Position numbers and translations under genes: made by a program
Part shown: one piece after another, positions 1 through 64,000 of the stretch
How positions within the stretch are numbered: position 1 is the stretch's first letter
Layout of the letters: each line of letters opens with the position of its first letter
The notes under the pieces: generated by a model
What the model saw: only the letters and a program-made list of their open reading frames with translations
Databases searched by the model: none
Told to the model about the DNA's origin: nothing
NCBI GenBank assembly: GCA_014802325.1
Contig: JAAVCK010000021.1
Span: 1 to 64,000, forward strand
Length of the DNA stretch: 64,000 nt
Direction of reading: 5' to 3'
From: Bacteroides sp.
GTDB taxonomy: Bacteria; Bacteroidota; Bacteroidia; Bacteroidales; Muribaculaceae

Positions 1-1767
1 ATGGAAAAAATCTGCGAAAAAATGATATTCAAACCGGCATATCCGTATGTCGATGACGCTGTGGTTCATGGCGTAATGAGTAAGTTCAACCCCGGCGACC
101 GTATCCTGAAAGCCGGCACACAGTTACACCCGGCATGCTCACCTCTGAAGCATGACCTGCGCATGTTGCAGGACGTGGCTGTAAAGATGCGCGACGGTGT
201 GACAATCTATACTGACATATATCTTCCTGCCGATATGAAGGAGGGGGATAAAGTGCCAGTGCTTATAGCATGGAGCCCCTACGGCAAAACCGCCGGTACC
301 GCACCCCGCTACATCGGCCTGTTCAATATGCTCGGAATGGGTAACAAATGGAGCTCAGGTCTGACCAAGTTTGAGGGACCTGATCCCGATTACTGGTGTG
401 CACAGGGCTATGCTGTATGTAATCCCGACCCTCGTGGCATTGCACGTAGCGAGGGTGACATAACCATGATTGGTTCTCAGGAGGCATACGATGCATACGA
501 TTTGATTGAATGGCTCGCCACACAGGAATGGTGTAACGGTAAGACCGCTCTTACCGGCACAAGCTATCTCACTTTTTCGCAGTGGTTTATCGCCGCAACT
601 CAGCCACCACATCTTACCTGCATCGCGCCTCACGAAGGATTGCAGGATGCCTATCGCGACATCTGCTATGTCGGTGGTATTCCCGATCCGCACTTCCTCG
701 ACCGTTTGCAGGTTAATCATGTGAGTATGAGCGGTGCGCAGCGTGAGGATATGATTGATGAGATGTATGCTTATCCTCTTGCTTCTGCTGAGATATGGCA
801 GGACAAACGCGCCGACTGCTCTAAAATCAACATCCCGGCATTCGTCACGGCAAGCTACTCCAACACACTCCACACCATGGGAACGTTCCGTGCTTGGCGC
901 GCGCTGGGCACCGACAAGAAGTGGCTCCGAATCCACGACTCGCAGGAATGGCCTGACTACTACGATATGCACAACACCGAGGAGCGAAAGAAATTCTTTG
1001 ACCGCTACCTCAAGGATGAGCAGAACGGTTGGGAAGAGACTCCGGCAGTACGTTACGCCGTTCTCGATCTCGAAGGCGACAATAAGACCGGCATCGTGGC
1101 AGATGAATTCCCGTCCAAAGAGGCTGTCTACGAGAAACTTTACCTCGATGGCACTACGCGTTCACTTAAAGATGAAGCTCCTGAAAAAGAAATGGCTCTG
1201 CGCTACAGTCCCGATGGTCTGCCAGTGCGTGTATCATTCCAGAAAACTTTCGATAAGGCCACAAAATTCGTTGGTTATCCTAAAATCAAACTCTACACCG
1301 AGGTTGAAGGCTACGACGATATGGATGTATTTGTATGGGTTCAGAAGCTTGACAAACGTGGTAATATCCTCTCTGAATCAGTAGTTCCCAACAATGGAGC
1401 CGCTCTTCATGACTTCACTCAGGATGGAGCGTCGACCCTGCGATACAAAGGCGTGCACGGACGTCTTCGCGCTTCAATGCGTCATCTCGACCCCGAACGT
1501 TCAACCGATACATGCCCTTACTACTCATTCAGTCAGATTGACAAGCTTTCGGCAGGTCAGGTAGCAGAACTCGACATCATTCTAAGCCCTATCGGCATGG
1601 TGTTCTATCCCGGCGAGACGATGCGTGTCGTTGTTTCAACAAAAGATGAAATCGGCAGCATTATGCCCGGAACTCCCGGCTGTATCCCCGACAACAAGGG
1701 CACACACATCCTTCATGTCGGAGGTCAGTATCCGAGCTACATCCAGCTTCCGGTACTTCCCGAATAA
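1..1767 (+). CDS. CocE/NonD family hydrolase (X-Pro dipeptidyl-peptidase S15-like)
   Basis: 588-aa ORF; DGVTIYTDIYLPAD N-terminus, GTSYLTFSQW nucleophile region and C-terminal jelly-roll-like segment typical of CocE/S15; gene may begin upstream of the window. Confidence 0.85.
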   Translation: MEKICEKMIFKPAYPYVDDAVVHGVMSKFNPGDRILKAGTQLHPACSPLKHDLRMLQDVAVKMRDGVTIYTDIYLPADMKEGDKVPVLIAWSPYGKTAGTAPRYIGLFNMLGMGNKWSSGLTKFEGPDPDYWCAQGYAVCNPDPRGIARSEGDITMIGSQEAYDAYDLIEWLATQEWCNGKTALTGTSYLTFSQWFIAATQPPHLTCIAPHEGLQDAYRDICYVGGIPDPHFLDRLQVNHVSMSGAQREDMIDEMYAYPLASAEIWQDKRADCSKINIPAFVTASYSNTLHTMGTFRAWRALGTDKKWLRIHDSQEWPDYYDMHNTEERKKFFDRYLKDEQNGWEETPAVRYAVLDLEGDNKTGIVADEFPSKEAVYEKLYLDGTTRSLKDEAPEKEMALRYSPDGLPVRVSFQKTFDKATKFVGYPKIKLYTEVEGYDDMDVFVWVQKLDKRGNILSESVVPNNGAALHDFTQDGASTLRYKGVHGRLRASMRHLDPERSTDTCPYYSFSQIDKLSAGQVAELDIILSPIGMVFYPGETMRVVVSTKDEIGSIMPGTPGCIPDNKGTHILHVGGQYPSYIQLPVLPE

Positions 1768-1789
1768 ACAAACACGTCATAGAATCGAA

Positions 1790-1821
1790 AATGCTGCGTC
1801 AATTTGATTTGGCGCAGCATT
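1790..1821 (+). terminator. Hairpin downstream of hydrolase gene
   Basis: AATGCTGCGTCAA-tttga-TTGGCGCAGCATT inverted repeat just after the stop codon. Confidence 0.6.
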
Positions 1822-1845
1822 ATCGTTTTAAGAAAGTTAGTTTTA

Positions 1846-2664
1846 TCAGGATTCGTTTCTATAGTCGGTTGGTGACACCCCGGCATATCGTTTGAAATAT
1901 TTGCGGAATGTAAATTGTTCAGGAAAATTCAATTCGTTAGCAATTTCTTTGATACTCTTATCAGTCTGTTCGAGTAAGAGTTTCGCATAAGTCGTTGTGA
2001 CTGATGAAATCCACTCTGATGGCGACTTTCCTGTTGCCTCCCGAATTATAGCCGAAAAATGCCCGGTGGACAAATTTGCCTGCGATGCATACCGGCTCAC
2101 GGTTCGTTCAGTGTGATAATTCTCATGTAGAGAGAGGATAAACCGATAAGCAACATTACTGTTTCGTATTGATTCAAAGGATGTGTCAAATTTACTAATA
2201 TGATTGCTCACAACTTCAAGCATGGTTTCCACACATATCAGATTTATAAGATGAGTTAGAATCACCTGTTCTTCTGTTGACGTGCTCGCGGTAATTTTGC
2301 TCAATTTATCTTCGATGCGCCTATACTGTGATTTTGCGAAGATAAATTCTTCATCGCTTAATTGCCAGCAGGGGCTTTGGCTAACCTTCAGAGGAATACC
2401 GGTGTCGGCAATCAGTTTGAATACAGGATAGAATACTTTTAGCTCATTGACTAATGATATTCGCTCGAAATCAGCAGATGGATTGATTTCATATATCTGT
2501 ATCAATGGGGTGACAATAAATACACTGCCCTTCGCCAAATGATAGATATTGTCATTTATCCTGATGTCAGCTTCTCCTGCGGTACAGAGTACAAATCCTC
2601 CTTTGTTCCAATATTCGTGTAGTGGCTCACACGATTTTATATTTTCTCCAGTGATTGTTTTCAT
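1846..2664 (-). CDS. AraC family transcriptional regulator
   Basis: C-terminal tandem HTH: SIKEIANELNFPEQFTFRKYFKRYAGVSPTDYR. Confidence 0.9.
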   Translation of the reverse strand: MKTITGENIKSCEPLHEYWNKGGFVLCTAGEADIRINDNIYHLAKGSVFIVTPLIQIYEINPSADFERISLVNELKVFYPVFKLIADTGIPLKVSQSPCWQLSDEEFIFAKSQYRRIEDKLSKITASTSTEEQVILTHLINLICVETMLEVVSNHISKFDTSFESIRNSNVAYRFILSLHENYHTERTVSRYASQANLSTGHFSAIIREATGKSPSEWISSVTTTYAKLLLEQTDKSIKEIANELNFPEQFTFRKYFKRYAGVSPTDYRNES

Positions 2665-2692
2665 TAAATAGTGTTTATCAAATATTATTTAT

Positions 2693-3493
2693 TCATTCAA
2701 ACATGCTTTCAAGTTCGTGTTGGATTTCTTCCGCACAAGCTATCTGCTTGTTCAGGTTCCACGCTCCTATGTTTATTCCATTACGTAAAAACATACTTCC
2801 GCATTGATGAAAATAAAACTCTATACCTCGAGATTTTGCTTCTATATACAGGTCTCTGACCCATTCCCAAAGAATTGGTCTGACTACTTGTCCGGGTGCC
2901 ATTTCACCTCCGACATTCACACATTTGATTAGTCCCGTATCAAGATATTTTCCAAGAGTAATGGGTGCTATCAGCGGTGAGCAAAAAACCTCGCGGTGCC
3001 TTAATGGGGCATCTAAAAAATATGGCTGGCGCTTGTCGGCCATTTCCTGATTTTCTATAGAAATGCTCATGTGAACATGATCCCAACCTTCACCCCAGTT
3101 CGGCGGTAAACAATGTTTTATCCGTTCCGGTCTCTTTGTTGTCAGTACAAAAATGCAGTCACTGCGTCTATGGATTGTTTCCCAAATCTCCCCTCTCCAA
3201 TCATCTGCTTCCTCAAGAAAGAAATCAGAAGAAAAACTTAGTTTTACAAGCGAGCCGGGAGGACAATTTTTTTCCTTCAACTCATAAGTAGTTTTTCCTT
3301 TCGTTATGACAGTCGTATCCCTACCGTAACGTTTATCCATATTGAAAACAAAACAGTTCTGACATCCCGGACTGCATTTATGACATCCATGCCAAGGATT
3401 CCAGGGAATAGCTTTTGATATTTGATCGTTTTGCATTCTTCTATTAGTTGTCAAAGAGGCCGTGCCTATTTTTGACGACACAGCCTCACACAT
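2693..3493 (-). CDS. DUF5131 (phage Gp37/Gp68-like) family protein
   Basis: IPWNPWHGCHKCSPGCQNCFVF Cys cluster and LTTKRPERI / SIENQEMADKR motifs of this family. Confidence 0.8.
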   Translation of the reverse strand: MCEAVSSKIGTASLTTNRRMQNDQISKAIPWNPWHGCHKCSPGCQNCFVFNMDKRYGRDTTVITKGKTTYELKEKNCPPGSLVKLSFSSDFFLEEADDWRGEIWETIHRRSDCIFVLTTKRPERIKHCLPPNWGEGWDHVHMSISIENQEMADKRQPYFLDAPLRHREVFCSPLIAPITLGKYLDTGLIKCVNVGGEMAPGQVVRPILWEWVRDLYIEAKSRGIEFYFHQCGSMFLRNGINIGAWNLNKQIACAEEIQHELESMFE

Positions 3494-3517
3494 GTTATCC
3501 GGAGTAAATATACAAAT

Positions 3518-4141
3518 TTATTTTGCCCTCAGTCCCTCTTTTTTGATTTTTGGCACAAGGAAACCGAAACCATATATCATCATTGATGCCTGAGCGATTA
3601 TACCCACGATTATGCTGATGATGTTAACCTCAGTTGAAACAAGTTGATTTGAAAGGAAGTACCAAACTGTGTAAACACCGAACGGAATGTTTAACAGAAC
3701 GCTTGCAACAAGGCCAGGGTTATACTTGAAGCCGAAGATGAAGAACATTACAACATGGGCAAAAGCGTTAAGTGCCGAGTAATAAGCAACCCAAAGGCCC
3801 CATTCCACACCACAGTAGTTTGAGACTATGCCCATAAGAGGAAGCAGAATATATACGAGAGGGATGTTGATCCAGAACGATACCGCTTTGGTCATAGGAT
3901 ATTCATCCTTAACCGATTTCAGGGGCTTGCGGTTGAAGAACTTAAGGAATCCGCCGGGGCAGATATATTCTTCGAATTCATGTGCCCAATAGATAGGTGT
4001 CTGCATCCATATCAGGAACAGAGCATAGTTCACGTCCTTGACATACATCCAGATCAGGATTGCTGAATAGATAGCCAGAAAGGGCGTTGCCTTCATCCAG
4101 TTGTCATAAAGCCATTGCATTGTTTTTTTCATAACCGTCAC
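3518..4141 (-). CDS. HXXEE domain-containing membrane protein
   Basis: YWAHEFEEYICPGGF (HxxEE) motif and several hydrophobic segments. Confidence 0.8.
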   Translation of the reverse strand: MTVMKKTMQWLYDNWMKATPFLAIYSAILIWMYVKDVNYALFLIWMQTPIYWAHEFEEYICPGGFLKFFNRKPLKSVKDEYPMTKAVSFWINIPLVYILLPLMGIVSNYCGVEWGLWVAYYSALNAFAHVVMFFIFGFKYNPGLVASVLLNIPFGVYTVWYFLSNQLVSTEVNIISIIVGIIAQASMMIYGFGFLVPKIKKEGLRAK

Positions 4142-4255
4142 GTATAAATTGGTTTATATTTAAATTGATACTCTGCAAAGTTACATGTATTTTTCAGATT
4201 ATCATAGGTTCACACGAGTCAATTATTGAGCAATATCGCAGATTGCGCTATACAT

Positions 4256-4405
4256 TTATCGCATATTCAATGCTTCTTGTTTATTTAATTTTCCTTTCAA
4301 ATCAGAAAAACATAGACATAGAATAGTAACTATACCCACTACAGTGGCAATCCCATATACATCTTTTATTCCTACCATGAGCGACTGCTGTTGTGGAAGG
4401 TAGAG
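4256..4405 (-). pseudogene. C-terminal remnant of an MFS (DHA2/EmrB-like) transporter
   Basis: Manual minus-strand translation gives LYLPQQQSLMVGIKDVYGIATVVGIVTILCLCFSDLKGKLNKQEALNMR*; in-frame stop immediately upstream and no start or N-terminal portion. Confidence 0.6.
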
Positions 4406-4648
4406 TCATAGAGGTAGGAACTCACCATCAATTATTAGCGCGTAAAGGCCATTATTGGAAATTGGTTAAAAATCGACTTCATCGATCCAGTTGAAAATTA
4501 TTCGACTGTCGGGGCCAAGGCGAGCGGAGGGAGTTTTGGACACATTTATTTTGTTTTTTTGATAAAAATGTGAGTTATAATCTGTCGACATTGTATTATC
4601 TTTGCAATACTGAAATTATAAACATCTTAAATAAACTCATTTCCGAAA

Positions 4649-6022
4649 ATGAAAACTCAATCCACCAGCTCAGGAGGGAGCACACGTATCATCGCCATCA
4701 TAGTGATGTTTTTCGTGTATGCCATGATCTCCTTCGTCACCAATCTCGCCGCCCCTATCGGCACCATATGGGGACATCACTTCGAGGGCAACAATGTGCT
4801 CGGCATGATGGGCAACATGATGAACTTCCTGGCCTACCTCTTCATGGGTATACCGGCAGGAAATCTGCTGGTAAAAATCGGCTATAAGAAGACTACGCTC
4901 GCGGCTCTCGTCGTGGGTGTGATCGGTCTATTCATCCAGTATATCTCAGGCCGCGTGGGCGACGGTGTAGTTGTCGGCACGCTCGGCTCAATGACCGTAC
5001 ATCTGAATTATATCATCTATCTGCTCGGTGCATTTGTGTGCGGTTTCTGCGTGTGCATGCTCAACACCGTCTGCTGCCCGATGCTCAACCTGCTCGGCGG
5101 CGGCGGCAACAAGGGCAACCAGCTCCTCCAGAGCGCCGGCGCTTTCAACTCGCTGGCCGGCACGCTCACTCCCCTGCTTGTGGGTGTGCTGATCGGTCAG
5201 CTCACCAAGGAGACTTCGATGATCGAAGTGTCGCCCCTGCTCATCATCGGCATGGCTATCTTCGTGGTGGCCGGTGTGATTGTATATATGGTGCAGATTC
5301 CTGAGCCGGGCAACAATAACAGTAATGTGAAGAAAGTGGCTTATACCCATAGTCCGTGGAACTTCCGCCACACTGTGCTCGGAGTCATCGCCATCTTCTT
5401 CTATGTAGGTATCGAGGTGGGTATCCCCGGCACGCTCAACTTCTATCTTGCCGACCAGACTGCCCGCGGTGCAGGTGTGATAGGCGATGCATCGGCTATC
5501 GCAGGTGCTATCGTGGCTATCTACTGGCTTCTCATGCTCGTGGGCCGTTCGCTTTCGGCCGTGATAAGCTCGGTAGTGTCGACCCGCGCCCAGCTCCTCA
5601 CCGTTAGTTCGGTGGCCATAGTGCTCATCGTGATCTCGATCTGCATACCCAAAGAGGTCACCATCCCCGTACCCGAAGCCCTCTACTCGGGTGGTGCCAC
5701 AGTGCCCGTCAGCGCCATGCTTCTCATATTCTGCGGTCTCTGCACCTCTATCATGTGGGGCAGCATATTCAACCTGGCTGTGGAAGGCCTCGGCAAATAC
5801 ACCGCCCAGGCTTCAGGTATATTCATGATGATGGTAGTAGGCGGCGGTCTGATGCCTCTGCTTCAGAACTATATCGCCGACCTCGAAGGCTACATGACTT
5901 CTTACTGGCTCGTGGTAGCCATGCTGGCCTACATATTCTTCTACGCCCTTGCCGGCAGCAAGAATGTCAATACAGATATTCCCGTGCTCGAAGAAGACAC
6001 CATCGACCCCCGCAGTCTGTAA
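4649..6022 (+). CDS. MFS transporter
   Basis: 457-aa polytopic ORF; FMGIPAGNLLVKIGYKKTTL MFS-type loop. Confidence 0.85.
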   Translation: MKTQSTSSGGSTRIIAIIVMFFVYAMISFVTNLAAPIGTIWGHHFEGNNVLGMMGNMMNFLAYLFMGIPAGNLLVKIGYKKTTLAALVVGVIGLFIQYISGRVGDGVVVGTLGSMTVHLNYIIYLLGAFVCGFCVCMLNTVCCPMLNLLGGGGNKGNQLLQSAGAFNSLAGTLTPLLVGVLIGQLTKETSMIEVSPLLIIGMAIFVVAGVIVYMVQIPEPGNNNSNVKKVAYTHSPWNFRHTVLGVIAIFFYVGIEVGIPGTLNFYLADQTARGAGVIGDASAIAGAIVAIYWLLMLVGRSLSAVISSVVSTRAQLLTVSSVAIVLIVISICIPKEVTIPVPEALYSGGATVPVSAMLLIFCGLCTSIMWGSIFNLAVEGLGKYTAQASGIFMMMVVGGGLMPLLQNYIADLEGYMTSYWLVVAMLAYIFFYALAGSKNVNTDIPVLEEDTIDPRSL

Positions 6023-6044
6023 GTGATGATATAAAACTCATTCG

Positions 6045-6080
6045 TCAAGCCCCCGTAACCATAAGGTAGCGGGGGCTTGA
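6045..6080 (+). terminator. Hairpin after MFS gene
   Basis: TCAAGCCCCCG...CGGGGGCTTGA perfect 11-bp stem. Confidence 0.7.
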
Positions 6081-6108
6081 TGTGTGATTTGAGATAACGG
6101 TCACTTAG

Positions 6109-6663
6109 TTATACCCGATGATTACGCGAATTAATTCGTGCGCGATACATTTGCTCTTTCACACCGCCGTTTTTCATAAAATCGTCTTGCAGCCGTTCGA
6201 TCAGTTTGCGTAGAAACACGTCTGTCTGATGAATCAATGTTATGGCAATGTTGCAAATAGTTTCGTCGCCACGCAGCTCAATGGCCTTGCGGTAATACTC
6301 CGATTCGTTATGAGCGGAACACACCCTTCTACACTGAATACTCTTTTGACTTTTCACGTCCCACTTCTCCAGTCCGCGCACCCTTAGATAATCCTCATAA
6401 TCAAGGAGCAACTCCTGAAGACTGGCCCTCGCCACATTCATCAGTTTCAGCTCAGTCTCCGCGGAGGTAGTTCCGGCAGTAGACCCTTCGGCAATATTTT
6501 GCCGGCCACTGCGTGCAGCCTGAATCATCTGATCGACAGTGCGATCACCCTTGAGTAGATATTTATGTGCAAAATAATATGTGATATCATAGATGCACTC
6601 CGCCTTCTGAAAGGCAATCAACTTTCTGAAATTACCCTTCTGAGGGAGAAAAGTCTGCGTCAT
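6109..6663 (-). CDS. Four-helix bundle protein (S23/23S rRNA intervening-sequence protein, Avd-like fold)
   Basis: LIAFQKAECIYDITYYFAHKYL...DQMIQAARSGRQNIAEGSTAGTTSAETELKLMNVARASLQELL: characteristic (R-S-x-Q-N-I-A-E-G) signature. Confidence 0.88.
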   Translation of the reverse strand: MTQTFLPQKGNFRKLIAFQKAECIYDITYYFAHKYLLKGDRTVDQMIQAARSGRQNIAEGSTAGTTSAETELKLMNVARASLQELLLDYEDYLRVRGLEKWDVKSQKSIQCRRVCSAHNESEYYRKAIELRGDETICNIAITLIHQTDVFLRKLIERLQDDFMKNGGVKEQMYRARINSRNHRV

Positions 6664-6690
6664 CGGTAGATAGTATTTGGAGGGGTTAGT

Positions 6691-6798
6691 AATTGGAGTA
6701 ATTGGTCTAATTGGTCCAATGGGTCCAATGGGTCCAATGGGTCCAATGGGTCCAATTGGTCCAATGGGTCTAATTGGACTAATTTGTCCAATTAATCT
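6691..6798. repeat. 9-bp tandem repeat array (AATGGGTCC / AATTGGTCC), 11 units plus a degenerate unit
   Basis: Unit-by-unit reading: aattggagt aattggtct aattggtcc (aatgggtcc)x4 aattggtcc aatgggtct aattggact aatttgtcc. Confidence 0.95.
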
Positions 6799-6882
6799 TC
6801 TGCAAATATAATGATTTACACTTGCACATTATAATAATTTGCGATACCTTTGCATTAACAGAATTGTTAATCAACCTTGTTA

Positions 6883-7512
6883 ATGACCGATAATACCTCA
6901 TCAGCAACTACTTGCGAGCGAATACTGGCGGCGGCTGAGGCTGAATTCTTCAGCAAAGGCTTTGCCGGGGCGCGCACCACATCCATAGCCGAGGCTGCGG
7001 GTGTGACCCACGCCATGCTCCACTATTATTACCGCACGAAGCAAAATCTTTTCCAGACTGTGATCGGCGGAAAGATGCAGCTGCTGCGCGATCTCATGCT
7101 CTCGTCGATAGGCGATCCCTCGATACCGCTTTTTGAGAAAATAAGCCGCTGCATAGAATATCACATAGACTTCATTATGGCCAATCCGCAGCTGCCGGGA
7201 CTGATGGTCAACGTGGTGCTCCGCGACGAACAGATGAGCGGCATGGCGTTTGACTCCATAGCCTCACGCGTCGACGAAGTTATAACATCGCTACAGCTCC
7301 AGATCGACGAGATGGCCCTCCGTGGCGAATGCCGGAGTGTGGATGCACGGATGCTTCTTATCGAAATTCTCACGCTCGACGTGATGCCTTTTATTATGGA
7401 TAAGGCTGTCGATATAATTATGGGCGGAATATTTGCGACCCACCGCGAAAAATTCGCATCACTGCTGAAAAAAGAAAATATAGATACCATACTTAGAAAA
7501 CTACGTCCATGA
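6883..7512 (+). CDS. TetR/AcrR family transcriptional regulator
   Basis: N-terminal HTH: RILAAAEAEFFSKGFAGARTTSIAEAAGVTHAMLHYYYRTKQNLF; ATG at 6883 follows an upstream in-frame TTG. Confidence 0.93.
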   Translation: MTDNTSSATTCERILAAAEAEFFSKGFAGARTTSIAEAAGVTHAMLHYYYRTKQNLFQTVIGGKMQLLRDLMLSSIGDPSIPLFEKISRCIEYHIDFIMANPQLPGLMVNVVLRDEQMSGMAFDSIASRVDEVITSLQLQIDEMALRGECRSVDARMLLIEILTLDVMPFIMDKAVDIIMGGIFATHREKFASLLKKENIDTILRKLRP

Positions 7513-8786
7513 GACCGATCCTCACGCTTATCGCCGCCGTAGCGGCCCTCTCGGCCAGCGCCGGCATCACTCTCGACGAGTGCCTGACACGTGCCGAAGA
7601 AAACTATCCGGCCATAGCGGGCTACGACATCGCTTCGCGACAGACCGAAGTGGCTCTGAGCGACATCAACCGTGGCTGGCTGCCCAGACTGAATGTATAT
7701 GCTCAAGCCACGCTGCAAAACGATGGGCCTTCGTGGCCCGACGCGCTCAGCAACATGCTCGCGCAGATGAATCAGAATTTCCGCGGCCTGTCGCGATTTC
7801 AGTACAAGGCCGGAGTCGACGTGTCGCAGACCATATGGGACGGCGGCGCATCGCGGGCGGCTCGAAACGTACAGCGCGCCCAGGCCGACGTGAAGAACGC
7901 TTCGGTAGCCGTGGAGCTTTACGCGGTCAGGGAGCGGGTGGAAAACATATTTTTCGGCATACTGCTCATGGAGCAGCAGATCAAGCAGACCCGTGAATCG
8001 CTGACACTGCTCGAAGCCAACCACTCGCGGCTCGAAGCAATGGTGGCCGGCGGCACGGCCATGAAAAGCGACGCCGCTATGGTGGAGGCACAGATTCTCG
8101 CCACCGGCCAGAAACTCACCGAGGCCGAGGCTGCTCTCGACTCCTACCGCCGCATGCTCTCCATCTACACCGGCATGGAGATCGGCCCCACTCCGCTCGA
8201 CATGCCAGAAGCCGAGCTGCCTACCGACGATACACCCCTGCGCCCGGAGCTGAAACTGCTCGATTCGCGCTCGTCGCTCAACTCGGCACTACTCCGCAGC
8301 TCGGAGACATCCGTGATGCCACGCATCGGATTTTTCGCTCAGGCCTACTACGGCTATCCCGGACTCAACTACTTTCAGAGCATGGTGAACCGCGACATGT
8401 CGTTCAACATACTCGGCGGCGTGAAACTCTCGTGGAACATCGACTCTTTCTATACCCGCTCCAATTCTCGGCGCTCCACAGGACTTGACAACGAGTCGCT
8501 CCGCACTGACCGCGAGACATTTCTGCTCAACACCCGACTGCTATCCACACAGCAGCGCCGCAACATCGAAGCCCTGCGAAGCGTCATGGAGACCGACAGC
8601 CGCATCGTGCAACTCCGCACCGAAGTGCGCCTGGCGGCCGAGTCGCAACTCTCCAACGGAGTGATCGACACCACTGCTCTCCTGGCCAAGATCACCGATG
8701 AAAATCAAGCCCGACTCACCGAACAATATCACCGTATACAGCTTATCCAACAGATTTATCAACTCCGACATACACTCAACCGATGA
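7509..8786 (+). CDS. TolC family outer membrane efflux protein
   Basis: Signal peptide, ITLDECLTRAEENYPAI, OEP-type coiled coil; ATGA overlap with TetR gene. Confidence 0.9.
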   Translation: MRPILTLIAAVAALSASAGITLDECLTRAEENYPAIAGYDIASRQTEVALSDINRGWLPRLNVYAQATLQNDGPSWPDALSNMLAQMNQNFRGLSRFQYKAGVDVSQTIWDGGASRAARNVQRAQADVKNASVAVELYAVRERVENIFFGILLMEQQIKQTRESLTLLEANHSRLEAMVAGGTAMKSDAAMVEAQILATGQKLTEAEAALDSYRRMLSIYTGMEIGPTPLDMPEAELPTDDTPLRPELKLLDSRSSLNSALLRSSETSVMPRIGFFAQAYYGYPGLNYFQSMVNRDMSFNILGGVKLSWNIDSFYTRSNSRRSTGLDNESLRTDRETFLLNTRLLSTQQRRNIEALRSVMETDSRIVQLRTEVRLAAESQLSNGVIDTTALLAKITDENQARLTEQYHRIQLIQQIYQLRHTLNR

Positions 8787-9673
8787 AACACGTAATCACT
8801 TACATCCTTCCGGCTCTTATGATTTCAGCCTCATGCTCGTCGACACCTGACTATGACGCCACCGGCATATTCGAGGCCACAACAGTGACACTCTCGGCGG
8901 AGACGTCGGGCAAAATCCTTAACCTCGGCGTGGCCGAAGGCGACACGGTACGCGCCGGGCAGACCGTAGCTGTGGTCGACACCGCCATTCTATCGCTCCA
9001 GTTGCTCCAGCTTGAGAGCCAGAAACTCTCGGCCGAAACCTCCGCGCCCGACATCAGCGCGCAGGCCGCATCACTTCGCTCACAGATCGCCCACCAAAAG
9101 CACGAGTGTGAGCGCTTCAGACGTCTGCTGGCCGACGGCGCCACCACTCAGAAGCAATATGATGATGCCACTGCCACCCTCACCGCCCTGCAAGGTCAGC
9201 TCGACGCACTCCTCTCGACACTGGGCAAAAACCGCTCATCGATATCCGACAACGCCACAGCCATACAGTTGCAAAAGGAGCAGATAGCCGAGCAGATAGC
9301 CCGTAGCACGGTAAGCTCCCCTATCGATGCCACCGTGATAGTGAAATATGCCGAGCCGGGTGAATTTGCCATGCCCGGACGTCAGCTCGTAAAACTTGCC
9401 GACCTCAACCACATATATCTCCGCAGCTACTTCACCGCATCGCAACTCGCCTCGATAAAAATCGGTCAGAAGGTGACAGTGATAGCCGACTTCGGCGGCG
9501 ACGAGCAGTATGAATATCCGGGTACCATCACATGGATAGCCGAGGAGAGCGAGTTTACACCAAAGTCAATACAGACGCGCGACTCACGCGCCAATCTCGT
9601 ATATGCCGTCAAGGTAGCCGTGAAAAACGACGGCCGGCTTAAGCTCGGCCAATATGGCGAAGTAAGATTATGA
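8783..9673 (+). CDS. HlyD-family periplasmic adaptor (membrane fusion protein)
   Basis: Lipoprotein-like N-terminus (ISASCSS), biotinyl-like GKILNLGVAEGDTVRAGQTVAVVD, coiled coil; ATGA overlaps. Confidence 0.92.
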   Translation: MKHVITYILPALMISASCSSTPDYDATGIFEATTVTLSAETSGKILNLGVAEGDTVRAGQTVAVVDTAILSLQLLQLESQKLSAETSAPDISAQAASLRSQIAHQKHECERFRRLLADGATTQKQYDDATATLTALQGQLDALLSTLGKNRSSISDNATAIQLQKEQIAEQIARSTVSSPIDATVIVKYAEPGEFAMPGRQLVKLADLNHIYLRSYFTASQLASIKIGQKVTVIADFGGDEQYEYPGTITWIAEESEFTPKSIQTRDSRANLVYAVKVAVKNDGRLKLGQYGEVRL

Positions 9674-10587
9674 ACCCCGCCATCGTACTCGACAGCGTTA
9701 CGAAAAGCTACGGCAAACTGCGCGCCGTCGACGGCGTAAGCCTGAGCGTGGACAAAGGTGAGCTCTTCGGACTCATCGGTCCCGACGGGTCGGGCAAGTC
9801 GACCATCTACCGCATACTTGCCACCTTGATGCAGCCCGACAGCGGCCGCGCATCGGTACTCGGACTCGACACTGTGGCCCAATATAGCCGCCTGCGCCAT
9901 CTTATCGGCTATATGCCTGAGCGATTCTCGCTCTACGGCGACCTTACCGTAAAGGAAAATCTGGAGTTTTTCGCCACACTATTCGGTGTGACCGTAAGCG
10001 ACAGCTATGACCTCATCGCACCCGTGTTCAGTCAGCTTGCCCGCTTCCCGGACCGACTTGCCGGAAAACTTTCGGGCGGAATGAAGCAGAAACTCGCCCT
10101 GAGCTGCGCGCTTATCCACCGCCCCGAAGTGCTTCTGCTCGACGAGCCCACCACGGGCGTCGACGCCGTGTCGCGCAGCGAGTTCTGGGACATGCTCGGC
10201 CGGCTGCGCAGCAGCGGTATCACCATACTCGTATCCACATCCTATATGGACGAGGCCGCGAGATGTGACCGCATGGCCATGATCAACGGTGGCCGCATCC
10301 TTGCCACCGGTACCCCCGCCCAACTGGCATCGCGGCTCGACGGCCGGCTCTACAACGCAGTAGCCTCCGACATGTTCCGCCTGCTCGAAAAGCTCCGCAC
10401 ATGCCGTGGAGTTACCGACTGCTACACCTTCGGAGCCACGCTCCACGCCGTAGTGACCGACGAGTTCGACCCCGCAGCCACACAAGCCGAACTACAGGCC
10501 GAAGGCATCGCCGATGTTCGCATCTATCCGGCCACTCCCGATATAGAAGACACCTTCATCAGACTCACCAATGACACAGCACACTGA
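9670..10587 (+). CDS. ABC transporter ATP-binding protein
   Basis: Walker A GPDGSGKST, LSGGMKQK signature, LLLDEPTTGVD Walker B. Confidence 0.95.
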   Translation: MNPAIVLDSVTKSYGKLRAVDGVSLSVDKGELFGLIGPDGSGKSTIYRILATLMQPDSGRASVLGLDTVAQYSRLRHLIGYMPERFSLYGDLTVKENLEFFATLFGVTVSDSYDLIAPVFSQLARFPDRLAGKLSGGMKQKLALSCALIHRPEVLLLDEPTTGVDAVSRSEFWDMLGRLRSSGITILVSTSYMDEAARCDRMAMINGGRILATGTPAQLASRLDGRLYNAVASDMFRLLEKLRTCRGVTDCYTFGATLHAVVTDEFDPAATQAELQAEGIADVRIYPATPDIEDTFIRLTNDTAH

Positions 10588-11329
10588 CACCGACAAAGCC
10601 ATTTCGATAAAAGGACTCACCAAGCGATTCGGCTCGTTCACAGCCGTCGACGGCATTACGTTTGACGTGTCGAAAGGAGAGATATTCGGTTTTCTGGGCG
10701 CCAACGGAGCCGGAAAGACCACAGCCATGCGCATGTTGTGCGGTCTGAGCGTGCCCACCGCCGGCGACGGCACTGTGGCCGGATATGACATCCTGACTCA
10801 GCCGGAGCTGATAAAGCGCCACATAGGTTATATGAGTCAGAAATTCTCGCTCTACGAAGAACTGACCGTTGACCAGAACCTGCGCCTCTTCGCCACTATC
10901 TACGGACTCAGCAGCAGCCGTACCGCCGAGCGCTCCGCAGCTCTCTACGCCGAACTCGAAATGACCGATATGCGCCGCGCACTCGTGCGCGACATACCCA
11001 CCGGCTGGAGACAGAAACTCGCATTTGCCGCCGCCACGATCCACGATCCCGCCATAGTGTTTCTCGATGAGCCTACGGGTGGAGTCGACCCCGTGACGCG
11101 ACGCCGCTTCTGGGAACTTATCTACCGGGCTTCGTCGCGGGGTATGACAGTGTTTGTCACAACCCACTATCTCGACGAGGCCGAATACTGCCACCGCATC
11201 TCCATGATGGTCGACGGCCGCATAGTGGCGCTCGACTCACCCGAGGCCCTGAAAAAGAAGTATAACGCCGCCACGATGGACGAGGTGTTCCGTATCCTCG
11301 CATCGCGCGCACAACGATCCGACGACTGA
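10571..11329 (+). CDS. ABC transporter ATP-binding protein
   Basis: Walker A GANGAGKTT, degenerate signature IPTGWRQK, Walker B VFLDEPTGGVD. Confidence 0.95.
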   Translation: MTQHTDTDKAISIKGLTKRFGSFTAVDGITFDVSKGEIFGFLGANGAGKTTAMRMLCGLSVPTAGDGTVAGYDILTQPELIKRHIGYMSQKFSLYEELTVDQNLRLFATIYGLSSSRTAERSAALYAELEMTDMRRALVRDIPTGWRQKLAFAAATIHDPAIVFLDEPTGGVDPVTRRRFWELIYRASSRGMTVFVTTHYLDEAEYCHRISMMVDGRIVALDSPEALKKKYNAATMDEVFRILASRAQRSDD

Positions 11330-11334
11330 AAGCC

Positions 11335-12387
11335 ATGTCAACGTTCACTTCATTAGTCAGAAAAGAATCGCTGCAGATCGTGCGCGACCGGCGCACCCTG
11401 ATAGTCACCATTTTCATACCTCTGCTGCTGTTGCTGCTTTTTGGATTTGCCATCTCCACGGAAGTCAACAACGTGAAAATCGTAGTGGTGGCCGACCGCC
11501 ACACGCCCTCCACACGCATCATCATGGAGCGGCTGAGCGTCAACAGCTACTTCTCTTTCGAGGGACTTGCGGCGCCCTCCGAGATCGACGACCTGCTGCG
11601 CAAGGGGAAAGCCGACGCCGCACTTGTCATAGCCACCGAGGCCGACGGGACGCAGCGCACGCAGATAATAGTCGACGCCTCCAACCCCACCATAGGGCGC
11701 ACGGCTGCGGCCTACATCAGCAGCGTCACGGCCTCATCCGGCAGCGCGAAGTCGCCCGTGATAGTGCGCACGCTCTACAATCCGCAGATGAAAAGCTCCT
11801 ACAACTTCGTGCCCGGCATCATGGGCATGATATTCATACTCATCTGCGCCATAATGACATCGGTGTCGATAGTTCGCGAGAAGGAGTCAGGCACCATGGA
11901 TCTGCTGCTGGTGTCGCCCATCAATCCGCGCACCATCATCTTCGGAAAGCTCACACCCTACTTCGCCGTGTCGTGCATCATTCTCACCATCATGCTCCTC
12001 ATATCCTACACGGTGCTCGACCTGCCGCTGTCGGCCTCGATATGGTCAGTGATAGGCGTCACCCTGCTCTACATAGTGGTGTCGCTCTCCATAGGTCTGC
12101 TTGTATCCACTCTGGCAGCTACTCAGGTCAACGCCCTCATCATCTCGGCCATGGTGTTCATGGTGCCGGTGATACTTTTCTCGGGCATGATCTATCCTAT
12201 AACCAACATGCCGGTGCCTCTGCAATACTTCTCGGCCATAATCCCCGCGCGGTGGTATGTCGAAGCCTTGCGCAAACTTATGATACAGCAGCTTCCGCTC
12301 AACTATGTGATAGAGGAAATAGCCGTGCTCACCGTTATGACGGTGCTGATACTCACCGTGGCAATACGAAAATTCAACTCCCGCTGA
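11335..12387 (+). CDS. ABC-2 type transporter permease
   Basis: FTSLVRKESLQIVRDRRTL N-terminus, SIVREKESGTMDLLLVSPI ABC-2 motif. Confidence 0.93.
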   Translation: MSTFTSLVRKESLQIVRDRRTLIVTIFIPLLLLLLFGFAISTEVNNVKIVVVADRHTPSTRIIMERLSVNSYFSFEGLAAPSEIDDLLRKGKADAALVIATEADGTQRTQIIVDASNPTIGRTAAAYISSVTASSGSAKSPVIVRTLYNPQMKSSYNFVPGIMGMIFILICAIMTSVSIVREKESGTMDLLLVSPINPRTIIFGKLTPYFAVSCIILTIMLLISYTVLDLPLSASIWSVIGVTLLYIVVSLSIGLLVSTLAATQVNALIISAMVFMVPVILFSGMIYPITNMPVPLQYFSAIIPARWYVEALRKLMIQQLPLNYVIEEIAVLTVMTVLILTVAIRKFNSR

Positions 12388-12388
12388 C

Positions 12389-13480
12389 ATGAATCTACGC
12401 ACACTTTTAGCCCTTCTGCGCAAGGAGCTCACTATCATGCGCCACGATCCGCTGGTACCGCGCATCATACTGATGATGCCGCTCATGGTCATGCTTGTGG
12501 CTCCGCTGGTGACCAATCTCGACGTGACCGGCGTAAACGTGGCCGTGGTCGACAATGACAGGTCGATGACCTCGCGGCGTATCGTGGCCGATCTTGCCTC
12601 GGTAACCGACATGAAGATTATCGACATAGCCCCTACCTACACTGACGCTATAATCGACATGGAGCACGGCGAAGCCGACGTAATCGTCACCATACCGCCG
12701 CACTTCGCACGCGACTTCTCGGCCATCGACATCGAAGCCAACGGTGTCAACGCCATGAAGGGAATGCTCGGCAGCCAGTATGTGAGCAACAGCATCGCCG
12801 GATCGCTGGCGGCCATAGCAGCCGAAAGCGGCCGACCGGCACCTGCAGCCACGAGTGTGATCAACCGCTTCAACCCCACGCTCAACTACCGCAACTATAT
12901 GATACCGGCCCTTATGGTGATACTGCTCATAGTGATCTGCGGCTTCCTGCCGGCGCTGAGCATAGTGCGCGAGAAAGAGACGGGAACCATCGAGGCCATG
13001 AACGTTACGCCCGTTAGCCGCTTCGTATTCGTATTGTCAAAACTTATCCCTTACTGGCTTGCCGGAATGCTCGTGATCACCGTAGGGTTGGTAGTGGGAC
13101 GCGCCGTCTACGGACTCGCCCCCGAAGGCAATATCGCCGCCATATATCTCGCCGCCATATTGCTGTCGCTCGTCATGTCGGGCATGGGGGTTATCGTGGC
13201 CAATTCGTCTGACACCATGCTGCAAAGCATCTTCGTGCTCTTCGCCTTCGTCATCATATTCCAGCTCATGGGTGGCCTCTTCACCCCCATCAGCTCCATG
13301 CCTGACTGGGCGCAGGCCATCACTTACGCTATTCCGCCCCGATATTTCATCGAGATACTCCGCGCCATCTATCTCAAGGGGGCCACAGTGGCTGATCTGT
13401 GGATGCAATACTCGATTTTAGGCTCGTTTGCCGTAGTGCTGTGCCTCCTCGCCGCTCTGACCTACCGAAAGCAGAATTAG
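12389..13480 (+). CDS. ABC-2 type transporter permease
   Basis: SIVREKETGTIEAMNVTPVSR ABC-2 motif; adjacent paralogue. Confidence 0.93.
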   Translation: MNLRTLLALLRKELTIMRHDPLVPRIILMMPLMVMLVAPLVTNLDVTGVNVAVVDNDRSMTSRRIVADLASVTDMKIIDIAPTYTDAIIDMEHGEADVIVTIPPHFARDFSAIDIEANGVNAMKGMLGSQYVSNSIAGSLAAIAAESGRPAPAATSVINRFNPTLNYRNYMIPALMVILLIVICGFLPALSIVREKETGTIEAMNVTPVSRFVFVLSKLIPYWLAGMLVITVGLVVGRAVYGLAPEGNIAAIYLAAILLSLVMSGMGVIVANSSDTMLQSIFVLFAFVIIFQLMGGLFTPISSMPDWAQAITYAIPPRYFIEILRAIYLKGATVADLWMQYSILGSFAVVLCLLAALTYRKQN

Positions 13481-13501
13481 TCTCCAAATTACTGAATTTT
13501 C

Positions 13502-13532
13502 TTGGAAATTAGGCCGGCTGTGATTATCTTTG
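13502..13532 (+). promoter_or_regulatory. Bacteroidetes-type promoter for ptb-buk
   Basis: TTG-N20-TATCTTTG 35 bp upstream of the ptb ATG. Confidence 0.55.
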
Positions 13533-13566
13533 TGAATTGCTAAGAATAAAAAGCCTGTCTGAAACC

Positions 13567-14475
13567 ATGATTACAAAACTCAGTGAAATAGTCGACGAAG
13601 CCCGCCGTCTCGGTCGCCGTCGTCTTGCCGTGGCCTACGGCAACGACAGTCATACACTCCTCGCCGTAAGCGATGCCTACCGCGAAGGACTTGTGAGTCC
13701 CACAGTGTTCGGTAACCGCGACACTATTCTCGCCACATGTGCTGCCGAGGGTATCGACCCGCAGATATTTGATATTGTCGACGAAGATAGCGACGTGCGC
13801 TGTGTGGCTCTCGCAGTAGATATGGTGGCTTCCGGCAAAGCTGATGTGCTCATGAAGGGTCTCGTATCGACCGACAAGTACATGCGCGGCATACTCAACA
13901 AAGATGCCGGCCTCTTCCCGCCCAAAGGCACTCTGAGCCACGTATCGGTGGTAGAGCTCCCCGGTCGTGACCGACTGCTGTGTATAGCCGACGTGGCTGT
14001 GATACCCCTTCCTGACTTCAAGCAGAAAACTCAACTTATAAAGTACCTGGCGCGGACAGCAGCTTCGCTTGGTGTGAAAAGACCCAAGATAGCATGCATA
14101 GCCCCATCGGAACAGGTACTTCCGTCGGTACTGTCGTCTACAGAGGCCGCCGTACTCGCCAAGATGGCCGACCGCGGCCAACTCGGTGACGTGATAGTCG
14201 ACGGACCTCTCTCGCTCGACGTGGCGCTGTATGCCGACGTAGCCGCTGAGAAAAAGGTGCAAGGCTCGGCTGTGGCAGGCGAGGCCGACTGCCTGCTGTT
14301 TCCCAACATCGAGTCGGGCAACGTGTTCTTTAAAGCCGCCACTCACATGGCCGGGGCTGAGATCGCCGCTCTGGTAGTGGGCACTAAAGTGCCTTGTGTG
14401 CTCACATCGCGCGGCGACACACCGCTCACCAAACTCTACTCGATAGCACTGGCCTGCCTTCTCACAAAAAAATAG
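13567..14475 (+). CDS. ptb: Phosphate butyryl/acyl transferase
   Basis: Phosphotransacetylase/butyryltransferase family ORF (ADVLMKGLVSTDKYMRGILNK); directly followed by butyrate kinase. Confidence 0.88.
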   Translation: MITKLSEIVDEARRLGRRRLAVAYGNDSHTLLAVSDAYREGLVSPTVFGNRDTILATCAAEGIDPQIFDIVDEDSDVRCVALAVDMVASGKADVLMKGLVSTDKYMRGILNKDAGLFPPKGTLSHVSVVELPGRDRLLCIADVAVIPLPDFKQKTQLIKYLARTAASLGVKRPKIACIAPSEQVLPSVLSSTEAAVLAKMADRGQLGDVIVDGPLSLDVALYADVAAEKKVQGSAVAGEADCLLFPNIESGNVFFKAATHMAGAEIAALVVGTKVPCVLTSRGDTPLTKLYSIALACLLTKK

Positions 14476-14484
14476 AATTTCACC

Positions 14485-15705
14485 ATGTCATATAAAGTCT
14501 TAGCCATCAATCCGGGCTCCACTTCCACCAAGATAGCCGTATATACCGACGACGAACCTACGTTCACCCAGTCTATTTCCCATTCCGCCGAGGATCTTGC
14601 CCGATTCAGTCAGGTGGTTGACCAGTTTGACTGGCGCAAGGAGCTTATCGAAAAAGCGCTTGCCGACAATGGCATAAAACTGTCAGATCTCTCGGCCGTA
14701 ATAGGCCGCGGAGGCCTCATCAATCCTGTGGAGAGTGGCGTATATGAGGTCAACGACGCGCTAATCCACGACCTGCGCAATGCCCGCATGCAGCATGCAT
14801 CGAATCTCGGTGGACTCATTGCCCGCGACATTGCCGACGAAATAGGCGTAAAAGCCTACATAGCCGACCCGGTGGTAGTAGACGAGATGATGCCCTACGC
14901 CCGTATCAGCGGAATGCCCGAACTACCTCGCACCTCAGTATTTCACGCGCTTAATCAGAAAGCCGTGGCAAGGCTGTATGCGCGCGAGTCTGACCGTAAA
15001 TACGAGGACTTGAATCTGATCGTATGCCACATGGGTGGCGGATGCACCGTCAGCGCTCATCGCCGCGGCCGTGTGATCGACACCACAAATGCCCTTGACG
15101 GATGCGGTCCCATATCGCCCGAGCGCTCCGGGTCGCTCCCGCCCGGCCCCCTGATCAAGCTCTGCTTCTCGGGCAAATACACCGAGGCCGAACTGATGCG
15201 TATGGTCCATGGTGCCGGCGGCCTTATGGCACATCTGGGCACAACGTCAGTCCCTGAAGTGCTCGACCGGATTCTCAACCGCGACCTCCACGCCATGCTC
15301 GTGCTCCGCGGCATGTGCTACTCTATTGCCAAAGAGATCGGAGCTATGTCTGTGGCTCTCAAAGGCGATGTCGACGCCATACTTATCACCGGTGGCATAG
15401 CCCACAGCAAGCGCGTCACCGACTTTATTGCCGGACACGTCGACTTCATAGCGCCGATATATGTATATCCCGGTGAAAACGAACTCAAGGCTCTGGCCGA
15501 AAACGCCCTCGCTGTGCTCCGCGGCGAGCGGCAGGCTCGCACTTATGTCAGCGAGGAATATGACGATCCGGCTCGACTCAACGACACTACACACACGTCG
15601 AAACTCCGCGACGCGCTGCTCGACTCCATCAATAATTCGGGCATTGCTCGTCAGTTCTCAGCCATTCGCAGCTACTTCCGCAGCGGAAAGCAGCCCAAAA
15701 ACTGA
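14485..15705 (+). CDS. buk: Butyrate kinase
   Basis: AINPGSTSTKIAVYTDDEP acyl kinase motif; GSLPPGPLIKLCFSGKYTEAELM; LTGGIAHSKRV-type C-terminus. Confidence 0.93.
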   Translation: MSYKVLAINPGSTSTKIAVYTDDEPTFTQSISHSAEDLARFSQVVDQFDWRKELIEKALADNGIKLSDLSAVIGRGGLINPVESGVYEVNDALIHDLRNARMQHASNLGGLIARDIADEIGVKAYIADPVVVDEMMPYARISGMPELPRTSVFHALNQKAVARLYARESDRKYEDLNLIVCHMGGGCTVSAHRRGRVIDTTNALDGCGPISPERSGSLPPGPLIKLCFSGKYTEAELMRMVHGAGGLMAHLGTTSVPEVLDRILNRDLHAMLVLRGMCYSIAKEIGAMSVALKGDVDAILITGGIAHSKRVTDFIAGHVDFIAPIYVYPGENELKALAENALAVLRGERQARTYVSEEYDDPARLNDTTHTSKLRDALLDSINNSGIARQFSAIRSYFRSGKQPKN

Positions 15706-15738
15706 TTCCGGCCAAATACATCGTAGCGAAAAAATTTT

Positions 15739-15768
15739 ACCCGGGCCTACACGTCTGTAGGCCCGGGT
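15739..15768. terminator. Hairpin terminator after buk
   Basis: ACCCGGGCCTAC-acgtct-GTAGGCCCGGGT, 12-bp perfect stem. Confidence 0.75.
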
Positions 15769-15798
15769 TGTAGTTAGGTATGTAAATAGAATTGATGA

Positions 15799-15969
15799 TT
15801 ATCTCGTATGGTCATGGTCTGACCGGCTTACGCCTACGGCCACCGGCTGTCGGCGGAGAGCGAGGAGTGAACGCACGTGGGAGATTGATGCTCCTATAAG
15901 GGTGATCGCTGCTACGGTGCCTGCGATGGCTACCCACATGATGGCTGAGGCTATAATCGAGGTTGTCAT
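15799..15969 (-). CDS. Putative 56-aa single-pass membrane small protein
   Basis: Manual translation MTTSIIASAIMWVAIAGTVAAITLIGASISHVRSLLALRRQPVAVGVSRSDHDHTR*; hydrophobic N-terminal segment; below the ORF-track length cutoff. Confidence 0.45.
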   Translation of the reverse strand: MTTSIIASAIMWVAIAGTVAAITLIGASISHVRSLLALRRQPVAVGVSRSDHDHTR

Positions 15970-16042
15970 ACCAGTTGTTGTTAGTTCGTTAGTTATGTCT
16001 TAATAACATCGCAGGGTTTGAAATGGTTCATCACATCATGAA

Positions 16043-16090
16043 AAAAATTGGACTGATCAGTCGGGAAATTCTAATCAGTCCAAATTTTTT
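16043..16090 (-). terminator. Terminator of glnN
   Basis: aaaaaattggactgat...atcagtccaaatttttt inverted repeat at the 3' end of the minus-strand gene. Confidence 0.7.
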
Positions 16091-18278
16091 ATCGTATGAA
16101 GAGCAACTCGCGGTATTTGGGCAGAGGCCACATCTCGTTGTCGACCATCAGCTCCAGTTTGTCGATGTGGTGGCGTATGGTCTCAAGGCAAGGCGCTACA
16201 TTGAGTGAATAGGCCATTGCCTTCTCGCGCTCGTTGGTGATACGGTTGGCCTCCTTGCGTGCCTGCACCATGCGTGCCACCTCGGTCTTGATAAAGCGGC
16301 AGTGGTTCATGATGGTTTCCACTGTGTCGGCATCCATTTCCGAAAGCTCCTCACCTTTCTTACCGGGGAAGAGATTACGTATCTTCACCATATTGTCGAG
16401 CAGTATCGACATATAGCGGGTAGCCACGGGAAGGATATGGTTGATGGCAAGGTCGCCGAGCACACGGGCTTCGATCTGAATCTTCTTGGTATACATCTCC
16501 CACTTCACTTCATTGCGTGCTTCGAGTTCCACGGGGGTCATCACGCCGGTCTTGGTAAACATCTCTACCGACGAGGGGCGAAGGTAGGCATCAAACATCA
16601 GCACGGGATTGGTCTCGCAATCGAGTCCGCGGCGGGCAGCCTCGACTTTCCATTCATCGGAGTAACCGTTGCCGTCGAAATGTATGGGACTCGACTGCTG
16701 GAGTAGCGAGCGTATCTCAGCAAGGAGGGCGTGAGTAAGGTTTTCGCCGGCTTCGAGACGGGCATCCACCTTATTCTTAAATTCGGTAAGCTGTTCGGCC
16801 ACCGCGGCATTGAGGGCTATCATGGCCGAGGCGCAGTTGGCGCTCGAACCCACGGCGCGGAACTCAAAGCGGTTGCCGGTGAAAGCGAAGGGCGACGTGC
16901 GGTTGCGGTCGGTATTATCAATCATGAGCTGAGGTATCTGGGGAAGGTCGAGCGAAAGCTGTTCCTTTCCACCGATAGCCACGAGTTCGTCGTTATCTGA
17001 CTTCTCGATCTTCGAGAGGATTTCCGCAAGCTGAGAGCCTGTGAAGATTGAGATGATGGCAGGAGGTGCCTCGTTGGCGCCGAGACGATGGGTATTTGTA
17101 GCCGACATGATCGAAGCCTTCAGAAGGGCATTGTGGCGGTGAACGGCTGCCATAACGTTGGCCACAAAAGTGATAAACTGGAGATTGTCGGTAGGAGTCT
17201 TACCGGGGGCGAAAAGAAGAGTGCCGGTATCGGTCGAGAGGCTCCAGTTGTTATGCTTGCCAGAGCCATTGATGCCTGCGAAAGGCTTCTCGTGGAGCAG
17301 CACGCGGAAATTATGACGGCGTGCCACCTCGCCCATCACCGACATGATGAGCATGTTGTGGTCGTTGGCGAGGTTAGTTTCCTCATATATTGGTGCAAAC
17401 TCAAACTGGTTGGGTGCTACCTCATTATGGCGTGTCTTCAAGGGGATACCTAACTTATGAGCCTCGATTTCAAGATCAAGCATGAAAGCCTGCACTCGCG
17501 AGGGTATAGCACCAAAATAATGGTCGTCGAGCTGCTGGTTTTTTGCCGATTCATGACCCATGAGGGTGCGGCCGGTCATCACCAGGTCAGGACGGGCATC
17601 GTAGAGCGCTTCATCGACAAGGAAGTATTCCTGCTCCCATCCGAGATTAGACTGCACGTGTTTCACATCCTTGTCAAAGTATCGGGACACGGCAGTACCG
17701 GCCTTATCCACAGCTGCGAGCGCGCGGAGGAGCGGAGTCTTGTAGTCGAGCGATTCGCCGGTATATGAAATAAAGATGGTGGGAATACACAAGGTATTCT
17801 CCATTATGAATGCGGGCGATGAAATATCCCAGGCCGAGTAGCCGCGAGCCTCGAAGGTGTTGCGGATACCGCCGTTGGGGAAGCTCGACGCGTCGGGCTC
17901 CTGCTGCACGAGGAGTTTGCCTGAAAATTCTTCCACGATACCGCCCTTTCCGTTGTGTTCCACGAAAGCGTCATGTTTCTCGGCAGTCGTTTCGGTTAGA
18001 GGCTGAAACCAGTGTGTATAGTGGCGTGCACCATTGTCGATGGCCCACTGCTTCATGCCGGCGGCTACACTGTCGGCGATAGCTAAAGGCAGAGGTTTCT
18101 TATTGTCGATAGCATCGACAAGAGCACGATAGGTGTCGAGTGGAAGATACTCATACATTTTCGCGCGGTTAAACACATGTTCTCCGTAGTAGGTCTCGGG
18201 GCGTTCGGCAGGGATTTCCACCGGAACGGCCTTGCGGTTGGAGGCCTCTTCTACGACCTTGAATCTGAGACTTGACAT
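16089..18278 (-). CDS. glnN: Glutamine synthetase type III
   Basis: 729 aa, SLRFKVVEEASNRKAVPVEIPAERPETYYGEHVFNRAKM start typical of GSIII; AGINGSGKHNNWS catalytic motif. Confidence 0.96.
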   Translation of the reverse strand: MSSLRFKVVEEASNRKAVPVEIPAERPETYYGEHVFNRAKMYEYLPLDTYRALVDAIDNKKPLPLAIADSVAAGMKQWAIDNGARHYTHWFQPLTETTAEKHDAFVEHNGKGGIVEEFSGKLLVQQEPDASSFPNGGIRNTFEARGYSAWDISSPAFIMENTLCIPTIFISYTGESLDYKTPLLRALAAVDKAGTAVSRYFDKDVKHVQSNLGWEQEYFLVDEALYDARPDLVMTGRTLMGHESAKNQQLDDHYFGAIPSRVQAFMLDLEIEAHKLGIPLKTRHNEVAPNQFEFAPIYEETNLANDHNMLIMSVMGEVARRHNFRVLLHEKPFAGINGSGKHNNWSLSTDTGTLLFAPGKTPTDNLQFITFVANVMAAVHRHNALLKASIMSATNTHRLGANEAPPAIISIFTGSQLAEILSKIEKSDNDELVAIGGKEQLSLDLPQIPQLMIDNTDRNRTSPFAFTGNRFEFRAVGSSANCASAMIALNAAVAEQLTEFKNKVDARLEAGENLTHALLAEIRSLLQQSSPIHFDGNGYSDEWKVEAARRGLDCETNPVLMFDAYLRPSSVEMFTKTGVMTPVELEARNEVKWEMYTKKIQIEARVLGDLAINHILPVATRYMSILLDNMVKIRNLFPGKKGEELSEMDADTVETIMNHCRFIKTEVARMVQARKEANRITNEREKAMAYSLNVAPCLETIRHHIDKLELMVDNEMWPLPKYRELLFIR

Positions 18279-18315
18279 AAATTCGTTCGGTTTTTGAGGA
18301 TTGTATGGTGTATTA

Positions 18316-19548
18316 TTATTTTACATTTTCGGCCATGCGTGCGGCGGCACGTATGGTGTTTTCACGGGTATTGAAAGCAGTGAGTCTGACGTAGCCTTCG
18401 CCCGACGGACCGAATCCGGCCCCCGGCGTGGTGACTATGCCGTGGCGGTGGAGAAGCTGAGTGAAAAATTCGCGCGAGGTCAGTCCGTCGGGAGTCTTAA
18501 CCCAAAGATACGGCGAGTCGACACCGCCCCACACTTTCAGTCCGCTCGCGCTGATGCTCTCGCGCAGCAGACGTGCATTTTCAAGATAATAGTTCACTCC
18601 GTCGGCCACACTCTTGCGCCCCTCGGGGGTATACAGAGCTGCTCCGGCACACTGCGACACATATGAAGCGCCGTTGAATTTCGTGGTCTGGCGGCGCAGC
18701 CACAGGCGGTGGAGGCTCACGGGATTACCGTCGCACTCAAGCCCCACAAGCGTATGGGGCATCACGGTATAGCCCAGTCTCAGACCGGTGAATCCGGCCG
18801 TCTTGGAGAAACTGCGAAACTCTATGGCCACTTCGCGCGCACCCGGCAACTCGTAGATGGAGCGGGGTACGTCGGCCGACGTGACATAAGCCTCGTAAGC
18901 GGCATCGAATATCAGCAGCGAACCGTGTTGGCGGCAATAGTCGACCCACGGCTGCAACTGCGCCCGTGTGAGCGTAGTGCCGGTAGGATTGTTGGGGTAG
19001 CAGAGATATATCACGTCGACTTTCTCCTCGGGCAGCCGGGGCACAAAGCCGTTGTCTTCAGTCACGGGGATATACACCAGCCGACTCCAGCGCCCGTCGG
19101 GGCCGAGTGTGCCGGCGCGGCCGGCCATCACCGACGTATCCACATATACGGGATACACCGGATCGGTCACCGCTACACGCGCGTCAGCCGATATTATATC
19201 GCCTATATTTCCTATATCGCTCTTGGCGCCGTCGCTTATGAAAATTTCGTCGGGGCTCACGTCGATGCCCCGCGAGCGATAGTCGCCTTCAGCTATGGCC
19301 TCACGTAGAAATCTGTGACCCTGCTCCGGACCGTAGCCGCGAAATGTCTCGGCGCGGCTCAGTCGCTCGGCCGCTTCGTGGATAGCCCGGATGGCCGGCT
19401 CGCAAAGTGGCTGCGTCACATCGCCTATGCCCATCCTTATTATATCCACCTCAGGATGGGCGGCAGCAAAATCGCTTACTATCCGGGCTATCTCGCTGAA
19501 GAGATAACTGCCCGGCAGCTTGCAATAGTCAGAATTTACCTTAAGCAT
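18316..19548 (-). CDS. dapL: LL-diaminopimelate aminotransferase
   Basis: VNSDYCKLPGSYLFSEIARIV...IIRMGIGDVTQPLCEPAIRAIHEA; FRSFSKTAGFTGLRLGYTVMP PLP-Lys motif. Confidence 0.95.
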   Translation of the reverse strand: MLKVNSDYCKLPGSYLFSEIARIVSDFAAAHPEVDIIRMGIGDVTQPLCEPAIRAIHEAAERLSRAETFRGYGPEQGHRFLREAIAEGDYRSRGIDVSPDEIFISDGAKSDIGNIGDIISADARVAVTDPVYPVYVDTSVMAGRAGTLGPDGRWSRLVYIPVTEDNGFVPRLPEEKVDVIYLCYPNNPTGTTLTRAQLQPWVDYCRQHGSLLIFDAAYEAYVTSADVPRSIYELPGAREVAIEFRSFSKTAGFTGLRLGYTVMPHTLVGLECDGNPVSLHRLWLRRQTTKFNGASYVSQCAGAALYTPEGRKSVADGVNYYLENARLLRESISASGLKVWGGVDSPYLWVKTPDGLTSREFFTQLLHRHGIVTTPGAGFGPSGEGYVRLTAFNTRENTIRAAARMAENVK

Positions 19549-19596
19549 AATGTGTACCTGTGATTAATTTGAGTTGTATTGATATATATATTGAAA

Positions 19597-20484
19597 CTAT
19601 GTGTTACGTTTGTTTGCAGGTATTATATCCCGGTCAAGTTCATACTCGCCGGTAAATACTGTGGTGGCCGGGCCGGTCATCATCACATGGCCGTCAGGCG
19701 CTATCTCCACTTCAAGGTCGCCTCCAAGCAGATGCACGGTCACATTCCTGTCGGTCAGTCCGGCTTCATGACAAGCCACCACCGAGGCACACGCCCCCGT
19801 GCCGCAGGCCATAGTCTCGCCCGAACCGCGCTCCCACACTCTCATGGTGATTTCATCACGCGAATTTACTTCCACAAATTCTATATTGGCGCGGTCGGGC
19901 CACATGGCATGGCGCTCAAGCATCGGACCGAGCCGGTCAACGGGCGTAGACTCATCTACGCGATCCATCACCACCACACCATGAGGATTGCCCATCGACA
20001 CAGCCGACAGAAGCACCTCGCTGTCGCCTACCCTTACCGGCTGGCGACTCATGCGCTCGCCTGGGTAATCTACTCGCACAAGCGCTGGCTCCCATACGGG
20101 CAGCCCCATGTCCACAGTCACCTGCTCCACCTTATCGGTGGCAGGGTCTATAATAAGCGAAAGCACCTTGATACCGGCGAGGGTCTCAAGGTGTATCGGG
20201 TTTGCGTCAGAGAGTTTGAAGTCGTGAATGTACTTGGCTACGCATCGGCTACCGTTGCCACACATCTTAGCTTCGGAGCCGTCGGCGTTGAAGATGCGCA
20301 TCTTGAAGTCGGCTATGTCTGACGGCATGATGAGTATTATGCCGTCGCCGCCTACGCCGGTGTGTCGGTCGCTCATCAGGCGCGAGAGGGAGGGGAGGTC
20401 GACCGGACACGACTCCATACAGTTGATATAGATGTAGTCGTTGCCGATGCCATGCATCTTGGTGAAATGAACCTTTGATTTCAT
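19597..20484 (-). CDS. dapF: Diaminopimelate epimerase
   Basis: FTKMHGIGNDYIYINC, FNADGSEAKMCGNGSRCVAKY, ERGSGETMACGTGACAS. Confidence 0.96.
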   Translation of the reverse strand: MKSKVHFTKMHGIGNDYIYINCMESCPVDLPSLSRLMSDRHTGVGGDGIILIMPSDIADFKMRIFNADGSEAKMCGNGSRCVAKYIHDFKLSDANPIHLETLAGIKVLSLIIDPATDKVEQVTVDMGLPVWEPALVRVDYPGERMSRQPVRVGDSEVLLSAVSMGNPHGVVVMDRVDESTPVDRLGPMLERHAMWPDRANIEFVEVNSRDEITMRVWERGSGETMACGTGACASVVACHEAGLTDRNVTVHLLGGDLEVEIAPDGHVMMTGPATTVFTGEYELDRDIIPANKRNT

Positions 20485-20658
20485 CGTCGGTCGATTGAAT
20501 ATATTCACCCCGCAAAGGTACTACTTTTTCTCGTAAATCCAACTATCGCCCCCAAAATAATTCCATCATACGTTTTTTAAAGCATCCTTCGGGAGGCAGA
20601 GCAACGGACGTCGATAAAATTTCCCCGTTCGGAAAAAATTTCGTACCTTTGCGGCTCT

Positions 20659-22569
20659 ATGTTAGGACTCAAGCGAATGGACCGGTTCATGCTTCAGAGC
20701 TTTCTGCCTCTGTTTGTCATGACGTTTCTGATTTGCCTCTTCATCGTGCTGATGCAGTTTTTATGGCGCTTCATCGACGATCTTGTAGGCAAAGGGCTTG
20801 GTATTGAAGTAATTGCCGAGCTGTTTTTCTATGCGGCGCTCACCATGATTCCCATGGCTCTGCCGCTCGCCATACTGCTGGCTTCGCTTATGACGTTCGG
20901 CAATCTGGGCGAGCAGTTTGAACTCACGGCCATGAAAGCGGCGGGTGTGTCGCTGCTGCGTTCGATGATGCCGCTCACGGTGCTCATGGTGTTTATAGCC
21001 ATAGGTGCGTTTTTCTTCCAGAACAATGTGTTGCCCGTAGCGCAGACCAAGATGTGGACTCTTCTCTACTCGATGCGTCAGAAGTCGCCGGAGCTGGAGA
21101 TTCCCGAAGGGGTGTTTTATGATCAGGTGCCCGGCTATAACTTCTACGTGACCGAAAAAAATCAGGAGACCGGTATGCTCTACGGCATGATGATCTACGA
21201 TATATCAAAGGGTTTCGAGAACAGTTCGATAATACTGGCCGACTCCGGACGTCTGGCTTTCACGCCCGATAAGGAGCACTTGTATCTGAAGCTGTGGAAC
21301 GGAGAATCGTTTGAAAACCTCAAAGACGCCGCCACGGGTATGAAAAACGTGCCATACCGACGGGAATCGTTTGATGTCAAAGAGATTATGATGAGCTTCG
21401 ACGCCAACTTCAACCGTATGGACGAGCAGGGTATGCGCAGCCAGTATGTCGGAAAAAATTACTCTGAGCTACGCGCCACGATCGACTCCGTGTCGCGCAC
21501 CATCGACACACTCTCGCATCAATACGGCACGTCGCTTCGCGAAGAGCGCTTCTTCAATCTCTCGCGCACGGTAAGCGTGCCCACCGACTCGGGCATCGCC
21601 ACCCGCGTACGCGCTGATGTGGTGCTGACCGCTCCGCTCAACATCGACTCGATATTCCGCGGCGCCAACAGCGAGATGACACGCACATATCTCGAACAGG
21701 CCCTCAACAAGGCCCGGCGCATGAAGCAGGAATATGAATACCGCAGTTTCACGCTTCAGGACGACTGGAAAACCGTGCGCAAACACGGCATCGAACTTCA
21801 GAAGAAATTCACACTCTCGTTTGCCTGCATCATATTCTTCTTTATTGGTGCACCGCTCGGTGCCATCATACGCAAGGGTGGCCTCGGCATGCCGCTGGTA
21901 ATCTCGGTATTCCTCTTCATATTCTATTATATCATCGACAATACCGGCTACAAATTGGCTCGCGACGGAAAGTGGGAGGTATGGCAAGGCATGTGGCTCA
22001 GCGCGGCTGTGCTGCTGCCGCTCGGCATATTCCTCACCTATAAGGCAGTCAATGACTCGGCTGTATTCAACGCCGACGCCTACGCCAACCTTTTCCGAAA
22101 ATTCTTCGGTATCAATGAGGTGCGCAAAATCGAGATGAAGACCGTGATCATGGACGAAGTGGAGACTCCCGTGGCCCTCGACCGCCTTCGCACCCTGCGC
22201 TCCGAGCTTGAAGCCTACACGAAGTCGCAGCAGTTCAAGCCCGGCTATCTTGCCTACTGGACACGAGGCATCGACGTGGATCGGCTGCGCCGTCTGCGCG
22301 ACCGGCTCGAAGCCGACGTGGAATACCTCTCCAACTCACGCAACCGCAGCGTGATACTCAAACTTATGGATATGCCCGTGATTCGAGTCATGGCCCTCCT
22401 GCAACCCGGACGTCCGCGCTGGGCCGGCTGGATAGAAGCTGCCGTGGTGCCCCTGGCTCTCCCCTTGTGGCTTTACGGACGCCGCCTGCTGCGCGAAGTC
22501 AACCACGAGCTCACCACTGCCATCAATGTCACCTCTCAGATTATCGACATCATTTCCACCGATGAATAA
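20659..22569 (+). CDS. LptF/LptG (YjgP/YjgQ) family permease
   Basis: LKRMDRFMLQSFLPLFVMTFLICLFIVLMQFLWRFIDDLVGKGL; 636 aa. Confidence 0.9.
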   Translation: MLGLKRMDRFMLQSFLPLFVMTFLICLFIVLMQFLWRFIDDLVGKGLGIEVIAELFFYAALTMIPMALPLAILLASLMTFGNLGEQFELTAMKAAGVSLLRSMMPLTVLMVFIAIGAFFFQNNVLPVAQTKMWTLLYSMRQKSPELEIPEGVFYDQVPGYNFYVTEKNQETGMLYGMMIYDISKGFENSSIILADSGRLAFTPDKEHLYLKLWNGESFENLKDAATGMKNVPYRRESFDVKEIMMSFDANFNRMDEQGMRSQYVGKNYSELRATIDSVSRTIDTLSHQYGTSLREERFFNLSRTVSVPTDSGIATRVRADVVLTAPLNIDSIFRGANSEMTRTYLEQALNKARRMKQEYEYRSFTLQDDWKTVRKHGIELQKKFTLSFACIIFFFIGAPLGAIIRKGGLGMPLVISVFLFIFYYIIDNTGYKLARDGKWEVWQGMWLSAAVLLPLGIFLTYKAVNDSAVFNADAYANLFRKFFGINEVRKIEMKTVIMDEVETPVALDRLRTLRSELEAYTKSQQFKPGYLAYWTRGIDVDRLRRLRDRLEADVEYLSNSRNRSVILKLMDMPVIRVMALLQPGRPRWAGWIEAAVVPLALPLWLYGRRLLREVNHELTTAINVTSQIIDIISTDE

Positions 22570-24538
22570 ATACCTTCTCTCGCTCGCCGCACTGCTCATA
22601 GCAGTCATGGCCGTCCACGCCAAAAAGCCGTTGACGGTAGAACCGTCATATGCATGGGAGGCGCGCGCACCGCTCGGCATAAGGTATCACGCCACCATCG
22701 ACACTCTGCTACATAATTACTACCTCACCGCTGTGCCTCAGGACTATTCTCCGGCCGTGGCTCTTACCGGTAATCTCGGCGGAGCTACCATGAACATGGT
22801 GTATATGGATCGCGAGCCGCAGAGCGATTTCTTTCCGCAGGATGCTCTTCGCCATTGGCTTCCGAGCCCCGACTCACACAAGTTTTACAACACCCGCATC
22901 CCCATGACCTTGGTGAGCTACCTCACCGGCGGAGGGCAGCAGACCTCGGCCGACCGTCTTACAGGTGTATTCTCGGGCAATGCCGGGCCTCGCTGGCAGG
23001 TGGGCGCGAATATCGACTTCATCTACTCCAAAGGTAGCTACAATTATCAGGCCGCAAAGTCACTCGTATGGGGTCTGTCGACCTCCTATATGGGCGACCG
23101 ATATGAATTGCAGGCTTTTTTTAATCACCACAATGTAGTCAACAAGGAAAACGGCGGTATCACCGACGACCTCTACATCATCGACCCGGCACAGCTCCAG
23201 GGTGGTGTGTCGACCATCGAGCCTAAGTCGATACCCACATATCTCTCGGCAGCGCACAACCGTGTCAAAGGCTCTGACCTGATGATCAACAACCGCTACA
23301 AGGTGGGATTCTGGGACGAGACCCGCGACGAGAACGACTCGGTAATAGCCCGCACCTACGTGCCGGTGACAAGTTTCATATGGACGCTCCAGTACAACGA
23401 CGGCAAACATAAGTTTATCAACACCAGCGCATCAGAAGATCAGTCATACTGGCCCAATCACTACCAGGGGCTGACGGGCACAAACGAAAGCGGCAGCTAC
23501 AGCAAACTGTCAAACACTTTAGGCGTGGCGCTCCTCGAAGGCTTTAACCGCTGGGCCAAGGCCGGTATCACCTTATATGGCCGCCACACTCTGCTCCGAT
23601 ATCATCAGATGCCCGACACCATGCCTCTTACCGCAGCCGACGGTCGTCCCGAAGATCTGACACCGTGGCCTTTCGACTACCGGCTGCCCGAAAAGTATTC
23701 CGACAATAATATACATGTGGGCGGACGACTCACCAAGCAGAAGGGCGCGATACTGACCTACGACGCCGGCGTGGAATTCGGCCTACTCGGCCGATGTCTG
23801 GGCGATGTGGTGGTGGACGGTAACATTTCAACCCGCTTCCCGCTGCTGCGCGACACTGTGACCATCACAGCCTACGGAGATTTCAAAAATCAGGCTCCCC
23901 CATATCTCACCGAAGTATATCAGAGCAATCACTACGTGTGGCACAACGATTTCAGTAAGATACGCACCTACCGCGTAGGCGGCTCGCTCGACTTCCCATT
24001 CACCCGCACCCGCATCGACATAGGTATCGAGAATATTCAAAACCACATATATTTCGGTCCGGAAGGCACTCCGGTACAATATGGCGGCAACGTGCAGATA
24101 TTCTCGGCCAGACTCGAACAGAATTTCAAACTCGGTATACTCCACCTCTACAACCGGGCCGTATTTCAGACCAGCACACGCGAGGAGGTGATACCGCTCC
24201 CGAAATTCGCCATTTACTCCAATCTATATCTGCTTTTCCGCGTGGCGCGCGTGCTTCACGTGCAGATGGGTGTCGACTGCGACTACTACACGGCATATTA
24301 CGCACCCGAATATCAGCCTGCCACCATGACATTCCGCAATCAGCGCGAAATCAAGTGCGGCAACTACCCCTTTATGAATGTCTACGCCAACTTCAAGCTG
24401 TCGAAAGCCCGCTTCTTCGTGCTATATTCACACTTCAACCGCGGCCTCATAGGCGGCAACAATTATTTCTCAATGCCCCACTACCCGATGAATCCGTCGC
24501 AGTTCAGGGTGGGCGTATCGATTGACTTCGCCAACTGA
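22562..24538 (+). CDS. Putative porin (Bacteroidetes outer-membrane beta-barrel)
   Basis: Signal peptide MNKYLLSLAALLIAVMAVHA; aromatic-rich beta-strand pattern; ends in VGVSIDFAN; overlaps end of lptF/G gene. Confidence 0.75.
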   Translation: MNKYLLSLAALLIAVMAVHAKKPLTVEPSYAWEARAPLGIRYHATIDTLLHNYYLTAVPQDYSPAVALTGNLGGATMNMVYMDREPQSDFFPQDALRHWLPSPDSHKFYNTRIPMTLVSYLTGGGQQTSADRLTGVFSGNAGPRWQVGANIDFIYSKGSYNYQAAKSLVWGLSTSYMGDRYELQAFFNHHNVVNKENGGITDDLYIIDPAQLQGGVSTIEPKSIPTYLSAAHNRVKGSDLMINNRYKVGFWDETRDENDSVIARTYVPVTSFIWTLQYNDGKHKFINTSASEDQSYWPNHYQGLTGTNESGSYSKLSNTLGVALLEGFNRWAKAGITLYGRHTLLRYHQMPDTMPLTAADGRPEDLTPWPFDYRLPEKYSDNNIHVGGRLTKQKGAILTYDAGVEFGLLGRCLGDVVVDGNISTRFPLLRDTVTITAYGDFKNQAPPYLTEVYQSNHYVWHNDFSKIRTYRVGGSLDFPFTRTRIDIGIENIQNHIYFGPEGTPVQYGGNVQIFSARLEQNFKLGILHLYNRAVFQTSTREEVIPLPKFAIYSNLYLLFRVARVLHVQMGVDCDYYTAYYAPEYQPATMTFRNQREIKCGNYPFMNVYANFKLSKARFFVLYSHFNRGLIGGNNYFSMPHYPMNPSQFRVGVSIDFAN

Positions 24539-24566
24539 CCTACAACATCACCTTATATCTCATACC

Positions 24567-25388
24567 ATGGCCCGACAACTTCCACCTCTCAATCCGCGCC
24601 TGCGCTGGATACTCCCGGCTCTGCTCGTTATGGCGGTAGGCGTGATGATAATGGCACGCACGTGCACTCGCGAGTTTCCACCTTCACGCAGCGATTTCTT
24701 TCCCGCTTCGGGCGACACGCTCAACATAGCCATCGACTACTCACCTATGTCGCTTTACCGCTACGACGACACGCTTGGCGGCTTCAACTACGATCTGGTA
24801 CGCATGGTGGGCGACAGCCTGCGACGCCCGCTGAAGTTCCACCCCATAGTATCGCTTGCCAAGGCAGTAGAAGGCCTCTCGGCCGGTCGCTACGACATCA
24901 TCGTGGCGCCTACACCCGTCACAGCGTCCTATCGCTCGCGTTATCGCTTTACCGAACCTGTCTACGTTGACCGTCAGGTACTCGTCACGCTCGATACCAC
25001 TATCACCTCGCAGCTCAATCTCGCAGGGCAGCACATACGCGTGATGGCCGGCTCGCCTGTAGCCGACCGACTTGCCAACCTCTCTCGCGAGATAGGCGAA
25101 TCAATCTATGTGGAACTCGACTCGGTCAACGGACCCGAACAGCTGTTTATCCTCGCCGCGTCGGGTGAAATACCCATGGCTGTGGTAGATCTTCACACCG
25201 CACGGCTCATGACATCGCGTTATCCGGCCATCGACCTGTCGACCGCTGTGTCGTTCAATCAATTTCAGTCATGGATCATGCTCCCCGACAGCGCCGACGC
25301 CACAGCGCCCGCCATCGACTCTACGCTGCGCATCATCAAGCAGTCGCCATTATACCCCGCACTTCTCCGCCGCTACGGCCTGGAATAG
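24567..25388 (+). CDS. Transporter substrate-binding domain protein (SBP_bac_3-like), membrane-anchored
   Basis: N-terminal TM; LNIAIDYSPMSLYRYDDTLGGFNYDLVRMVG...GRYDIIVAPTPVTASYRSRYRFTEPVY. Confidence 0.8.
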   Translation: MARQLPPLNPRLRWILPALLVMAVGVMIMARTCTREFPPSRSDFFPASGDTLNIAIDYSPMSLYRYDDTLGGFNYDLVRMVGDSLRRPLKFHPIVSLAKAVEGLSAGRYDIIVAPTPVTASYRSRYRFTEPVYVDRQVLVTLDTTITSQLNLAGQHIRVMAGSPVADRLANLSREIGESIYVELDSVNGPEQLFILAASGEIPMAVVDLHTARLMTSRYPAIDLSTAVSFNQFQSWIMLPDSADATAPAIDSTLRIIKQSPLYPALLRRYGLE

Positions 25389-25391
25389 ACC

Positions 25392-26348
25392 TCAACCCAG
25401 CATCATAAACGCCAGCCGGTAAAGCAATGGCACTGCCGCCGGCGACGTCAGCGAGGCTTTCGCTTCCGGAAATGTGGAGCGCCAAGCCTTAATATCCACG
25501 GGCATGCGCAAATAGCCGCCCTTGGCATAAAATTTCAGAGCGGTAAGAAATTCGCTGTATTTTTCACTCAATCCTCTCTCAGCCATCCACTCCTGCACAC
25601 GTAGCGTGATGGCCGAGCGATCGGCCACTGTGGCCTCGCGCGCGAAGGTCGAAAGAGTTGGTCGCGCCGGGTCAATCACATATCGATACCATCCGTCAGT
25701 CACCACCTTGATATCAGGTGCGAGAGCATACATTCTCGATGTCATGCCAAGATCTTCCCAGCGATTAAGCCCGTCAAACCATCGCAGCCCGTTGTCGGCT
25801 ACGAACTTCCGCTTTATCAGTTTATTGCATAGCGAGAATGACTTTACATGCACCGGCAACCGGTTGAGATCATAATCTTCAGGTATAGCCACACGGCTGA
25901 CTTTTTCGGCGCCGTCGGTGGTAAAGAATGGAGCGGCTACAATATCGGCATCGCAGCTTTCTGCCTCACTGAGTGCTGCAAGCATCGGCATAGCATCGAC
26001 ATAATCGTCACTGTCTACCACTGCTATATACCTGCCCCGAGCCTCGTCAAAAAGGCGGTTGCGTGTGGAGGCCAAACCTAAATTACGCTCGTTTTTCAGC
26101 ACACGTGTGTAAGGAGCAAGAGCCTCGGCATCAGTGGCAAGGGCACGTGCTATGGCCTTATCCACCCCGTCGGGCGAACAGTCGTCGGCCATCAATATCT
26201 CCACACCATGCCCGGCCAGGGGCACAAGCGATTTAAGCAAACGACCCACGAGCGAGGCCGTGCCGTAACACGGAATTAGTACCGAGAGTCGCACGGACAA
26301 ATCAGAATACGTAACTGATTCCGAGATAGAACAGTCCGGTATTTGCAT
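25392..26348 (-). CDS. Glycosyltransferase family 2
   Basis: LSVLIPCYGTASLVGRLLKSL, GRYIAVVDSDDYVD. Confidence 0.9.
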   Translation of the reverse strand: MQIPDCSISESVTYSDLSVRLSVLIPCYGTASLVGRLLKSLVPLAGHGVEILMADDCSPDGVDKAIARALATDAEALAPYTRVLKNERNLGLASTRNRLFDEARGRYIAVVDSDDYVDAMPMLAALSEAESCDADIVAAPFFTTDGAEKVSRVAIPEDYDLNRLPVHVKSFSLCNKLIKRKFVADNGLRWFDGLNRWEDLGMTSRMYALAPDIKVVTDGWYRYVIDPARPTLSTFAREATVADRSAITLRVQEWMAERGLSEKYSEFLTALKFYAKGGYLRMPVDIKAWRSTFPEAKASLTSPAAVPLLYRLAFMMLG

Positions 26349-26841
26349 GGCGTATCCAGTTGAACTTGCCTTCGAGCGACAGTCTCAGCGTGGGCCGCAC
26401 ATACCACTCGAATCCGGCTCCTACATCAAGACCGAAATTATTGTCGCGCGACGACACATCCTCGCCCGGGGCCATTTCTTCCACCGAGTCAAATTTCGGC
26501 CGCCCATGATGCCACGAAGCGTAGTTGAGTCCGAGCAGATGATAGAAATATACCGTCCGCGCCGAGTTGAGCGCTACCGGGCCGTGATAATCCAGACAAA
26601 ACATCAGGCCGTCAACATCCTTGTGGTCGAATATATAGTCCACACTCGGAGCCAGACGGAAGTGGCGGCTGAATGCATATTGAAAACTCACCCCGGCAAG
26701 CGCCGAAGTATTATATGTGGCATATCCACCGTGAAATCCGAGCGATTTCTGACCTTTCTCTATCTGGGCTTCGGCCGTGAACGTCACCGACGCCATGAGA
26801 GCGAAAATGATAAATATATTGCGTAGAAATTTCATAGTCAA
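26302..26841 (-). CDS. Outer membrane beta-barrel protein
   Basis: Signal peptide; SLGFHGGYATYNTSALAGVSFQYAFSRHFRLAPSVDY; C-terminal aromatic LGISYVF. Confidence 0.8.
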   Translation of the reverse strand: MTMKFLRNIFIIFALMASVTFTAEAQIEKGQKSLGFHGGYATYNTSALAGVSFQYAFSRHFRLAPSVDYIFDHKDVDGLMFCLDYHGPVALNSARTVYFYHLLGLNYASWHHGRPKFDSVEEMAPGEDVSSRDNNFGLDVGAGFEWYVRPTLRLSLEGKFNWIRHANTGLFYLGISYVF

Positions 26842-28781
26842 TCTGATAATCCGTTAAGAGCGGCAGCCTCCTCACGCCATAAAGCCACCGAAGCGTCCGA
26901 CGGCATGCGCCAGTCGCCGCGGGGCGAGAGACATACGCTACCCACCTTAGGCCCGTCGGGCATACATGAGCGCTTGAATTGCTGCGAGAAGAAGCGGCGG
27001 TAAAACACCTGCATCCACTTCACTATCTCCTCACGCGGATATGCGCTCCCCAAAGCCTTGAGGGCGAGACGGTAGATGCGGCGCGGACGGAATCCGTAGC
27101 GCAACACGTAGTAGAGCACGAAATCGTGAAGCTCATAAGGGCCCACGAGGTCTTCTGTCTTCTGTGTGATATTGCCGTGCTCATCGGCGGGAATCAGCTC
27201 GGGGCTGATGGGAGTGGCGCAAATATCGAGCAGCGCTTCGCGTACATCATCTTCGGCATGCGAGGCAAACCATTCCACCAGATAGCGGACCAGTGTCTTC
27301 GGCACGCCTGCATTTACGCCATACATCGACATGTGGTCGCCATTGTAAGTAGCCCAGCCGAGGGCGAGTTCGGAGAGGTCGCCCGTACCGAGCACTATAC
27401 CGCCCGTCTGGTTGGCCACGTCCATGAGTATCTGCGTGCGCTCGCGCGCCTGAGAGTTTTCATAGGTCACGTCGTGCACCGCCGGATCGTGGCCTATATC
27501 CTCGAAGTGGCGGTTGACGGCGGCTGCTATCGAAATCTCGCGTGAGGTGACACCGAGACGCTCCATCAGCAGCACAGCATTTGAATGCGTGCGCTTAGTG
27601 GTGCCGAATCCCGGCATGGTGATACCCGTGATACCTTTGCGGTCGATACCGAGACGGTCAAAGGCCTTTACGGCCACAAGCAGCGCGAGAGTTGAGTCAA
27701 GGCCACCCGATATGCCCACGGTCAGATTATTGCAGTGTATCGCGGCAAGCCGTCGGGCCAGCGCAGCCACCTGTATATTGACGATCTCCTCGCAGCGGGC
27801 ATCGACTATCTTGCCGTCGGCGGGCACGAACGGGCGCGCAGCCACCTCGCGGTATTTCAGGTCGGCAATACAATCGTAATTATAGTCGGCAAAGCTGCTT
27901 TCACAGCGCTCCACCCCGAGCCTGTCGGCACAGTCTGTAAAAGTCATATTGTGAAGTCGGCCGCGGTCTATAGCCTCTATGTCAACGTCGGCTATCACCA
28001 CCTTCTCGTCGCCGCTCCAGCGGGGAGCCTCGGCAAGCAGACGTCCGTTTTCGGCTATGAGAGCCTTGCCGTCGAAGGTCAGGTCGGTGGACGATTCGCC
28101 CCACCCTGCCGACGAATAGGCATATGCTGCGACGAGCCGTGCGCTCTGCTGCACCACAAGATCGCGCAGATAGTCATATTTTCCTATCAGATCGTCGCTG
28201 GCCGAGAGATTGAATATCACGCGGGCACCCTTGAGAGCCATGGCACACGACGGTGGGACGGGCGACCAGAGATCTTCGCATATCTCTATGCCTACCACCG
28301 TGCCGTGGCTGAGGTATGTGCTTTCCGATGAAAGCAGGGCCGTCACTCCATCGCCGAGGGCCACGTCAATGGATTGACCCTTGGGAAGAGGACGCCACCA
28401 GCGGCGCTCGTAAAATTCATTGTAGTTCGGGATATAACTCTTGGCCGTCAGAGCAACGGTGCCTTGCGATATGAAGGCGGCACAGTTGTAAAGCGCGCCT
28501 GAAGCCACTACCGGCACTCCCACTATGAAATCCATCAGTGTGGACCGGCTGTAGTCAACGAGTCTGAGCAGACCCATACGGGCGGCATCGAGCAAGGTAG
28601 ATGTGTGAAACAGGTCGCCGCACGTGTAACCCGTCACTCCAAGTTCGGGCATCACTGCTATCTCCACGTCCTCGGCTTCAAGCCGACGCAACATGGAGAT
28701 AATATGCTCGACGTTGTAGTCCACGTCGGCAACATTGACGGCCGGAACGGCCGAAGCTATTCTGAGAAATCCCTCTTTCAT
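26838..28781 (-). CDS. nadE: Glutamine-dependent NAD+ synthase
   Basis: N-terminal nitrilase (MPELGVTGYTCGDLF) plus LTVGISGGLDSTLALLV synthetase loop. Confidence 0.96.
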   Translation of the reverse strand: MKEGFLRIASAVPAVNVADVDYNVEHIISMLRRLEAEDVEIAVMPELGVTGYTCGDLFHTSTLLDAARMGLLRLVDYSRSTLMDFIVGVPVVASGALYNCAAFISQGTVALTAKSYIPNYNEFYERRWWRPLPKGQSIDVALGDGVTALLSSESTYLSHGTVVGIEICEDLWSPVPPSCAMALKGARVIFNLSASDDLIGKYDYLRDLVVQQSARLVAAYAYSSAGWGESSTDLTFDGKALIAENGRLLAEAPRWSGDEKVVIADVDIEAIDRGRLHNMTFTDCADRLGVERCESSFADYNYDCIADLKYREVAARPFVPADGKIVDARCEEIVNIQVAALARRLAAIHCNNLTVGISGGLDSTLALLVAVKAFDRLGIDRKGITGITMPGFGTTKRTHSNAVLLMERLGVTSREISIAAAVNRHFEDIGHDPAVHDVTYENSQARERTQILMDVANQTGGIVLGTGDLSELALGWATYNGDHMSMYGVNAGVPKTLVRYLVEWFASHAEDDVREALLDICATPISPELIPADEHGNITQKTEDLVGPYELHDFVLYYVLRYGFRPRRIYRLALKALGSAYPREEIVKWMQVFYRRFFSQQFKRSCMPDGPKVGSVCLSPRGDWRMPSDASVALWREEAAALNGLSD

Positions 28782-29004
28782 GTAAAGAAATTTTTCCTCA
28801 AAAATAATACATTTTTTTCATTCATCCGTAAAAATAATCACCTATTATTATGTATTCATCCCCCGGACCTGCTTAGCCGTCAACACTGAGGCCGCAATAC
28901 CGGATAATCACAAATTTTCGTTTTTTTCCGATTATGATGTAACTTTTTGAAATTCCCGAAGTCAAATAAATATACTGATTAAAAAAATCCCTCATATCTA
29001 CAAC

Positions 29005-29961
29005 ATGAAACGTATATATTTTACACTCGCCGCAGCAGTGCTGACCGCCACAGTCTCATCGGCGGCCACACGCCTTATCAAAGTACCCGTGGAAGTGAAA
29101 GGCATCTCCACCGAAACCACTCTCAATGTCACCGTAAAGCAGTCTGACGCGCCGGCCAAAGTCACTGTCACCGGACCTGACAAAGCTATCGTCAACGAGA
29201 TCAACGCTACCGTGACCGGAGCTAACCTCCGCATCCATACCACCCACAAGCCGGTAAAGGGCACGAATTACGGCGAGCGCTATAAGAACATCACCATTGT
29301 CTACGAAGGTGCGCTTCCGTCGGACTACCAGGCCTCGTCGAGCGGTAAGATCAAGGTAGTCAACCCGCTCTCTAAGGATGGTGACGTTAACATCTCTGTG
29401 TCATCGAGCGGCGACGTAGAAATCCCTTCGGTTTCCTGCTCCACACTGCGTCTGGCCGGGAGTTCGAGCGGCGATATCGATATAGTCAATGTCAGCGCCA
29501 AGGCAATTAATATTGGAGCATCATCGAGCGCCGACGTGGAAATCTCGAATGTAAAATGCACGGAATTGAACATGTCAGTATCGTCGAGCGCCGACATCGA
29601 CATAAAAAATCTCGTCGCTGACAACACCAACGCCTCAGTATCGTCAAGCGCCAAAGTCGAAATCGACAATGTTATCGGCAAAAGCCTCAATCTCAATGCA
29701 TCGTCAAGCTCTGAAGTAGATATCGACAAGTGCTCGGTAACTTCCGTCACGGCTATATCTTCATCCAATGCCGACATCAACCTCCATTCACTCAAAACAG
29801 AAACTCTTATCACCAACGCATCATCAGGCAGCGACATAACTATCAGCGGATCAGCAAGCAACGCCACTCTCAGTGCGTCGAGCGGCGGATCGGTAGTTCG
29901 CAAGAAATTCTCTTGCCCCTCTCCTACCATCTCGGCGTCGTCAGGCGGTAAAGTAAAATAA
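29005..29961 (+). CDS. GIN domain (DUF2807) beta-helix surface/secreted protein
   Basis: Signal peptide; repeating SSS(G/A)D(V/I)(E/D)I units typical of head-GIN domain proteins. Confidence 0.85.
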   Translation: MKRIYFTLAAAVLTATVSSAATRLIKVPVEVKGISTETTLNVTVKQSDAPAKVTVTGPDKAIVNEINATVTGANLRIHTTHKPVKGTNYGERYKNITIVYEGALPSDYQASSSGKIKVVNPLSKDGDVNISVSSSGDVEIPSVSCSTLRLAGSSSGDIDIVNVSAKAINIGASSSADVEISNVKCTELNMSVSSSADIDIKNLVADNTNASVSSSAKVEIDNVIGKSLNLNASSSSEVDIDKCSVTSVTAISSSNADINLHSLKTETLITNASSGSDITISGSASNATLSASSGGSVVRKKFSCPSPTISASSGGKVK

Positions 29962-29984
29962 TTTGCAAAAATTTGTTAATACTC

Positions 29985-30015
29985 TTTGCGGTTACAAAAT
30001 TATGTCTTAACTTTG
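29985..30015 (+). promoter_or_regulatory. Bacteroidetes promoter for tRNA-Arg pair
   Basis: TTTG-N19-TAACTTTG, exact consensus match, 11 nt upstream of tRNA 5' end. Confidence 0.75.
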
Positions 30016-30026
30016 CATCCGCAAAC

Positions 30027-30100
30027 GGCTCATTAGCTCAACTGAATAGAGCATCTGACTACGGATCAGAAGGTTACAGGTTTGAATCCTGTATGAGTCA
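30027..30100 (+). tRNA. tRNA-Arg (anticodon ACG)
   Basis: Cloverleaf by eye: acceptor GGCTCAT/ATGAGTC, anticodon stem TCTGA-ctACGga-TCAGA, T-loop TTTGAATC. Confidence 0.93.
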
Positions 30101-30114
30101 CAAAGACATAACCC

Positions 30115-30188
30115 GGCTCATTAGCTCAACTGAATAGAGCATCTGACTACGGATCAGAAGGTTACAGGTTTGAATCCTGTATGAGTCA
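30115..30188 (+). tRNA. tRNA-Arg (anticodon ACG), identical second copy
   Basis: 74-nt perfect copy of 30027..30100. Confidence 0.93.
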
Positions 30189-30265
30189 CACAAGCTCGTC
30201 CGGCCTCGGAATTTCCGATAGCCGGATTGCTTTTTTTACCCGATATCATTTTTGCGCTCAGCCGA

Positions 30266-30390
30266 TATCAGGGCTGGAAGCCCGTCGTTGTACTTAACCG
30301 CGGGTGAAGCCCGCGGACAAGTGCCACTGACAACATGAGCTGCGGAGCTGCGATGTCGTTTTCTCCACGGGCTTGCACCCGTGGTTATCG
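30266..30390 (+). repeat. Composite palindromic interspersed repeat, copy A
   Basis: Ordered modules GGGCTggaAGCCC, CCGCGGGtgaagCCCGCGG, GAGCTGCGGAGCTGCGATGTCGT, CCACGGGcttgcaCCCGTGG; the same order occurs in reverse orientation at 35831..36012. Confidence 0.85.
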
Positions 30391-30518
30391 ACAACCTCGT
30401 GCCTTCGGCACTCCATCCCACGCCGCAGTCGCACACCAACCACCGCCGGACGCTCCCCGGTGAGCGTCCCTACAAGAGTCACCTTACCGTCCGGAAAATA
30501 TCTACTGACCCATTTTCA

Positions 30519-30550
30519 TTTGCTTATCATAAAATTATGGCCTAATTTTG
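30519..30550 (+). promoter_or_regulatory. Bacteroidetes-type promoter of porin gene
   Basis: TTTG-N20-TAATTTTG about 40 bp upstream of the ATG at 30589. Confidence 0.6.
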
Positions 30551-30588
30551 CACCGTTTTTCAGTTTCCAAGCAATTTCAGTGTCACAT

Positions 30589-31596
30589 ATGCGCCACTTC
30601 ATCACCCTACTGCTCTTTATTACGTCAGCCGCCGCGGCGGTAGCCGACTCTATACCGACCTTTTCTTACATGCCTCAGATCAGCGGCACTTTGCGCGCGC
30701 GCTGGGAGGACGACCTCACCGACGGCGAGTCGCGTTTTCAGGTGCGCAACGCCCGCCTCAGCATTCAGGGTGATGTAGCTCCCGAAATATCATATTTCTT
30801 TCAGACCGACCTGTGCGACCGCGGCAAGATGAAGATACTCGACGCCTACGGACAGCTGGGCATCATCAAGGGCCTCAACCTCCGCGCCGGCCAGTTTCGC
30901 ATGCCTATGGGTGTGGAGACATTCCGACACCCGGCCAACTACATTTTCGCTAACCGCTCCACGGTGGGCAAGACATGCAACTACCGCGCCGTGGGCGCAC
31001 GTCTGCACTATCAGCTGCCGAAGCTGCCGCTTATGATTGAAGCCGGCGTGTTCAGTCCGTGGGCCATAGGCGATCACGACAAGTGGTCGAAAGCGATGAC
31101 ATTCGGATCCAAGGTCCAGTATTATCTCGGCGAATGGACATTCACCACCGGCTTTCAGTCTGTCAAGCCGGCTGAGCTGCGCATGAATTATTTCGATCTC
31201 TCCGTGGCGTGGCATTCGGCGCGCTGGCAGGTGGAAGCGGAATATCTGAGCAAGCATTATCTCCACACCGTCCTTGACCATACTGATCTGTGGTGTGTAT
31301 TTGGCAGCTACTCCATGCCGGTCAAGGCGGGAATATTCAACTATCTGTCATTTCAGGGCCGCTGGGACGGCTCCACGGCCGGATCAGACGGCACTACCGC
31401 CGACGACAGCGGTCTGCCGGCCATAACCGACGCTGCGCGCAACCGCATCACGGCCGGCGCCACAATATCCTATCGCCGCACACGTGTGTGGGTGGATCTG
31501 CGTGTGAATTACGAGACGGTATTTTATCACCACGACTTTACACCGGCCACCGGTCAGGGCGACCGACTTTTGGCCGAGATGGTGATACATTTCTGA
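30589..31596 (+). CDS. Phosphate-selective porin O/P-like outer membrane protein
   Basis: Signal peptide; RNARLSIQGDVAPEISYFFQTDL...LRAGQFRMPMGVETFRHPANYIFANRS. Confidence 0.85.
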   Translation: MRHFITLLLFITSAAAAVADSIPTFSYMPQISGTLRARWEDDLTDGESRFQVRNARLSIQGDVAPEISYFFQTDLCDRGKMKILDAYGQLGIIKGLNLRAGQFRMPMGVETFRHPANYIFANRSTVGKTCNYRAVGARLHYQLPKLPLMIEAGVFSPWAIGDHDKWSKAMTFGSKVQYYLGEWTFTTGFQSVKPAELRMNYFDLSVAWHSARWQVEAEYLSKHYLHTVLDHTDLWCVFGSYSMPVKAGIFNYLSFQGRWDGSTAGSDGTTADDSGLPAITDAARNRITAGATISYRRTRVWVDLRVNYETVFYHHDFTPATGQGDRLLAEMVIHF

Positions 31597-31626
31597 TTAC
31601 CGCGCTCCTGCACTCAAGCGCCTGAT

Positions 31627-32934
31627 CTACTCAGCGCTTACAGATTTGACCGTACCCGAAGCCAAGGTAGTGGTAAGCACGGTGCCCGGCGCTATCTGCG
31701 ACGCATCGGTCACGGCATGCCCGTCGACACGTGTGATCGAATAGCCGCGGTTGAGAGTGGCCGCCGGCGAAAGCACTCCCACCAGACGTTCGAGCGAGTC
31801 AAGCTGAGTGGACTTTCGCGAAACCGCTGCAGTAAGAGCCGAGCCAAGACGCTGGTGCGCACCGTCGAGCCGCGACTGCCACGGCCTGAGCGCACCCGAC
31901 GAGGCCGATATGACCCGCAGCGAAAGTCTGTCAAGCGATGCCCGCGCATTGCCCACCGCCACACCGGGCAGGAAAGGCAATCGCGAGCCCAAATATGCTA
32001 ATTGCTCCGACGCCTGCGAGAGTATGCGCCCCGCAGCAAGTGTGATGGCACGTGCGGCCGTGTCCACGCGGTCGAGCAACTCTTCAGCCTGACCTATGAG
32101 CCACTGTGCAGCCGCCGTAGGAGTCTTCACACGCATATTGGCCACATAGTCGAGCACAGTCACGTCGCGCTCATGGCCTATGCCCACTATCACGGGAAGC
32201 GGAAACTGGGCTATATTGGCGGCAAGCTCATAGTTTTCAAAAGATGCCAGGTCGCTCGTGGCGCCGCCTCCGCGTATTATCACCACACAGTCCCATTGAT
32301 CTTCAGCCGCGGCAATCTCATCGAGCGCGGCTATTATCGACGCCGGAGCCTGCGTGCCCTGCATCACAGCACCGAACAGAGCTGTAGTGAAAGTTATCCG
32401 ACGTGGATTTTCCGCCAGATGACGCATGAAATCGCCGTAGCCGGCCGCACCTTCGGCCGACACCACTGCCACACGCAGAGCGGGCACATTCCATACTATC
32501 TCGCGATTAAGATTTATCACGCCCTCAGCCGTAAGGCGCGCCAGTATCTCCCGGCGCAGTCTTACGAGGTCGCCCATCGTATAGGCCGGGTCTATATCAG
32601 TGATATTGAGCGAGAATCCATAGGCGGGATGATAATTAGCCGTGACCTTCACCATCACCTTCATGCCGCTGTCAAGCCGAGTGCCGGTGGCCATGAAGAA
32701 GTCGGCGTCGAGACGCTGGAACGTGCTACGCCATATAGTGGCACGCGCCCGCGCAATAGTCTCGCCCGTCGAGGGATGTTTCTGTATAAGTTCGAGATAG
32801 CAATGTCCGTTGCGGCGCAGGTCGCTTGTCTCGGCTGTCACCCAGGCGCTGCGCAACGAAGGCGCTGAGGCCACCACCTCGGCTATAAGATTATTGAACT
32901 GCTCAAGTGTGAGCGCGGTAGTATTCAGGCTCAT
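31627..32934 (-). CDS. xseA: Exodeoxyribonuclease VII large subunit
   Basis: N-terminal OB fold (SAWVTAETSDLRRNGHCYLEL), VVIIRGGGATSDLASFENYELA, VIVGIGHERDVTVLD. Confidence 0.95.
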   Translation of the reverse strand: MSLNTTALTLEQFNNLIAEVVASAPSLRSAWVTAETSDLRRNGHCYLELIQKHPSTGETIARARATIWRSTFQRLDADFFMATGTRLDSGMKVMVKVTANYHPAYGFSLNITDIDPAYTMGDLVRLRREILARLTAEGVINLNREIVWNVPALRVAVVSAEGAAGYGDFMRHLAENPRRITFTTALFGAVMQGTQAPASIIAALDEIAAAEDQWDCVVIIRGGGATSDLASFENYELAANIAQFPLPVIVGIGHERDVTVLDYVANMRVKTPTAAAQWLIGQAEELLDRVDTAARAITLAAGRILSQASEQLAYLGSRLPFLPGVAVGNARASLDRLSLRVISASSGALRPWQSRLDGAHQRLGSALTAAVSRKSTQLDSLERLVGVLSPAATLNRGYSITRVDGHAVTDASQIAPGTVLTTTLASGTVKSVSAE

Positions 32935-33566
32935 CGGTCGAGCACAAACCGCTTGCCATTCCAGGTATACGACAGTGTCGGACGGAGATACGGGCTCACT
33001 ATGTCGTATATATCCTCATCAAGGAAACGGTTGAGATTATTGACCAGCAGCAGTTTTCCGGTCGAAGGGTCGTAGTTGTACGATGCCAGCATGAATGGCA
33101 CCTGCATCTCCACCTCGGCCTTATTGGCTTTGCCTTCGGGGGTAAGCCAGTCGTCTATACGGGGTTTGGCGAAATAGTTGCCGTCGGGCAGAGCGTTCCA
33201 GTCAGCGTCGAAAAATGCTATCGAGCTGTCGAGTCCGGGCGCAGCCACGGTGGAGATCACCGCCACCACCTGACCGCTACCTGCATCGAGCACCACGATC
33301 TGGGCTGTCGACGAGTCGGTCATCTTCACACTGAGCGCCTTGTCGCTAAGCGAGGTGACAGCCGACTGACCCTTGAGATTGTTGGTCGACGTATTGCTCA
33401 TGCCGCTGTTGAAATAATCTATCATATCCATGCGGGTGGAGCTGTCGAGCAGCGGAAACACCGTGTTGGGGGCGGTGGTAAATGCTTCGGAAGCGGTGAT
33501 CTGCCCCATCAGGGCGAGCGTACCTGCCAGCAAGCCTGCCGCTGAAACTATTATTCGGTTCTTCAT
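32931..33566 (-). CDS. DUF3256 family protein
   Basis: Signal peptide; TAPNTVFPLLDSSTRMDMIDYFNSGMSNTSTNNLKGQSAVTSL. Confidence 0.75.
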   Translation of the reverse strand: MKNRIIVSAAGLLAGTLALMGQITASEAFTTAPNTVFPLLDSSTRMDMIDYFNSGMSNTSTNNLKGQSAVTSLSDKALSVKMTDSSTAQIVVLDAGSGQVVAVISTVAAPGLDSSIAFFDADWNALPDGNYFAKPRIDDWLTPEGKANKAEVEMQVPFMLASYNYDPSTGKLLLVNNLNRFLDEDIYDIVSPYLRPTLSYTWNGKRFVLDR

Positions 33567-33615
33567 ACGCGTATATAATTTATACATATATAACGTGACG
33601 CAGGCCGAAATCGTA

Positions 33616-35310
33616 TTATTTCTTCGACTTTTTCGTGGCGATGCGGGCGTAGTCGCGGTCGGGCACGGCGATTTCGCTGTGGATGCGCTTGCCCACAAAC
33701 TCAGCTCCGGTGAGAGCCCCCACTACCTTGCGGGCCTCCGACTTCTTTACGTCAAACAGCGTATAGCCGGGCAGCAGGTCGATTCGACCCACGTCGACAC
33801 GCTTGCCACGCACTAGATGATTGAGCATATCTATCAGATTGCCGGCATAGAAGCCGTCGCGCTTACCCACATTTACATATATTCGCTCCATGCCACGCTC
33901 GGCAGTGCGGCGGTCTTTCTCGGCGTCGCTGCGCGGCTCGCCTTTCTTCGACTCCTTGCGCGACTTCTTCGAGGGCTTCTCGTCGATGAAATCAATAGTA
34001 GGAGCATCCTTGTAGTAATCGAGCAGTCGGTTGAATTCGAGCGAGATGACACGCTTGAGCAGATCTTCCTGACTCAGCCAGCTCAGCTTGCGGCTTATAC
34101 CGGGCAGATAGCGCATTATCTCGTCGTCGTTCACCTCCACGCGCTCCAGACGGTCAGCCAGATTATAAAGCTGCTTTTCGATGATATGCTGAGGAGTCGG
34201 CACATCCTTGCGCTCGAAAGTCTTGCCTATTATGCGCTCTATCTCACGCAGTTTGCTCTTTTCGCGCGAGTGGATTATGGCTACCGACACACCACTCTTG
34301 CCTGCTCGGCCGGTACGTCCGGAGCGGTGGGTATACACGGCTGCATCCTCGGGCAGTCCGTAGTTGATCACATGCGTCAGATCGTCCACGTCAAGGCCGC
34401 GGGCCGCCACGTCGGTAGCCACAAGCATAGTGACCACGCGGTCGCGGAACTTCTTCATCACGATGTCGCGCTGCTGCTGCGAGAGGTCGCCGTGAAGAGC
34501 CTCGGCATTATAGCCGTCTTTTATCAGTTTGTCGGCCACCTCCTGCGTGTCGCGGCGGGTGCGGCAGAATATTATGGCGTAGATACCGGGCGAATTGTCG
34601 GCTATACGTTTCAGTGCAAGGTATTTGTCCTTGGCATGAACCATGTAGTAGACATGACGCACGTTCTGCGCGCCTTCGTTGCGCGTGCCCACCACTATTT
34701 CCTCATAATCTTTCATATAGCGTTTGGCTATCTTGAGAATATCGGAGGGCATAGTGGCCGAGAACATCAGCATCTTGCGGTCTTCGGGCACGTACGACAG
34801 TATCTCCTCAATCGAATCGAGAAATCCCATGTTGAGCATTTCGTCGGCCTCATCGAGCACCACGGTGTTCACATGATCGAGCTTGACCACACCGCGCTTT
34901 ATCAGGTCGATAAGACGACCGGGGGTAGCCACGATGATCTGCACGCCCTCGCGCAGGGCGCGTATCTGGCTCTCGATGCTCGAACCGCCATATACGGGGA
35001 GCACCTTCACGTCGCGTATGAATTTTGAAAAATCGGCAAGATCCGACGCAATTTGCAGACACAGCTCGCGCGTAGGCGACAATATCAGCGCCTGAGGACG
35101 TCGCTCGTCGGGATTGATGCGCTGGAGCACCGGCAGTCCGAACGCAGCGGTCTTACCAGTACCGGTCTGAGCCAGAGCCACTATATCTTTTGCATCACCG
35201 AGCAGACGGGGAATCACGCGCTCCTGCACGGGCATTGGTTGTACAAATCCAAGGTCTTCGATGGCCCGACGCAATGGCTCGGCCACACCTAATTCTTCAA
35301 AAGTCTTCAT
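33616..35310 (-). CDS. DEAD/DEAH-box RNA helicase with DbpA-type C-terminal RNA-binding domain
   Basis: AQTGTGKT, LDEADEMLNMGF, SATMP, HRSGRTGRAG; C-terminal IYVNVGKRDGFYAGNLIDML. Confidence 0.95.
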   Translation of the reverse strand: MKTFEELGVAEPLRRAIEDLGFVQPMPVQERVIPRLLGDAKDIVALAQTGTGKTAAFGLPVLQRINPDERRPQALILSPTRELCLQIASDLADFSKFIRDVKVLPVYGGSSIESQIRALREGVQIIVATPGRLIDLIKRGVVKLDHVNTVVLDEADEMLNMGFLDSIEEILSYVPEDRKMLMFSATMPSDILKIAKRYMKDYEEIVVGTRNEGAQNVRHVYYMVHAKDKYLALKRIADNSPGIYAIIFCRTRRDTQEVADKLIKDGYNAEALHGDLSQQQRDIVMKKFRDRVVTMLVATDVAARGLDVDDLTHVINYGLPEDAAVYTHRSGRTGRAGKSGVSVAIIHSREKSKLREIERIIGKTFERKDVPTPQHIIEKQLYNLADRLERVEVNDDEIMRYLPGISRKLSWLSQEDLLKRVISLEFNRLLDYYKDAPTIDFIDEKPSKKSRKESKKGEPRSDAEKDRRTAERGMERIYVNVGKRDGFYAGNLIDMLNHLVRGKRVDVGRIDLLPGYTLFDVKKSEARKVVGALTGAEFVGKRIHSEIAVPDRDYARIATKKSKK

Positions 35311-35482
35311 ATATCGTAAAATTTTTTCCAAAATTAATGTATATTGTTATAACTCCCCACATACGGTAAAAGTTTTTCATCATAACATTGAACTGATATA
35401 AACTCATTGAACTTTTCGCTCGGAGCCGATTCTATTAAAAGCGTGAGGCTGTGTCGAAATAGACTTTTTCAAAGCAGCTATA

Positions 35483-35724
35483 AGCGTCCGGCGGACGCTG
35501 AATTAATAGTAGCCCGGGTCGCCGAAGCTCTGTGTAGGCGCCCCGGGGTTAAATGTAGAAATAAAAAAAGGCGTCCGATAGGCCGCCGAATAAAACTCAA
35601 TAAGCTATATAATCGGCGGCCTGACGGACGCCAAAGTTTACAGGTCAATGGCCGGCGACGCCTCCGCATAGCTACGGCGGCGCCGGTTACGAATAACTCA
35701 ATGCCCTGCGGGCATTCTTTTTTT
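35483..35724. repeat. Dense cluster of unrelated short palindromes, including a long 20-bp-arm hairpin
   Basis: AGCGTCCggcGGACGCT; GGCGTCCGATAGGCCGCCGA/TCGGCGGCCTGACGGACGCC; CCGGCG...CGCCGG; ATGCCCtgcGGGCAT followed by a T run. Confidence 0.8.
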
Positions 35725-35830
35725 ATTTTTATACATCCCCGTACTTGAACTCGTCGCGGTACAACCGCGGGGCGGTTGTACAATAGTGTCTCGATTGTAC
35801 AACCACTCCGTGGTTGATTTGGCATTGGTT

Positions 35831-36012
35831 TTTATACCGCGGGTGCAAGCCCGCGGTTATGCGCACCTCTGATCACGTGAGCTGCGGAGCTGCGATGTTG
35901 TAGGACATGCTCGCACGACGTCGCAGCTCCGCAGCTCTCTATGGGGCATCTCACCTGTCCGCGGGCTTCACCCGCGGTTACTTACAACATCGGGCTTCCA
36001 GCCCTGATTTTC
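35831..36012 (-). repeat. Composite palindromic interspersed repeat, copy B (expanded)
   Basis: Reverse complement reads CAGGGCTGGAAGCCCGatGTTGTAagTAACCGCGGGTGAAGCCCGCGGACAgGTG...GAGCTGCGGAGCTGCGAcGTCGT...AACCGCGGGCTTGCACCCGCGGT, collinear with copy A. Confidence 0.87.
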
Positions 36013-36168
36013 ATTAACTCCGCAACACAAAAGCCACGTAGTGGCTTTTTTTGACTCGCACCCGTGGGCGCTCGGTTTTTGCTCCGCCGGAGGCTCGCCG
36101 GTGAGCTATACTTCTGTGGGTAAAGGTTAGCATGCGTACCGCCGTGGCGCACTTATAGCAACAGCCCG

Positions 36169-36209
36169 AAAAAAGCGTCGGCCACGCGGAATCACTCCGG
36201 GTGGCCGAC
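36169..36209 (-). terminator. Terminator of LRR gene
   Basis: Minus strand GTCGGCCACCCGG...GCGTGGCCGAC followed by GCTTTTTT. Confidence 0.7.
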
Positions 36210-36248
36210 TAAGGTATGCTTGTTATATAGGGATAGTTAAGTCATGAT

Positions 36249-39200
36249 CTACAGCAAAATCTTAACACTCATGCCGTTGGTGACTACGATATAGACACCG
36301 CGGGCGAGGCCTTTGATGCGGCCGTCTTCGCTTCGGGCCGCGAGGCGGCCGTCGATGGTGTATACATCTGCTGCACCGGCGGTCACGATCTCACCGTTGA
36401 TGACCTTGACGGCATTATCTTCGCCATTCACGGAGGCAATTCCGGTAGTGGTCGACGATACAATCACAGTACATTCGGCCTTGACATTGCCGCAAGTGGC
36501 GGTGATAGTGGCCTCGCCCTCACCTACAGCGGTCACCACACCATCCTCTCCGACAGTGGCTACGGCTTCATCGCTTGAAGTCCAGGTGATGGTGGGGTCA
36601 GTGGTATCGACGGGAGTTACGGTAGCGGTGAGTTCCACAGTGTCGCCCACGGTAAGTTCTTCCACTTCAGAGCTAAGAATGATACCCTCGGCCGGGATTG
36701 CTTTCTTGCTTACAGTCACCGCGCACTCGGCATTGATGCCGTTGACAGTGATTGCCATGATCACCGTTGAGCCATCAGTATGAGCTGTCACAAGGCCATT
36801 CTCGTCGACAGTAGCGACCTCGGTGTTGCTTGAAGACCATGTAATAGTCTTGTCTGTCGCATTTTCAGGATCATACGACACTACAAGCTGCAGAGTATCC
36901 TCAGGATAGAGAGTTGCTTCGGTGTGGTTGAGACTGATCGCGGTGATTTCTACCGTAGGTACAGGCACCACGGTGATCTCGCACTCATCTTCCTCTCCAT
37001 TTCCGGCAGTTGCGGTGATGATTGCATTGCCCGGCTTGAGTGTGGTGACAAGGCCGTCGGCACCTACAGTCGCTACGGATTCGTCGCTTGTAGTCCAGGT
37101 GATAGTCTTGTCGGTAGCGTCGGTCGGCTCGAAAGTGACTTCGAGTTGCAGCGTGCCACCGGCTTCGATGGTCATTTCGTGGTAATTCAGCGTGATTGTT
37201 TCGACTTCGAATTCAGAATCATTCACCTGCACCGTATATGAAAAGCCTGAATAGAGGCTTCGTGCCACGATATTGCAGGTAGGCTTTGCTGGAACGGGGT
37301 CGGGCTCGGGTTCGCCGCCTTCTTCGACTCCTTCTTCGCCACCTCCGGTTTCGCCGCCTTCACCGGTGGAATCTACATCTGAGGCAAGTAATGCCGGATT
37401 GACCTCTTCACCCTCTTCGGGCTGCTCCACCTCGCCCATGATGGTTACGAGGCCGTTCTGATCCACGGTGGCCACTTCAGGGTCGGTCGAGTACCAGTAA
37501 ATAGTCGGGAAATCAAGGTCGTCACCCTCAAGCTGAGCCGAGAGCTGGAATGTTTCGCCCGGCTCGCCTATGACGTAACGCTCCTCGCTGTGGGTCATGC
37601 CCGTAGGCGCATCCATCAGTACATAGTTTTTGAAGTTAGCCCATCCTACTTTTGACTTCTTGTAGAGCCTTGAGGCCTCCTTGCCCTGCACGTGTACAGT
37701 TGCGTTATAGTTGGCGAAGGAGTTGCTCTTGATAGCAGGGGGAGTCTGAGCCGTAATGTAAATATCGGTAAGCTCGGTTCCGTCAAAGGCATTCGCTCCG
37801 ATATAGGTACAGTCCTCGCCTATAGCTAAGGTGGAGAGCGAGCTGTTCTGGAACGCATTCGTGCCGATATACGAAACCGTAGGCGCGAGCACTACGTCGG
37901 TCAGGCGGTCGCAGCCATAGAAGGCGTAAGCTCCGATCTCGTTCACGGAAGCCGGTGCATGATAGTCGCCCTCCAGGTCGGTGCGGACGAAGAGGATAGT
38001 TTCAAGCCCCTCGCCATATACCACGCCATCTTTATAGTTGGCGCTCTCGGGATTGAACGCCACCGCAAGGGCTGTCGTGAAGGGATTGGTCATGGTCGAC
38101 GGATATGCGGCCTTGATGATGTTGGTGCAGCCGTCAAACGGATTATTCGTGCCCGTGGGCAAGATGGCCGAACATCCCACGAACACTGATTTCAGACCAA
38201 GGCAGCTGCTGAATGCCTTATTGCCCACAGTCTTGATATTTTCCGCGAGGAAGAGTGCTTCCAGTCCCGCGCCTGTGAAGGCATTGGCCTGGATGGTAGT
38301 GACGGATGTGGGGAAATCAATGGATTTCAGCGCCGTACAGCCGTTGAATGCGCTCTGTCCTACGGTAACCAGTCCCTCGGAAAGACTCACCGAAGAAAGC
38401 GCCGTGCAGTTCTGGAACGCGTAATTCGGAATAGTAGTGATTTTTTCAGGAATATTTATAGCCTCCAACGCCGCGCAGCCATAGAAGGCATTCGTGCCGA
38501 GAGTGGCGAGATTATCAGGGAGCGTGATATTGTTGAGTTTCTTGCAATTATAGAACGCCGAGCCGTTGATGGCGGTAAGAGTCTCGGGAAGGGTCACCTC
38601 TGACAACGCACTGCAACCGTAGAATGCACTTGACCCTATGCTCGTGATGCCGCCGGGCAACTTCGCTGAAGTCAGGCAGCTGCAGTTATAGAACAGCGCG
38701 CCCGGAAGCTCGGTAATATTCGCGACGATCTTCAACGAAGGAATTTTCGAGCAGCCGGAGAAGGCATAGGTTCCCAGCGAAGTGACTGATGCAGGGATTG
38801 TTAATTCCGACGCGATTCCTCTACAGTTGTAGAATGCATAATTTCCGATATTTTCGAGTGATGAAGGTAATGACAAGCTTGGGATATTGTTGCAATTCTG
38901 AAATGCATAATTGCCGATCGAAGTCACCTTTTCGGGGATGACCAAATCGGAAACGATCCCCGTGCAGCCGTCGAAAGCATAGTTACCGATAGTTTCTACT
39001 GAAGCCGGCAATGACAGCGATGCGAGCTTGGTGAGCTTCTGGAAAGCATAGTCACCGATCGAAGTCACCGTGGATGGGATAGTCACCGTTTCAAGGCCTG
39101 TGCAGCCGACAAAAGCACTGCATCCGATCGTGGTGACGGTATTAGGCACTTCAAATTCAGTTTCGCTATAGTCGGGCATCATGGCCACCAGAATGCTGTT

Positions 39201-41111
39201 ATCGCCGTTATACACTAAATCCCCCTCAATATGCACGCCCGTAAGATTCTCATAGGGCGTATAAGCGACATAAGCAGTGGTGGGTACATTCGTGAAACTC
39301 GGCTTTGACTTCGTAGACGGATACATAAATTTCTTTATGTTGGTACAATCCTGGAATGAGTTAGATGTCGAACCATACGTAACATTCCGTCCAACCATTA
39401 CAAATTGCAAGCTCTTAACTCCGGCAAAAGCATAACTTCCAATAGTTTTGATATCAGGTAAAAAGAGACAGGTTAATTCTTGAATATTTGTATTATTAAA
39501 AGCATAATTACCGATATTCTCTAATTGAGTAGGCAAGTTTACCGAAGTAAGATTGCTGGCATTATAAAAAGCATAATCACCGATCGAAGTCACGGAAGAA
39601 GGGATTGTCACCGATTCAAGGCCGGTACATTGTTGAAAAATTCCCTTCCCAATTATCTCCAATTGAGGCAAGTCTATCGAAGTAAGATTGGTGGCATTAT
39701 AAAAAGCATAATCACCGATTGAAGTCACGGAGACGGGGATTGTCACCGATTCAAGGCCGGTGCAGCCGCCAAAAGCACCGCTTCCGATCGTGGTGACAGT
39801 ATTAGGCACTTCAAATTCCGCTTCGCTATAGTCGGGCATCAAAGCCACCAGAATGTTGCCATCGGTGCTGTACACCAAATCGCCCTCTATCTTCACACTC
39901 ATAAGATTCTTATCGGGCGTATAAGGTACATAAGCAGTGGTGGGCACATTCGAAAAACTCGGCTTCGACGTTGTGGCCGGATACATATACTTCTTTATGT
40001 TGGTACATTCCTCGAATGAGTAAGATGGCACACCATACGTCCCATACCTAATATTTGATCCAACCATTACAAATTGTAAGCTTTTAACTCCGGAAAAAGC
40101 ATAATATTCAATGTTTTTAATTTTAGGCAAAACGAGAGAGGTTAAGTTTTGAATATTTGTATTCTGAAAAGCTGCACGGCCGATTATCTCTAATCCAGCA
40201 GGCAATTCTACCGAAGTAAGATTGGAGGCGTAATTAAAAGCATATTCACCAATTTCAACTACTGATTCGGGTATTACAATTTGCTCAAGTCTGCCATTAC
40301 TCCTTGCTGCATATTGATCAATTTTTGTGACGGTATCAGGGAACTTGACTTTTTGAACTAAATCAGAGATACAATACACAGTAGTTTTATCGGAATTGTA
40401 TAATATTCCATCCTCATATACTACTTCATCGGCGTTATATTGAAAGAAATATGAAGGAGAAAAATTCTTATTAAATGGCCAAGTTACTGTTGATGGATAG
40501 AATACAAATGTTGGGGGATAATTAGGTGCAGACGTATCAAAGGCGTTTGAACTTATTGAAACATCACCCGATAGAATGAGAAGTTTGTCTACATTCATAC
40601 TTGTAAAGGCATAGTTTTTAATTGTTTTAACAGAAGCAGGAATGGTTAGACTACTTAACTTACAACTATTAAAAGCGTTAACACCAATAGTTGTCACACC
40701 CTCCGGAATCCGGATGTAAGTTAAATTAGTACAGGATTGGAATGTATAGTCCGCAATCTCTGTTAACGACGTGCTTAACTGACAGGAAGCCAAGGCCGAG
40801 CAGGACGAAAAACAAGAATTACCTACCGAGGTGATAGTATTGGGCATGACCACCGATTCTATCACCGTGTTATTTTGGAAAACCTTGTCTGCGATGGAGG
40901 TGACGGTGTAGGTGGTGCCGGAGTCGGGATCGGTGACAGTTTCTGGAATAACGACTGCGCCTGTAGCCGAAGCGCCGCCACCTGTAAGGGCGCAGGTAGT
41001 GCCGTCGGAATTTGGAGTGTATTCAAGAGTGTTACCTTCATGTTCGAAGGTAAAGGCCATACCCGGAAGGGCAATGAGCAGGCCCAAAAGTGCGAGTAAT
41101 AGTTTTTTCAT
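36249..41111 (-). CDS. BspA-like leucine-rich repeat surface protein with Ig-like (Big_2) domains and a C-terminal sorting-like tail
   Basis: 1620 aa; signal peptide; many LRR_5 units (VTSIGDYAFYNATNLTSIDLP); four Big_2-like units (TWTSSDEAVATVGEDGVVTAVGEGEATITAT); C-terminus VYTIDGRLAARSEDGRIKGLARGVYIVVTNGMSVKILL. Confidence 0.93.
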   Translation of the reverse strand: MKKLLLALLGLLIALPGMAFTFEHEGNTLEYTPNSDGTTCALTGGGASATGAVVIPETVTDPDSGTTYTVTSIADKVFQNNTVIESVVMPNTITSVGNSCFSSCSALASCQLSTSLTEIADYTFQSCTNLTYIRIPEGVTTIGVNAFNSCKLSSLTIPASVKTIKNYAFTSMNVDKLLILSGDVSISSNAFDTSAPNYPPTFVFYPSTVTWPFNKNFSPSYFFQYNADEVVYEDGILYNSDKTTVYCISDLVQKVKFPDTVTKIDQYAARSNGRLEQIVIPESVVEIGEYAFNYASNLTSVELPAGLEIIGRAAFQNTNIQNLTSLVLPKIKNIEYYAFSGVKSLQFVMVGSNIRYGTYGVPSYSFEECTNIKKYMYPATTSKPSFSNVPTTAYVPYTPDKNLMSVKIEGDLVYSTDGNILVALMPDYSEAEFEVPNTVTTIGSGAFGGCTGLESVTIPVSVTSIGDYAFYNATNLTSIDLPQLEIIGKGIFQQCTGLESVTIPSSVTSIGDYAFYNASNLTSVNLPTQLENIGNYAFNNTNIQELTCLFLPDIKTIGSYAFAGVKSLQFVMVGRNVTYGSTSNSFQDCTNIKKFMYPSTKSKPSFTNVPTTAYVAYTPYENLTGVHIEGDLVYNGDNSILVAMMPDYSETEFEVPNTVTTIGCSAFVGCTGLETVTIPSTVTSIGDYAFQKLTKLASLSLPASVETIGNYAFDGCTGIVSDLVIPEKVTSIGNYAFQNCNNIPSLSLPSSLENIGNYAFYNCRGIASELTIPASVTSLGTYAFSGCSKIPSLKIVANITELPGALFYNCSCLTSAKLPGGITSIGSSAFYGCSALSEVTLPETLTAINGSAFYNCKKLNNITLPDNLATLGTNAFYGCAALEAINIPEKITTIPNYAFQNCTALSSVSLSEGLVTVGQSAFNGCTALKSIDFPTSVTTIQANAFTGAGLEALFLAENIKTVGNKAFSSCLGLKSVFVGCSAILPTGTNNPFDGCTNIIKAAYPSTMTNPFTTALAVAFNPESANYKDGVVYGEGLETILFVRTDLEGDYHAPASVNEIGAYAFYGCDRLTDVVLAPTVSYIGTNAFQNSSLSTLAIGEDCTYIGANAFDGTELTDIYITAQTPPAIKSNSFANYNATVHVQGKEASRLYKKSKVGWANFKNYVLMDAPTGMTHSEERYVIGEPGETFQLSAQLEGDDLDFPTIYWYSTDPEVATVDQNGLVTIMGEVEQPEEGEEVNPALLASDVDSTGEGGETGGGEEGVEEGGEPEPDPVPAKPTCNIVARSLYSGFSYTVQVNDSEFEVETITLNYHEMTIEAGGTLQLEVTFEPTDATDKTITWTTSDESVATVGADGLVTTLKPGNAIITATAGNGEEDECEITVVPVPTVEITAISLNHTEATLYPEDTLQLVVSYDPENATDKTITWSSSNTEVATVDENGLVTAHTDGSTVIMAITVNGINAECAVTVSKKAIPAEGIILSSEVEELTVGDTVELTATVTPVDTTDPTITWTSSDEAVATVGEDGVVTAVGEGEATITATCGNVKAECTVIVSSTTTGIASVNGEDNAVKVINGEIVTAGAADVYTIDGRLAARSEDGRIKGLARGVYIVVTNGMSVKILL

Positions 41112-41170
41112 CGCTGCAAAAGGTATTAGTATGCCTTAAGATTCCCCTCCTCAGCAAGTTACAGATAGGT

Positions 41171-41535
41171 TAATAAAAAAAGAAAAGCGTAGGAATCTGT
41201 ATCTGTTGCCGTCCTACACTCTGAGGCTTCTCGCATTGCCCTATTCTTGTCGGACGGCAACGCAGAAGCCCACGCCAGTATATGCAATCTATGCTCCGGC
41301 AAGATCTCTCACGAGCTCCTATGCCGAAGACAAGGTATTACATTACCACGGGCATCTACCGTTGCTCCTCCTTGACAAGAATATGAAAAGTTTGCGAGAC
41401 ATTTCAGAGTGTCAAGAATCAGCGCGGATAAACGCTTTTTTATGTATTTAAATACATCCCACCCTACGAAACCCCTTCCCGGAGGTTGGTTCCGATAAGG
41501 AGCCTTACCCTACTGGCGTGGTCCGCAGTGCGGTC
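41171..41535 (-). ncRNA. Candidate structured 5' leader / non-coding RNA upstream of the LRR gene
   Basis: Minus strand has GGCTTCTGC-GTTGCCGTCC...GCGAGAAGCC...GGACGGCAAC (H-type pseudoknot order), an extra ATTCTTGTC/GACAAGAAT helix, a U-rich tract (CTTTTCTTTTTTTATT) and no sustained ORF on that strand. Confidence 0.5.
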
Positions 41536-41542
41536 TGCACCG

Positions 41543-41573
41543 CAAATGTAATCAAAAAAAATTATTTCACAAA
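41543..41573 (-). promoter_or_regulatory. Bacteroidetes-type promoter for the leader/LRR gene
   Basis: Minus strand TTTG-N19-TACATTTG, consensus match. Confidence 0.65.
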
Positions 41574-41703
41574 ATCCCCCGGAAAATTTTCCCACCCGCG
41601 CGCGGCGCGATGCCTTGCTTTGATCAATGAAGACTGAGGTAACTCCGTCTGTCTCACCCATCAATATCAAGCGAGACACACCCCTCGGGGCGCCCCGTTA
41701 TTT

Positions 41704-41915
41704 TAGTGTATATACGACACTCCTGTAGGGGCGCTTCATAGGAGCGCCCGGCCGCGCAAAATGGTAATTTAATACCCCCGCACACACAGGCTGCCGTTGC
41801 CGCTCACCATTCCCCGCCGGGCGCTCCGGTGGAGCGCCCCTACAACCAACACCCAACAACATTCATCATTATAATAAACCCGTAGGAGCGCTTCATAGGA
41901 GCACCCGGCGAGGAA
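41704..41915. repeat. Palindromic module cluster C
   Basis: TGTAGGGGCGCTtcataggAGCGCCCGGC; GCCGGGCGCTCCggtGGAGCGCCCCTACAA; GTAGGAGCGCTTCATAGGAGCACCCGGCG; the second resembles GCCGGACGCTCcccggtGAGCGTCCCTACAA at 30445..30475. Confidence 0.75.
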
Positions 41916-42054
41916 TACCGGATCACTTTGCCGCCCCGCTATGATAATTCTTAAATGTTAATTTGTAATGAATTTAAATCAGTTAAACGATATTTTTGCT
42001 ATATTTGCACTTGAATGCCCTCTTTGATTTCGAAGATGGGTTTCATAGTAAGGT

Positions 42055-42624
42055 ATGCTGAAGACAATTGAGCCTCGATTTGGTTCGTCGGTCAATGTGA
42101 CTGACGATAGCGAAGCATGCCCGAAATCCTGGATAGCCCTCTACACGCGGCCCAGAAGCGAGAAGAAAGTCAGGGCTTACCTTGACAGCATAGGTATGGA
42201 AAATTACCTTCCGGTTCAATATCAGTTAAGACAGTGGTCGGACAGGAAGAAGCTGGTCGAGGTAGTGGTAATCCCTATGATAATATTCGTATCGGTAGAT
42301 AGACCCGATAGTTTTAGACAACCGGCCAATCCGCTGATCATAAAGCCATTATATCAAATAGGAGATGGTAAGAAACTTGCAGTGATACCCGACAGTCAGA
42401 TCGAGCAGCTCAAGTTTATCCTGGGACAGCAGGACTATCCGGTGACTTTCGATCCCGACATTTTCAAGGTCAATGACAAAGTCAGGGTGGTGAGAGGCCC
42501 GTTGATGGGATTGACAGGAGAGATCGTAAACTATGATGACAGATATTTAGAGCTTGCAGTCCCGATTGGAATCAGAGGGGCCGCCAGACTCAGTATAGAA
42601 AAAATTAATGTAGAAGTGCTTTGA
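42055..42624 (+). CDS. UpxY-like NusG-family transcription antiterminator of polysaccharide locus
   Basis: SWIALYTRPRSEKKVRAYLDSIGMENYLPVQYQLRQWSDRKK...VRVVRGPLMGLTGEIV (NGN plus KOW). Confidence 0.88.
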   Translation: MLKTIEPRFGSSVNVTDDSEACPKSWIALYTRPRSEKKVRAYLDSIGMENYLPVQYQLRQWSDRKKLVEVVVIPMIIFVSVDRPDSFRQPANPLIIKPLYQIGDGKKLAVIPDSQIEQLKFILGQQDYPVTFDPDIFKVNDKVRVVRGPLMGLTGEIVNYDDRYLELAVPIGIRGAARLSIEKINVEVL

Positions 42625-42652
42625 TTTTGCCAACTAACAGAATATCAATACA

Positions 42653-43255
42653 ATGAAACATCAGTTTTTAATGCTAATTGCAGCCATCTGCCTGTCAGGT
42701 GGAAAGGTACACGCGCAGACCTCGGAAACAGTGAATCCCGGGCATGCATTCCAAGTTTCAGCTTTTGCCGGAGCCAACAGTCAGACTTCCAAAGATTTTG
42801 GAGTAGAGGGTGTATGGAAAAAGAATATCCATACCAATCTCTTCATCAACTGCGGTCTGTCATTGGGTATGGACTATACCAACACAGTCAATAAGTATAG
42901 CAACAAGCGCAATATGCTTGAGGTAGGCGTTCCGGTTCAGCTCGAATGGAGCAAACTTTCATTTGGCAAGAGTTCATTCTATGGCCTTGTAGGTTTTTCA
43001 CCGGTATTTTATTCGACCCTGAGCGCCAGGGCCTGGAGCGCTTCAAGCAACGCCATGATAAAGGATGCTAAAAAATCAGGCTGTGTCATCGCTCCCACTA
43101 TAGAGGCCGGCGGCAATATTCCGTTGCAGAACACCCTCATCCGCATCGGTGTATTTTACAAATCCAAAATTAACTGCACTCCCGACGGATATAACGTATA
43201 CCGCCACGTGGGAGGTCTCAACTTCATAGGTCTGAAGGCTGGCGTTATATTCTGA
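42653..43255 (+). CDS. Outer membrane beta-barrel-like protein
   Basis: Signal peptide ending VHAQT; alternating-strand pattern; C-terminal GLKAGVIF. Confidence 0.55.
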   Translation: MKHQFLMLIAAICLSGGKVHAQTSETVNPGHAFQVSAFAGANSQTSKDFGVEGVWKKNIHTNLFINCGLSLGMDYTNTVNKYSNKRNMLEVGVPVQLEWSKLSFGKSSFYGLVGFSPVFYSTLSARAWSASSNAMIKDAKKSGCVIAPTIEAGGNIPLQNTLIRIGVFYKSKINCTPDGYNVYRHVGGLNFIGLKAGVIF

Positions 43256-43266
43256 TCAGCCACGAT

Positions 43267-44802
43267 TTGAGTATCTTCAACCGGTCGACGTCAACTTCAC
43301 TCATCGCCAGAAATACCCTGATGCTTTACATCAGGATGTTTCTGGTAATGGGCGTTTCGCTATATACATCGCGCATAGTCCTCAGCCAACTGGGCGCGGT
43401 GGACTACGGTATATACGGTGTGGTGGGAGGCATAATCGTGATGCTGTCGTTTCTTAACGGAGCGATGTCGATGTCCACAGTCCGCTTCCTGTCATTCGCC
43501 CTCGGGAAGGATGATACGGAGCGGGCGGGACGGATATTCCGTACGGCGATAGCCATCCACGTCATCCTGTCGCTGATAATCGTGCTGTCGGCTGAAACGC
43601 TCGGATTGTGGTTTCTGAATCATTATATGAGGATTCCCCACGATCAGCTTTCGGCCGCCAACATGGTGTTTCAATGTACGGTGGTTTCTTTTGTATTTGC
43701 CATCCTCCGCACTCCGCTCAGCGCCGTGATCGTGGCCCGCGAACGGATGGAAGTATTTGCTGTCATGGGCGTTCTGGAGGTAGTGTTGAAGCTGATAGTC
43801 GCACTGTCGCTCACTTTACTGACGGCTGATAAACTTGAGGCGTACGCACTTCTCAATCTGGCTACCGCAGCCATTCTGACTGTGGCACATCTCATATATT
43901 GCAGGCGACACTTCCCCGAATGCCGGTCAATCCGCGCCGTATATGATAAAGAGCTGTTCCGACCCATGACCGGATTCATGTCATGGAGCACGATCGGTAT
44001 GCTCTCGTGGGTGGGGAAAAGTCAGGGCTGCAACATTTTGCTGAATCTATTCTTCGGGCCGACGGTAAACGCCGCCTACGGTCTCTCATCTCAGGTAAAC
44101 ACCGCCATCAACGGTTTTGTACAAAATTTCACTACGGCTATCAACCCTCGGATCACCAAGACATTTTCAGCCAACGATATCAGACATACCGAAAGCCTCA
44201 TCATATACGGATGTAAATTTTCCTTTTACCTGCTGCTGATAGTATCGTTCCCTATTCTGATGGCCACCGAACCTATTCTCACTTTCTGGCTCGGAGACTA
44301 TCCCGCCTATACACCCGTGTTCATCAAATTAGTATTGATCATCTCTCAGATTGAAAGTTTCAACTATTGCATAGGCGCAGCGATAAGAGCTACAGGCCGG
44401 GTGAAGGTTTATGAAATCGCTATTGGCGGCATCCAGCTGCTCAGTCTCCCCGTGGCCTATATACTATTGCGCCACGCGATGCCGCCGCAATCGGTCTTTG
44501 TCGTTATCGCGCTACTTTCATGCATCGCGCTGGCAGTCAGGCTGAGGCTGCTTAAGATGTATATTCCCGAAATTTCAATTTCCGGAATTTTACACTCGGT
44601 ATTTTTACCATCGGGACTGATTTCAGCAGTATGCGCTCTGCTTTACGCCGGCTACCGTCATCTGGAATTGATCACAACTTTCAATCCGATAATCACCATA
44701 GCGGGAAGTATGGCGACAGTGATCATTCTTGAGATCGGTATCGGGCTGAACGGAAAAGAACGTAAGAGCATCTTTCAGACTGTGGTCAAAAGGATTGCAT
44801 GA
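43267..44802 (+). CDS. Polysaccharide flippase (Wzx-like, MATE/MVF superfamily)
   Basis: Polytopic; SRIVLSQLGAVDYGIYGVVGGIIVMLSFLNGAMS; TTG start. Confidence 0.82.
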   Translation: MSIFNRSTSTSLIARNTLMLYIRMFLVMGVSLYTSRIVLSQLGAVDYGIYGVVGGIIVMLSFLNGAMSMSTVRFLSFALGKDDTERAGRIFRTAIAIHVILSLIIVLSAETLGLWFLNHYMRIPHDQLSAANMVFQCTVVSFVFAILRTPLSAVIVARERMEVFAVMGVLEVVLKLIVALSLTLLTADKLEAYALLNLATAAILTVAHLIYCRRHFPECRSIRAVYDKELFRPMTGFMSWSTIGMLSWVGKSQGCNILLNLFFGPTVNAAYGLSSQVNTAINGFVQNFTTAINPRITKTFSANDIRHTESLIIYGCKFSFYLLLIVSFPILMATEPILTFWLGDYPAYTPVFIKLVLIISQIESFNYCIGAAIRATGRVKVYEIAIGGIQLLSLPVAYILLRHAMPPQSVFVVIALLSCIALAVRLRLLKMYIPEISISGILHSVFLPSGLISAVCALLYAGYRHLELITTFNPIITIAGSMATVIILEIGIGLNGKERKSIFQTVVKRIA

Positions 44803-44803
44803 G

Positions 44804-45694
44804 ATGCGTCGAGATTTAATAATCCTTGCGGCGGTGTTGATTACATCCCTCATGTGCTCATGCGGCAGAGACCGCCGAGGCGAAGTCACAGGTGGCAACA
44901 AAGTGGTACACCTCAGTATCGACGATGTCGAGGTGTTTGGCGACCTGATCAGGCATCAGCAGGATTACGACTCTCTGTTCCAACATCCTTTCATGGCTTT
45001 TCTGCAGGAATTGCACAGCGGATATGGTATGCGTGTCACACTCTACACATACGAATCTTTCGGCGACATATACCGTGACGACTCTACCCGCATTGAGGAT
45101 ATGCCGCAGAAATACAAGAGTGATTTCCGGAGGGCATCTGATTGGCTGAGAATAGGTTTTCACAGTCCACGAGCCAAATTCGACTCCATTGTCACGGTAA
45201 CGGAATTCAGGGATTCATATAATAATGTAAACTCGGCGATCGCTCGATTTGCCGACTCCTCAATGATTGCCTCTACACTTAGGCTCCACTATTTCTTTGC
45301 GCCTGATTCGCTATTGAAAGTGTTGACAGGTGTCAGGACTCTCCTCTGTGCCGACGATAAAGACCGCTTATCATATAATCTCACGACTTCTGAAGCCAAG
45401 ACCGTGTGGAATCGAGTGAGAATCACAAAGAACGATATTTCGTACATAAGGACCGATTTAAGGATTGACGGCAATCCCGGAGTACTCGATGACTTGAGAC
45501 ATCCCGGGACTGGTGACACGCTCGTGGTGTTCACCCACGAGTGGGAACTATGGCATAATCCCGAAACCGACAGCACCCGGGGCATAGCCGGAAAAATCAA
45601 AATCCTTACTTCAGAGTGCGTAAATAAAGTGTTATTTAAAGAAACCGTCAAACGTCTCTATGAATACGGATATGACTTCTCCTTCCTCGAATAG
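44804..45694 (+). CDS. Polysaccharide deacetylase-like lipoprotein
   Basis: Lipobox LMCSC; HLSIDDVEVFGD (NodB motif-1-like), FTHEWELWHN near C-terminus. Confidence 0.6.
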   Translation: MRRDLIILAAVLITSLMCSCGRDRRGEVTGGNKVVHLSIDDVEVFGDLIRHQQDYDSLFQHPFMAFLQELHSGYGMRVTLYTYESFGDIYRDDSTRIEDMPQKYKSDFRRASDWLRIGFHSPRAKFDSIVTVTEFRDSYNNVNSAIARFADSSMIASTLRLHYFFAPDSLLKVLTGVRTLLCADDKDRLSYNLTTSEAKTVWNRVRITKNDISYIRTDLRIDGNPGVLDDLRHPGTGDTLVVFTHEWELWHNPETDSTRGIAGKIKILTSECVNKVLFKETVKRLYEYGYDFSFLE

Positions 45695-46808
45695 AGACAG
45701 GCTGAAAAGATATTTCGATGTTTACGTGCCGGTGACCGCATGTAATCTCCGGTGCAGTTATTGCTACATCACTCAGCTTCATGTCGCGGCCAAAGAGGTG
45801 AAGCCTCTCAAATACAGCATTTCTCACATCCGCAAGGCGCTTTCACTTGACCGTATGGGAGGAAAGTGCTTGCTGAGCCTATGCGCCGGAGGTGAAACTC
45901 TATTGGCTCCATATATAGTGGAACTGACGCGTGAACTGCTTGATGAGGGTCATTATGTCATGCTTGTCACTAACGGGCTGCCGACCGCGTGTATCAAGGA
46001 ATTGACAGAAAATATACCGCCTGAGTTGCAAAAGCATCTGATACTTAAGATTTCCTTTCACTTTATGGAACTGAAATCAAGAGGTCTGATTGACAAATAT
46101 TTTGCCAACATCCGTATGATCGAGCGCAGCGGCATTTCGTTTACAGTCGAGCTCACACCCTCCGACGACGCAATCCCATATATCGATGAAATTAAAGACG
46201 TGTGCCTTAAAAACTTAGGTGCGCTATGCCATGTCACGGTAGCGCGGGAGGAAAGCAAGCCCGGGATTCCTATACTAACTGCGCTCTCTCGCGAGGATTA
46301 TATCAAGGTGTGGGGGCAGTTTGACTCCCCGCTGTTCGATTTCAAGATGAAGATATTCGGACAATCGCGTAAGGAATTCTGCTATAATGGTCTTTGGGGA
46401 GGATGCATAAATCTTGAGACCGGATCTATTTCGAAATGTTACCGTTTGAGACCGACGGGAATTTTTGACAATACTTCGGCTCCCATTGATTTCTGCCCGG
46501 TGGGGAAATGTGAAAAGGCTCACTGCTACAACGGCCATGTATGGCTTTCGCTCGGGATGATTCCCGAACTCGACACTCCCGTATATACGGAGTTGCGCGA
46601 CCGTGTCACAGCTGATGGAAGACACTGGGTAGGACAGGAGATGCGCCTGTTTCTCAGCCAGAAGTTAGCGGATAATAACGAGCAGCTTTCAGCTCGCTCC
46701 CGACAGCAGTTAATACTCAGAAATAGCTTCGATAATGTGCTCTTTTCGCTGAGAAGACGCATTTCCGGAATCATCCACAGATGGCGACAACTTTTGATGA
46801 AAAAATAA
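45660..46808 (+). CDS. Radical SAM protein with C-terminal Cys-rich (SPASM-like) region
   Basis: CNLRCSYCY (CxxxCxxC); C-terminal Cys-rich segment FCYNGLWGGC...KCYRL...FCPVGKCEKAHC; alternative start at 45672. Confidence 0.85.
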   Translation: MNTDMTSPSSNRDRLKRYFDVYVPVTACNLRCSYCYITQLHVAAKEVKPLKYSISHIRKALSLDRMGGKCLLSLCAGGETLLAPYIVELTRELLDEGHYVMLVTNGLPTACIKELTENIPPELQKHLILKISFHFMELKSRGLIDKYFANIRMIERSGISFTVELTPSDDAIPYIDEIKDVCLKNLGALCHVTVAREESKPGIPILTALSREDYIKVWGQFDSPLFDFKMKIFGQSRKEFCYNGLWGGCINLETGSISKCYRLRPTGIFDNTSAPIDFCPVGKCEKAHCYNGHVWLSLGMIPELDTPVYTELRDRVTADGRHWVGQEMRLFLSQKLADNNEQLSARSRQQLILRNSFDNVLFSLRRRISGIIHRWRQLLMKK

Positions 46809-47755
46809 AGCAGCTCAGGCGATCGGTCACCGATTCCATAAAGCCTCTGTTAAGTGAAAGGGTCATTATTGCCGATGCTCCATATTACGAAAATATTGGA
46901 GACGTGCTTATATGGCGAGGCGCAACGGATTTCCTTCAAGAAAATGATATAAAACTCCTGAATACCTACGGAGCGGGGTTCTTCCCCTTCCCTACTCTTG
47001 ATAAAGACGTCACAATCTTACTGACGGGGGGAGGCAACTTCGGAGACCTATGGCGTGATTTTCAGGAATATCGACTTGAAATCATTGCCCGATATTCCGG
47101 GAATAGGATTGTCATGCTTCCGCAATCAGTATGCTTTCAGGATAAGGGCTTGATCGAAAAAGACGCTGACCTGATGGCCCGGCATCCCGACCTGCATCTC
47201 TTTGCCCGTGATCAGGCAAGCTACGACATTCTGTCAAGACACTTCAGCCGAAATCATATCTATCTTGCACCTGATATGGCATTCTGCATCGACTCCCTGC
47301 TTTTGGAGCAGCATCGGAATCATGAGGAGGAGAAGACTCTTTTTCTACTTCGATCCGATAAAGAACTTCCCGAGGGCACGCCGCGGGCTTTGCAAGAGGC
47401 CGATGTGACATCTGATTGGCCTAAGCCTGCGAATCTTGATTTATTAATACGAAATCTCAAGAGAGGGCGGAGAATCTCAAGAGAGCTGCGACGCCGCGGC
47501 ATTCGCCTGAGACCTCTTGACAGTGTAATCGGATTTTTTGGCAACAGATTCATCCGCGATTCTTTGACCGGACGGGGGTGTGAGTTCCTGCGACCATTCT
47601 CGCGCATTGTCACCACACGTCTTCACACTATGATTCTGTCAGTACTTCTCCACAAGCCAGTGGAATATATTGACAATACCTATGGCAAATTATCAGCCTT
47701 TGCCGCGACTTGGCTTCACGATCTACCTGAGGTAAAAGCCTATGGAAGAGATTAA
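46781..47755 (+). CDS. Polysaccharide pyruvyl transferase family protein
   Basis: YYENIGDVLIWRGATDFL...LTGGGNFGDLW...VTTRLHTMILSVLLHKPV. Confidence 0.9.
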   Translation: MATTFDEKIKQLRRSVTDSIKPLLSERVIIADAPYYENIGDVLIWRGATDFLQENDIKLLNTYGAGFFPFPTLDKDVTILLTGGGNFGDLWRDFQEYRLEIIARYSGNRIVMLPQSVCFQDKGLIEKDADLMARHPDLHLFARDQASYDILSRHFSRNHIYLAPDMAFCIDSLLLEQHRNHEEEKTLFLLRSDKELPEGTPRALQEADVTSDWPKPANLDLLIRNLKRGRRISRELRRRGIRLRPLDSVIGFFGNRFIRDSLTGRGCEFLRPFSRIVTTRLHTMILSVLLHKPVEYIDNTYGKLSAFAATWLHDLPEVKAYGRD

Positions 47756-48713
47756 AGTATCCGTAATCATTCCAATTTTCGGCGTGGAGCCGTATATTGA
47801 GAGATGCGCACGCTCTCTGCTGGGACAGACTATGCGTAGCGGCATCGAATTTATATTCGTCGATGACTGTACCCCCGACAGGAGTATTGAGATCCTGCGT
47901 AAAACTCTTAAAGAATATCCCGAACGATATGCTCAGGTAACGATACTGACTCATTCCGCCAATAAAGGATTGGCCGCTGCACGCAAAACCGGAGTTAGCG
48001 CCGCAAGGGGAGAATACATCATTCATTGCGACAGCGATGACTGGGTGGAGCCGGATATGTGCTGGCTTATGTATCAAGAGGCGAAACTCACCGACTCCGA
48101 CATTGTGGTCTGCAACTATATAAATGAATACGAAGGCTCTTCCGAGACTGTGATTCAGGATTTTAACCCTTCCAAGCGTAATCAGATTATTGATTTGCTG
48201 AATTGGCGAATGCATTGCATGGTATGGCTGAGGATATTCCGCCGCTCATTTTATGTTACATTCGCAATGGACACCCCGAATATCAACCGTGGCGAAGATT
48301 TCCCGGTTTCGTTACTTGCGCACGTGCTGAGCTCGCGCGTGAGCTATTTAAGGGCGCCGCTATATCACTATAACCGTACAAATCAAGAATCAATGACTCA
48401 GCGTCACACCCGGAAGGATTATGACGATGCCGTGGAGTCGTGGAGCTATATCAGAGACTTTATCACCTCTTTGCCCGAGGATAAAGAGGTGAGGTCCGCC
48501 CTAAACCGTCAGCTTTCCAGAGTCAGGAACAAAATGCTGAGGTACAAGGAGATTTATGACATGACACGGTGGCGAACCTTATGGCCTGAACTGAAACTTG
48601 AGGATTGCAGAAACTTTCGGTCAAAGGTATTGGTGGCAATGGCGCGATTGAGAATGGATTTTATATTGAGGTTATTGCTTAAAGACAATGCCTCCGGCAT
48701 AAATCAGTTTTAG
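47742..48713 (+). CDS. Glycosyltransferase family 2
   Basis: VSVIIPIFGVEPYIERCARSLLGQTM; CDSDDWVE. Confidence 0.93.
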   Translation: MEEIKVSVIIPIFGVEPYIERCARSLLGQTMRSGIEFIFVDDCTPDRSIEILRKTLKEYPERYAQVTILTHSANKGLAAARKTGVSAARGEYIIHCDSDDWVEPDMCWLMYQEAKLTDSDIVVCNYINEYEGSSETVIQDFNPSKRNQIIDLLNWRMHCMVWLRIFRRSFYVTFAMDTPNINRGEDFPVSLLAHVLSSRVSYLRAPLYHYNRTNQESMTQRHTRKDYDDAVESWSYIRDFITSLPEDKEVRSALNRQLSRVRNKMLRYKEIYDMTRWRTLWPELKLEDCRNFRSKVLVAMARLRMDFILRLLLKDNASGINQF

Positions 48714-48714
48714 A

Positions 48715-49728
48715 ATGGAAAATATTGCTATATCAGTGATTGTCCCGGTGTATGGCGTTGAAAAATTCATCGAAAGGTGTGCGCGCTCAATTTTCGGGCA
48801 GACCATGACCGACGGGGTGGAATTTATCTTTGTGAATGACTGCGCGACAGACCGCAGCCTCGAAGTGCTGACAGCCATTATTGATGAATATCCGCCTCTC
48901 AGTTCGCAAATAAAAATAATAAATCATCTCTGCAACCGAGGTCTTGCAGCTGCCCGCAAGACGGGTCTCGAAGCTGCCCGGGGTGAATATATTCTCAATC
49001 TGGACAGCGATGACTATTTTGAGCGTGATATGCTTGAGGTGATGTATAAGGCAGCCAAGGATACGAATGCCGACGTTGTTGTGTCAGACTATTTTATGAC
49101 AACCAAAAAAGGGGATCGATATCAGGAATGCCCCCTCTACGACACCAGGGAAGCTATCTTAAGGAGTATCATAACTCCTTGGCGATATGGTAACAAAACA
49201 ATAGGGCCAAGCGTATGGAACAAACTCATCAGGAGAAATCTCTACACTGACCACAGCATAATCCCAATCGAGGGAATAAACTATGGTGAGGATTTCATCA
49301 TATCCATGCAGATTTTGTATTATGCGGACGTAATCACAAAAGTTGACCGTGCATTCGTGCATTACAATAAGCTGAATTCCGACTCATATACTCAAGATAA
49401 GTCGGCCTCGAATTGCCGCCAGAGATTGAAAGCAACAGAAACCGTGGCCGGCTTCCTTGCCCGGAAAGGATGTGTATTTGACGAGGAGTTTGACGAACGG
49501 AGATTCTGTGAAAAAATGATTGCCGTAACCAATTGCGATTCAGCCGATCTCGGGGAGTTTCTCCCGATGTATCCGTGGCTCGATTATGAGAAACACAAGC
49601 AGCTTATAGCGCGACACTGGCGGCTTCCCTATAAATTCGCGCTGCAAGGCGACAGGACGATGTTCGTTTTCCTGCGCAATCTGCTATTACCAATCCGAAG
49701 AATATATCGATTCATATATGACCGCTGA
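48715..49728 (+). CDS. Glycosyltransferase family 2
   Basis: ISVIVPVYGVEKFIERCARSIFGQTMTDGVEFIFVNDC; LDSDDYFE. Confidence 0.93.
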   Translation: MENIAISVIVPVYGVEKFIERCARSIFGQTMTDGVEFIFVNDCATDRSLEVLTAIIDEYPPLSSQIKIINHLCNRGLAAARKTGLEAARGEYILNLDSDDYFERDMLEVMYKAAKDTNADVVVSDYFMTTKKGDRYQECPLYDTREAILRSIITPWRYGNKTIGPSVWNKLIRRNLYTDHSIIPIEGINYGEDFIISMQILYYADVITKVDRAFVHYNKLNSDSYTQDKSASNCRQRLKATETVAGFLARKGCVFDEEFDERRFCEKMIAVTNCDSADLGEFLPMYPWLDYEKHKQLIARHWRLPYKFALQGDRTMFVFLRNLLLPIRRIYRFIYDR

Positions 49729-50725
49729 ACCTAATATATCAGTTCTTGTACCTGTCTACATGGTTGAGCGCCACATCGGCCGTTGCGTCCGCTCTCTTTT
49801 CGAACAGACGATGACCGATGGAGTGGAATATATTTTCGTTAATGACTCCACCAAAGATCGGAGCATGGATATTCTCCTTGAGCTTCTGGCCCGATACCCT
49901 TCCAGACAGTCACAGGTAAGGGTGATAAACCACCGAGAGAATTTGGGACTTGCCGCGGCAAGGATTACTGCACTCGATCTTGCCAGAGGAGAATATGTGA
50001 TAAATCTTGACAGCGATGATTTCTTCGAACATGATATGCTCGAATGTATGTATGACGCCGCAAAGAGAAATAATGCTGATGTCGTCGTCGCGGATTATTA
50101 TTTGTACTACAAAAGGCGGGAAATATATATTTTCTGTCATATCGACAGTGATAAGGACCGGCTTGTCGGAAATCTCATTTGCGATAATGGAGGGTGCGGG
50201 CGAATGGTATGGAATAAATTGATAAAACGCGACTTATATGAGAAATATTCCGTGAGACCTTTGCCCGGCTTGAATATCGGAGAAGATATGATAGTGACTG
50301 CACGGCTCTTATTTCATGCCGCTTCGATATGCAAGGTTGACAGGGCGTTCGCCCACTATAACAAAAGCAATCTCGACACCTACACTTCCTCCCCCCGATA
50401 TCAGGAAATATTGAAGCGCTTCATTGTATGCGATTTTCTATCGGATTTTTTCGGCGGGCAGTCGCGTGAAATATCAGAAGCCATCAATCGTCATCGCTTC
50501 CAGATCAAAGCCTTGGCTCTTACCTACTCACCCCGCGGGACTCAACATCAGGTTCTTTCCTATCATCCTCAACTGACGTATGATAAATATTATCAGGAGC
50601 TGGCGTGGTATTGGCGATTTCCGCTAAGATTAGGATTCAACGGCTACCTGAGGTCCTTTAACGTGATCAGATACATACTCTTTAAATTCCGGACAATATA
50701 TCGATATTGTCGCGACTTACGCTAA
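49718..50725 (+). CDS. Glycosyltransferase family 2
   Basis: ISVLVPVYMVERHIGRCVRSLFEQTMTDGVEYIFVNDS; LDSDDFFE. Confidence 0.93.
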   Translation: MTAEPNISVLVPVYMVERHIGRCVRSLFEQTMTDGVEYIFVNDSTKDRSMDILLELLARYPSRQSQVRVINHRENLGLAAARITALDLARGEYVINLDSDDFFEHDMLECMYDAAKRNNADVVVADYYLYYKRREIYIFCHIDSDKDRLVGNLICDNGGCGRMVWNKLIKRDLYEKYSVRPLPGLNIGEDMIVTARLLFHAASICKVDRAFAHYNKSNLDTYTSSPRYQEILKRFIVCDFLSDFFGGQSREISEAINRHRFQIKALALTYSPRGTQHQVLSYHPQLTYDKYYQELAWYWRFPLRLGFNGYLRSFNVIRYILFKFRTIYRYCRDLR

Positions 50726-50830
50726 CCCTATATGACATCATTATCCTGACTTATGCCTGTTCACCGGTGACCGGAATGTCAGATCGAGAAAACAATCTTC
50801 ATTTCTTCGGTCTAAGAAACGCACTATGAG

Positions 50831-52111
50831 ATGACCCCAATCGTAAGCATGACTTTAATGAGCATCAAGCGGTTACTGATCTTGATTTTCCCGGTCAGCG
50901 TAATCGTTGATTTGATATCAGGCTTTTGCACTGTTCAGCTCCACACATACATACCCATAGGTCAGGCTTACAGGTTCATCATAATGGCTGCTATAATATA
51001 TATGCTGCTAAAAAGAGCAAGACCCTTGCTCGCATGGATGATACTGTGCCCGATTTCGTTCTTCTTACTTGCATCTTCTTTCTGGATAATTATACACGGA
51101 TTTGAACCTGACAACGGTTTCAGCCCTGCAATAGAGATCGAGAGTTTCAGCAAGATCCTATATTTCATGCTCGTTATCACATTCTTTATTTTATATCGTG
51201 AAGAAATCGGATTGCTTGATCCGCTGAAGATAATTTCAAATTACGGAATGATAATTTCTTCGGCCGTGCTTATTTCGTTCCTGACCGGATTCGGAAACAG
51301 CACCTACGGGACTGACTATGGATTCGGCTCCAAGAGCTATTTCAAGGCGGGAAATGATCTTGGATTAACAATCCTGTACTCTGCGGTAGTAAGTAGTCTA
51401 TATATGATTTCGGGTTTCGATTGGAAACGCATGGTCAAGCTACTGATTATCTCATCAGCTGTCATTTTGATCGGAAGCCGTGTAGGCCTTGTAGGAATTT
51501 TACTTTGGCTCACCATACTGGTGTGTTACATTGTGTTTATCTATCGACCCGCTGACCGCAGGATACGCCGACGATTCCGTCATTATAGACCGATAATCTT
51601 CACATGCTACATTCTCAGCGTGAGCGGAGTGATTTATTATCTGCTGTCAGTTTTCGACAGCTACATGCTGTTCAAGTACACAAGCGTCGGCCTGCGTACC
51701 GCGCGCAGCCTTCTTACTGATCCTGCGGAGGTGTACATCAGCAAATTCGAATGGTATGAAGCGGTATTCGGCAAAGGCATGGCGGCCCTCTATTATTTCG
51801 TTGCACATTCAGTCAGATTTCGGGCCGACTACCGCATGGTGGAAGCTGATTTTCACGAATTGCTTGGCGGTTACGGCATCATCGGATTTATCTTGATCCT
51901 CTCGCCGTTTGTCTACTTCATGTTTAAGGCTCTGACACGATACTTTTCACATCCCGATTTCACACTCTTCGCTATACTTTTCGTGACCGGATCTTTTCTT
52001 GCCGTGGCCTTCACGGCAGGACACTGCCTCCGCAACCCGATGGTCGCACCAATCTACGCCTACATCGTATCTCAATTGTATTATGGGAAAGAACGTCCTG
52101 TTGATAAATAA
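50831..52111 (+). CDS. O-antigen polymerase/ligase-like membrane protein (Wzy candidate)
   Basis: Polytopic ORF in polysaccharide locus; large loop and FHELLGGYGIIGFILI motif common in Wzy/WaaL proteins. Confidence 0.65.
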   Translation: MTPIVSMTLMSIKRLLILIFPVSVIVDLISGFCTVQLHTYIPIGQAYRFIIMAAIIYMLLKRARPLLAWMILCPISFFLLASSFWIIIHGFEPDNGFSPAIEIESFSKILYFMLVITFFILYREEIGLLDPLKIISNYGMIISSAVLISFLTGFGNSTYGTDYGFGSKSYFKAGNDLGLTILYSAVVSSLYMISGFDWKRMVKLLIISSAVILIGSRVGLVGILLWLTILVCYIVFIYRPADRRIRRRFRHYRPIIFTCYILSVSGVIYYLLSVFDSYMLFKYTSVGLRTARSLLTDPAEVYISKFEWYEAVFGKGMAALYYFVAHSVRFRADYRMVEADFHELLGGYGIIGFILILSPFVYFMFKALTRYFSHPDFTLFAILFVTGSFLAVAFTAGHCLRNPMVAPIYAYIVSQLYYGKERPVDK

Positions 52112-53144
52112 CGGCTATCCTTCTGAGCGGCATCCCCAATACACTACTTACATCAGGAGCATTGAGGATTGCCTCATCGCTTCGGGCCTGAATGTCGAAA
52201 AGCTGGTAATCAGATACGACCGTCACATCACGCCCCTGTATAAACTCTACAAATATTTCCTATTCTGGATTAAGTGCCTCACAATCCGTACCGACTGCGA
52301 CACCATCTACATCAACCATCTGCCATTTGCATTGCCAATAATCCTTAACCCCTCGTTAGCTCGTAAAAAGCTGATAGTCCATTGGCATGGCAATGACCTT
52401 GCAGGCTACAACAAGTTCGTAAAATTTGCCTCCCGGTTTCTCGGCCGGTTCGTCTCCAAGGCTCACAATATCGTACCGTCACTTTATTCCGGCCAAGAAC
52501 TGACGGCTCGCTACGGTAATCACGGTCTGCGCGTTTCGGTGAGCCCGAGCGGTGGAGTAGACATATCAAATTTTTCTCCCGCCAAGACTATCCGGAAAAA
52601 GTTTGTGATCAGTTATGCGAGTGAACTGAAAAGAGAGAAAGGCATCGGCATATTCCTCTATCTGATCAACAACAGGAAGGAGATCGAGCGGCTTACAGGG
52701 CGCTCCATTGAATTTCACTACGTCAAATATGGCTCCGAACTCGCCGGCTATCTTCCCGTGCTCGATCAGTATGATAAAAATATAGTGAAAGGCTTCGACA
52801 AGATGCTGAAAGATGATGTGCCGGCATTTCTGAATTCTACCGATCTGCTTGTTTTTCCTTCACTCCGCGACAGCCTCGGATTAACGGCTCTCGAAGCTAT
52901 GAGTTGCGGAGTGCCGGTCGTGGCTCACAATATCTGTGCTTTCCCCGAATATATAAAGTCAGGAGTATCAGGTGAACTCGTAGAGTTAAAAGACTCTGAA
53001 AGTGAGCAAAACAGGGAGTTTTTGGACATGGTGGTGAAAGTTGTCAATAATAGAGATTCCTATACCCCAAGACAGATAGTTGAGGCTAACTATTCGCGAG
53101 CCTCGGTGATTTCTTTTTACCGTAAATTATTTGAAACCTTATGA
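52083..53144 (+). CDS. Glycosyltransferase family 4 (GT-B)
   Basis: VLLINNGYPSERHPQY; VFPSLRDSLGLTALEAMSCGVPVVAHN. Confidence 0.93.
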   Translation: MGKNVLLINNGYPSERHPQYTTYIRSIEDCLIASGLNVEKLVIRYDRHITPLYKLYKYFLFWIKCLTIRTDCDTIYINHLPFALPIILNPSLARKKLIVHWHGNDLAGYNKFVKFASRFLGRFVSKAHNIVPSLYSGQELTARYGNHGLRVSVSPSGGVDISNFSPAKTIRKKFVISYASELKREKGIGIFLYLINNRKEIERLTGRSIEFHYVKYGSELAGYLPVLDQYDKNIVKGFDKMLKDDVPAFLNSTDLLVFPSLRDSLGLTALEAMSCGVPVVAHNICAFPEYIKSGVSGELVELKDSESEQNREFLDMVVKVVNNRDSYTPRQIVEANYSRASVISFYRKLFETL

Positions 53145-54352
53145 ACCAAGCAGTAGTGTCGCTTTCGAAACTTCAAAAATACTGCGAGGCGGAGGATTTC
53201 AAGGGTTGGGATCCATTCGATGGACTCAATTCGCGGATATTCAATGCCCTGCCTATGCTGAAAAGGTCAGCGCTATGCCGCTTGATTATGATACAGCTGT
53301 TCAAGCGGAATCCCGTTAATCTAAGGAGAATCGCTGCAGTACCCAAGCAGTATAATCCCAAAGCTATCGCATTATTTCTTTCAGGCTATTGCAATCTTTA
53401 TCATGCGATTGAATCGGCACCGGAACTGCAAAATGCTTTCGGGCAAAAACAGACAGTGAGATTAACGATTGACAGACTTGCGCGCCTATTGCTGTCGCTA
53501 CGTTCGAAAGGCGACTATCACGGTGCCTGCTGGGGCTATAACTTCGACTGGCAGTCAAGAAGGGCATTCCTTTTTCCGGCTCATACTCCTGTGGTAGTAG
53601 TCACGGCATTCAGCGCATCGGCCCTTTTCGATGCCTATGAAATAACGGGTGAGAAGGAATATCTCGATGTGGCTTTGTCGTCAGCGCGATTTGTAATCGA
53701 CGACCTTCACCGCACTCCTTTCGGGCGCGGGTTTCTGTTCTCCTACTCCCCGCTCCCCGGAAATGATACGGTATTCAATGCCTCCCTCCTCGGAGTAAAG
53801 ATTCTATGCCTCTGCTATAAATATACCGGAAATCCCGAATACCGCCACATTGCCTCGCAGGTAGTGCAAGCCGCGTGTGATGGTCAACGTCCTGACGGAG
53901 GATGGGTGTATGGATTGCGTCCCGTGCAGTCTTGGATCGATTCATTCCATACAGGCTATAACCTTGACGCTTTGAATACTTACAGGACTCTGACGGGCGA
54001 CAGAACGTTTGACTCCAACATTGAGAGAGGATTGGATTTCTATATCAATAATTTCTTCAAGGAGGATGGAACTCCAAAGTATTATCATGACAGGACTTAT
54101 CCGATAGACATTCACTCACCCGCCCAACTATTGGTGACACTTTCCAATATGAATCAACTGTCTCGTTACTGCTGCCTGGCGGACAAGATAGTGGACTGGA
54201 CTATCAGGAACATGCAGGATAAGAAAGGATATTTTTACTACCAGATAAAACCGCTTATAAGTAGTAAAATCTCATATATGAGATGGAGTAATGCATTTAT
54301 GTTTAACGCATTATCTAATTACGTCAAAAAATATTATTGTAATAACGAATAG
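53141..54352 (+). CDS. (alpha/alpha)6-barrel-like protein of polysaccharide locus, function unknown
   Basis: Repeated helical hairpins with ALFDAYEITGEKEYLDVALSSARFVIDDL...YRTLTGDRTFDSNIERGLDFYI; six-hairpin glycosidase-like. Confidence 0.6.
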   Translation: MNQAVVSLSKLQKYCEAEDFKGWDPFDGLNSRIFNALPMLKRSALCRLIMIQLFKRNPVNLRRIAAVPKQYNPKAIALFLSGYCNLYHAIESAPELQNAFGQKQTVRLTIDRLARLLLSLRSKGDYHGACWGYNFDWQSRRAFLFPAHTPVVVVTAFSASALFDAYEITGEKEYLDVALSSARFVIDDLHRTPFGRGFLFSYSPLPGNDTVFNASLLGVKILCLCYKYTGNPEYRHIASQVVQAACDGQRPDGGWVYGLRPVQSWIDSFHTGYNLDALNTYRTLTGDRTFDSNIERGLDFYINNFFKEDGTPKYYHDRTYPIDIHSPAQLLVTLSNMNQLSRYCCLADKIVDWTIRNMQDKKGYFYYQIKPLISSKISYMRWSNAFMFNALSNYVKKYYCNNE

Positions 54353-54461
54353 TGTGAATCTAATCTGGCGAAAAGTCAACATATTGAACTGATTTTACTC
54401 CAATCACGCCGGGTGTCGAAATTATTGCTTATATTTGTAGTCGTAACCGATATACAACCCG

Positions 54462-55457
54462 ATGATCACTATTCAGGAAAACTTATCGCTCGCCCCGCTC
54501 CACACCATGGGGCTTGACGTGAGATGCCGACGGTATATTAAATTCAATAATGCCGCCGACCTCAGCCGTGTGCGCACAATGCTGTCGCCCGACGAGCCTC
54601 TGCTCATAATGGGTGCCGGCAGCAACCTTCTTTTCACCAAGGATTTCGACGGCACGATTCTGTACCCCGACATCAGATATATAAAATTCTCAGGATGCGA
54701 CGTCACAGCCGGTGCAGGCGTAACGATGGACCACCTTATTAAGGAGGCCTGCCATCGCGGACTATGGGGTATGGAAAACCTGTCGGGAATTCCCGGCACG
54801 GTGGGAGCATCGGTAGTGCAGAATGTGGGGGCCTACGGAGTAGAGGCCGGCGACCTTGTCAAGACGGTGTATCTCTACGATCTCGCAACAGGATTTCATG
54901 AGCGCATGGAGGCGGACGACTGCAAGTTTGGCTACCGCGACTCGGTATTCAAGCACCTCACGGGCAAGGTGATACTCGGTGTCACCTATCGCCTGTCGCC
55001 CTACGCCAACCCCCGTCTCGACTACGGAAATCTGCGCCAAATGGTGAGCGATATACCCATGCTTCGCCCCATAGACGTGAGGCGCACCGTAATGGAAGTG
55101 CGCGACTCCAAGCTACCGCGACCCGAGATCACAGGCAGCGCCGGAAGTTTTTTCAAGAATCCGGTCATATCCCGCGAAGATTTCGAGGCGCTGAAAACCC
55201 GCTTGGGTAATGACACGATACCGCATTTCGACCAACCCGACGGCATAAAGATTCCCGCAGCGTGGCTCATAGATAAGGCCGGCTGCAAGGGCATGACCTC
55301 AGGCGGTGCCTCCGTATGGCAGAGTCAGCCGCTCGTGATAGTCAATGCCGATGGCAACGCGACACCCTCCGATATTCTCGACCTCGAAAAAGCCGTGGTG
55401 AAAGCCGTGGAAGAATTCAGCGGTATCACCCTTATTCCCGAAGTTCAACACATCTAA
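54462..55457 (+). CDS. murB: UDP-N-acetylenolpyruvoylglucosamine reductase
   Basis: LLIMGAGSNLLFTKDFDGTIL; NLSGIPGTVGASVVQNVGAYG; GSAGSFFKNPVI. Confidence 0.96.
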   Translation: MITIQENLSLAPLHTMGLDVRCRRYIKFNNAADLSRVRTMLSPDEPLLIMGAGSNLLFTKDFDGTILYPDIRYIKFSGCDVTAGAGVTMDHLIKEACHRGLWGMENLSGIPGTVGASVVQNVGAYGVEAGDLVKTVYLYDLATGFHERMEADDCKFGYRDSVFKHLTGKVILGVTYRLSPYANPRLDYGNLRQMVSDIPMLRPIDVRRTVMEVRDSKLPRPEITGSAGSFFKNPVISREDFEALKTRLGNDTIPHFDQPDGIKIPAAWLIDKAGCKGMTSGGASVWQSQPLVIVNADGNATPSDILDLEKAVVKAVEEFSGITLIPEVQHI

Positions 55458-55473
55458 TATATAATCACAGAAA

Positions 55474-56784
55474 TTGAGCACCTACATAATTGAAGGCGGT
55501 CATCGCCTCCACGGTTCCATCCAGCCTCAGGGCGCAAAAAACGAAGCTCTTCAGGTGATAAGCGCAACGCTCCTCACCCCCGAGCCCGTAATCATCCATA
55601 ACGTCCCCGACATTCTTGATGTCACCAACCTCATAGGCCTGCTCGTGGCGATGGGTGTGAAAGTGGAGAAATTGGCTCCGGGCAGTTACCGCTTTCAGGC
55701 CGACGATCTTAACGAAGAATATATATCGAGCACTGACTTCGTGGCCCGCTGCGCATCGCTTCGCGGCTCGGTGCTGGTGGTGGGTCCGCTGCTGGCCCGC
55801 ACCGGTCAGGCTTATTTTGCCAAACCGGGCGGCGACAAGATCGGACGCCGCCGAGTGGACACCCACATAGCCGGATTCATAAAACTCGGAGCTATGATAT
55901 GCTACAACGAGGAGCGTCAGGCCTACTATCTTGTGGCCGTCAATCATCTTAAAGGATGCTATATGCTTCTCGACGAGGCCTCGGTGACCGGTACGGCCAA
56001 CATCATCATGGCTGCCGCCACAGCCGAAGGCGTCACTACTATCTACAATGCTGCTTGCGAGCCGTATATTCAGCAGCTCTGCCGCATGCTGGGCCGTATG
56101 GGTGTGAAGATCGAGGGCATCGGCAGCAATCTGCTCCGCATCCACGGCACTGACCGCCTGCACGGCACCGAGCACACCGTGCTCCCCGACATGATAGAGG
56201 TAGGTTCGTTTATAGGCATGGCCGCGCTTACGGGTAGCGATCTTACCATCACCGACGTATCGCCCGAAAATCTCGGTATAATTCCCGATGCATTCCGCCG
56301 TCTGGGCATAAACCTCACAGTGACCGACAGCGATATCATTGTGCCCGCGCAGGACACCTACGAAATCGAAAACAATCTTGACGGATCTATTCCCACCATA
56401 GCCGACGCCCCGTGGCCCGGCCTGACGCCCGACCTGCTCAGTGTGCTCCTTGTCACAGCCACGCAATGCAAGGGCAGTGTGCTCGTACACCAGAAAATGT
56501 TTGAGTCACGTCTGTTTTTTGTAGACCGGCTTATCGACATGGGCGCGCAGATCATGCTCTGCGACCCTCACCGCGCCGTTGTGATAGGTCTCGACCACCG
56601 TTTTCCCCTGAGAGCCAACCGAATGCTGTCGCCCGACATACGTGCCGGTATAGCCATGCTCATAGCCGCCATGTCGGCCAACGGCGTAAGCCAGATCGAC
56701 AACATTGACCAGATAGATCGCGGATATCAATCGATAGATACCCGACTTAACTCGATAGGTGCCTGCATCCACCGCCGCGATTAA
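55474..56784 (+). CDS. murA: UDP-N-acetylglucosamine 1-carboxyvinyltransferase
   Basis: GGHRLHGSIQPQGAKNEALQVISATLLTPE; DIRAGIAMLIAAMSANG; TTG start. Confidence 0.96.
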   Translation: MSTYIIEGGHRLHGSIQPQGAKNEALQVISATLLTPEPVIIHNVPDILDVTNLIGLLVAMGVKVEKLAPGSYRFQADDLNEEYISSTDFVARCASLRGSVLVVGPLLARTGQAYFAKPGGDKIGRRRVDTHIAGFIKLGAMICYNEERQAYYLVAVNHLKGCYMLLDEASVTGTANIIMAAATAEGVTTIYNAACEPYIQQLCRMLGRMGVKIEGIGSNLLRIHGTDRLHGTEHTVLPDMIEVGSFIGMAALTGSDLTITDVSPENLGIIPDAFRRLGINLTVTDSDIIVPAQDTYEIENNLDGSIPTIADAPWPGLTPDLLSVLLVTATQCKGSVLVHQKMFESRLFFVDRLIDMGAQIMLCDPHRAVVIGLDHRFPLRANRMLSPDIRAGIAMLIAAMSANGVSQIDNIDQIDRGYQSIDTRLNSIGACIHRRD

Positions 56785-56830
56785 CATATTGTAAGTCTGC
56801 ACATATCATTCTTACAAATAACGTTAAATA

Positions 56831-56866
56831 CCCGCCCCGCGATTAAACTTTAAGTCGCGGGGCGGG
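56831..56866 (+). terminator. Hairpin after murA
   Basis: CCCGCCCCGCGA...TCGCGGGGCGGG perfect 12-bp stem. Confidence 0.65.
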
Positions 56867-56962
56867 TCATATCTACGTAAGCCGCCCGAAAGGAGGCCTG
56901 CGAAACCGAAAACGATAAAAAATAAAAACTGAAAATATAAACTTCTAAAAACTGAAAGAATT

Positions 56963-57484
56963 ATGAAAAAGACTATTTTAAGCCTCGCTGTATTATTTGC
57001 AACCTCATTCTCGTTCTCAGCCTTAGCTCAGGCTACCGCCGAAGGTGCTTCCTGCTCCGGCGACAAGACCGAATGCTGCGAGACCGTTCTCTTCGAGGGT
57101 ATTACCCTCACCCCCGACCAGCAGACCAAGATTCAGGAGCTCAACGCTTCGCGTGCTCAGGCTGCTAAGGTAAAGAAAGAAGCTGCAAAGCAGAAAAAGG
57201 AAGCTGCCAAAGCCGACCGCAAGGCTAAAGCCGAAGCCAAGAAGGCCGACCGCAAGGACTATCTCAATAGCGTAAAGAGCGTGCTCACTCCCGACCAGTA
57301 TGTCATCTTCCTCGAAAATGCCTACGTCAACGCTCCCGCCCGCATGGGCAAGCCTGACGGCAAGATTGGCAAAGCCCCCAAAGGCGACATGAAAGCATTC
57401 GGTGGCAAAAAAGGCAAGATGGTAGGCAAAAATGGTAAAATCGAAAGCCGCATGAAAGCCAAGGCCGAAGCCGAAAACAAGTAA
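56963..57484 (+). CDS. Secreted Lys/Ala-rich protein (CpxP/Spy-like LTPDQ repeats)
   Basis: Signal peptide; two LTPDQ motifs; highly basic coiled segment. Confidence 0.65.
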   Translation: MKKTILSLAVLFATSFSFSALAQATAEGASCSGDKTECCETVLFEGITLTPDQQTKIQELNASRAQAAKVKKEAAKQKKEAAKADRKAKAEAKKADRKDYLNSVKSVLTPDQYVIFLENAYVNAPARMGKPDGKIGKAPKGDMKAFGGKKGKMVGKNGKIESRMKAKAEAENK

Positions 57485-57518
57485 ACATACATCCTTTATA
57501 CAATCTCTCTCTTTTAAT

Positions 57519-57556
57519 AGCGGAGCTACCCCCCTCATCCGGGCGGCAGCTCCGCT
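57519..57556 (+). terminator. Hairpin after Lys-rich gene
   Basis: AGCGGAGCT...AGCTCCGCT. Confidence 0.55.
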
Positions 57557-57674
57557 TGTTTAATCTGCGTAATCTGCGCTTCGCCACTACATTTTTGCTA
57601 TTCTAAAACTTTTTCGTAACTTTACAGCCTCAAAAAGCCCCCCGACCGGGAGCATAATATCACGCCCGACTATA

Positions 57675-58421
57675 ATGAACCGACATTTCACACTTCATCT
57701 CACGGCACTCCTGCTCATGCTGCTGTGCTTTGCAAGTCCCGCTGCCGCCCAGGAGCGCTTCTCGCGCGGCATAGAGATGAACAAGTTCATCCCCAAGGGC
57801 CAGTGGATCACCGGCGTCAACGTAAGTTACACCCAGAGCGATCAGGACAATTACCAGTTTCTCATCATCGAAAACATCAAAGGCGACACTTACTCGTTTA
57901 AGGTCAGCCCCATGCTGCTCTATGCCTTTCAGGACAATCTGGCACTGGGCGGACGATTCTCCTACTCGCGCTCACGCACTCACCTCGACAATGCAAGCCT
58001 GATCCTCGACTCCGAGACGAGCTACGACATTAACAATCTCTACTCCATCAGCCACAACTATTCAGGCTACGTGGCGTTTCGCAACTACATTTCGCTCGGC
58101 AACTCCATGAGGTTTGCCTTCTTCAATGAGCTCCAGCTCAGCATAGGAGGCGGACAGTCAAAGCTCATCAACGGTAAGGGCGACGACATCACCGGTACGT
58201 ATCAGCGCTCGTTTGACATAGGTGTAGGACTCACTCCCGGTATGATGATGTTTCTCAACAACTATTCAGCCATAGAAGTGAGCATCGGCGTGCTCGGCTT
58301 CGACTACTCCAGTTCGAAAGCCACCACCGATCAGATCTACGTGGCTCACACCGACTATAAGAGCGCCAACTTTAAAATCAACCTCTTTTCAATCTCCTTC
58401 GGAGTGGTATTCTATCTATGA
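57675..58421 (+). CDS. Outer membrane beta-barrel protein
   Basis: Signal peptide; FIPKGQWITGVNVSYTQSDQDNYQF...; C-terminal SISFGVVFYL. Confidence 0.7.
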   Translation: MNRHFTLHLTALLLMLLCFASPAAAQERFSRGIEMNKFIPKGQWITGVNVSYTQSDQDNYQFLIIENIKGDTYSFKVSPMLLYAFQDNLALGGRFSYSRSRTHLDNASLILDSETSYDINNLYSISHNYSGYVAFRNYISLGNSMRFAFFNELQLSIGGGQSKLINGKGDDITGTYQRSFDIGVGLTPGMMMFLNNYSAIEVSIGVLGFDYSSSKATTDQIYVAHTDYKSANFKINLFSISFGVVFYL

Positions 58422-59401
58422 CACCTCAGCATCTCCACCGCATATTGGCCACACTGCTGGTGTCGGTAGCCGCCACACTCGGACTGTCGGCAGCCGAGCC
58501 GTTTGACTCGTTTTCATTTCTCGACGGGCCCGACACCTCTACGGCTTTACCCACAGTGTGCCCCGCCGACTCCATGACTCCCGGACCCGTGACAATAGAG
58601 GCACCCGACTCACTGCCCCGACGCCGCAACGGCAAGATAGTGATAGCCGACATCGACCCCGAGATTCTCAACCGCCGCGTGATAGTAGGCCGCGATACGG
58701 TCAACTTCATCATACCCCAGCGCAATTACGGACGCTATGACCGTGGCCTGTTCAATTTCCTGTTCATACCCCGCGGCCAGTGGCAATTCGGCCTCACGGC
58801 TTCATACGGACAGCTCTCCACCGAAGACGTGCAGATACTCTCCGTGCTCAATAATCTCAATCTCAAGGGCACGCTCTATACCCTCAAGCCCACCGTGAGC
58901 TATTTCTTCGGCCATAATCAGAGTATCGGTCTGCGATTCACATACTCGCGCGGCGAACTCGACCTGACCGGTCTGTCGGTAGACATCGACGACGATATGA
59001 GCTTCTCGCTCAGCGGTGTAAGCTACTACTCCAATTCCTACACCGGCTCGGTATTCTACCGCAACTATGTGGGCCTGAGCGAACAAAAGCGCTTTGCCGT
59101 GTTCAATGAAGTGGAGTTGGGTGTGGGCAGCGGTGCTTCGCGCTTCAAGCGACTCTATAACGGCGAGCCGCGCGACACCCGCACCATGACCACTAAACTC
59201 GGTCTGAACTTCTCGCCGGGCGTGTGTGTGTTTATCATGGACAATGTGTGCTTCAATGTGTCGTTCGGTGTATTCGGCCTTCATATTACCCACGAGCGGC
59301 AGGTGACCGACGGCGTGGAGGAAGGCTCGCGCACTTCGTCGGGTGCCAACTTCCGCTTCAACTTGTTTAACATTAACTTCGGATTAGGTGTCAACATTTA
59401 A
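58418..59401 (+). CDS. Outer membrane beta-barrel protein, paralogue of preceding gene
   Basis: FIPRGQWQFGLTASYGQLSTEDVQIL...GLRFTYSRGELD parallels the previous protein; ATGA overlap. Confidence 0.7.
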   Translation: MTPQHLHRILATLLVSVAATLGLSAAEPFDSFSFLDGPDTSTALPTVCPADSMTPGPVTIEAPDSLPRRRNGKIVIADIDPEILNRRVIVGRDTVNFIIPQRNYGRYDRGLFNFLFIPRGQWQFGLTASYGQLSTEDVQILSVLNNLNLKGTLYTLKPTVSYFFGHNQSIGLRFTYSRGELDLTGLSVDIDDDMSFSLSGVSYYSNSYTGSVFYRNYVGLSEQKRFAVFNEVELGVGSGASRFKRLYNGEPRDTRTMTTKLGLNFSPGVCVFIMDNVCFNVSFGVFGLHITHERQVTDGVEEGSRTSSGANFRFNLFNINFGLGVNI

Positions 59402-60971
59402 ATCATTCGTGCGGGCATTCGCCGCCATCGCGTGTGGAGTCATGCTGATGCAGGGCTGTATAAAAAACGATATACCCTATCCCCGCATACGTCCGCAGTT
59501 TCTGAGTTTCGAAGTGCTCGACGAGCTCCAGCCCGCAGCCATCGACACAATCAACTCCACCATAACACTCTATCTCGACGAGACCGCCGACCCGACAGAT
59601 GTGGTGGTGAAGGAATTTTTCCTCACCCCGGCCGGAGCTGTATGGAATGACTCGGTGGCATTTCTCAACGGCATAGATCTTTCTTCGCCCGTCACCACCA
59701 CCGTGGCGCTCTATCAGACCTACTCGTGGGAAGTGACCGCCGTGCAGAATATCGAGCGATACTTTACGGTGGAAAATCAGGTAGGCACGTCGACCATCGA
59801 CGCTGTGGCTCACCGCGTCATAGCCTATGTCACCGACCGCACTCCGCTCGACGCCGTAAAAGTCACGTCGATAAAACTCGCCGGCCCTGAGGCCGTGATG
59901 GAGCCGTCGCTCGAAGGCACCACCGTGGACTTCAACGGACCCGTGACGGTGGATGTGACCGAACACGGCCGCACCGTGCGCTGGACCATATATATCACCG
60001 CCACCGAATCCACCGTCACCACTGACCGTGTCGACGCATGGTCGCAGGTGGCTTGGGTCTACGGCACAGCCGAGGCCGGAAAAGACAACGGCGTGGAATA
60101 CCGCAAAGCCGGCTCTGAAGAATGGATACGTGTGCCCGAGGCCGACGTGACCCACAATGGCGGCTCGTTCACCGCATGCATTTCACCCCTCGACCCGCTG
60201 TCGGACTACCAGGCGCGCACCTACTCCGGCTCTGACTACGGTGAAGTGGTCGATTTCACCACCTACGGTACAGCTCAGCTCCCCAACAGCTCGCTCGACG
60301 AGTGGTGGCTCGACGGCAAGGTGTGGAATCCCTGGGCCGAAGGCTCCACCTCGTTCTGGGACACGGGTAATAAAGGTGCTTCCACTCTGGGACCGAGCAA
60401 TACCCAGCCCTCCGACGACACTCCTACCGGCACCGGACGCTCGGCCTGTCTTGAAACCCGATTCGTAGGTATAGGTATGCTCGGCAAACTCGCTGCCGGC
60501 AATCTCTTTGCGGGCAGCTACGTTCGCACCGACGGCACCAACGGTATTCTCAGCTTCGGACGCGACTTCACCTTCCGCCCTACACGCCTTAACTGCTGGG
60601 TGAAATACCACTCTGCTCCAATCAGCTCCACCACCGAAGGATTCGGTGACCTTAAGGATCGCCCCGATACGGCTGTGGTGTGGATAGCCCTCATTGACTC
60701 ACCCGAACCGTTCGAGATACGCACCAATCCCAAAAACAGGCAGCTCTTCGACCCCGACGGCCCTGAGGTAGTGGGTTATGGCATGATGCAACTTGGCCGT
60801 GATTATCTCGAATGGGAGAAAATTTCAGTGCCCGTGAACTATAAGTCGACTTCGCGCGTTCCTAAGTATGTATTGGTTGTCGCTTCCGCCTCAAAATACG
60901 GCGATTATTTCACCGGAGGCAATGGATCTATCCTTTACATCGACGATTTCTCACTCGACTATTTTTATTAA
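59388..60971 (+). CDS. PCMD-domain lipoprotein
   Basis: Lipobox MLMQGC; PNSSLDEWWLDGKVWNPWAEGSTSFWDTGNKG... typical of PCMD proteins. Confidence 0.8.
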   Translation: MSTFKSFVRAFAAIACGVMLMQGCIKNDIPYPRIRPQFLSFEVLDELQPAAIDTINSTITLYLDETADPTDVVVKEFFLTPAGAVWNDSVAFLNGIDLSSPVTTTVALYQTYSWEVTAVQNIERYFTVENQVGTSTIDAVAHRVIAYVTDRTPLDAVKVTSIKLAGPEAVMEPSLEGTTVDFNGPVTVDVTEHGRTVRWTIYITATESTVTTDRVDAWSQVAWVYGTAEAGKDNGVEYRKAGSEEWIRVPEADVTHNGGSFTACISPLDPLSDYQARTYSGSDYGEVVDFTTYGTAQLPNSSLDEWWLDGKVWNPWAEGSTSFWDTGNKGASTLGPSNTQPSDDTPTGTGRSACLETRFVGIGMLGKLAAGNLFAGSYVRTDGTNGILSFGRDFTFRPTRLNCWVKYHSAPISSTTEGFGDLKDRPDTAVVWIALIDSPEPFEIRTNPKNRQLFDPDGPEVVGYGMMQLGRDYLEWEKISVPVNYKSTSRVPKYVLVVASASKYGDYFTGGNGSILYIDDFSLDYFY

Positions 60972-60974
60972 ATT

Positions 60975-61694
60975 ATGAAAAGAATTTTCACCATTCTCTT
61001 TGCGGCGGTTGTCATGATGACTGGCTCGCAAGCCTCGGCTCAGTTCAACCTTGGTAATATTCTCGGTAAAGTAACAGGTAATCAGGAAACTACCGCAGAA
61101 AGTAATGATTCCACCGGCTCAGCGGCAGCCAATACCGGCTCCGGTCTGGGAGGCCTGATCAAAGGCGTCACCGACGCTATCGGCCTCACTTCGAGCGACG
61201 TCGATGTAAAAGACATGGTTGGCACATGGAGCTACTCCGGTCCGGCCGTTGTGTTCAAGAGCGACAATCTTCTTCTCAAAGCCGGCGGCGCTGCTGCTTC
61301 GGCCACTGTAGAAAACAAACTTAAAGATTACTATAAAATAGCCGGCTTCGAGAGCCTCAAACTCACCATCGAATCTGACTCTACATTTACCTTCAAGGTG
61401 AAATCCATCCCTCTGCAGGGTACTATAACCCGCAACACCGAGACGGGCAACTTCTACTTCACATTCAAGGCATTCAAAAAGATCAGCCTCGGCAAGATGG
61501 AAGCCTACGTGTCGATCAGCGGTGGAAAGACCATGTCACTCACATTCGACGTGAGCGGTCTGCTCAAGATTGTGGAAAAGGCCGGAAGCATCACCGGCAA
61601 CTCTACCCTCAAGGGTGTGACCGAACTGCTCAACCAGTATGAGGGCCTTACGGCAGGATGGAAACTCACCAAAACGGCCGACACTCAGAAATAA
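60975..61694 (+). CDS. DUF4923 family protein
   Basis: Signal peptide; LGNILGKVTG...VKDMVGTWSYSGPAVVFKSDNLLLKAGG. Confidence 0.75.
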   Translation: MKRIFTILFAAVVMMTGSQASAQFNLGNILGKVTGNQETTAESNDSTGSAAANTGSGLGGLIKGVTDAIGLTSSDVDVKDMVGTWSYSGPAVVFKSDNLLLKAGGAAASATVENKLKDYYKIAGFESLKLTIESDSTFTFKVKSIPLQGTITRNTETGNFYFTFKAFKKISLGKMEAYVSISGGKTMSLTFDVSGLLKIVEKAGSITGNSTLKGVTELLNQYEGLTAGWKLTKTADTQK

Positions 61695-61734
61695 CCCTAC
61701 CCCCTCCCGGGTAAGCTGAAATAATCGAATATAT

Positions 61735-61771
61735 ATAGCCCGCGCAGCCATCAGTCGGCCACGCGGGCTAT
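61735..61771 (+). terminator. Hairpin after DUF4923 gene
   Basis: ATAGCCCGCG...CGCGGGCTAT. Confidence 0.7.
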
Positions 61772-61929
61772 ATTAATTTGCATCAGGTATCGGAAGACAC
61801 GGGGCAATAATCCGCCTGTTGCGTTAACATAATTTCACACAGCCATTACTATTTACCGCCCACCCTCGGGAGTAAATTTGCATCGTAAACATTCAAGCAA
61901 CTATTCACCTCTCAATAATCAATCCGACT

Positions 61930-62127
61930 ATGACCTCAGCTTTTACCATCTCGCCCCGCGTGATCCACACCATCAGCTCACTTCCGGCCGAAGACCGCGA
62001 CGTGATCACCACCGCTCTTGCGCGCGAACTGATATTGGGTGTCGACGTGACGACATCACTGTCGCCCATACAGGCCATACTCTATGCGATAGTGCGCCAA
62101 TACGTGCGGCAGGACTCCGTTCAGTGA
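61930..62127 (+). CDS. Small uncharacterised protein (65 aa)
   Basis: MTSAFTISPRVIHTISSLPAEDRDVITTALARELILGVDVTTSLSPIQAILYAIVRQYVRQDSVQ; TAAATTTG -7-like box ~55 bp upstream. Confidence 0.55.
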   Translation: MTSAFTISPRVIHTISSLPAEDRDVITTALARELILGVDVTTSLSPIQAILYAIVRQYVRQDSVQ

Positions 62128-62855
62128 GTGTGTCGGTAGATATACCGGGCCAGACCGTAGATATAGCGGCGGAATCCCGGACGATAACATAGCAGCCGAT
62201 CCATCCAGCCCATGCGGGGCTGAAAGAATTTTACGGCCATCCCTACATATATCATGGCGAACAGTGTGCCTGTGCCCACTACATTAAACAGCCACGCACC
62301 GAAATACACATATCCCAGCGCCACGGCCATCACCACCAGAGCCACATCTACAAAAATCTTCACCCGCGCAAACGGCTTGCCGGTAACACGGCTTATAGCC
62401 ACCGGCAGTCCTTCGCCGGGCATAGTCACTGATCCGCAGCGCAACTCCATGGCTATGCCCACGGCCAGCACCGTGCATCCGGCCGCCTGCGCTGCCATCT
62501 GCCACGGAAGCGTAGCGGGGACAAACATGGCGGTCAGGCTCATGTTGACATCGAGAAGGAAGCCGAACACAAATCCTATCACGAGCTGAAACAGCTGCAC
62601 GGCCTGAAACTTGCGGCGAAGCAGCAATATCTGTAATCCCACGAGCACACCGTTCATCACATATGTATACTCGCCTATGGTCCACGCCGGAGCCTCGCCG
62701 GCCGCCCCTGCAAGAGTCATTACAAACGGTATAGTGGAGATGACGCTGCTCCCCAGTGCCGACCGCACACACATAGCTACTCCGAGCGTCATTACAAACA
62801 GTGAGACAAGCAACAACACATGTTGCCACACGAATCCTATTACTTTTTCTTTCAT
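62121..62855 (-). CDS. YczE/YitT-like integral membrane protein (DUF6198-like)
   Basis: FVMTLGVAMCVRSALGSSVISTIPFVM; polytopic. Confidence 0.8.
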   Translation of the reverse strand: MKEKVIGFVWQHVLLLVSLFVMTLGVAMCVRSALGSSVISTIPFVMTLAGAAGEAPAWTIGEYTYVMNGVLVGLQILLLRRKFQAVQLFQLVIGFVFGFLLDVNMSLTAMFVPATLPWQMAAQAAGCTVLAVGIAMELRCGSVTMPGEGLPVAISRVTGKPFARVKIFVDVALVVMAVALGYVYFGAWLFNVVGTGTLFAMIYVGMAVKFFQPRMGWMDRLLCYRPGFRRYIYGLARYIYRHTH

Positions 62856-62944
62856 TGTACCTTAAAAAACTCACCGCAAAGTTAGGCAAAAATCAGCAGA
62901 GTTGATTAACTTTGCATAAAATTCAACCTAAGTTCAGTTTCACA

Positions 62945-63745
62945 ATGAAGAATTCTTTATTACGTATTATGGGCGTACTCATGCTCATGGCATGTGTTGC
63001 CCCCGCCTACGCTCAGTTCAATCTGGGCAAGGCTATCAATGCTGCCGGAAAGGCCGCCAAGGCTTTCACGCTCACTGACGCACAGATGGCCGAATATGTC
63101 AAGGAATCGGTCGACTGGATGGACAAGAACAACCCCGTGCTCGACGAAGACAACCCCTACACCCAGCGTCTGCGCCGTCTGACCGAAGGTATCACCGACG
63201 CCGACGGCATACCCTTGAACTTCAAGGTATACGATGTGATCGACATCAACGCATTTGCTTGCCCCGACGGCAGTGTGAGAGTATTCTCATCGCTTATGGA
63301 CATCATGAACGACGACGAGCTCATGGGAGTGATAGGCCATGAGATAGGCCACGTGATGAAGCATCACTCTAAAAATCAGTTTAAGCACGAGCTCCTCACC
63401 GGCGCCCTCAAAGACGCCGTGGCATCTACCGGAGGTAAGGCCGCTCAGCTCACCGAGTCGCAGCTCGGCACACTCGGCCAGTCGCTCATGAGTGCCAAAT
63501 ATTCGCAGAAGCAGGAAAAGGAAGCCGACGACTGCGGCTATGATTTCCTCGTGTCGAAGGGTCGTAATCCCTGGGGCATCGTGATGTCGTTTGAGAAACT
63601 CCAGTCGATGGAAGGCGACAACAAGCAGAGCTACATCAACAAGATGTTCTCGTCGCACCCCGAGACCAAGGCCCGCATCGAGGCCATGACCAAGCGCTGC
63701 GTCAAGGACGGTTTCGAGCGCCCCGAAGCCACACCGGCCGAGTGA
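62945..63745 (+). CDS. M48 family metallopeptidase
   Basis: VIGHEIGHVMKHH zinc motif, EKEADDCGYDFLVSKG, SSHPETKARIEAM. Confidence 0.95.
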   Translation: MKNSLLRIMGVLMLMACVAPAYAQFNLGKAINAAGKAAKAFTLTDAQMAEYVKESVDWMDKNNPVLDEDNPYTQRLRRLTEGITDADGIPLNFKVYDVIDINAFACPDGSVRVFSSLMDIMNDDELMGVIGHEIGHVMKHHSKNQFKHELLTGALKDAVASTGGKAAQLTESQLGTLGQSLMSAKYSQKQEKEADDCGYDFLVSKGRNPWGIVMSFEKLQSMEGDNKQSYINKMFSSHPETKARIEAMTKRCVKDGFERPEATPAE

Positions 63746-63780
63746 CGTCAGAATTAAAAAAACTCTATCACCACTTTTAC

Positions 63781-63810
63781 AGGGGACTTGCTCGCAAGCC
63801 CCTTTTTTTG
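63781..63810 (+). terminator. Rho-independent terminator after M48 gene
   Basis: AGGGGACTT-gctcgc-AAGCCCCT followed by TTTTTT. Confidence 0.85.
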
Positions 63811-63924
63811 TGCATTTTCATGCCACGGATAGTGATAGGTAGCGTTTTTTTGATTATCTTTGCGAAAGAAACAAGAAAATCGCAGGAACACTTTCTGCAA
63901 AAAACATATCCGAATACTATCACC

Positions 63925-64000
63925 ATGAGTCGCTCCAATTCCTTAGGAAAGCACAGCACAACAATATGGTATCACCTCGCCGCGTTGCTCATAGTAGTGG
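63925..64000 (+). CDS. 5' end of a membrane-anchored protein truncated by window end
   Basis: MSRSNSLGKHSTTIWYHLAALLIVV...; preceded by TATCTTTG box at ~63.85 kb. Confidence 0.5.
   Translation, partial: MSRSNSLGKHSTTIWYHLAALLIVV

Follow-up and report, generated by a model that had tools for sequence, protein, structure and literature searches.

An uncatalogued Bacteroidales leader RNA that looks like a leader-peptide-free transcription attenuator

Layout of the locus

The window analysed here is the whole 64,000-nt stretch of Bacteroides sp. contig JAAVCK010000021.1 (positions 1 to 64,000). A large surface-protein gene lies on its minus strand, preceded on the 5' side by a folded leader RNA (41171-41440, minus strand) that has a Bacteroidetes-type promoter of its own. 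The promoter and the end of a U-run delimit a predicted transcript of about 365 nt. The core common to homologues spans approximately query positions 143-410, that is, window 41171-41438, and its 3' edge is the U-run. The features are given below in the order of transcription; X and Y denote the two alternative folds described later, and the numbers 1 to 4 the strands Z, A, C and B.

41543-41573, minus strand: Bacteroidetes-type promoter TTTG-N19-TACATTTG, the string being present at these coordinates
41441-41542, minus strand: 5' part of the transcript, GCAGACCG hairpin region, more variable among copies (59-copy alignment)
41427-41435, minus strand: strand Z (1), GCGTTTATC, partner of strand A in fold Y
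41411-41418, minus strand: PA 5' strand, TTCTTGAC, partner of 41369-41376 in fold Y (covariation z 8.6)
41405-41411, minus strand: P2 5' strand, CACTCTG, partner of 41217-41223 in fold X
41394-41399, minus strand: P2i 5' strand, TCTCGC, partner of 41229-41234 in fold X
41374-41382, minus strand: P3 5' strand, ATTCTTGTC, partner of 41243-41251 in fold X
41369-41376, minus strand: PA 3' strand, GTCAAGGA, fold Y (covariation)
41346-41371, minus strand: strand A (2), partner of C in fold X or of Z in fold Y (unbiased RNAalifold consensus)
41252-41275, minus strand: strand C (3), near-invariant GCGTGGGCTTCTGCGTTGCCGTCC, partner of A in fold X or of B in fold Y
41243-41251, minus strand: P3 3' strand, GACAAGAAT, fold X (covariation)
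41229-41234, minus strand: P2i 3' strand, GCGAGA, fold X
41217-41223, minus strand: P2 3' strand, CAGAGTG, fold X (covariation)
41187-41214, minus strand: strand B (4), GGACGGCAACAGATACAGATTCCTACGC, partner of C (P6-P7-PK2), flush against the U-run
41171-41186, minus strand: U-run, putative intrinsic-terminator tail (T frequency across 128 copies)
41133-41155, minus strand: H6 hairpin 3' of the U-run, loop GGGAATCT (41139-41146) complementary to AGATTCCT in B (41191-41198)
36249-41111, minus strand: downstream gene for a 1620-aa BspA-type LRR/Big_2 surface protein with a signal-peptide-like start (PF13306, E 3e-236; PF02368, E 1.5e-55)

The C-terminal end of the LRR protein resembles, by eye, a type IX secretion sorting domain. 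Divergent from its gene lies a gene for an UpxY-family transcription antiterminator (NF033644; 42055-42624, plus strand), and behind the latter a flippase-like gene (weak MATE-family match) and others suggest a polysaccharide locus. Between the leader and the UpxY gene, a GC-rich palindromic repeat of the GGGGCGCTTCATAGGAGCGCCC type is present three times at window 41722-41909, with both orientations represented. This REP-like repeat occurs nine times in the genome with at most two mismatches, while a reversed control pattern gave none. Elsewhere in the window, a tandem pair of tRNA-Arg(ACG) genes with equal scores lies at 30027-30189 (plus strand).

An earlier sequence-only reading had proposed an undescribed structured RNA in this leader, driven by the promoter at 41573-41543. 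The promoter string is there, and 114 of 129 copies have a TAnnTTTG promoter in the 180 nt preceding the core, where 12.3 are expected from shuffles; TTTG-N0-8-GCAGAC is present in 43 of 129. The strands which that reading quoted, GGCTTCTGC (41270-41262), GTTGCCGTCC (41261-41252) and GGACGGCAAC (41214-41205), also lie where it placed them. Blocks of the core, GCAACGGTAGATGCCC, CATATAC, GGGCAAT and GAAGCCTC, are conserved and invariant. The computed fold of the leader is far beyond chance, with energies at z = -5.8 (463-nt leader) and z = -7.3 (265-nt core) relative to dinucleotide shuffles. As for a decayed coding gene as the cause of the conservation, no reading frame explains it: the indels are not multiples of three and the covariation is specific to helices.

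Comparison with catalogued RNA families

When the window and 17 homologue loci were searched with Rfam 15, no model matched the leader and only tRNAs reached the gathering cut-off, so that the window's leader belongs to no named family there. At relaxed thresholds all matches were chance ones below the cut-off, and the strongest fell in the GC-rich repeats upstream. A diverged representative of some known class (riboswitch, T-box or r-protein leader) would share the leader position and the switch-like anatomy. However, at E values up to 10 no relevant Rfam match appeared in these loci, and the downstream genes fit no known class; we regard this explanation, already disfavoured, as barely credible.

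Other Bacteroidales motifs were described by Weinberg 2010 (PMC2864571), mostly now in Rfam, and none of them matched the leader. Fremin and Bhatt 2021 (PMC8040213) reported thousands of candidates in a survey of microbiome RNA motifs. No description of the leader family was found in the literature searched, which took in the latter article without its supplementary tables, where an unnamed earlier listing is possible. With no Rfam match, strong covariation, a conserved promoter, a U-run and a position before genes, the proposal of an undescribed structured RNA holds: the leader family is genuine, widespread and uncatalogued.

Distribution of the leader family

Genomes were searched with R1, a covariance model built from the 3' half of the leader. 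Scoring was limited to the best candidates in each genome, which makes the resulting counts lower bounds. In the window's own family at least 106 of 119 genomes carry the leader, with up to at least 18 copies each. Across the order the figure is at least 33 of 295 genomes, four of them from the window's family, and outside that family at least 29 of 291. Among the best candidates per genome in 346 genomes drawn evenly from the phylum, only the window's own genome matched. A nucleotide search of 61 related genomes gave matches in 35, the window's own genome having at least six such places. Eight leader copies are present in that genome, which has about six BspA-type LRR genes; two of these carry the leader.

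When named GTDB genomes were scanned for the pattern, the leader was found in Duncaniella, Muribaculum, Paramuribaculum, Prevotella and Paraprevotella clara, as well as in records of Phocaeicola oris, Bacteroides, Barnesiella, Parabacteroides and Alistipes. All of these loci were confirmed by R1, and all are from Bacteroidales except one bin labelled Pseudoflavonifractor, which is likely misbinned or mislabelled. Duncaniella muris DSM 103720 is among the carriers (L157). Three IMG/VR contigs of the viral collection (L221, L222 and L223) carry the motif and may be prophage, plasmid or host sequence. Many leader copies are situated at contig ends. Three near such ends (L031, L063 and L064) share an odd 5' edge, with TTAGAGTTTATCC replacing AAAGCGTTTATCC, perhaps owing to assembly joins at a multi-copy repeat.

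Covariation defines fold X

Structure was assessed in MAFFT alignments A1 and A2 and in a 124-sequence set, in which invariant blocks are joined by helices that change fully among copies. P2 occurs with 80 different 5' strands, each matched by its own 3' strand, and its mean helix is 6.7 against 3.2 when partners are swapped (z 33.6). For P3 the comparison of own with swapped partners gave z 32, and 7 of 7 pairs are changed on both sides. Neither score was reached in any of 500 shuffles. The swap and shuffle controls ignore the relatedness of the copies; the variety of strands nevertheless makes the covariation of P2 and P3 safe. In P2i (TCTCGC/GCGAGA) pairing is kept at 100%, and three pairs show compensatory changes, which are rare.

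RNAalifold run without any structure input returned P2, P2i, P3 and the 2:3 helix of A (41346-41371) with C (41252-41275), all nested, and this is fold X. Its covariation score is 0.434 against 0.118 in shuffled alignments, and it collapses on sliding. Both folds were tested on the same sequences from which they were derived, and the unbiased RNAalifold run backs X, not Y.

The sequence-only reading had named three helices. One, GACAAGAAT (41251-41243) with ATTCTTGTC, is P3 and covaries as described, its ATTCTTGTC strand having been placed one base off its actual position at 41382-41374. Another, GGCTTCTGC with GCGAGAAGCC, shows no significant covariation (58 of 500 shuffles); GCGAGA pairs instead with TCTCGC at 41399-41394. 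The third is taken up below; it and P3 have covariation behind them.

The computed fold X also pairs AAAAGCGT at the 5' side (41433-41440) with ACGCUUUU (41182-41189) beside and inside the U-run, where one copy (L175, GGTG with CAC) hints at covariation. A short GTAGGA/TCCTAC hairpin covaries as well (z 6.4) and has no assigned place in either fold.

An alternative fold Y and a four-strand switch

Strand C is complementary to B too, through GCGTGGG/CCTACGC (P6), TCTG/CAGA (P7) and GTTGCCGTCC/GGACGGCAAC (PK2). Variants of P6 are matched by their own partners (GTGTGGG/CCCACAC, ACGTGAGG/CCTCACGT, GCGTGGA/TCCACGC and GCGTGAGG/TCTCACGC; z 6.8 among variants). In distant copies PK2 changes to GTTGCTCGTT(C)/G(G)ACGAGCAAC and GTTGCTTATC/GGATAAGTAAC, with a covariation z of 8.2; PK2 is the third helix of the earlier reading, which is thus borne out. 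When PK2 was enforced in folding, a 5' hairpin emerged in which Z and TTCTTGAC pair with A and GTCAAGGA. Within this hairpin, PA covaries (z 8.6) and is incompatible with P2 and P3 in one nested fold. The H-type pseudoknot of the earlier reading is wrong, since the GTTGCCGTCC strand has alternative partners, upstream in A (fold X) or downstream in B (fold Y).

Over fold Y as a whole, 96.9% of cells are paired, and 98.8% for strand Z, while the compensatory changes exceed those of all 500 shuffles. Variation in fold Y is mostly one-sided, as expected because the strands must fit two partners. Strand C is nearly invariant and covariation within it is limited, so part of the support for X and for Y comes from one-sided changes. 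Judged from these alignments, the leader has two predicted global folds, both conserved and mutually exclusive: X (2:3 with P2 and P3) and Y (1:2 with 3:4). As A:C (2:3) excludes both Z:A (1:2) and C:B (3:4), the strands Z, A, C and B behave as attenuator strands 1 to 4. By calculation, fold X is favoured over Y by about 8 kcal/mol; hence a stabilising factor is required for Y to form. Minimum-energy folds computed for growing transcripts contained 1:2 in 51 of 52 once A was made, and 2:3, then X, in 52 of 52 once C was made.

The U-run, its stem and the H6 hairpin

A U-rich tract following the helices had been noted earlier; it is present at 41186-41171 as a conserved U-run, whose first four positions have T frequencies of 0.95, 1.00, 0.95 and 0.85 (128 copies). 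C:B is a stem of about 21 bp flush against it. When the segment from C to B was folded alone, the stem was closed beside the U-run in 102 of 122 copies, at a mean of -39 kcal/mol. A simple terminator scan did not flag the leader site because the C:B stem has a long, structured loop.

Beyond the U-run, the H6 loop covaries with the 3' half of B (z 9.5 over all copies and 8.6 for rare variants), as in GTTCTCCA/TGGAGAAC and AGGCTCA/TGAGCCT. Inspected by eye, many copies have 10-17 nt between the end of H6 and the ATG, and H6 is degenerate in some. Because H6 is transcribed later than the U-run, it cannot stop termination, and a role in translation is therefore conceivable; we interpret it as either latching the ON fold or adding a translational layer. 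An ATGACC within H6, considered as a real start codon (MTAA/MTEA proteins), was judged by eye to be chance framing.

These features bear on a rival in which the U-run is read through and the leader is a translational or mRNA-stability switch, the folds setting the pairing of the H6 loop, short of the AUG, to B. The covariation of the loop with B, the closeness of H6 to the ATG and the narrow distance from U-run to start codon, mostly 21-77 nt, would suit such a switch. Against it, the C:B stem directly abuts the U-run, whose first positions are highly conserved, as expected for termination, and H6 is degenerate in some copies. We therefore consider such a switch unlikely as the main mechanism and keep to premature termination.

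Genes downstream of the leader

The next gene is on the same strand in 66 copies and on the opposite strand in 4. The proteins behind the leaders are largely unrelated to one another. By a simple hydrophobicity rule, 64 of 89 downstream proteins are secreted-like compared with 278 of 723 other genes of the same loci (odds ratio 4.1, p = 2e-9). BspA-type LRR proteins account for 20 of 86 downstream proteins, and among the rest are C10 peptidases, carboxypeptidase-regulatory-domain lipoproteins, GIY-YIG proteins and a few cytoplasmic proteins. Anti-phage defence or a single metabolic pathway was rejected as the regulon theme after PADLOC and NCBIfam searches, which found nothing common except surface proteins. 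With no obvious shared pathway among them, the genes give no pointer to a ligand. Given the promoter upstream and the position before genes, the conserved unit consists of promoter, leader, U-run and hairpin, before many accessory genes.

This gene context is what a cis-regulatory leader predicts, unlike a free sRNA. The earlier suggestion of an attenuator or a processed sRNA accordingly survives in its first half; the second is not favoured because the copies are tied to a same-strand gene. A terminated leader acting in trans as a small RNA, with the downstream gene incidental, could draw on the promoter and U-run end that give a transcript of about 365 nt, and on the long invariant blocks common to copies within a genome. 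Such a role is nonetheless very unlikely in light of the same-strand next gene in nearly all copies, its narrow distance, and the alternative folds and H6 past the U-run, which point to cis action.

For any given leader, the nearest neighbour is mostly in another genome and before an unrelated gene; it precedes a homologous gene in 11 of 52 cases. Recent intragenomic transposition was rejected, the nearest neighbour being in the same genome in just 5 of 52. The promoter-leader unit might be mainly a mobile or recombining cassette for surface-gene exchange, with regulation secondary, and its multiple copies, the many contig-end positions and the unrelated neighbours would agree with that. On the other hand, same-genome nearest neighbours are few, the covariation at the RNA level is strong, the phage and plasmid records searched gave no match, and no terminal repeats or target duplications were identified. 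We hold the cassette explanation to be rather improbable, and regulation in cis by the leader remains our preferred reading.

In three genomes the leader (L034, L041 and L059) stands before the same two-gene unit, encoding a 224-aa protein, SLOG-like by eye, and then a protein of about 330 aa. Two of these leaders are about 92% identical; the case exemplifies a leader that has stayed with its gene.

Relation to known attenuation systems

As in RNA-only attenuators, alignment points to exclusive and conserved antiterminator and terminator helices, and the terminator stem abuts the U-run, its loop being too long for a simple scan. The leader resembles trp/his-type attenuators in its four strands, with 1:2 and 3:4 (the stem flush on the U-run) opposed to 2:3. 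It differs from them in having no conserved leader peptide, in being much larger and structurally conserved, and in not preceding biosynthesis operons. A leader-peptide attenuator was rejected: the one recurrent mini-frame, ATGCCCGTGG..ATGTAA, lies in strand A, and it is broken by indels that are not multiples of three (in alignment A2, +1 in L060 and L088 and -1 in L047 and L083). No conserved ATG was found in the 5' part of the leader in the 59-copy alignment.

Orphan riboswitch candidates with terminator platforms share the large conserved core, the exclusive folds, the cis position and several regulon members per genome. The leader family differs in that it matches no Rfam class and in that its genes are mostly surface, secreted or accessory ones, not those of one pathway. 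The UpxY-regulated capsule leaders of Bacteroides are long and thought to control read-through. The present leader is likewise a long Bacteroidales leader, and a UpxY gene divergently adjoins the window copy, whereas copies of the family precede unrelated genes. Assignment to the UpxY type was rejected because the upxY-like first operon gene that defines it is lacking here: the leader precedes the LRR gene and the UpxY gene is divergent. EAR (epsC) and LoaP-dependent processive antitermination RNAs likewise act in cis on termination, in long operons such as those for exopolysaccharide; the leader differs in having no match to epsC RF01735 and in ending in its own U-run.

Proposed mechanism and significance

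The window leader is probably a copy of a Bacteroidales-specific cis-acting RNA family that controls downstream transcription by premature termination, and to judge by sequence it resembles a transcription attenuator that lacks a leader peptide. On the emerging RNA, Z:A (1:2) would form first. Without interference A would then pair with C (2:3), and P3, P2i and P2 would zip up to give fold X, leaving B free, so that RNA polymerase would read into the gene (ON). A signal that holds Z:A or otherwise frees C would instead let C pair with B (3:4), and the long C:B stem abutting the U-run would cause termination (fold Y, OFF). Once read-through has occurred, the freed part of B may be captured by the H6 loop just 5' of the AUG, which would act as an ON latch or tune translation. 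From the computed energies we infer that ON looks like the default and that OFF needs a signal.

The size of the leader and its invariant unpaired blocks fit ligand sensing, as by a riboswitch, or a protein common to a surface and accessory regulon. A new class of cis-acting attenuator is our best reading, and it is possibly a riboswitch. More specifically, and as a tentative proposal that we would put at somewhat under an even chance, the family may be an order-specific new riboswitch class that senses a small molecule directly and co-ordinates a surface and secreted regulon, with a post-terminator latch hairpin. We know of no other attenuator with such a latch. To our knowledge, few regulatory RNAs are known from Bacteroidales, and we have found none that unites scattered surface genes.

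If the riboswitch proposal is true, its regulon would consist of BspA LRR adhesin-like proteins, C10 proteases and lipoproteins in dominant mouse-gut Bacteroidales. Being present in about nine of ten sampled genomes of the window's family, with up to at least 18 copies, the leader should be a main handle on the choice of what these bacteria display at their surface.
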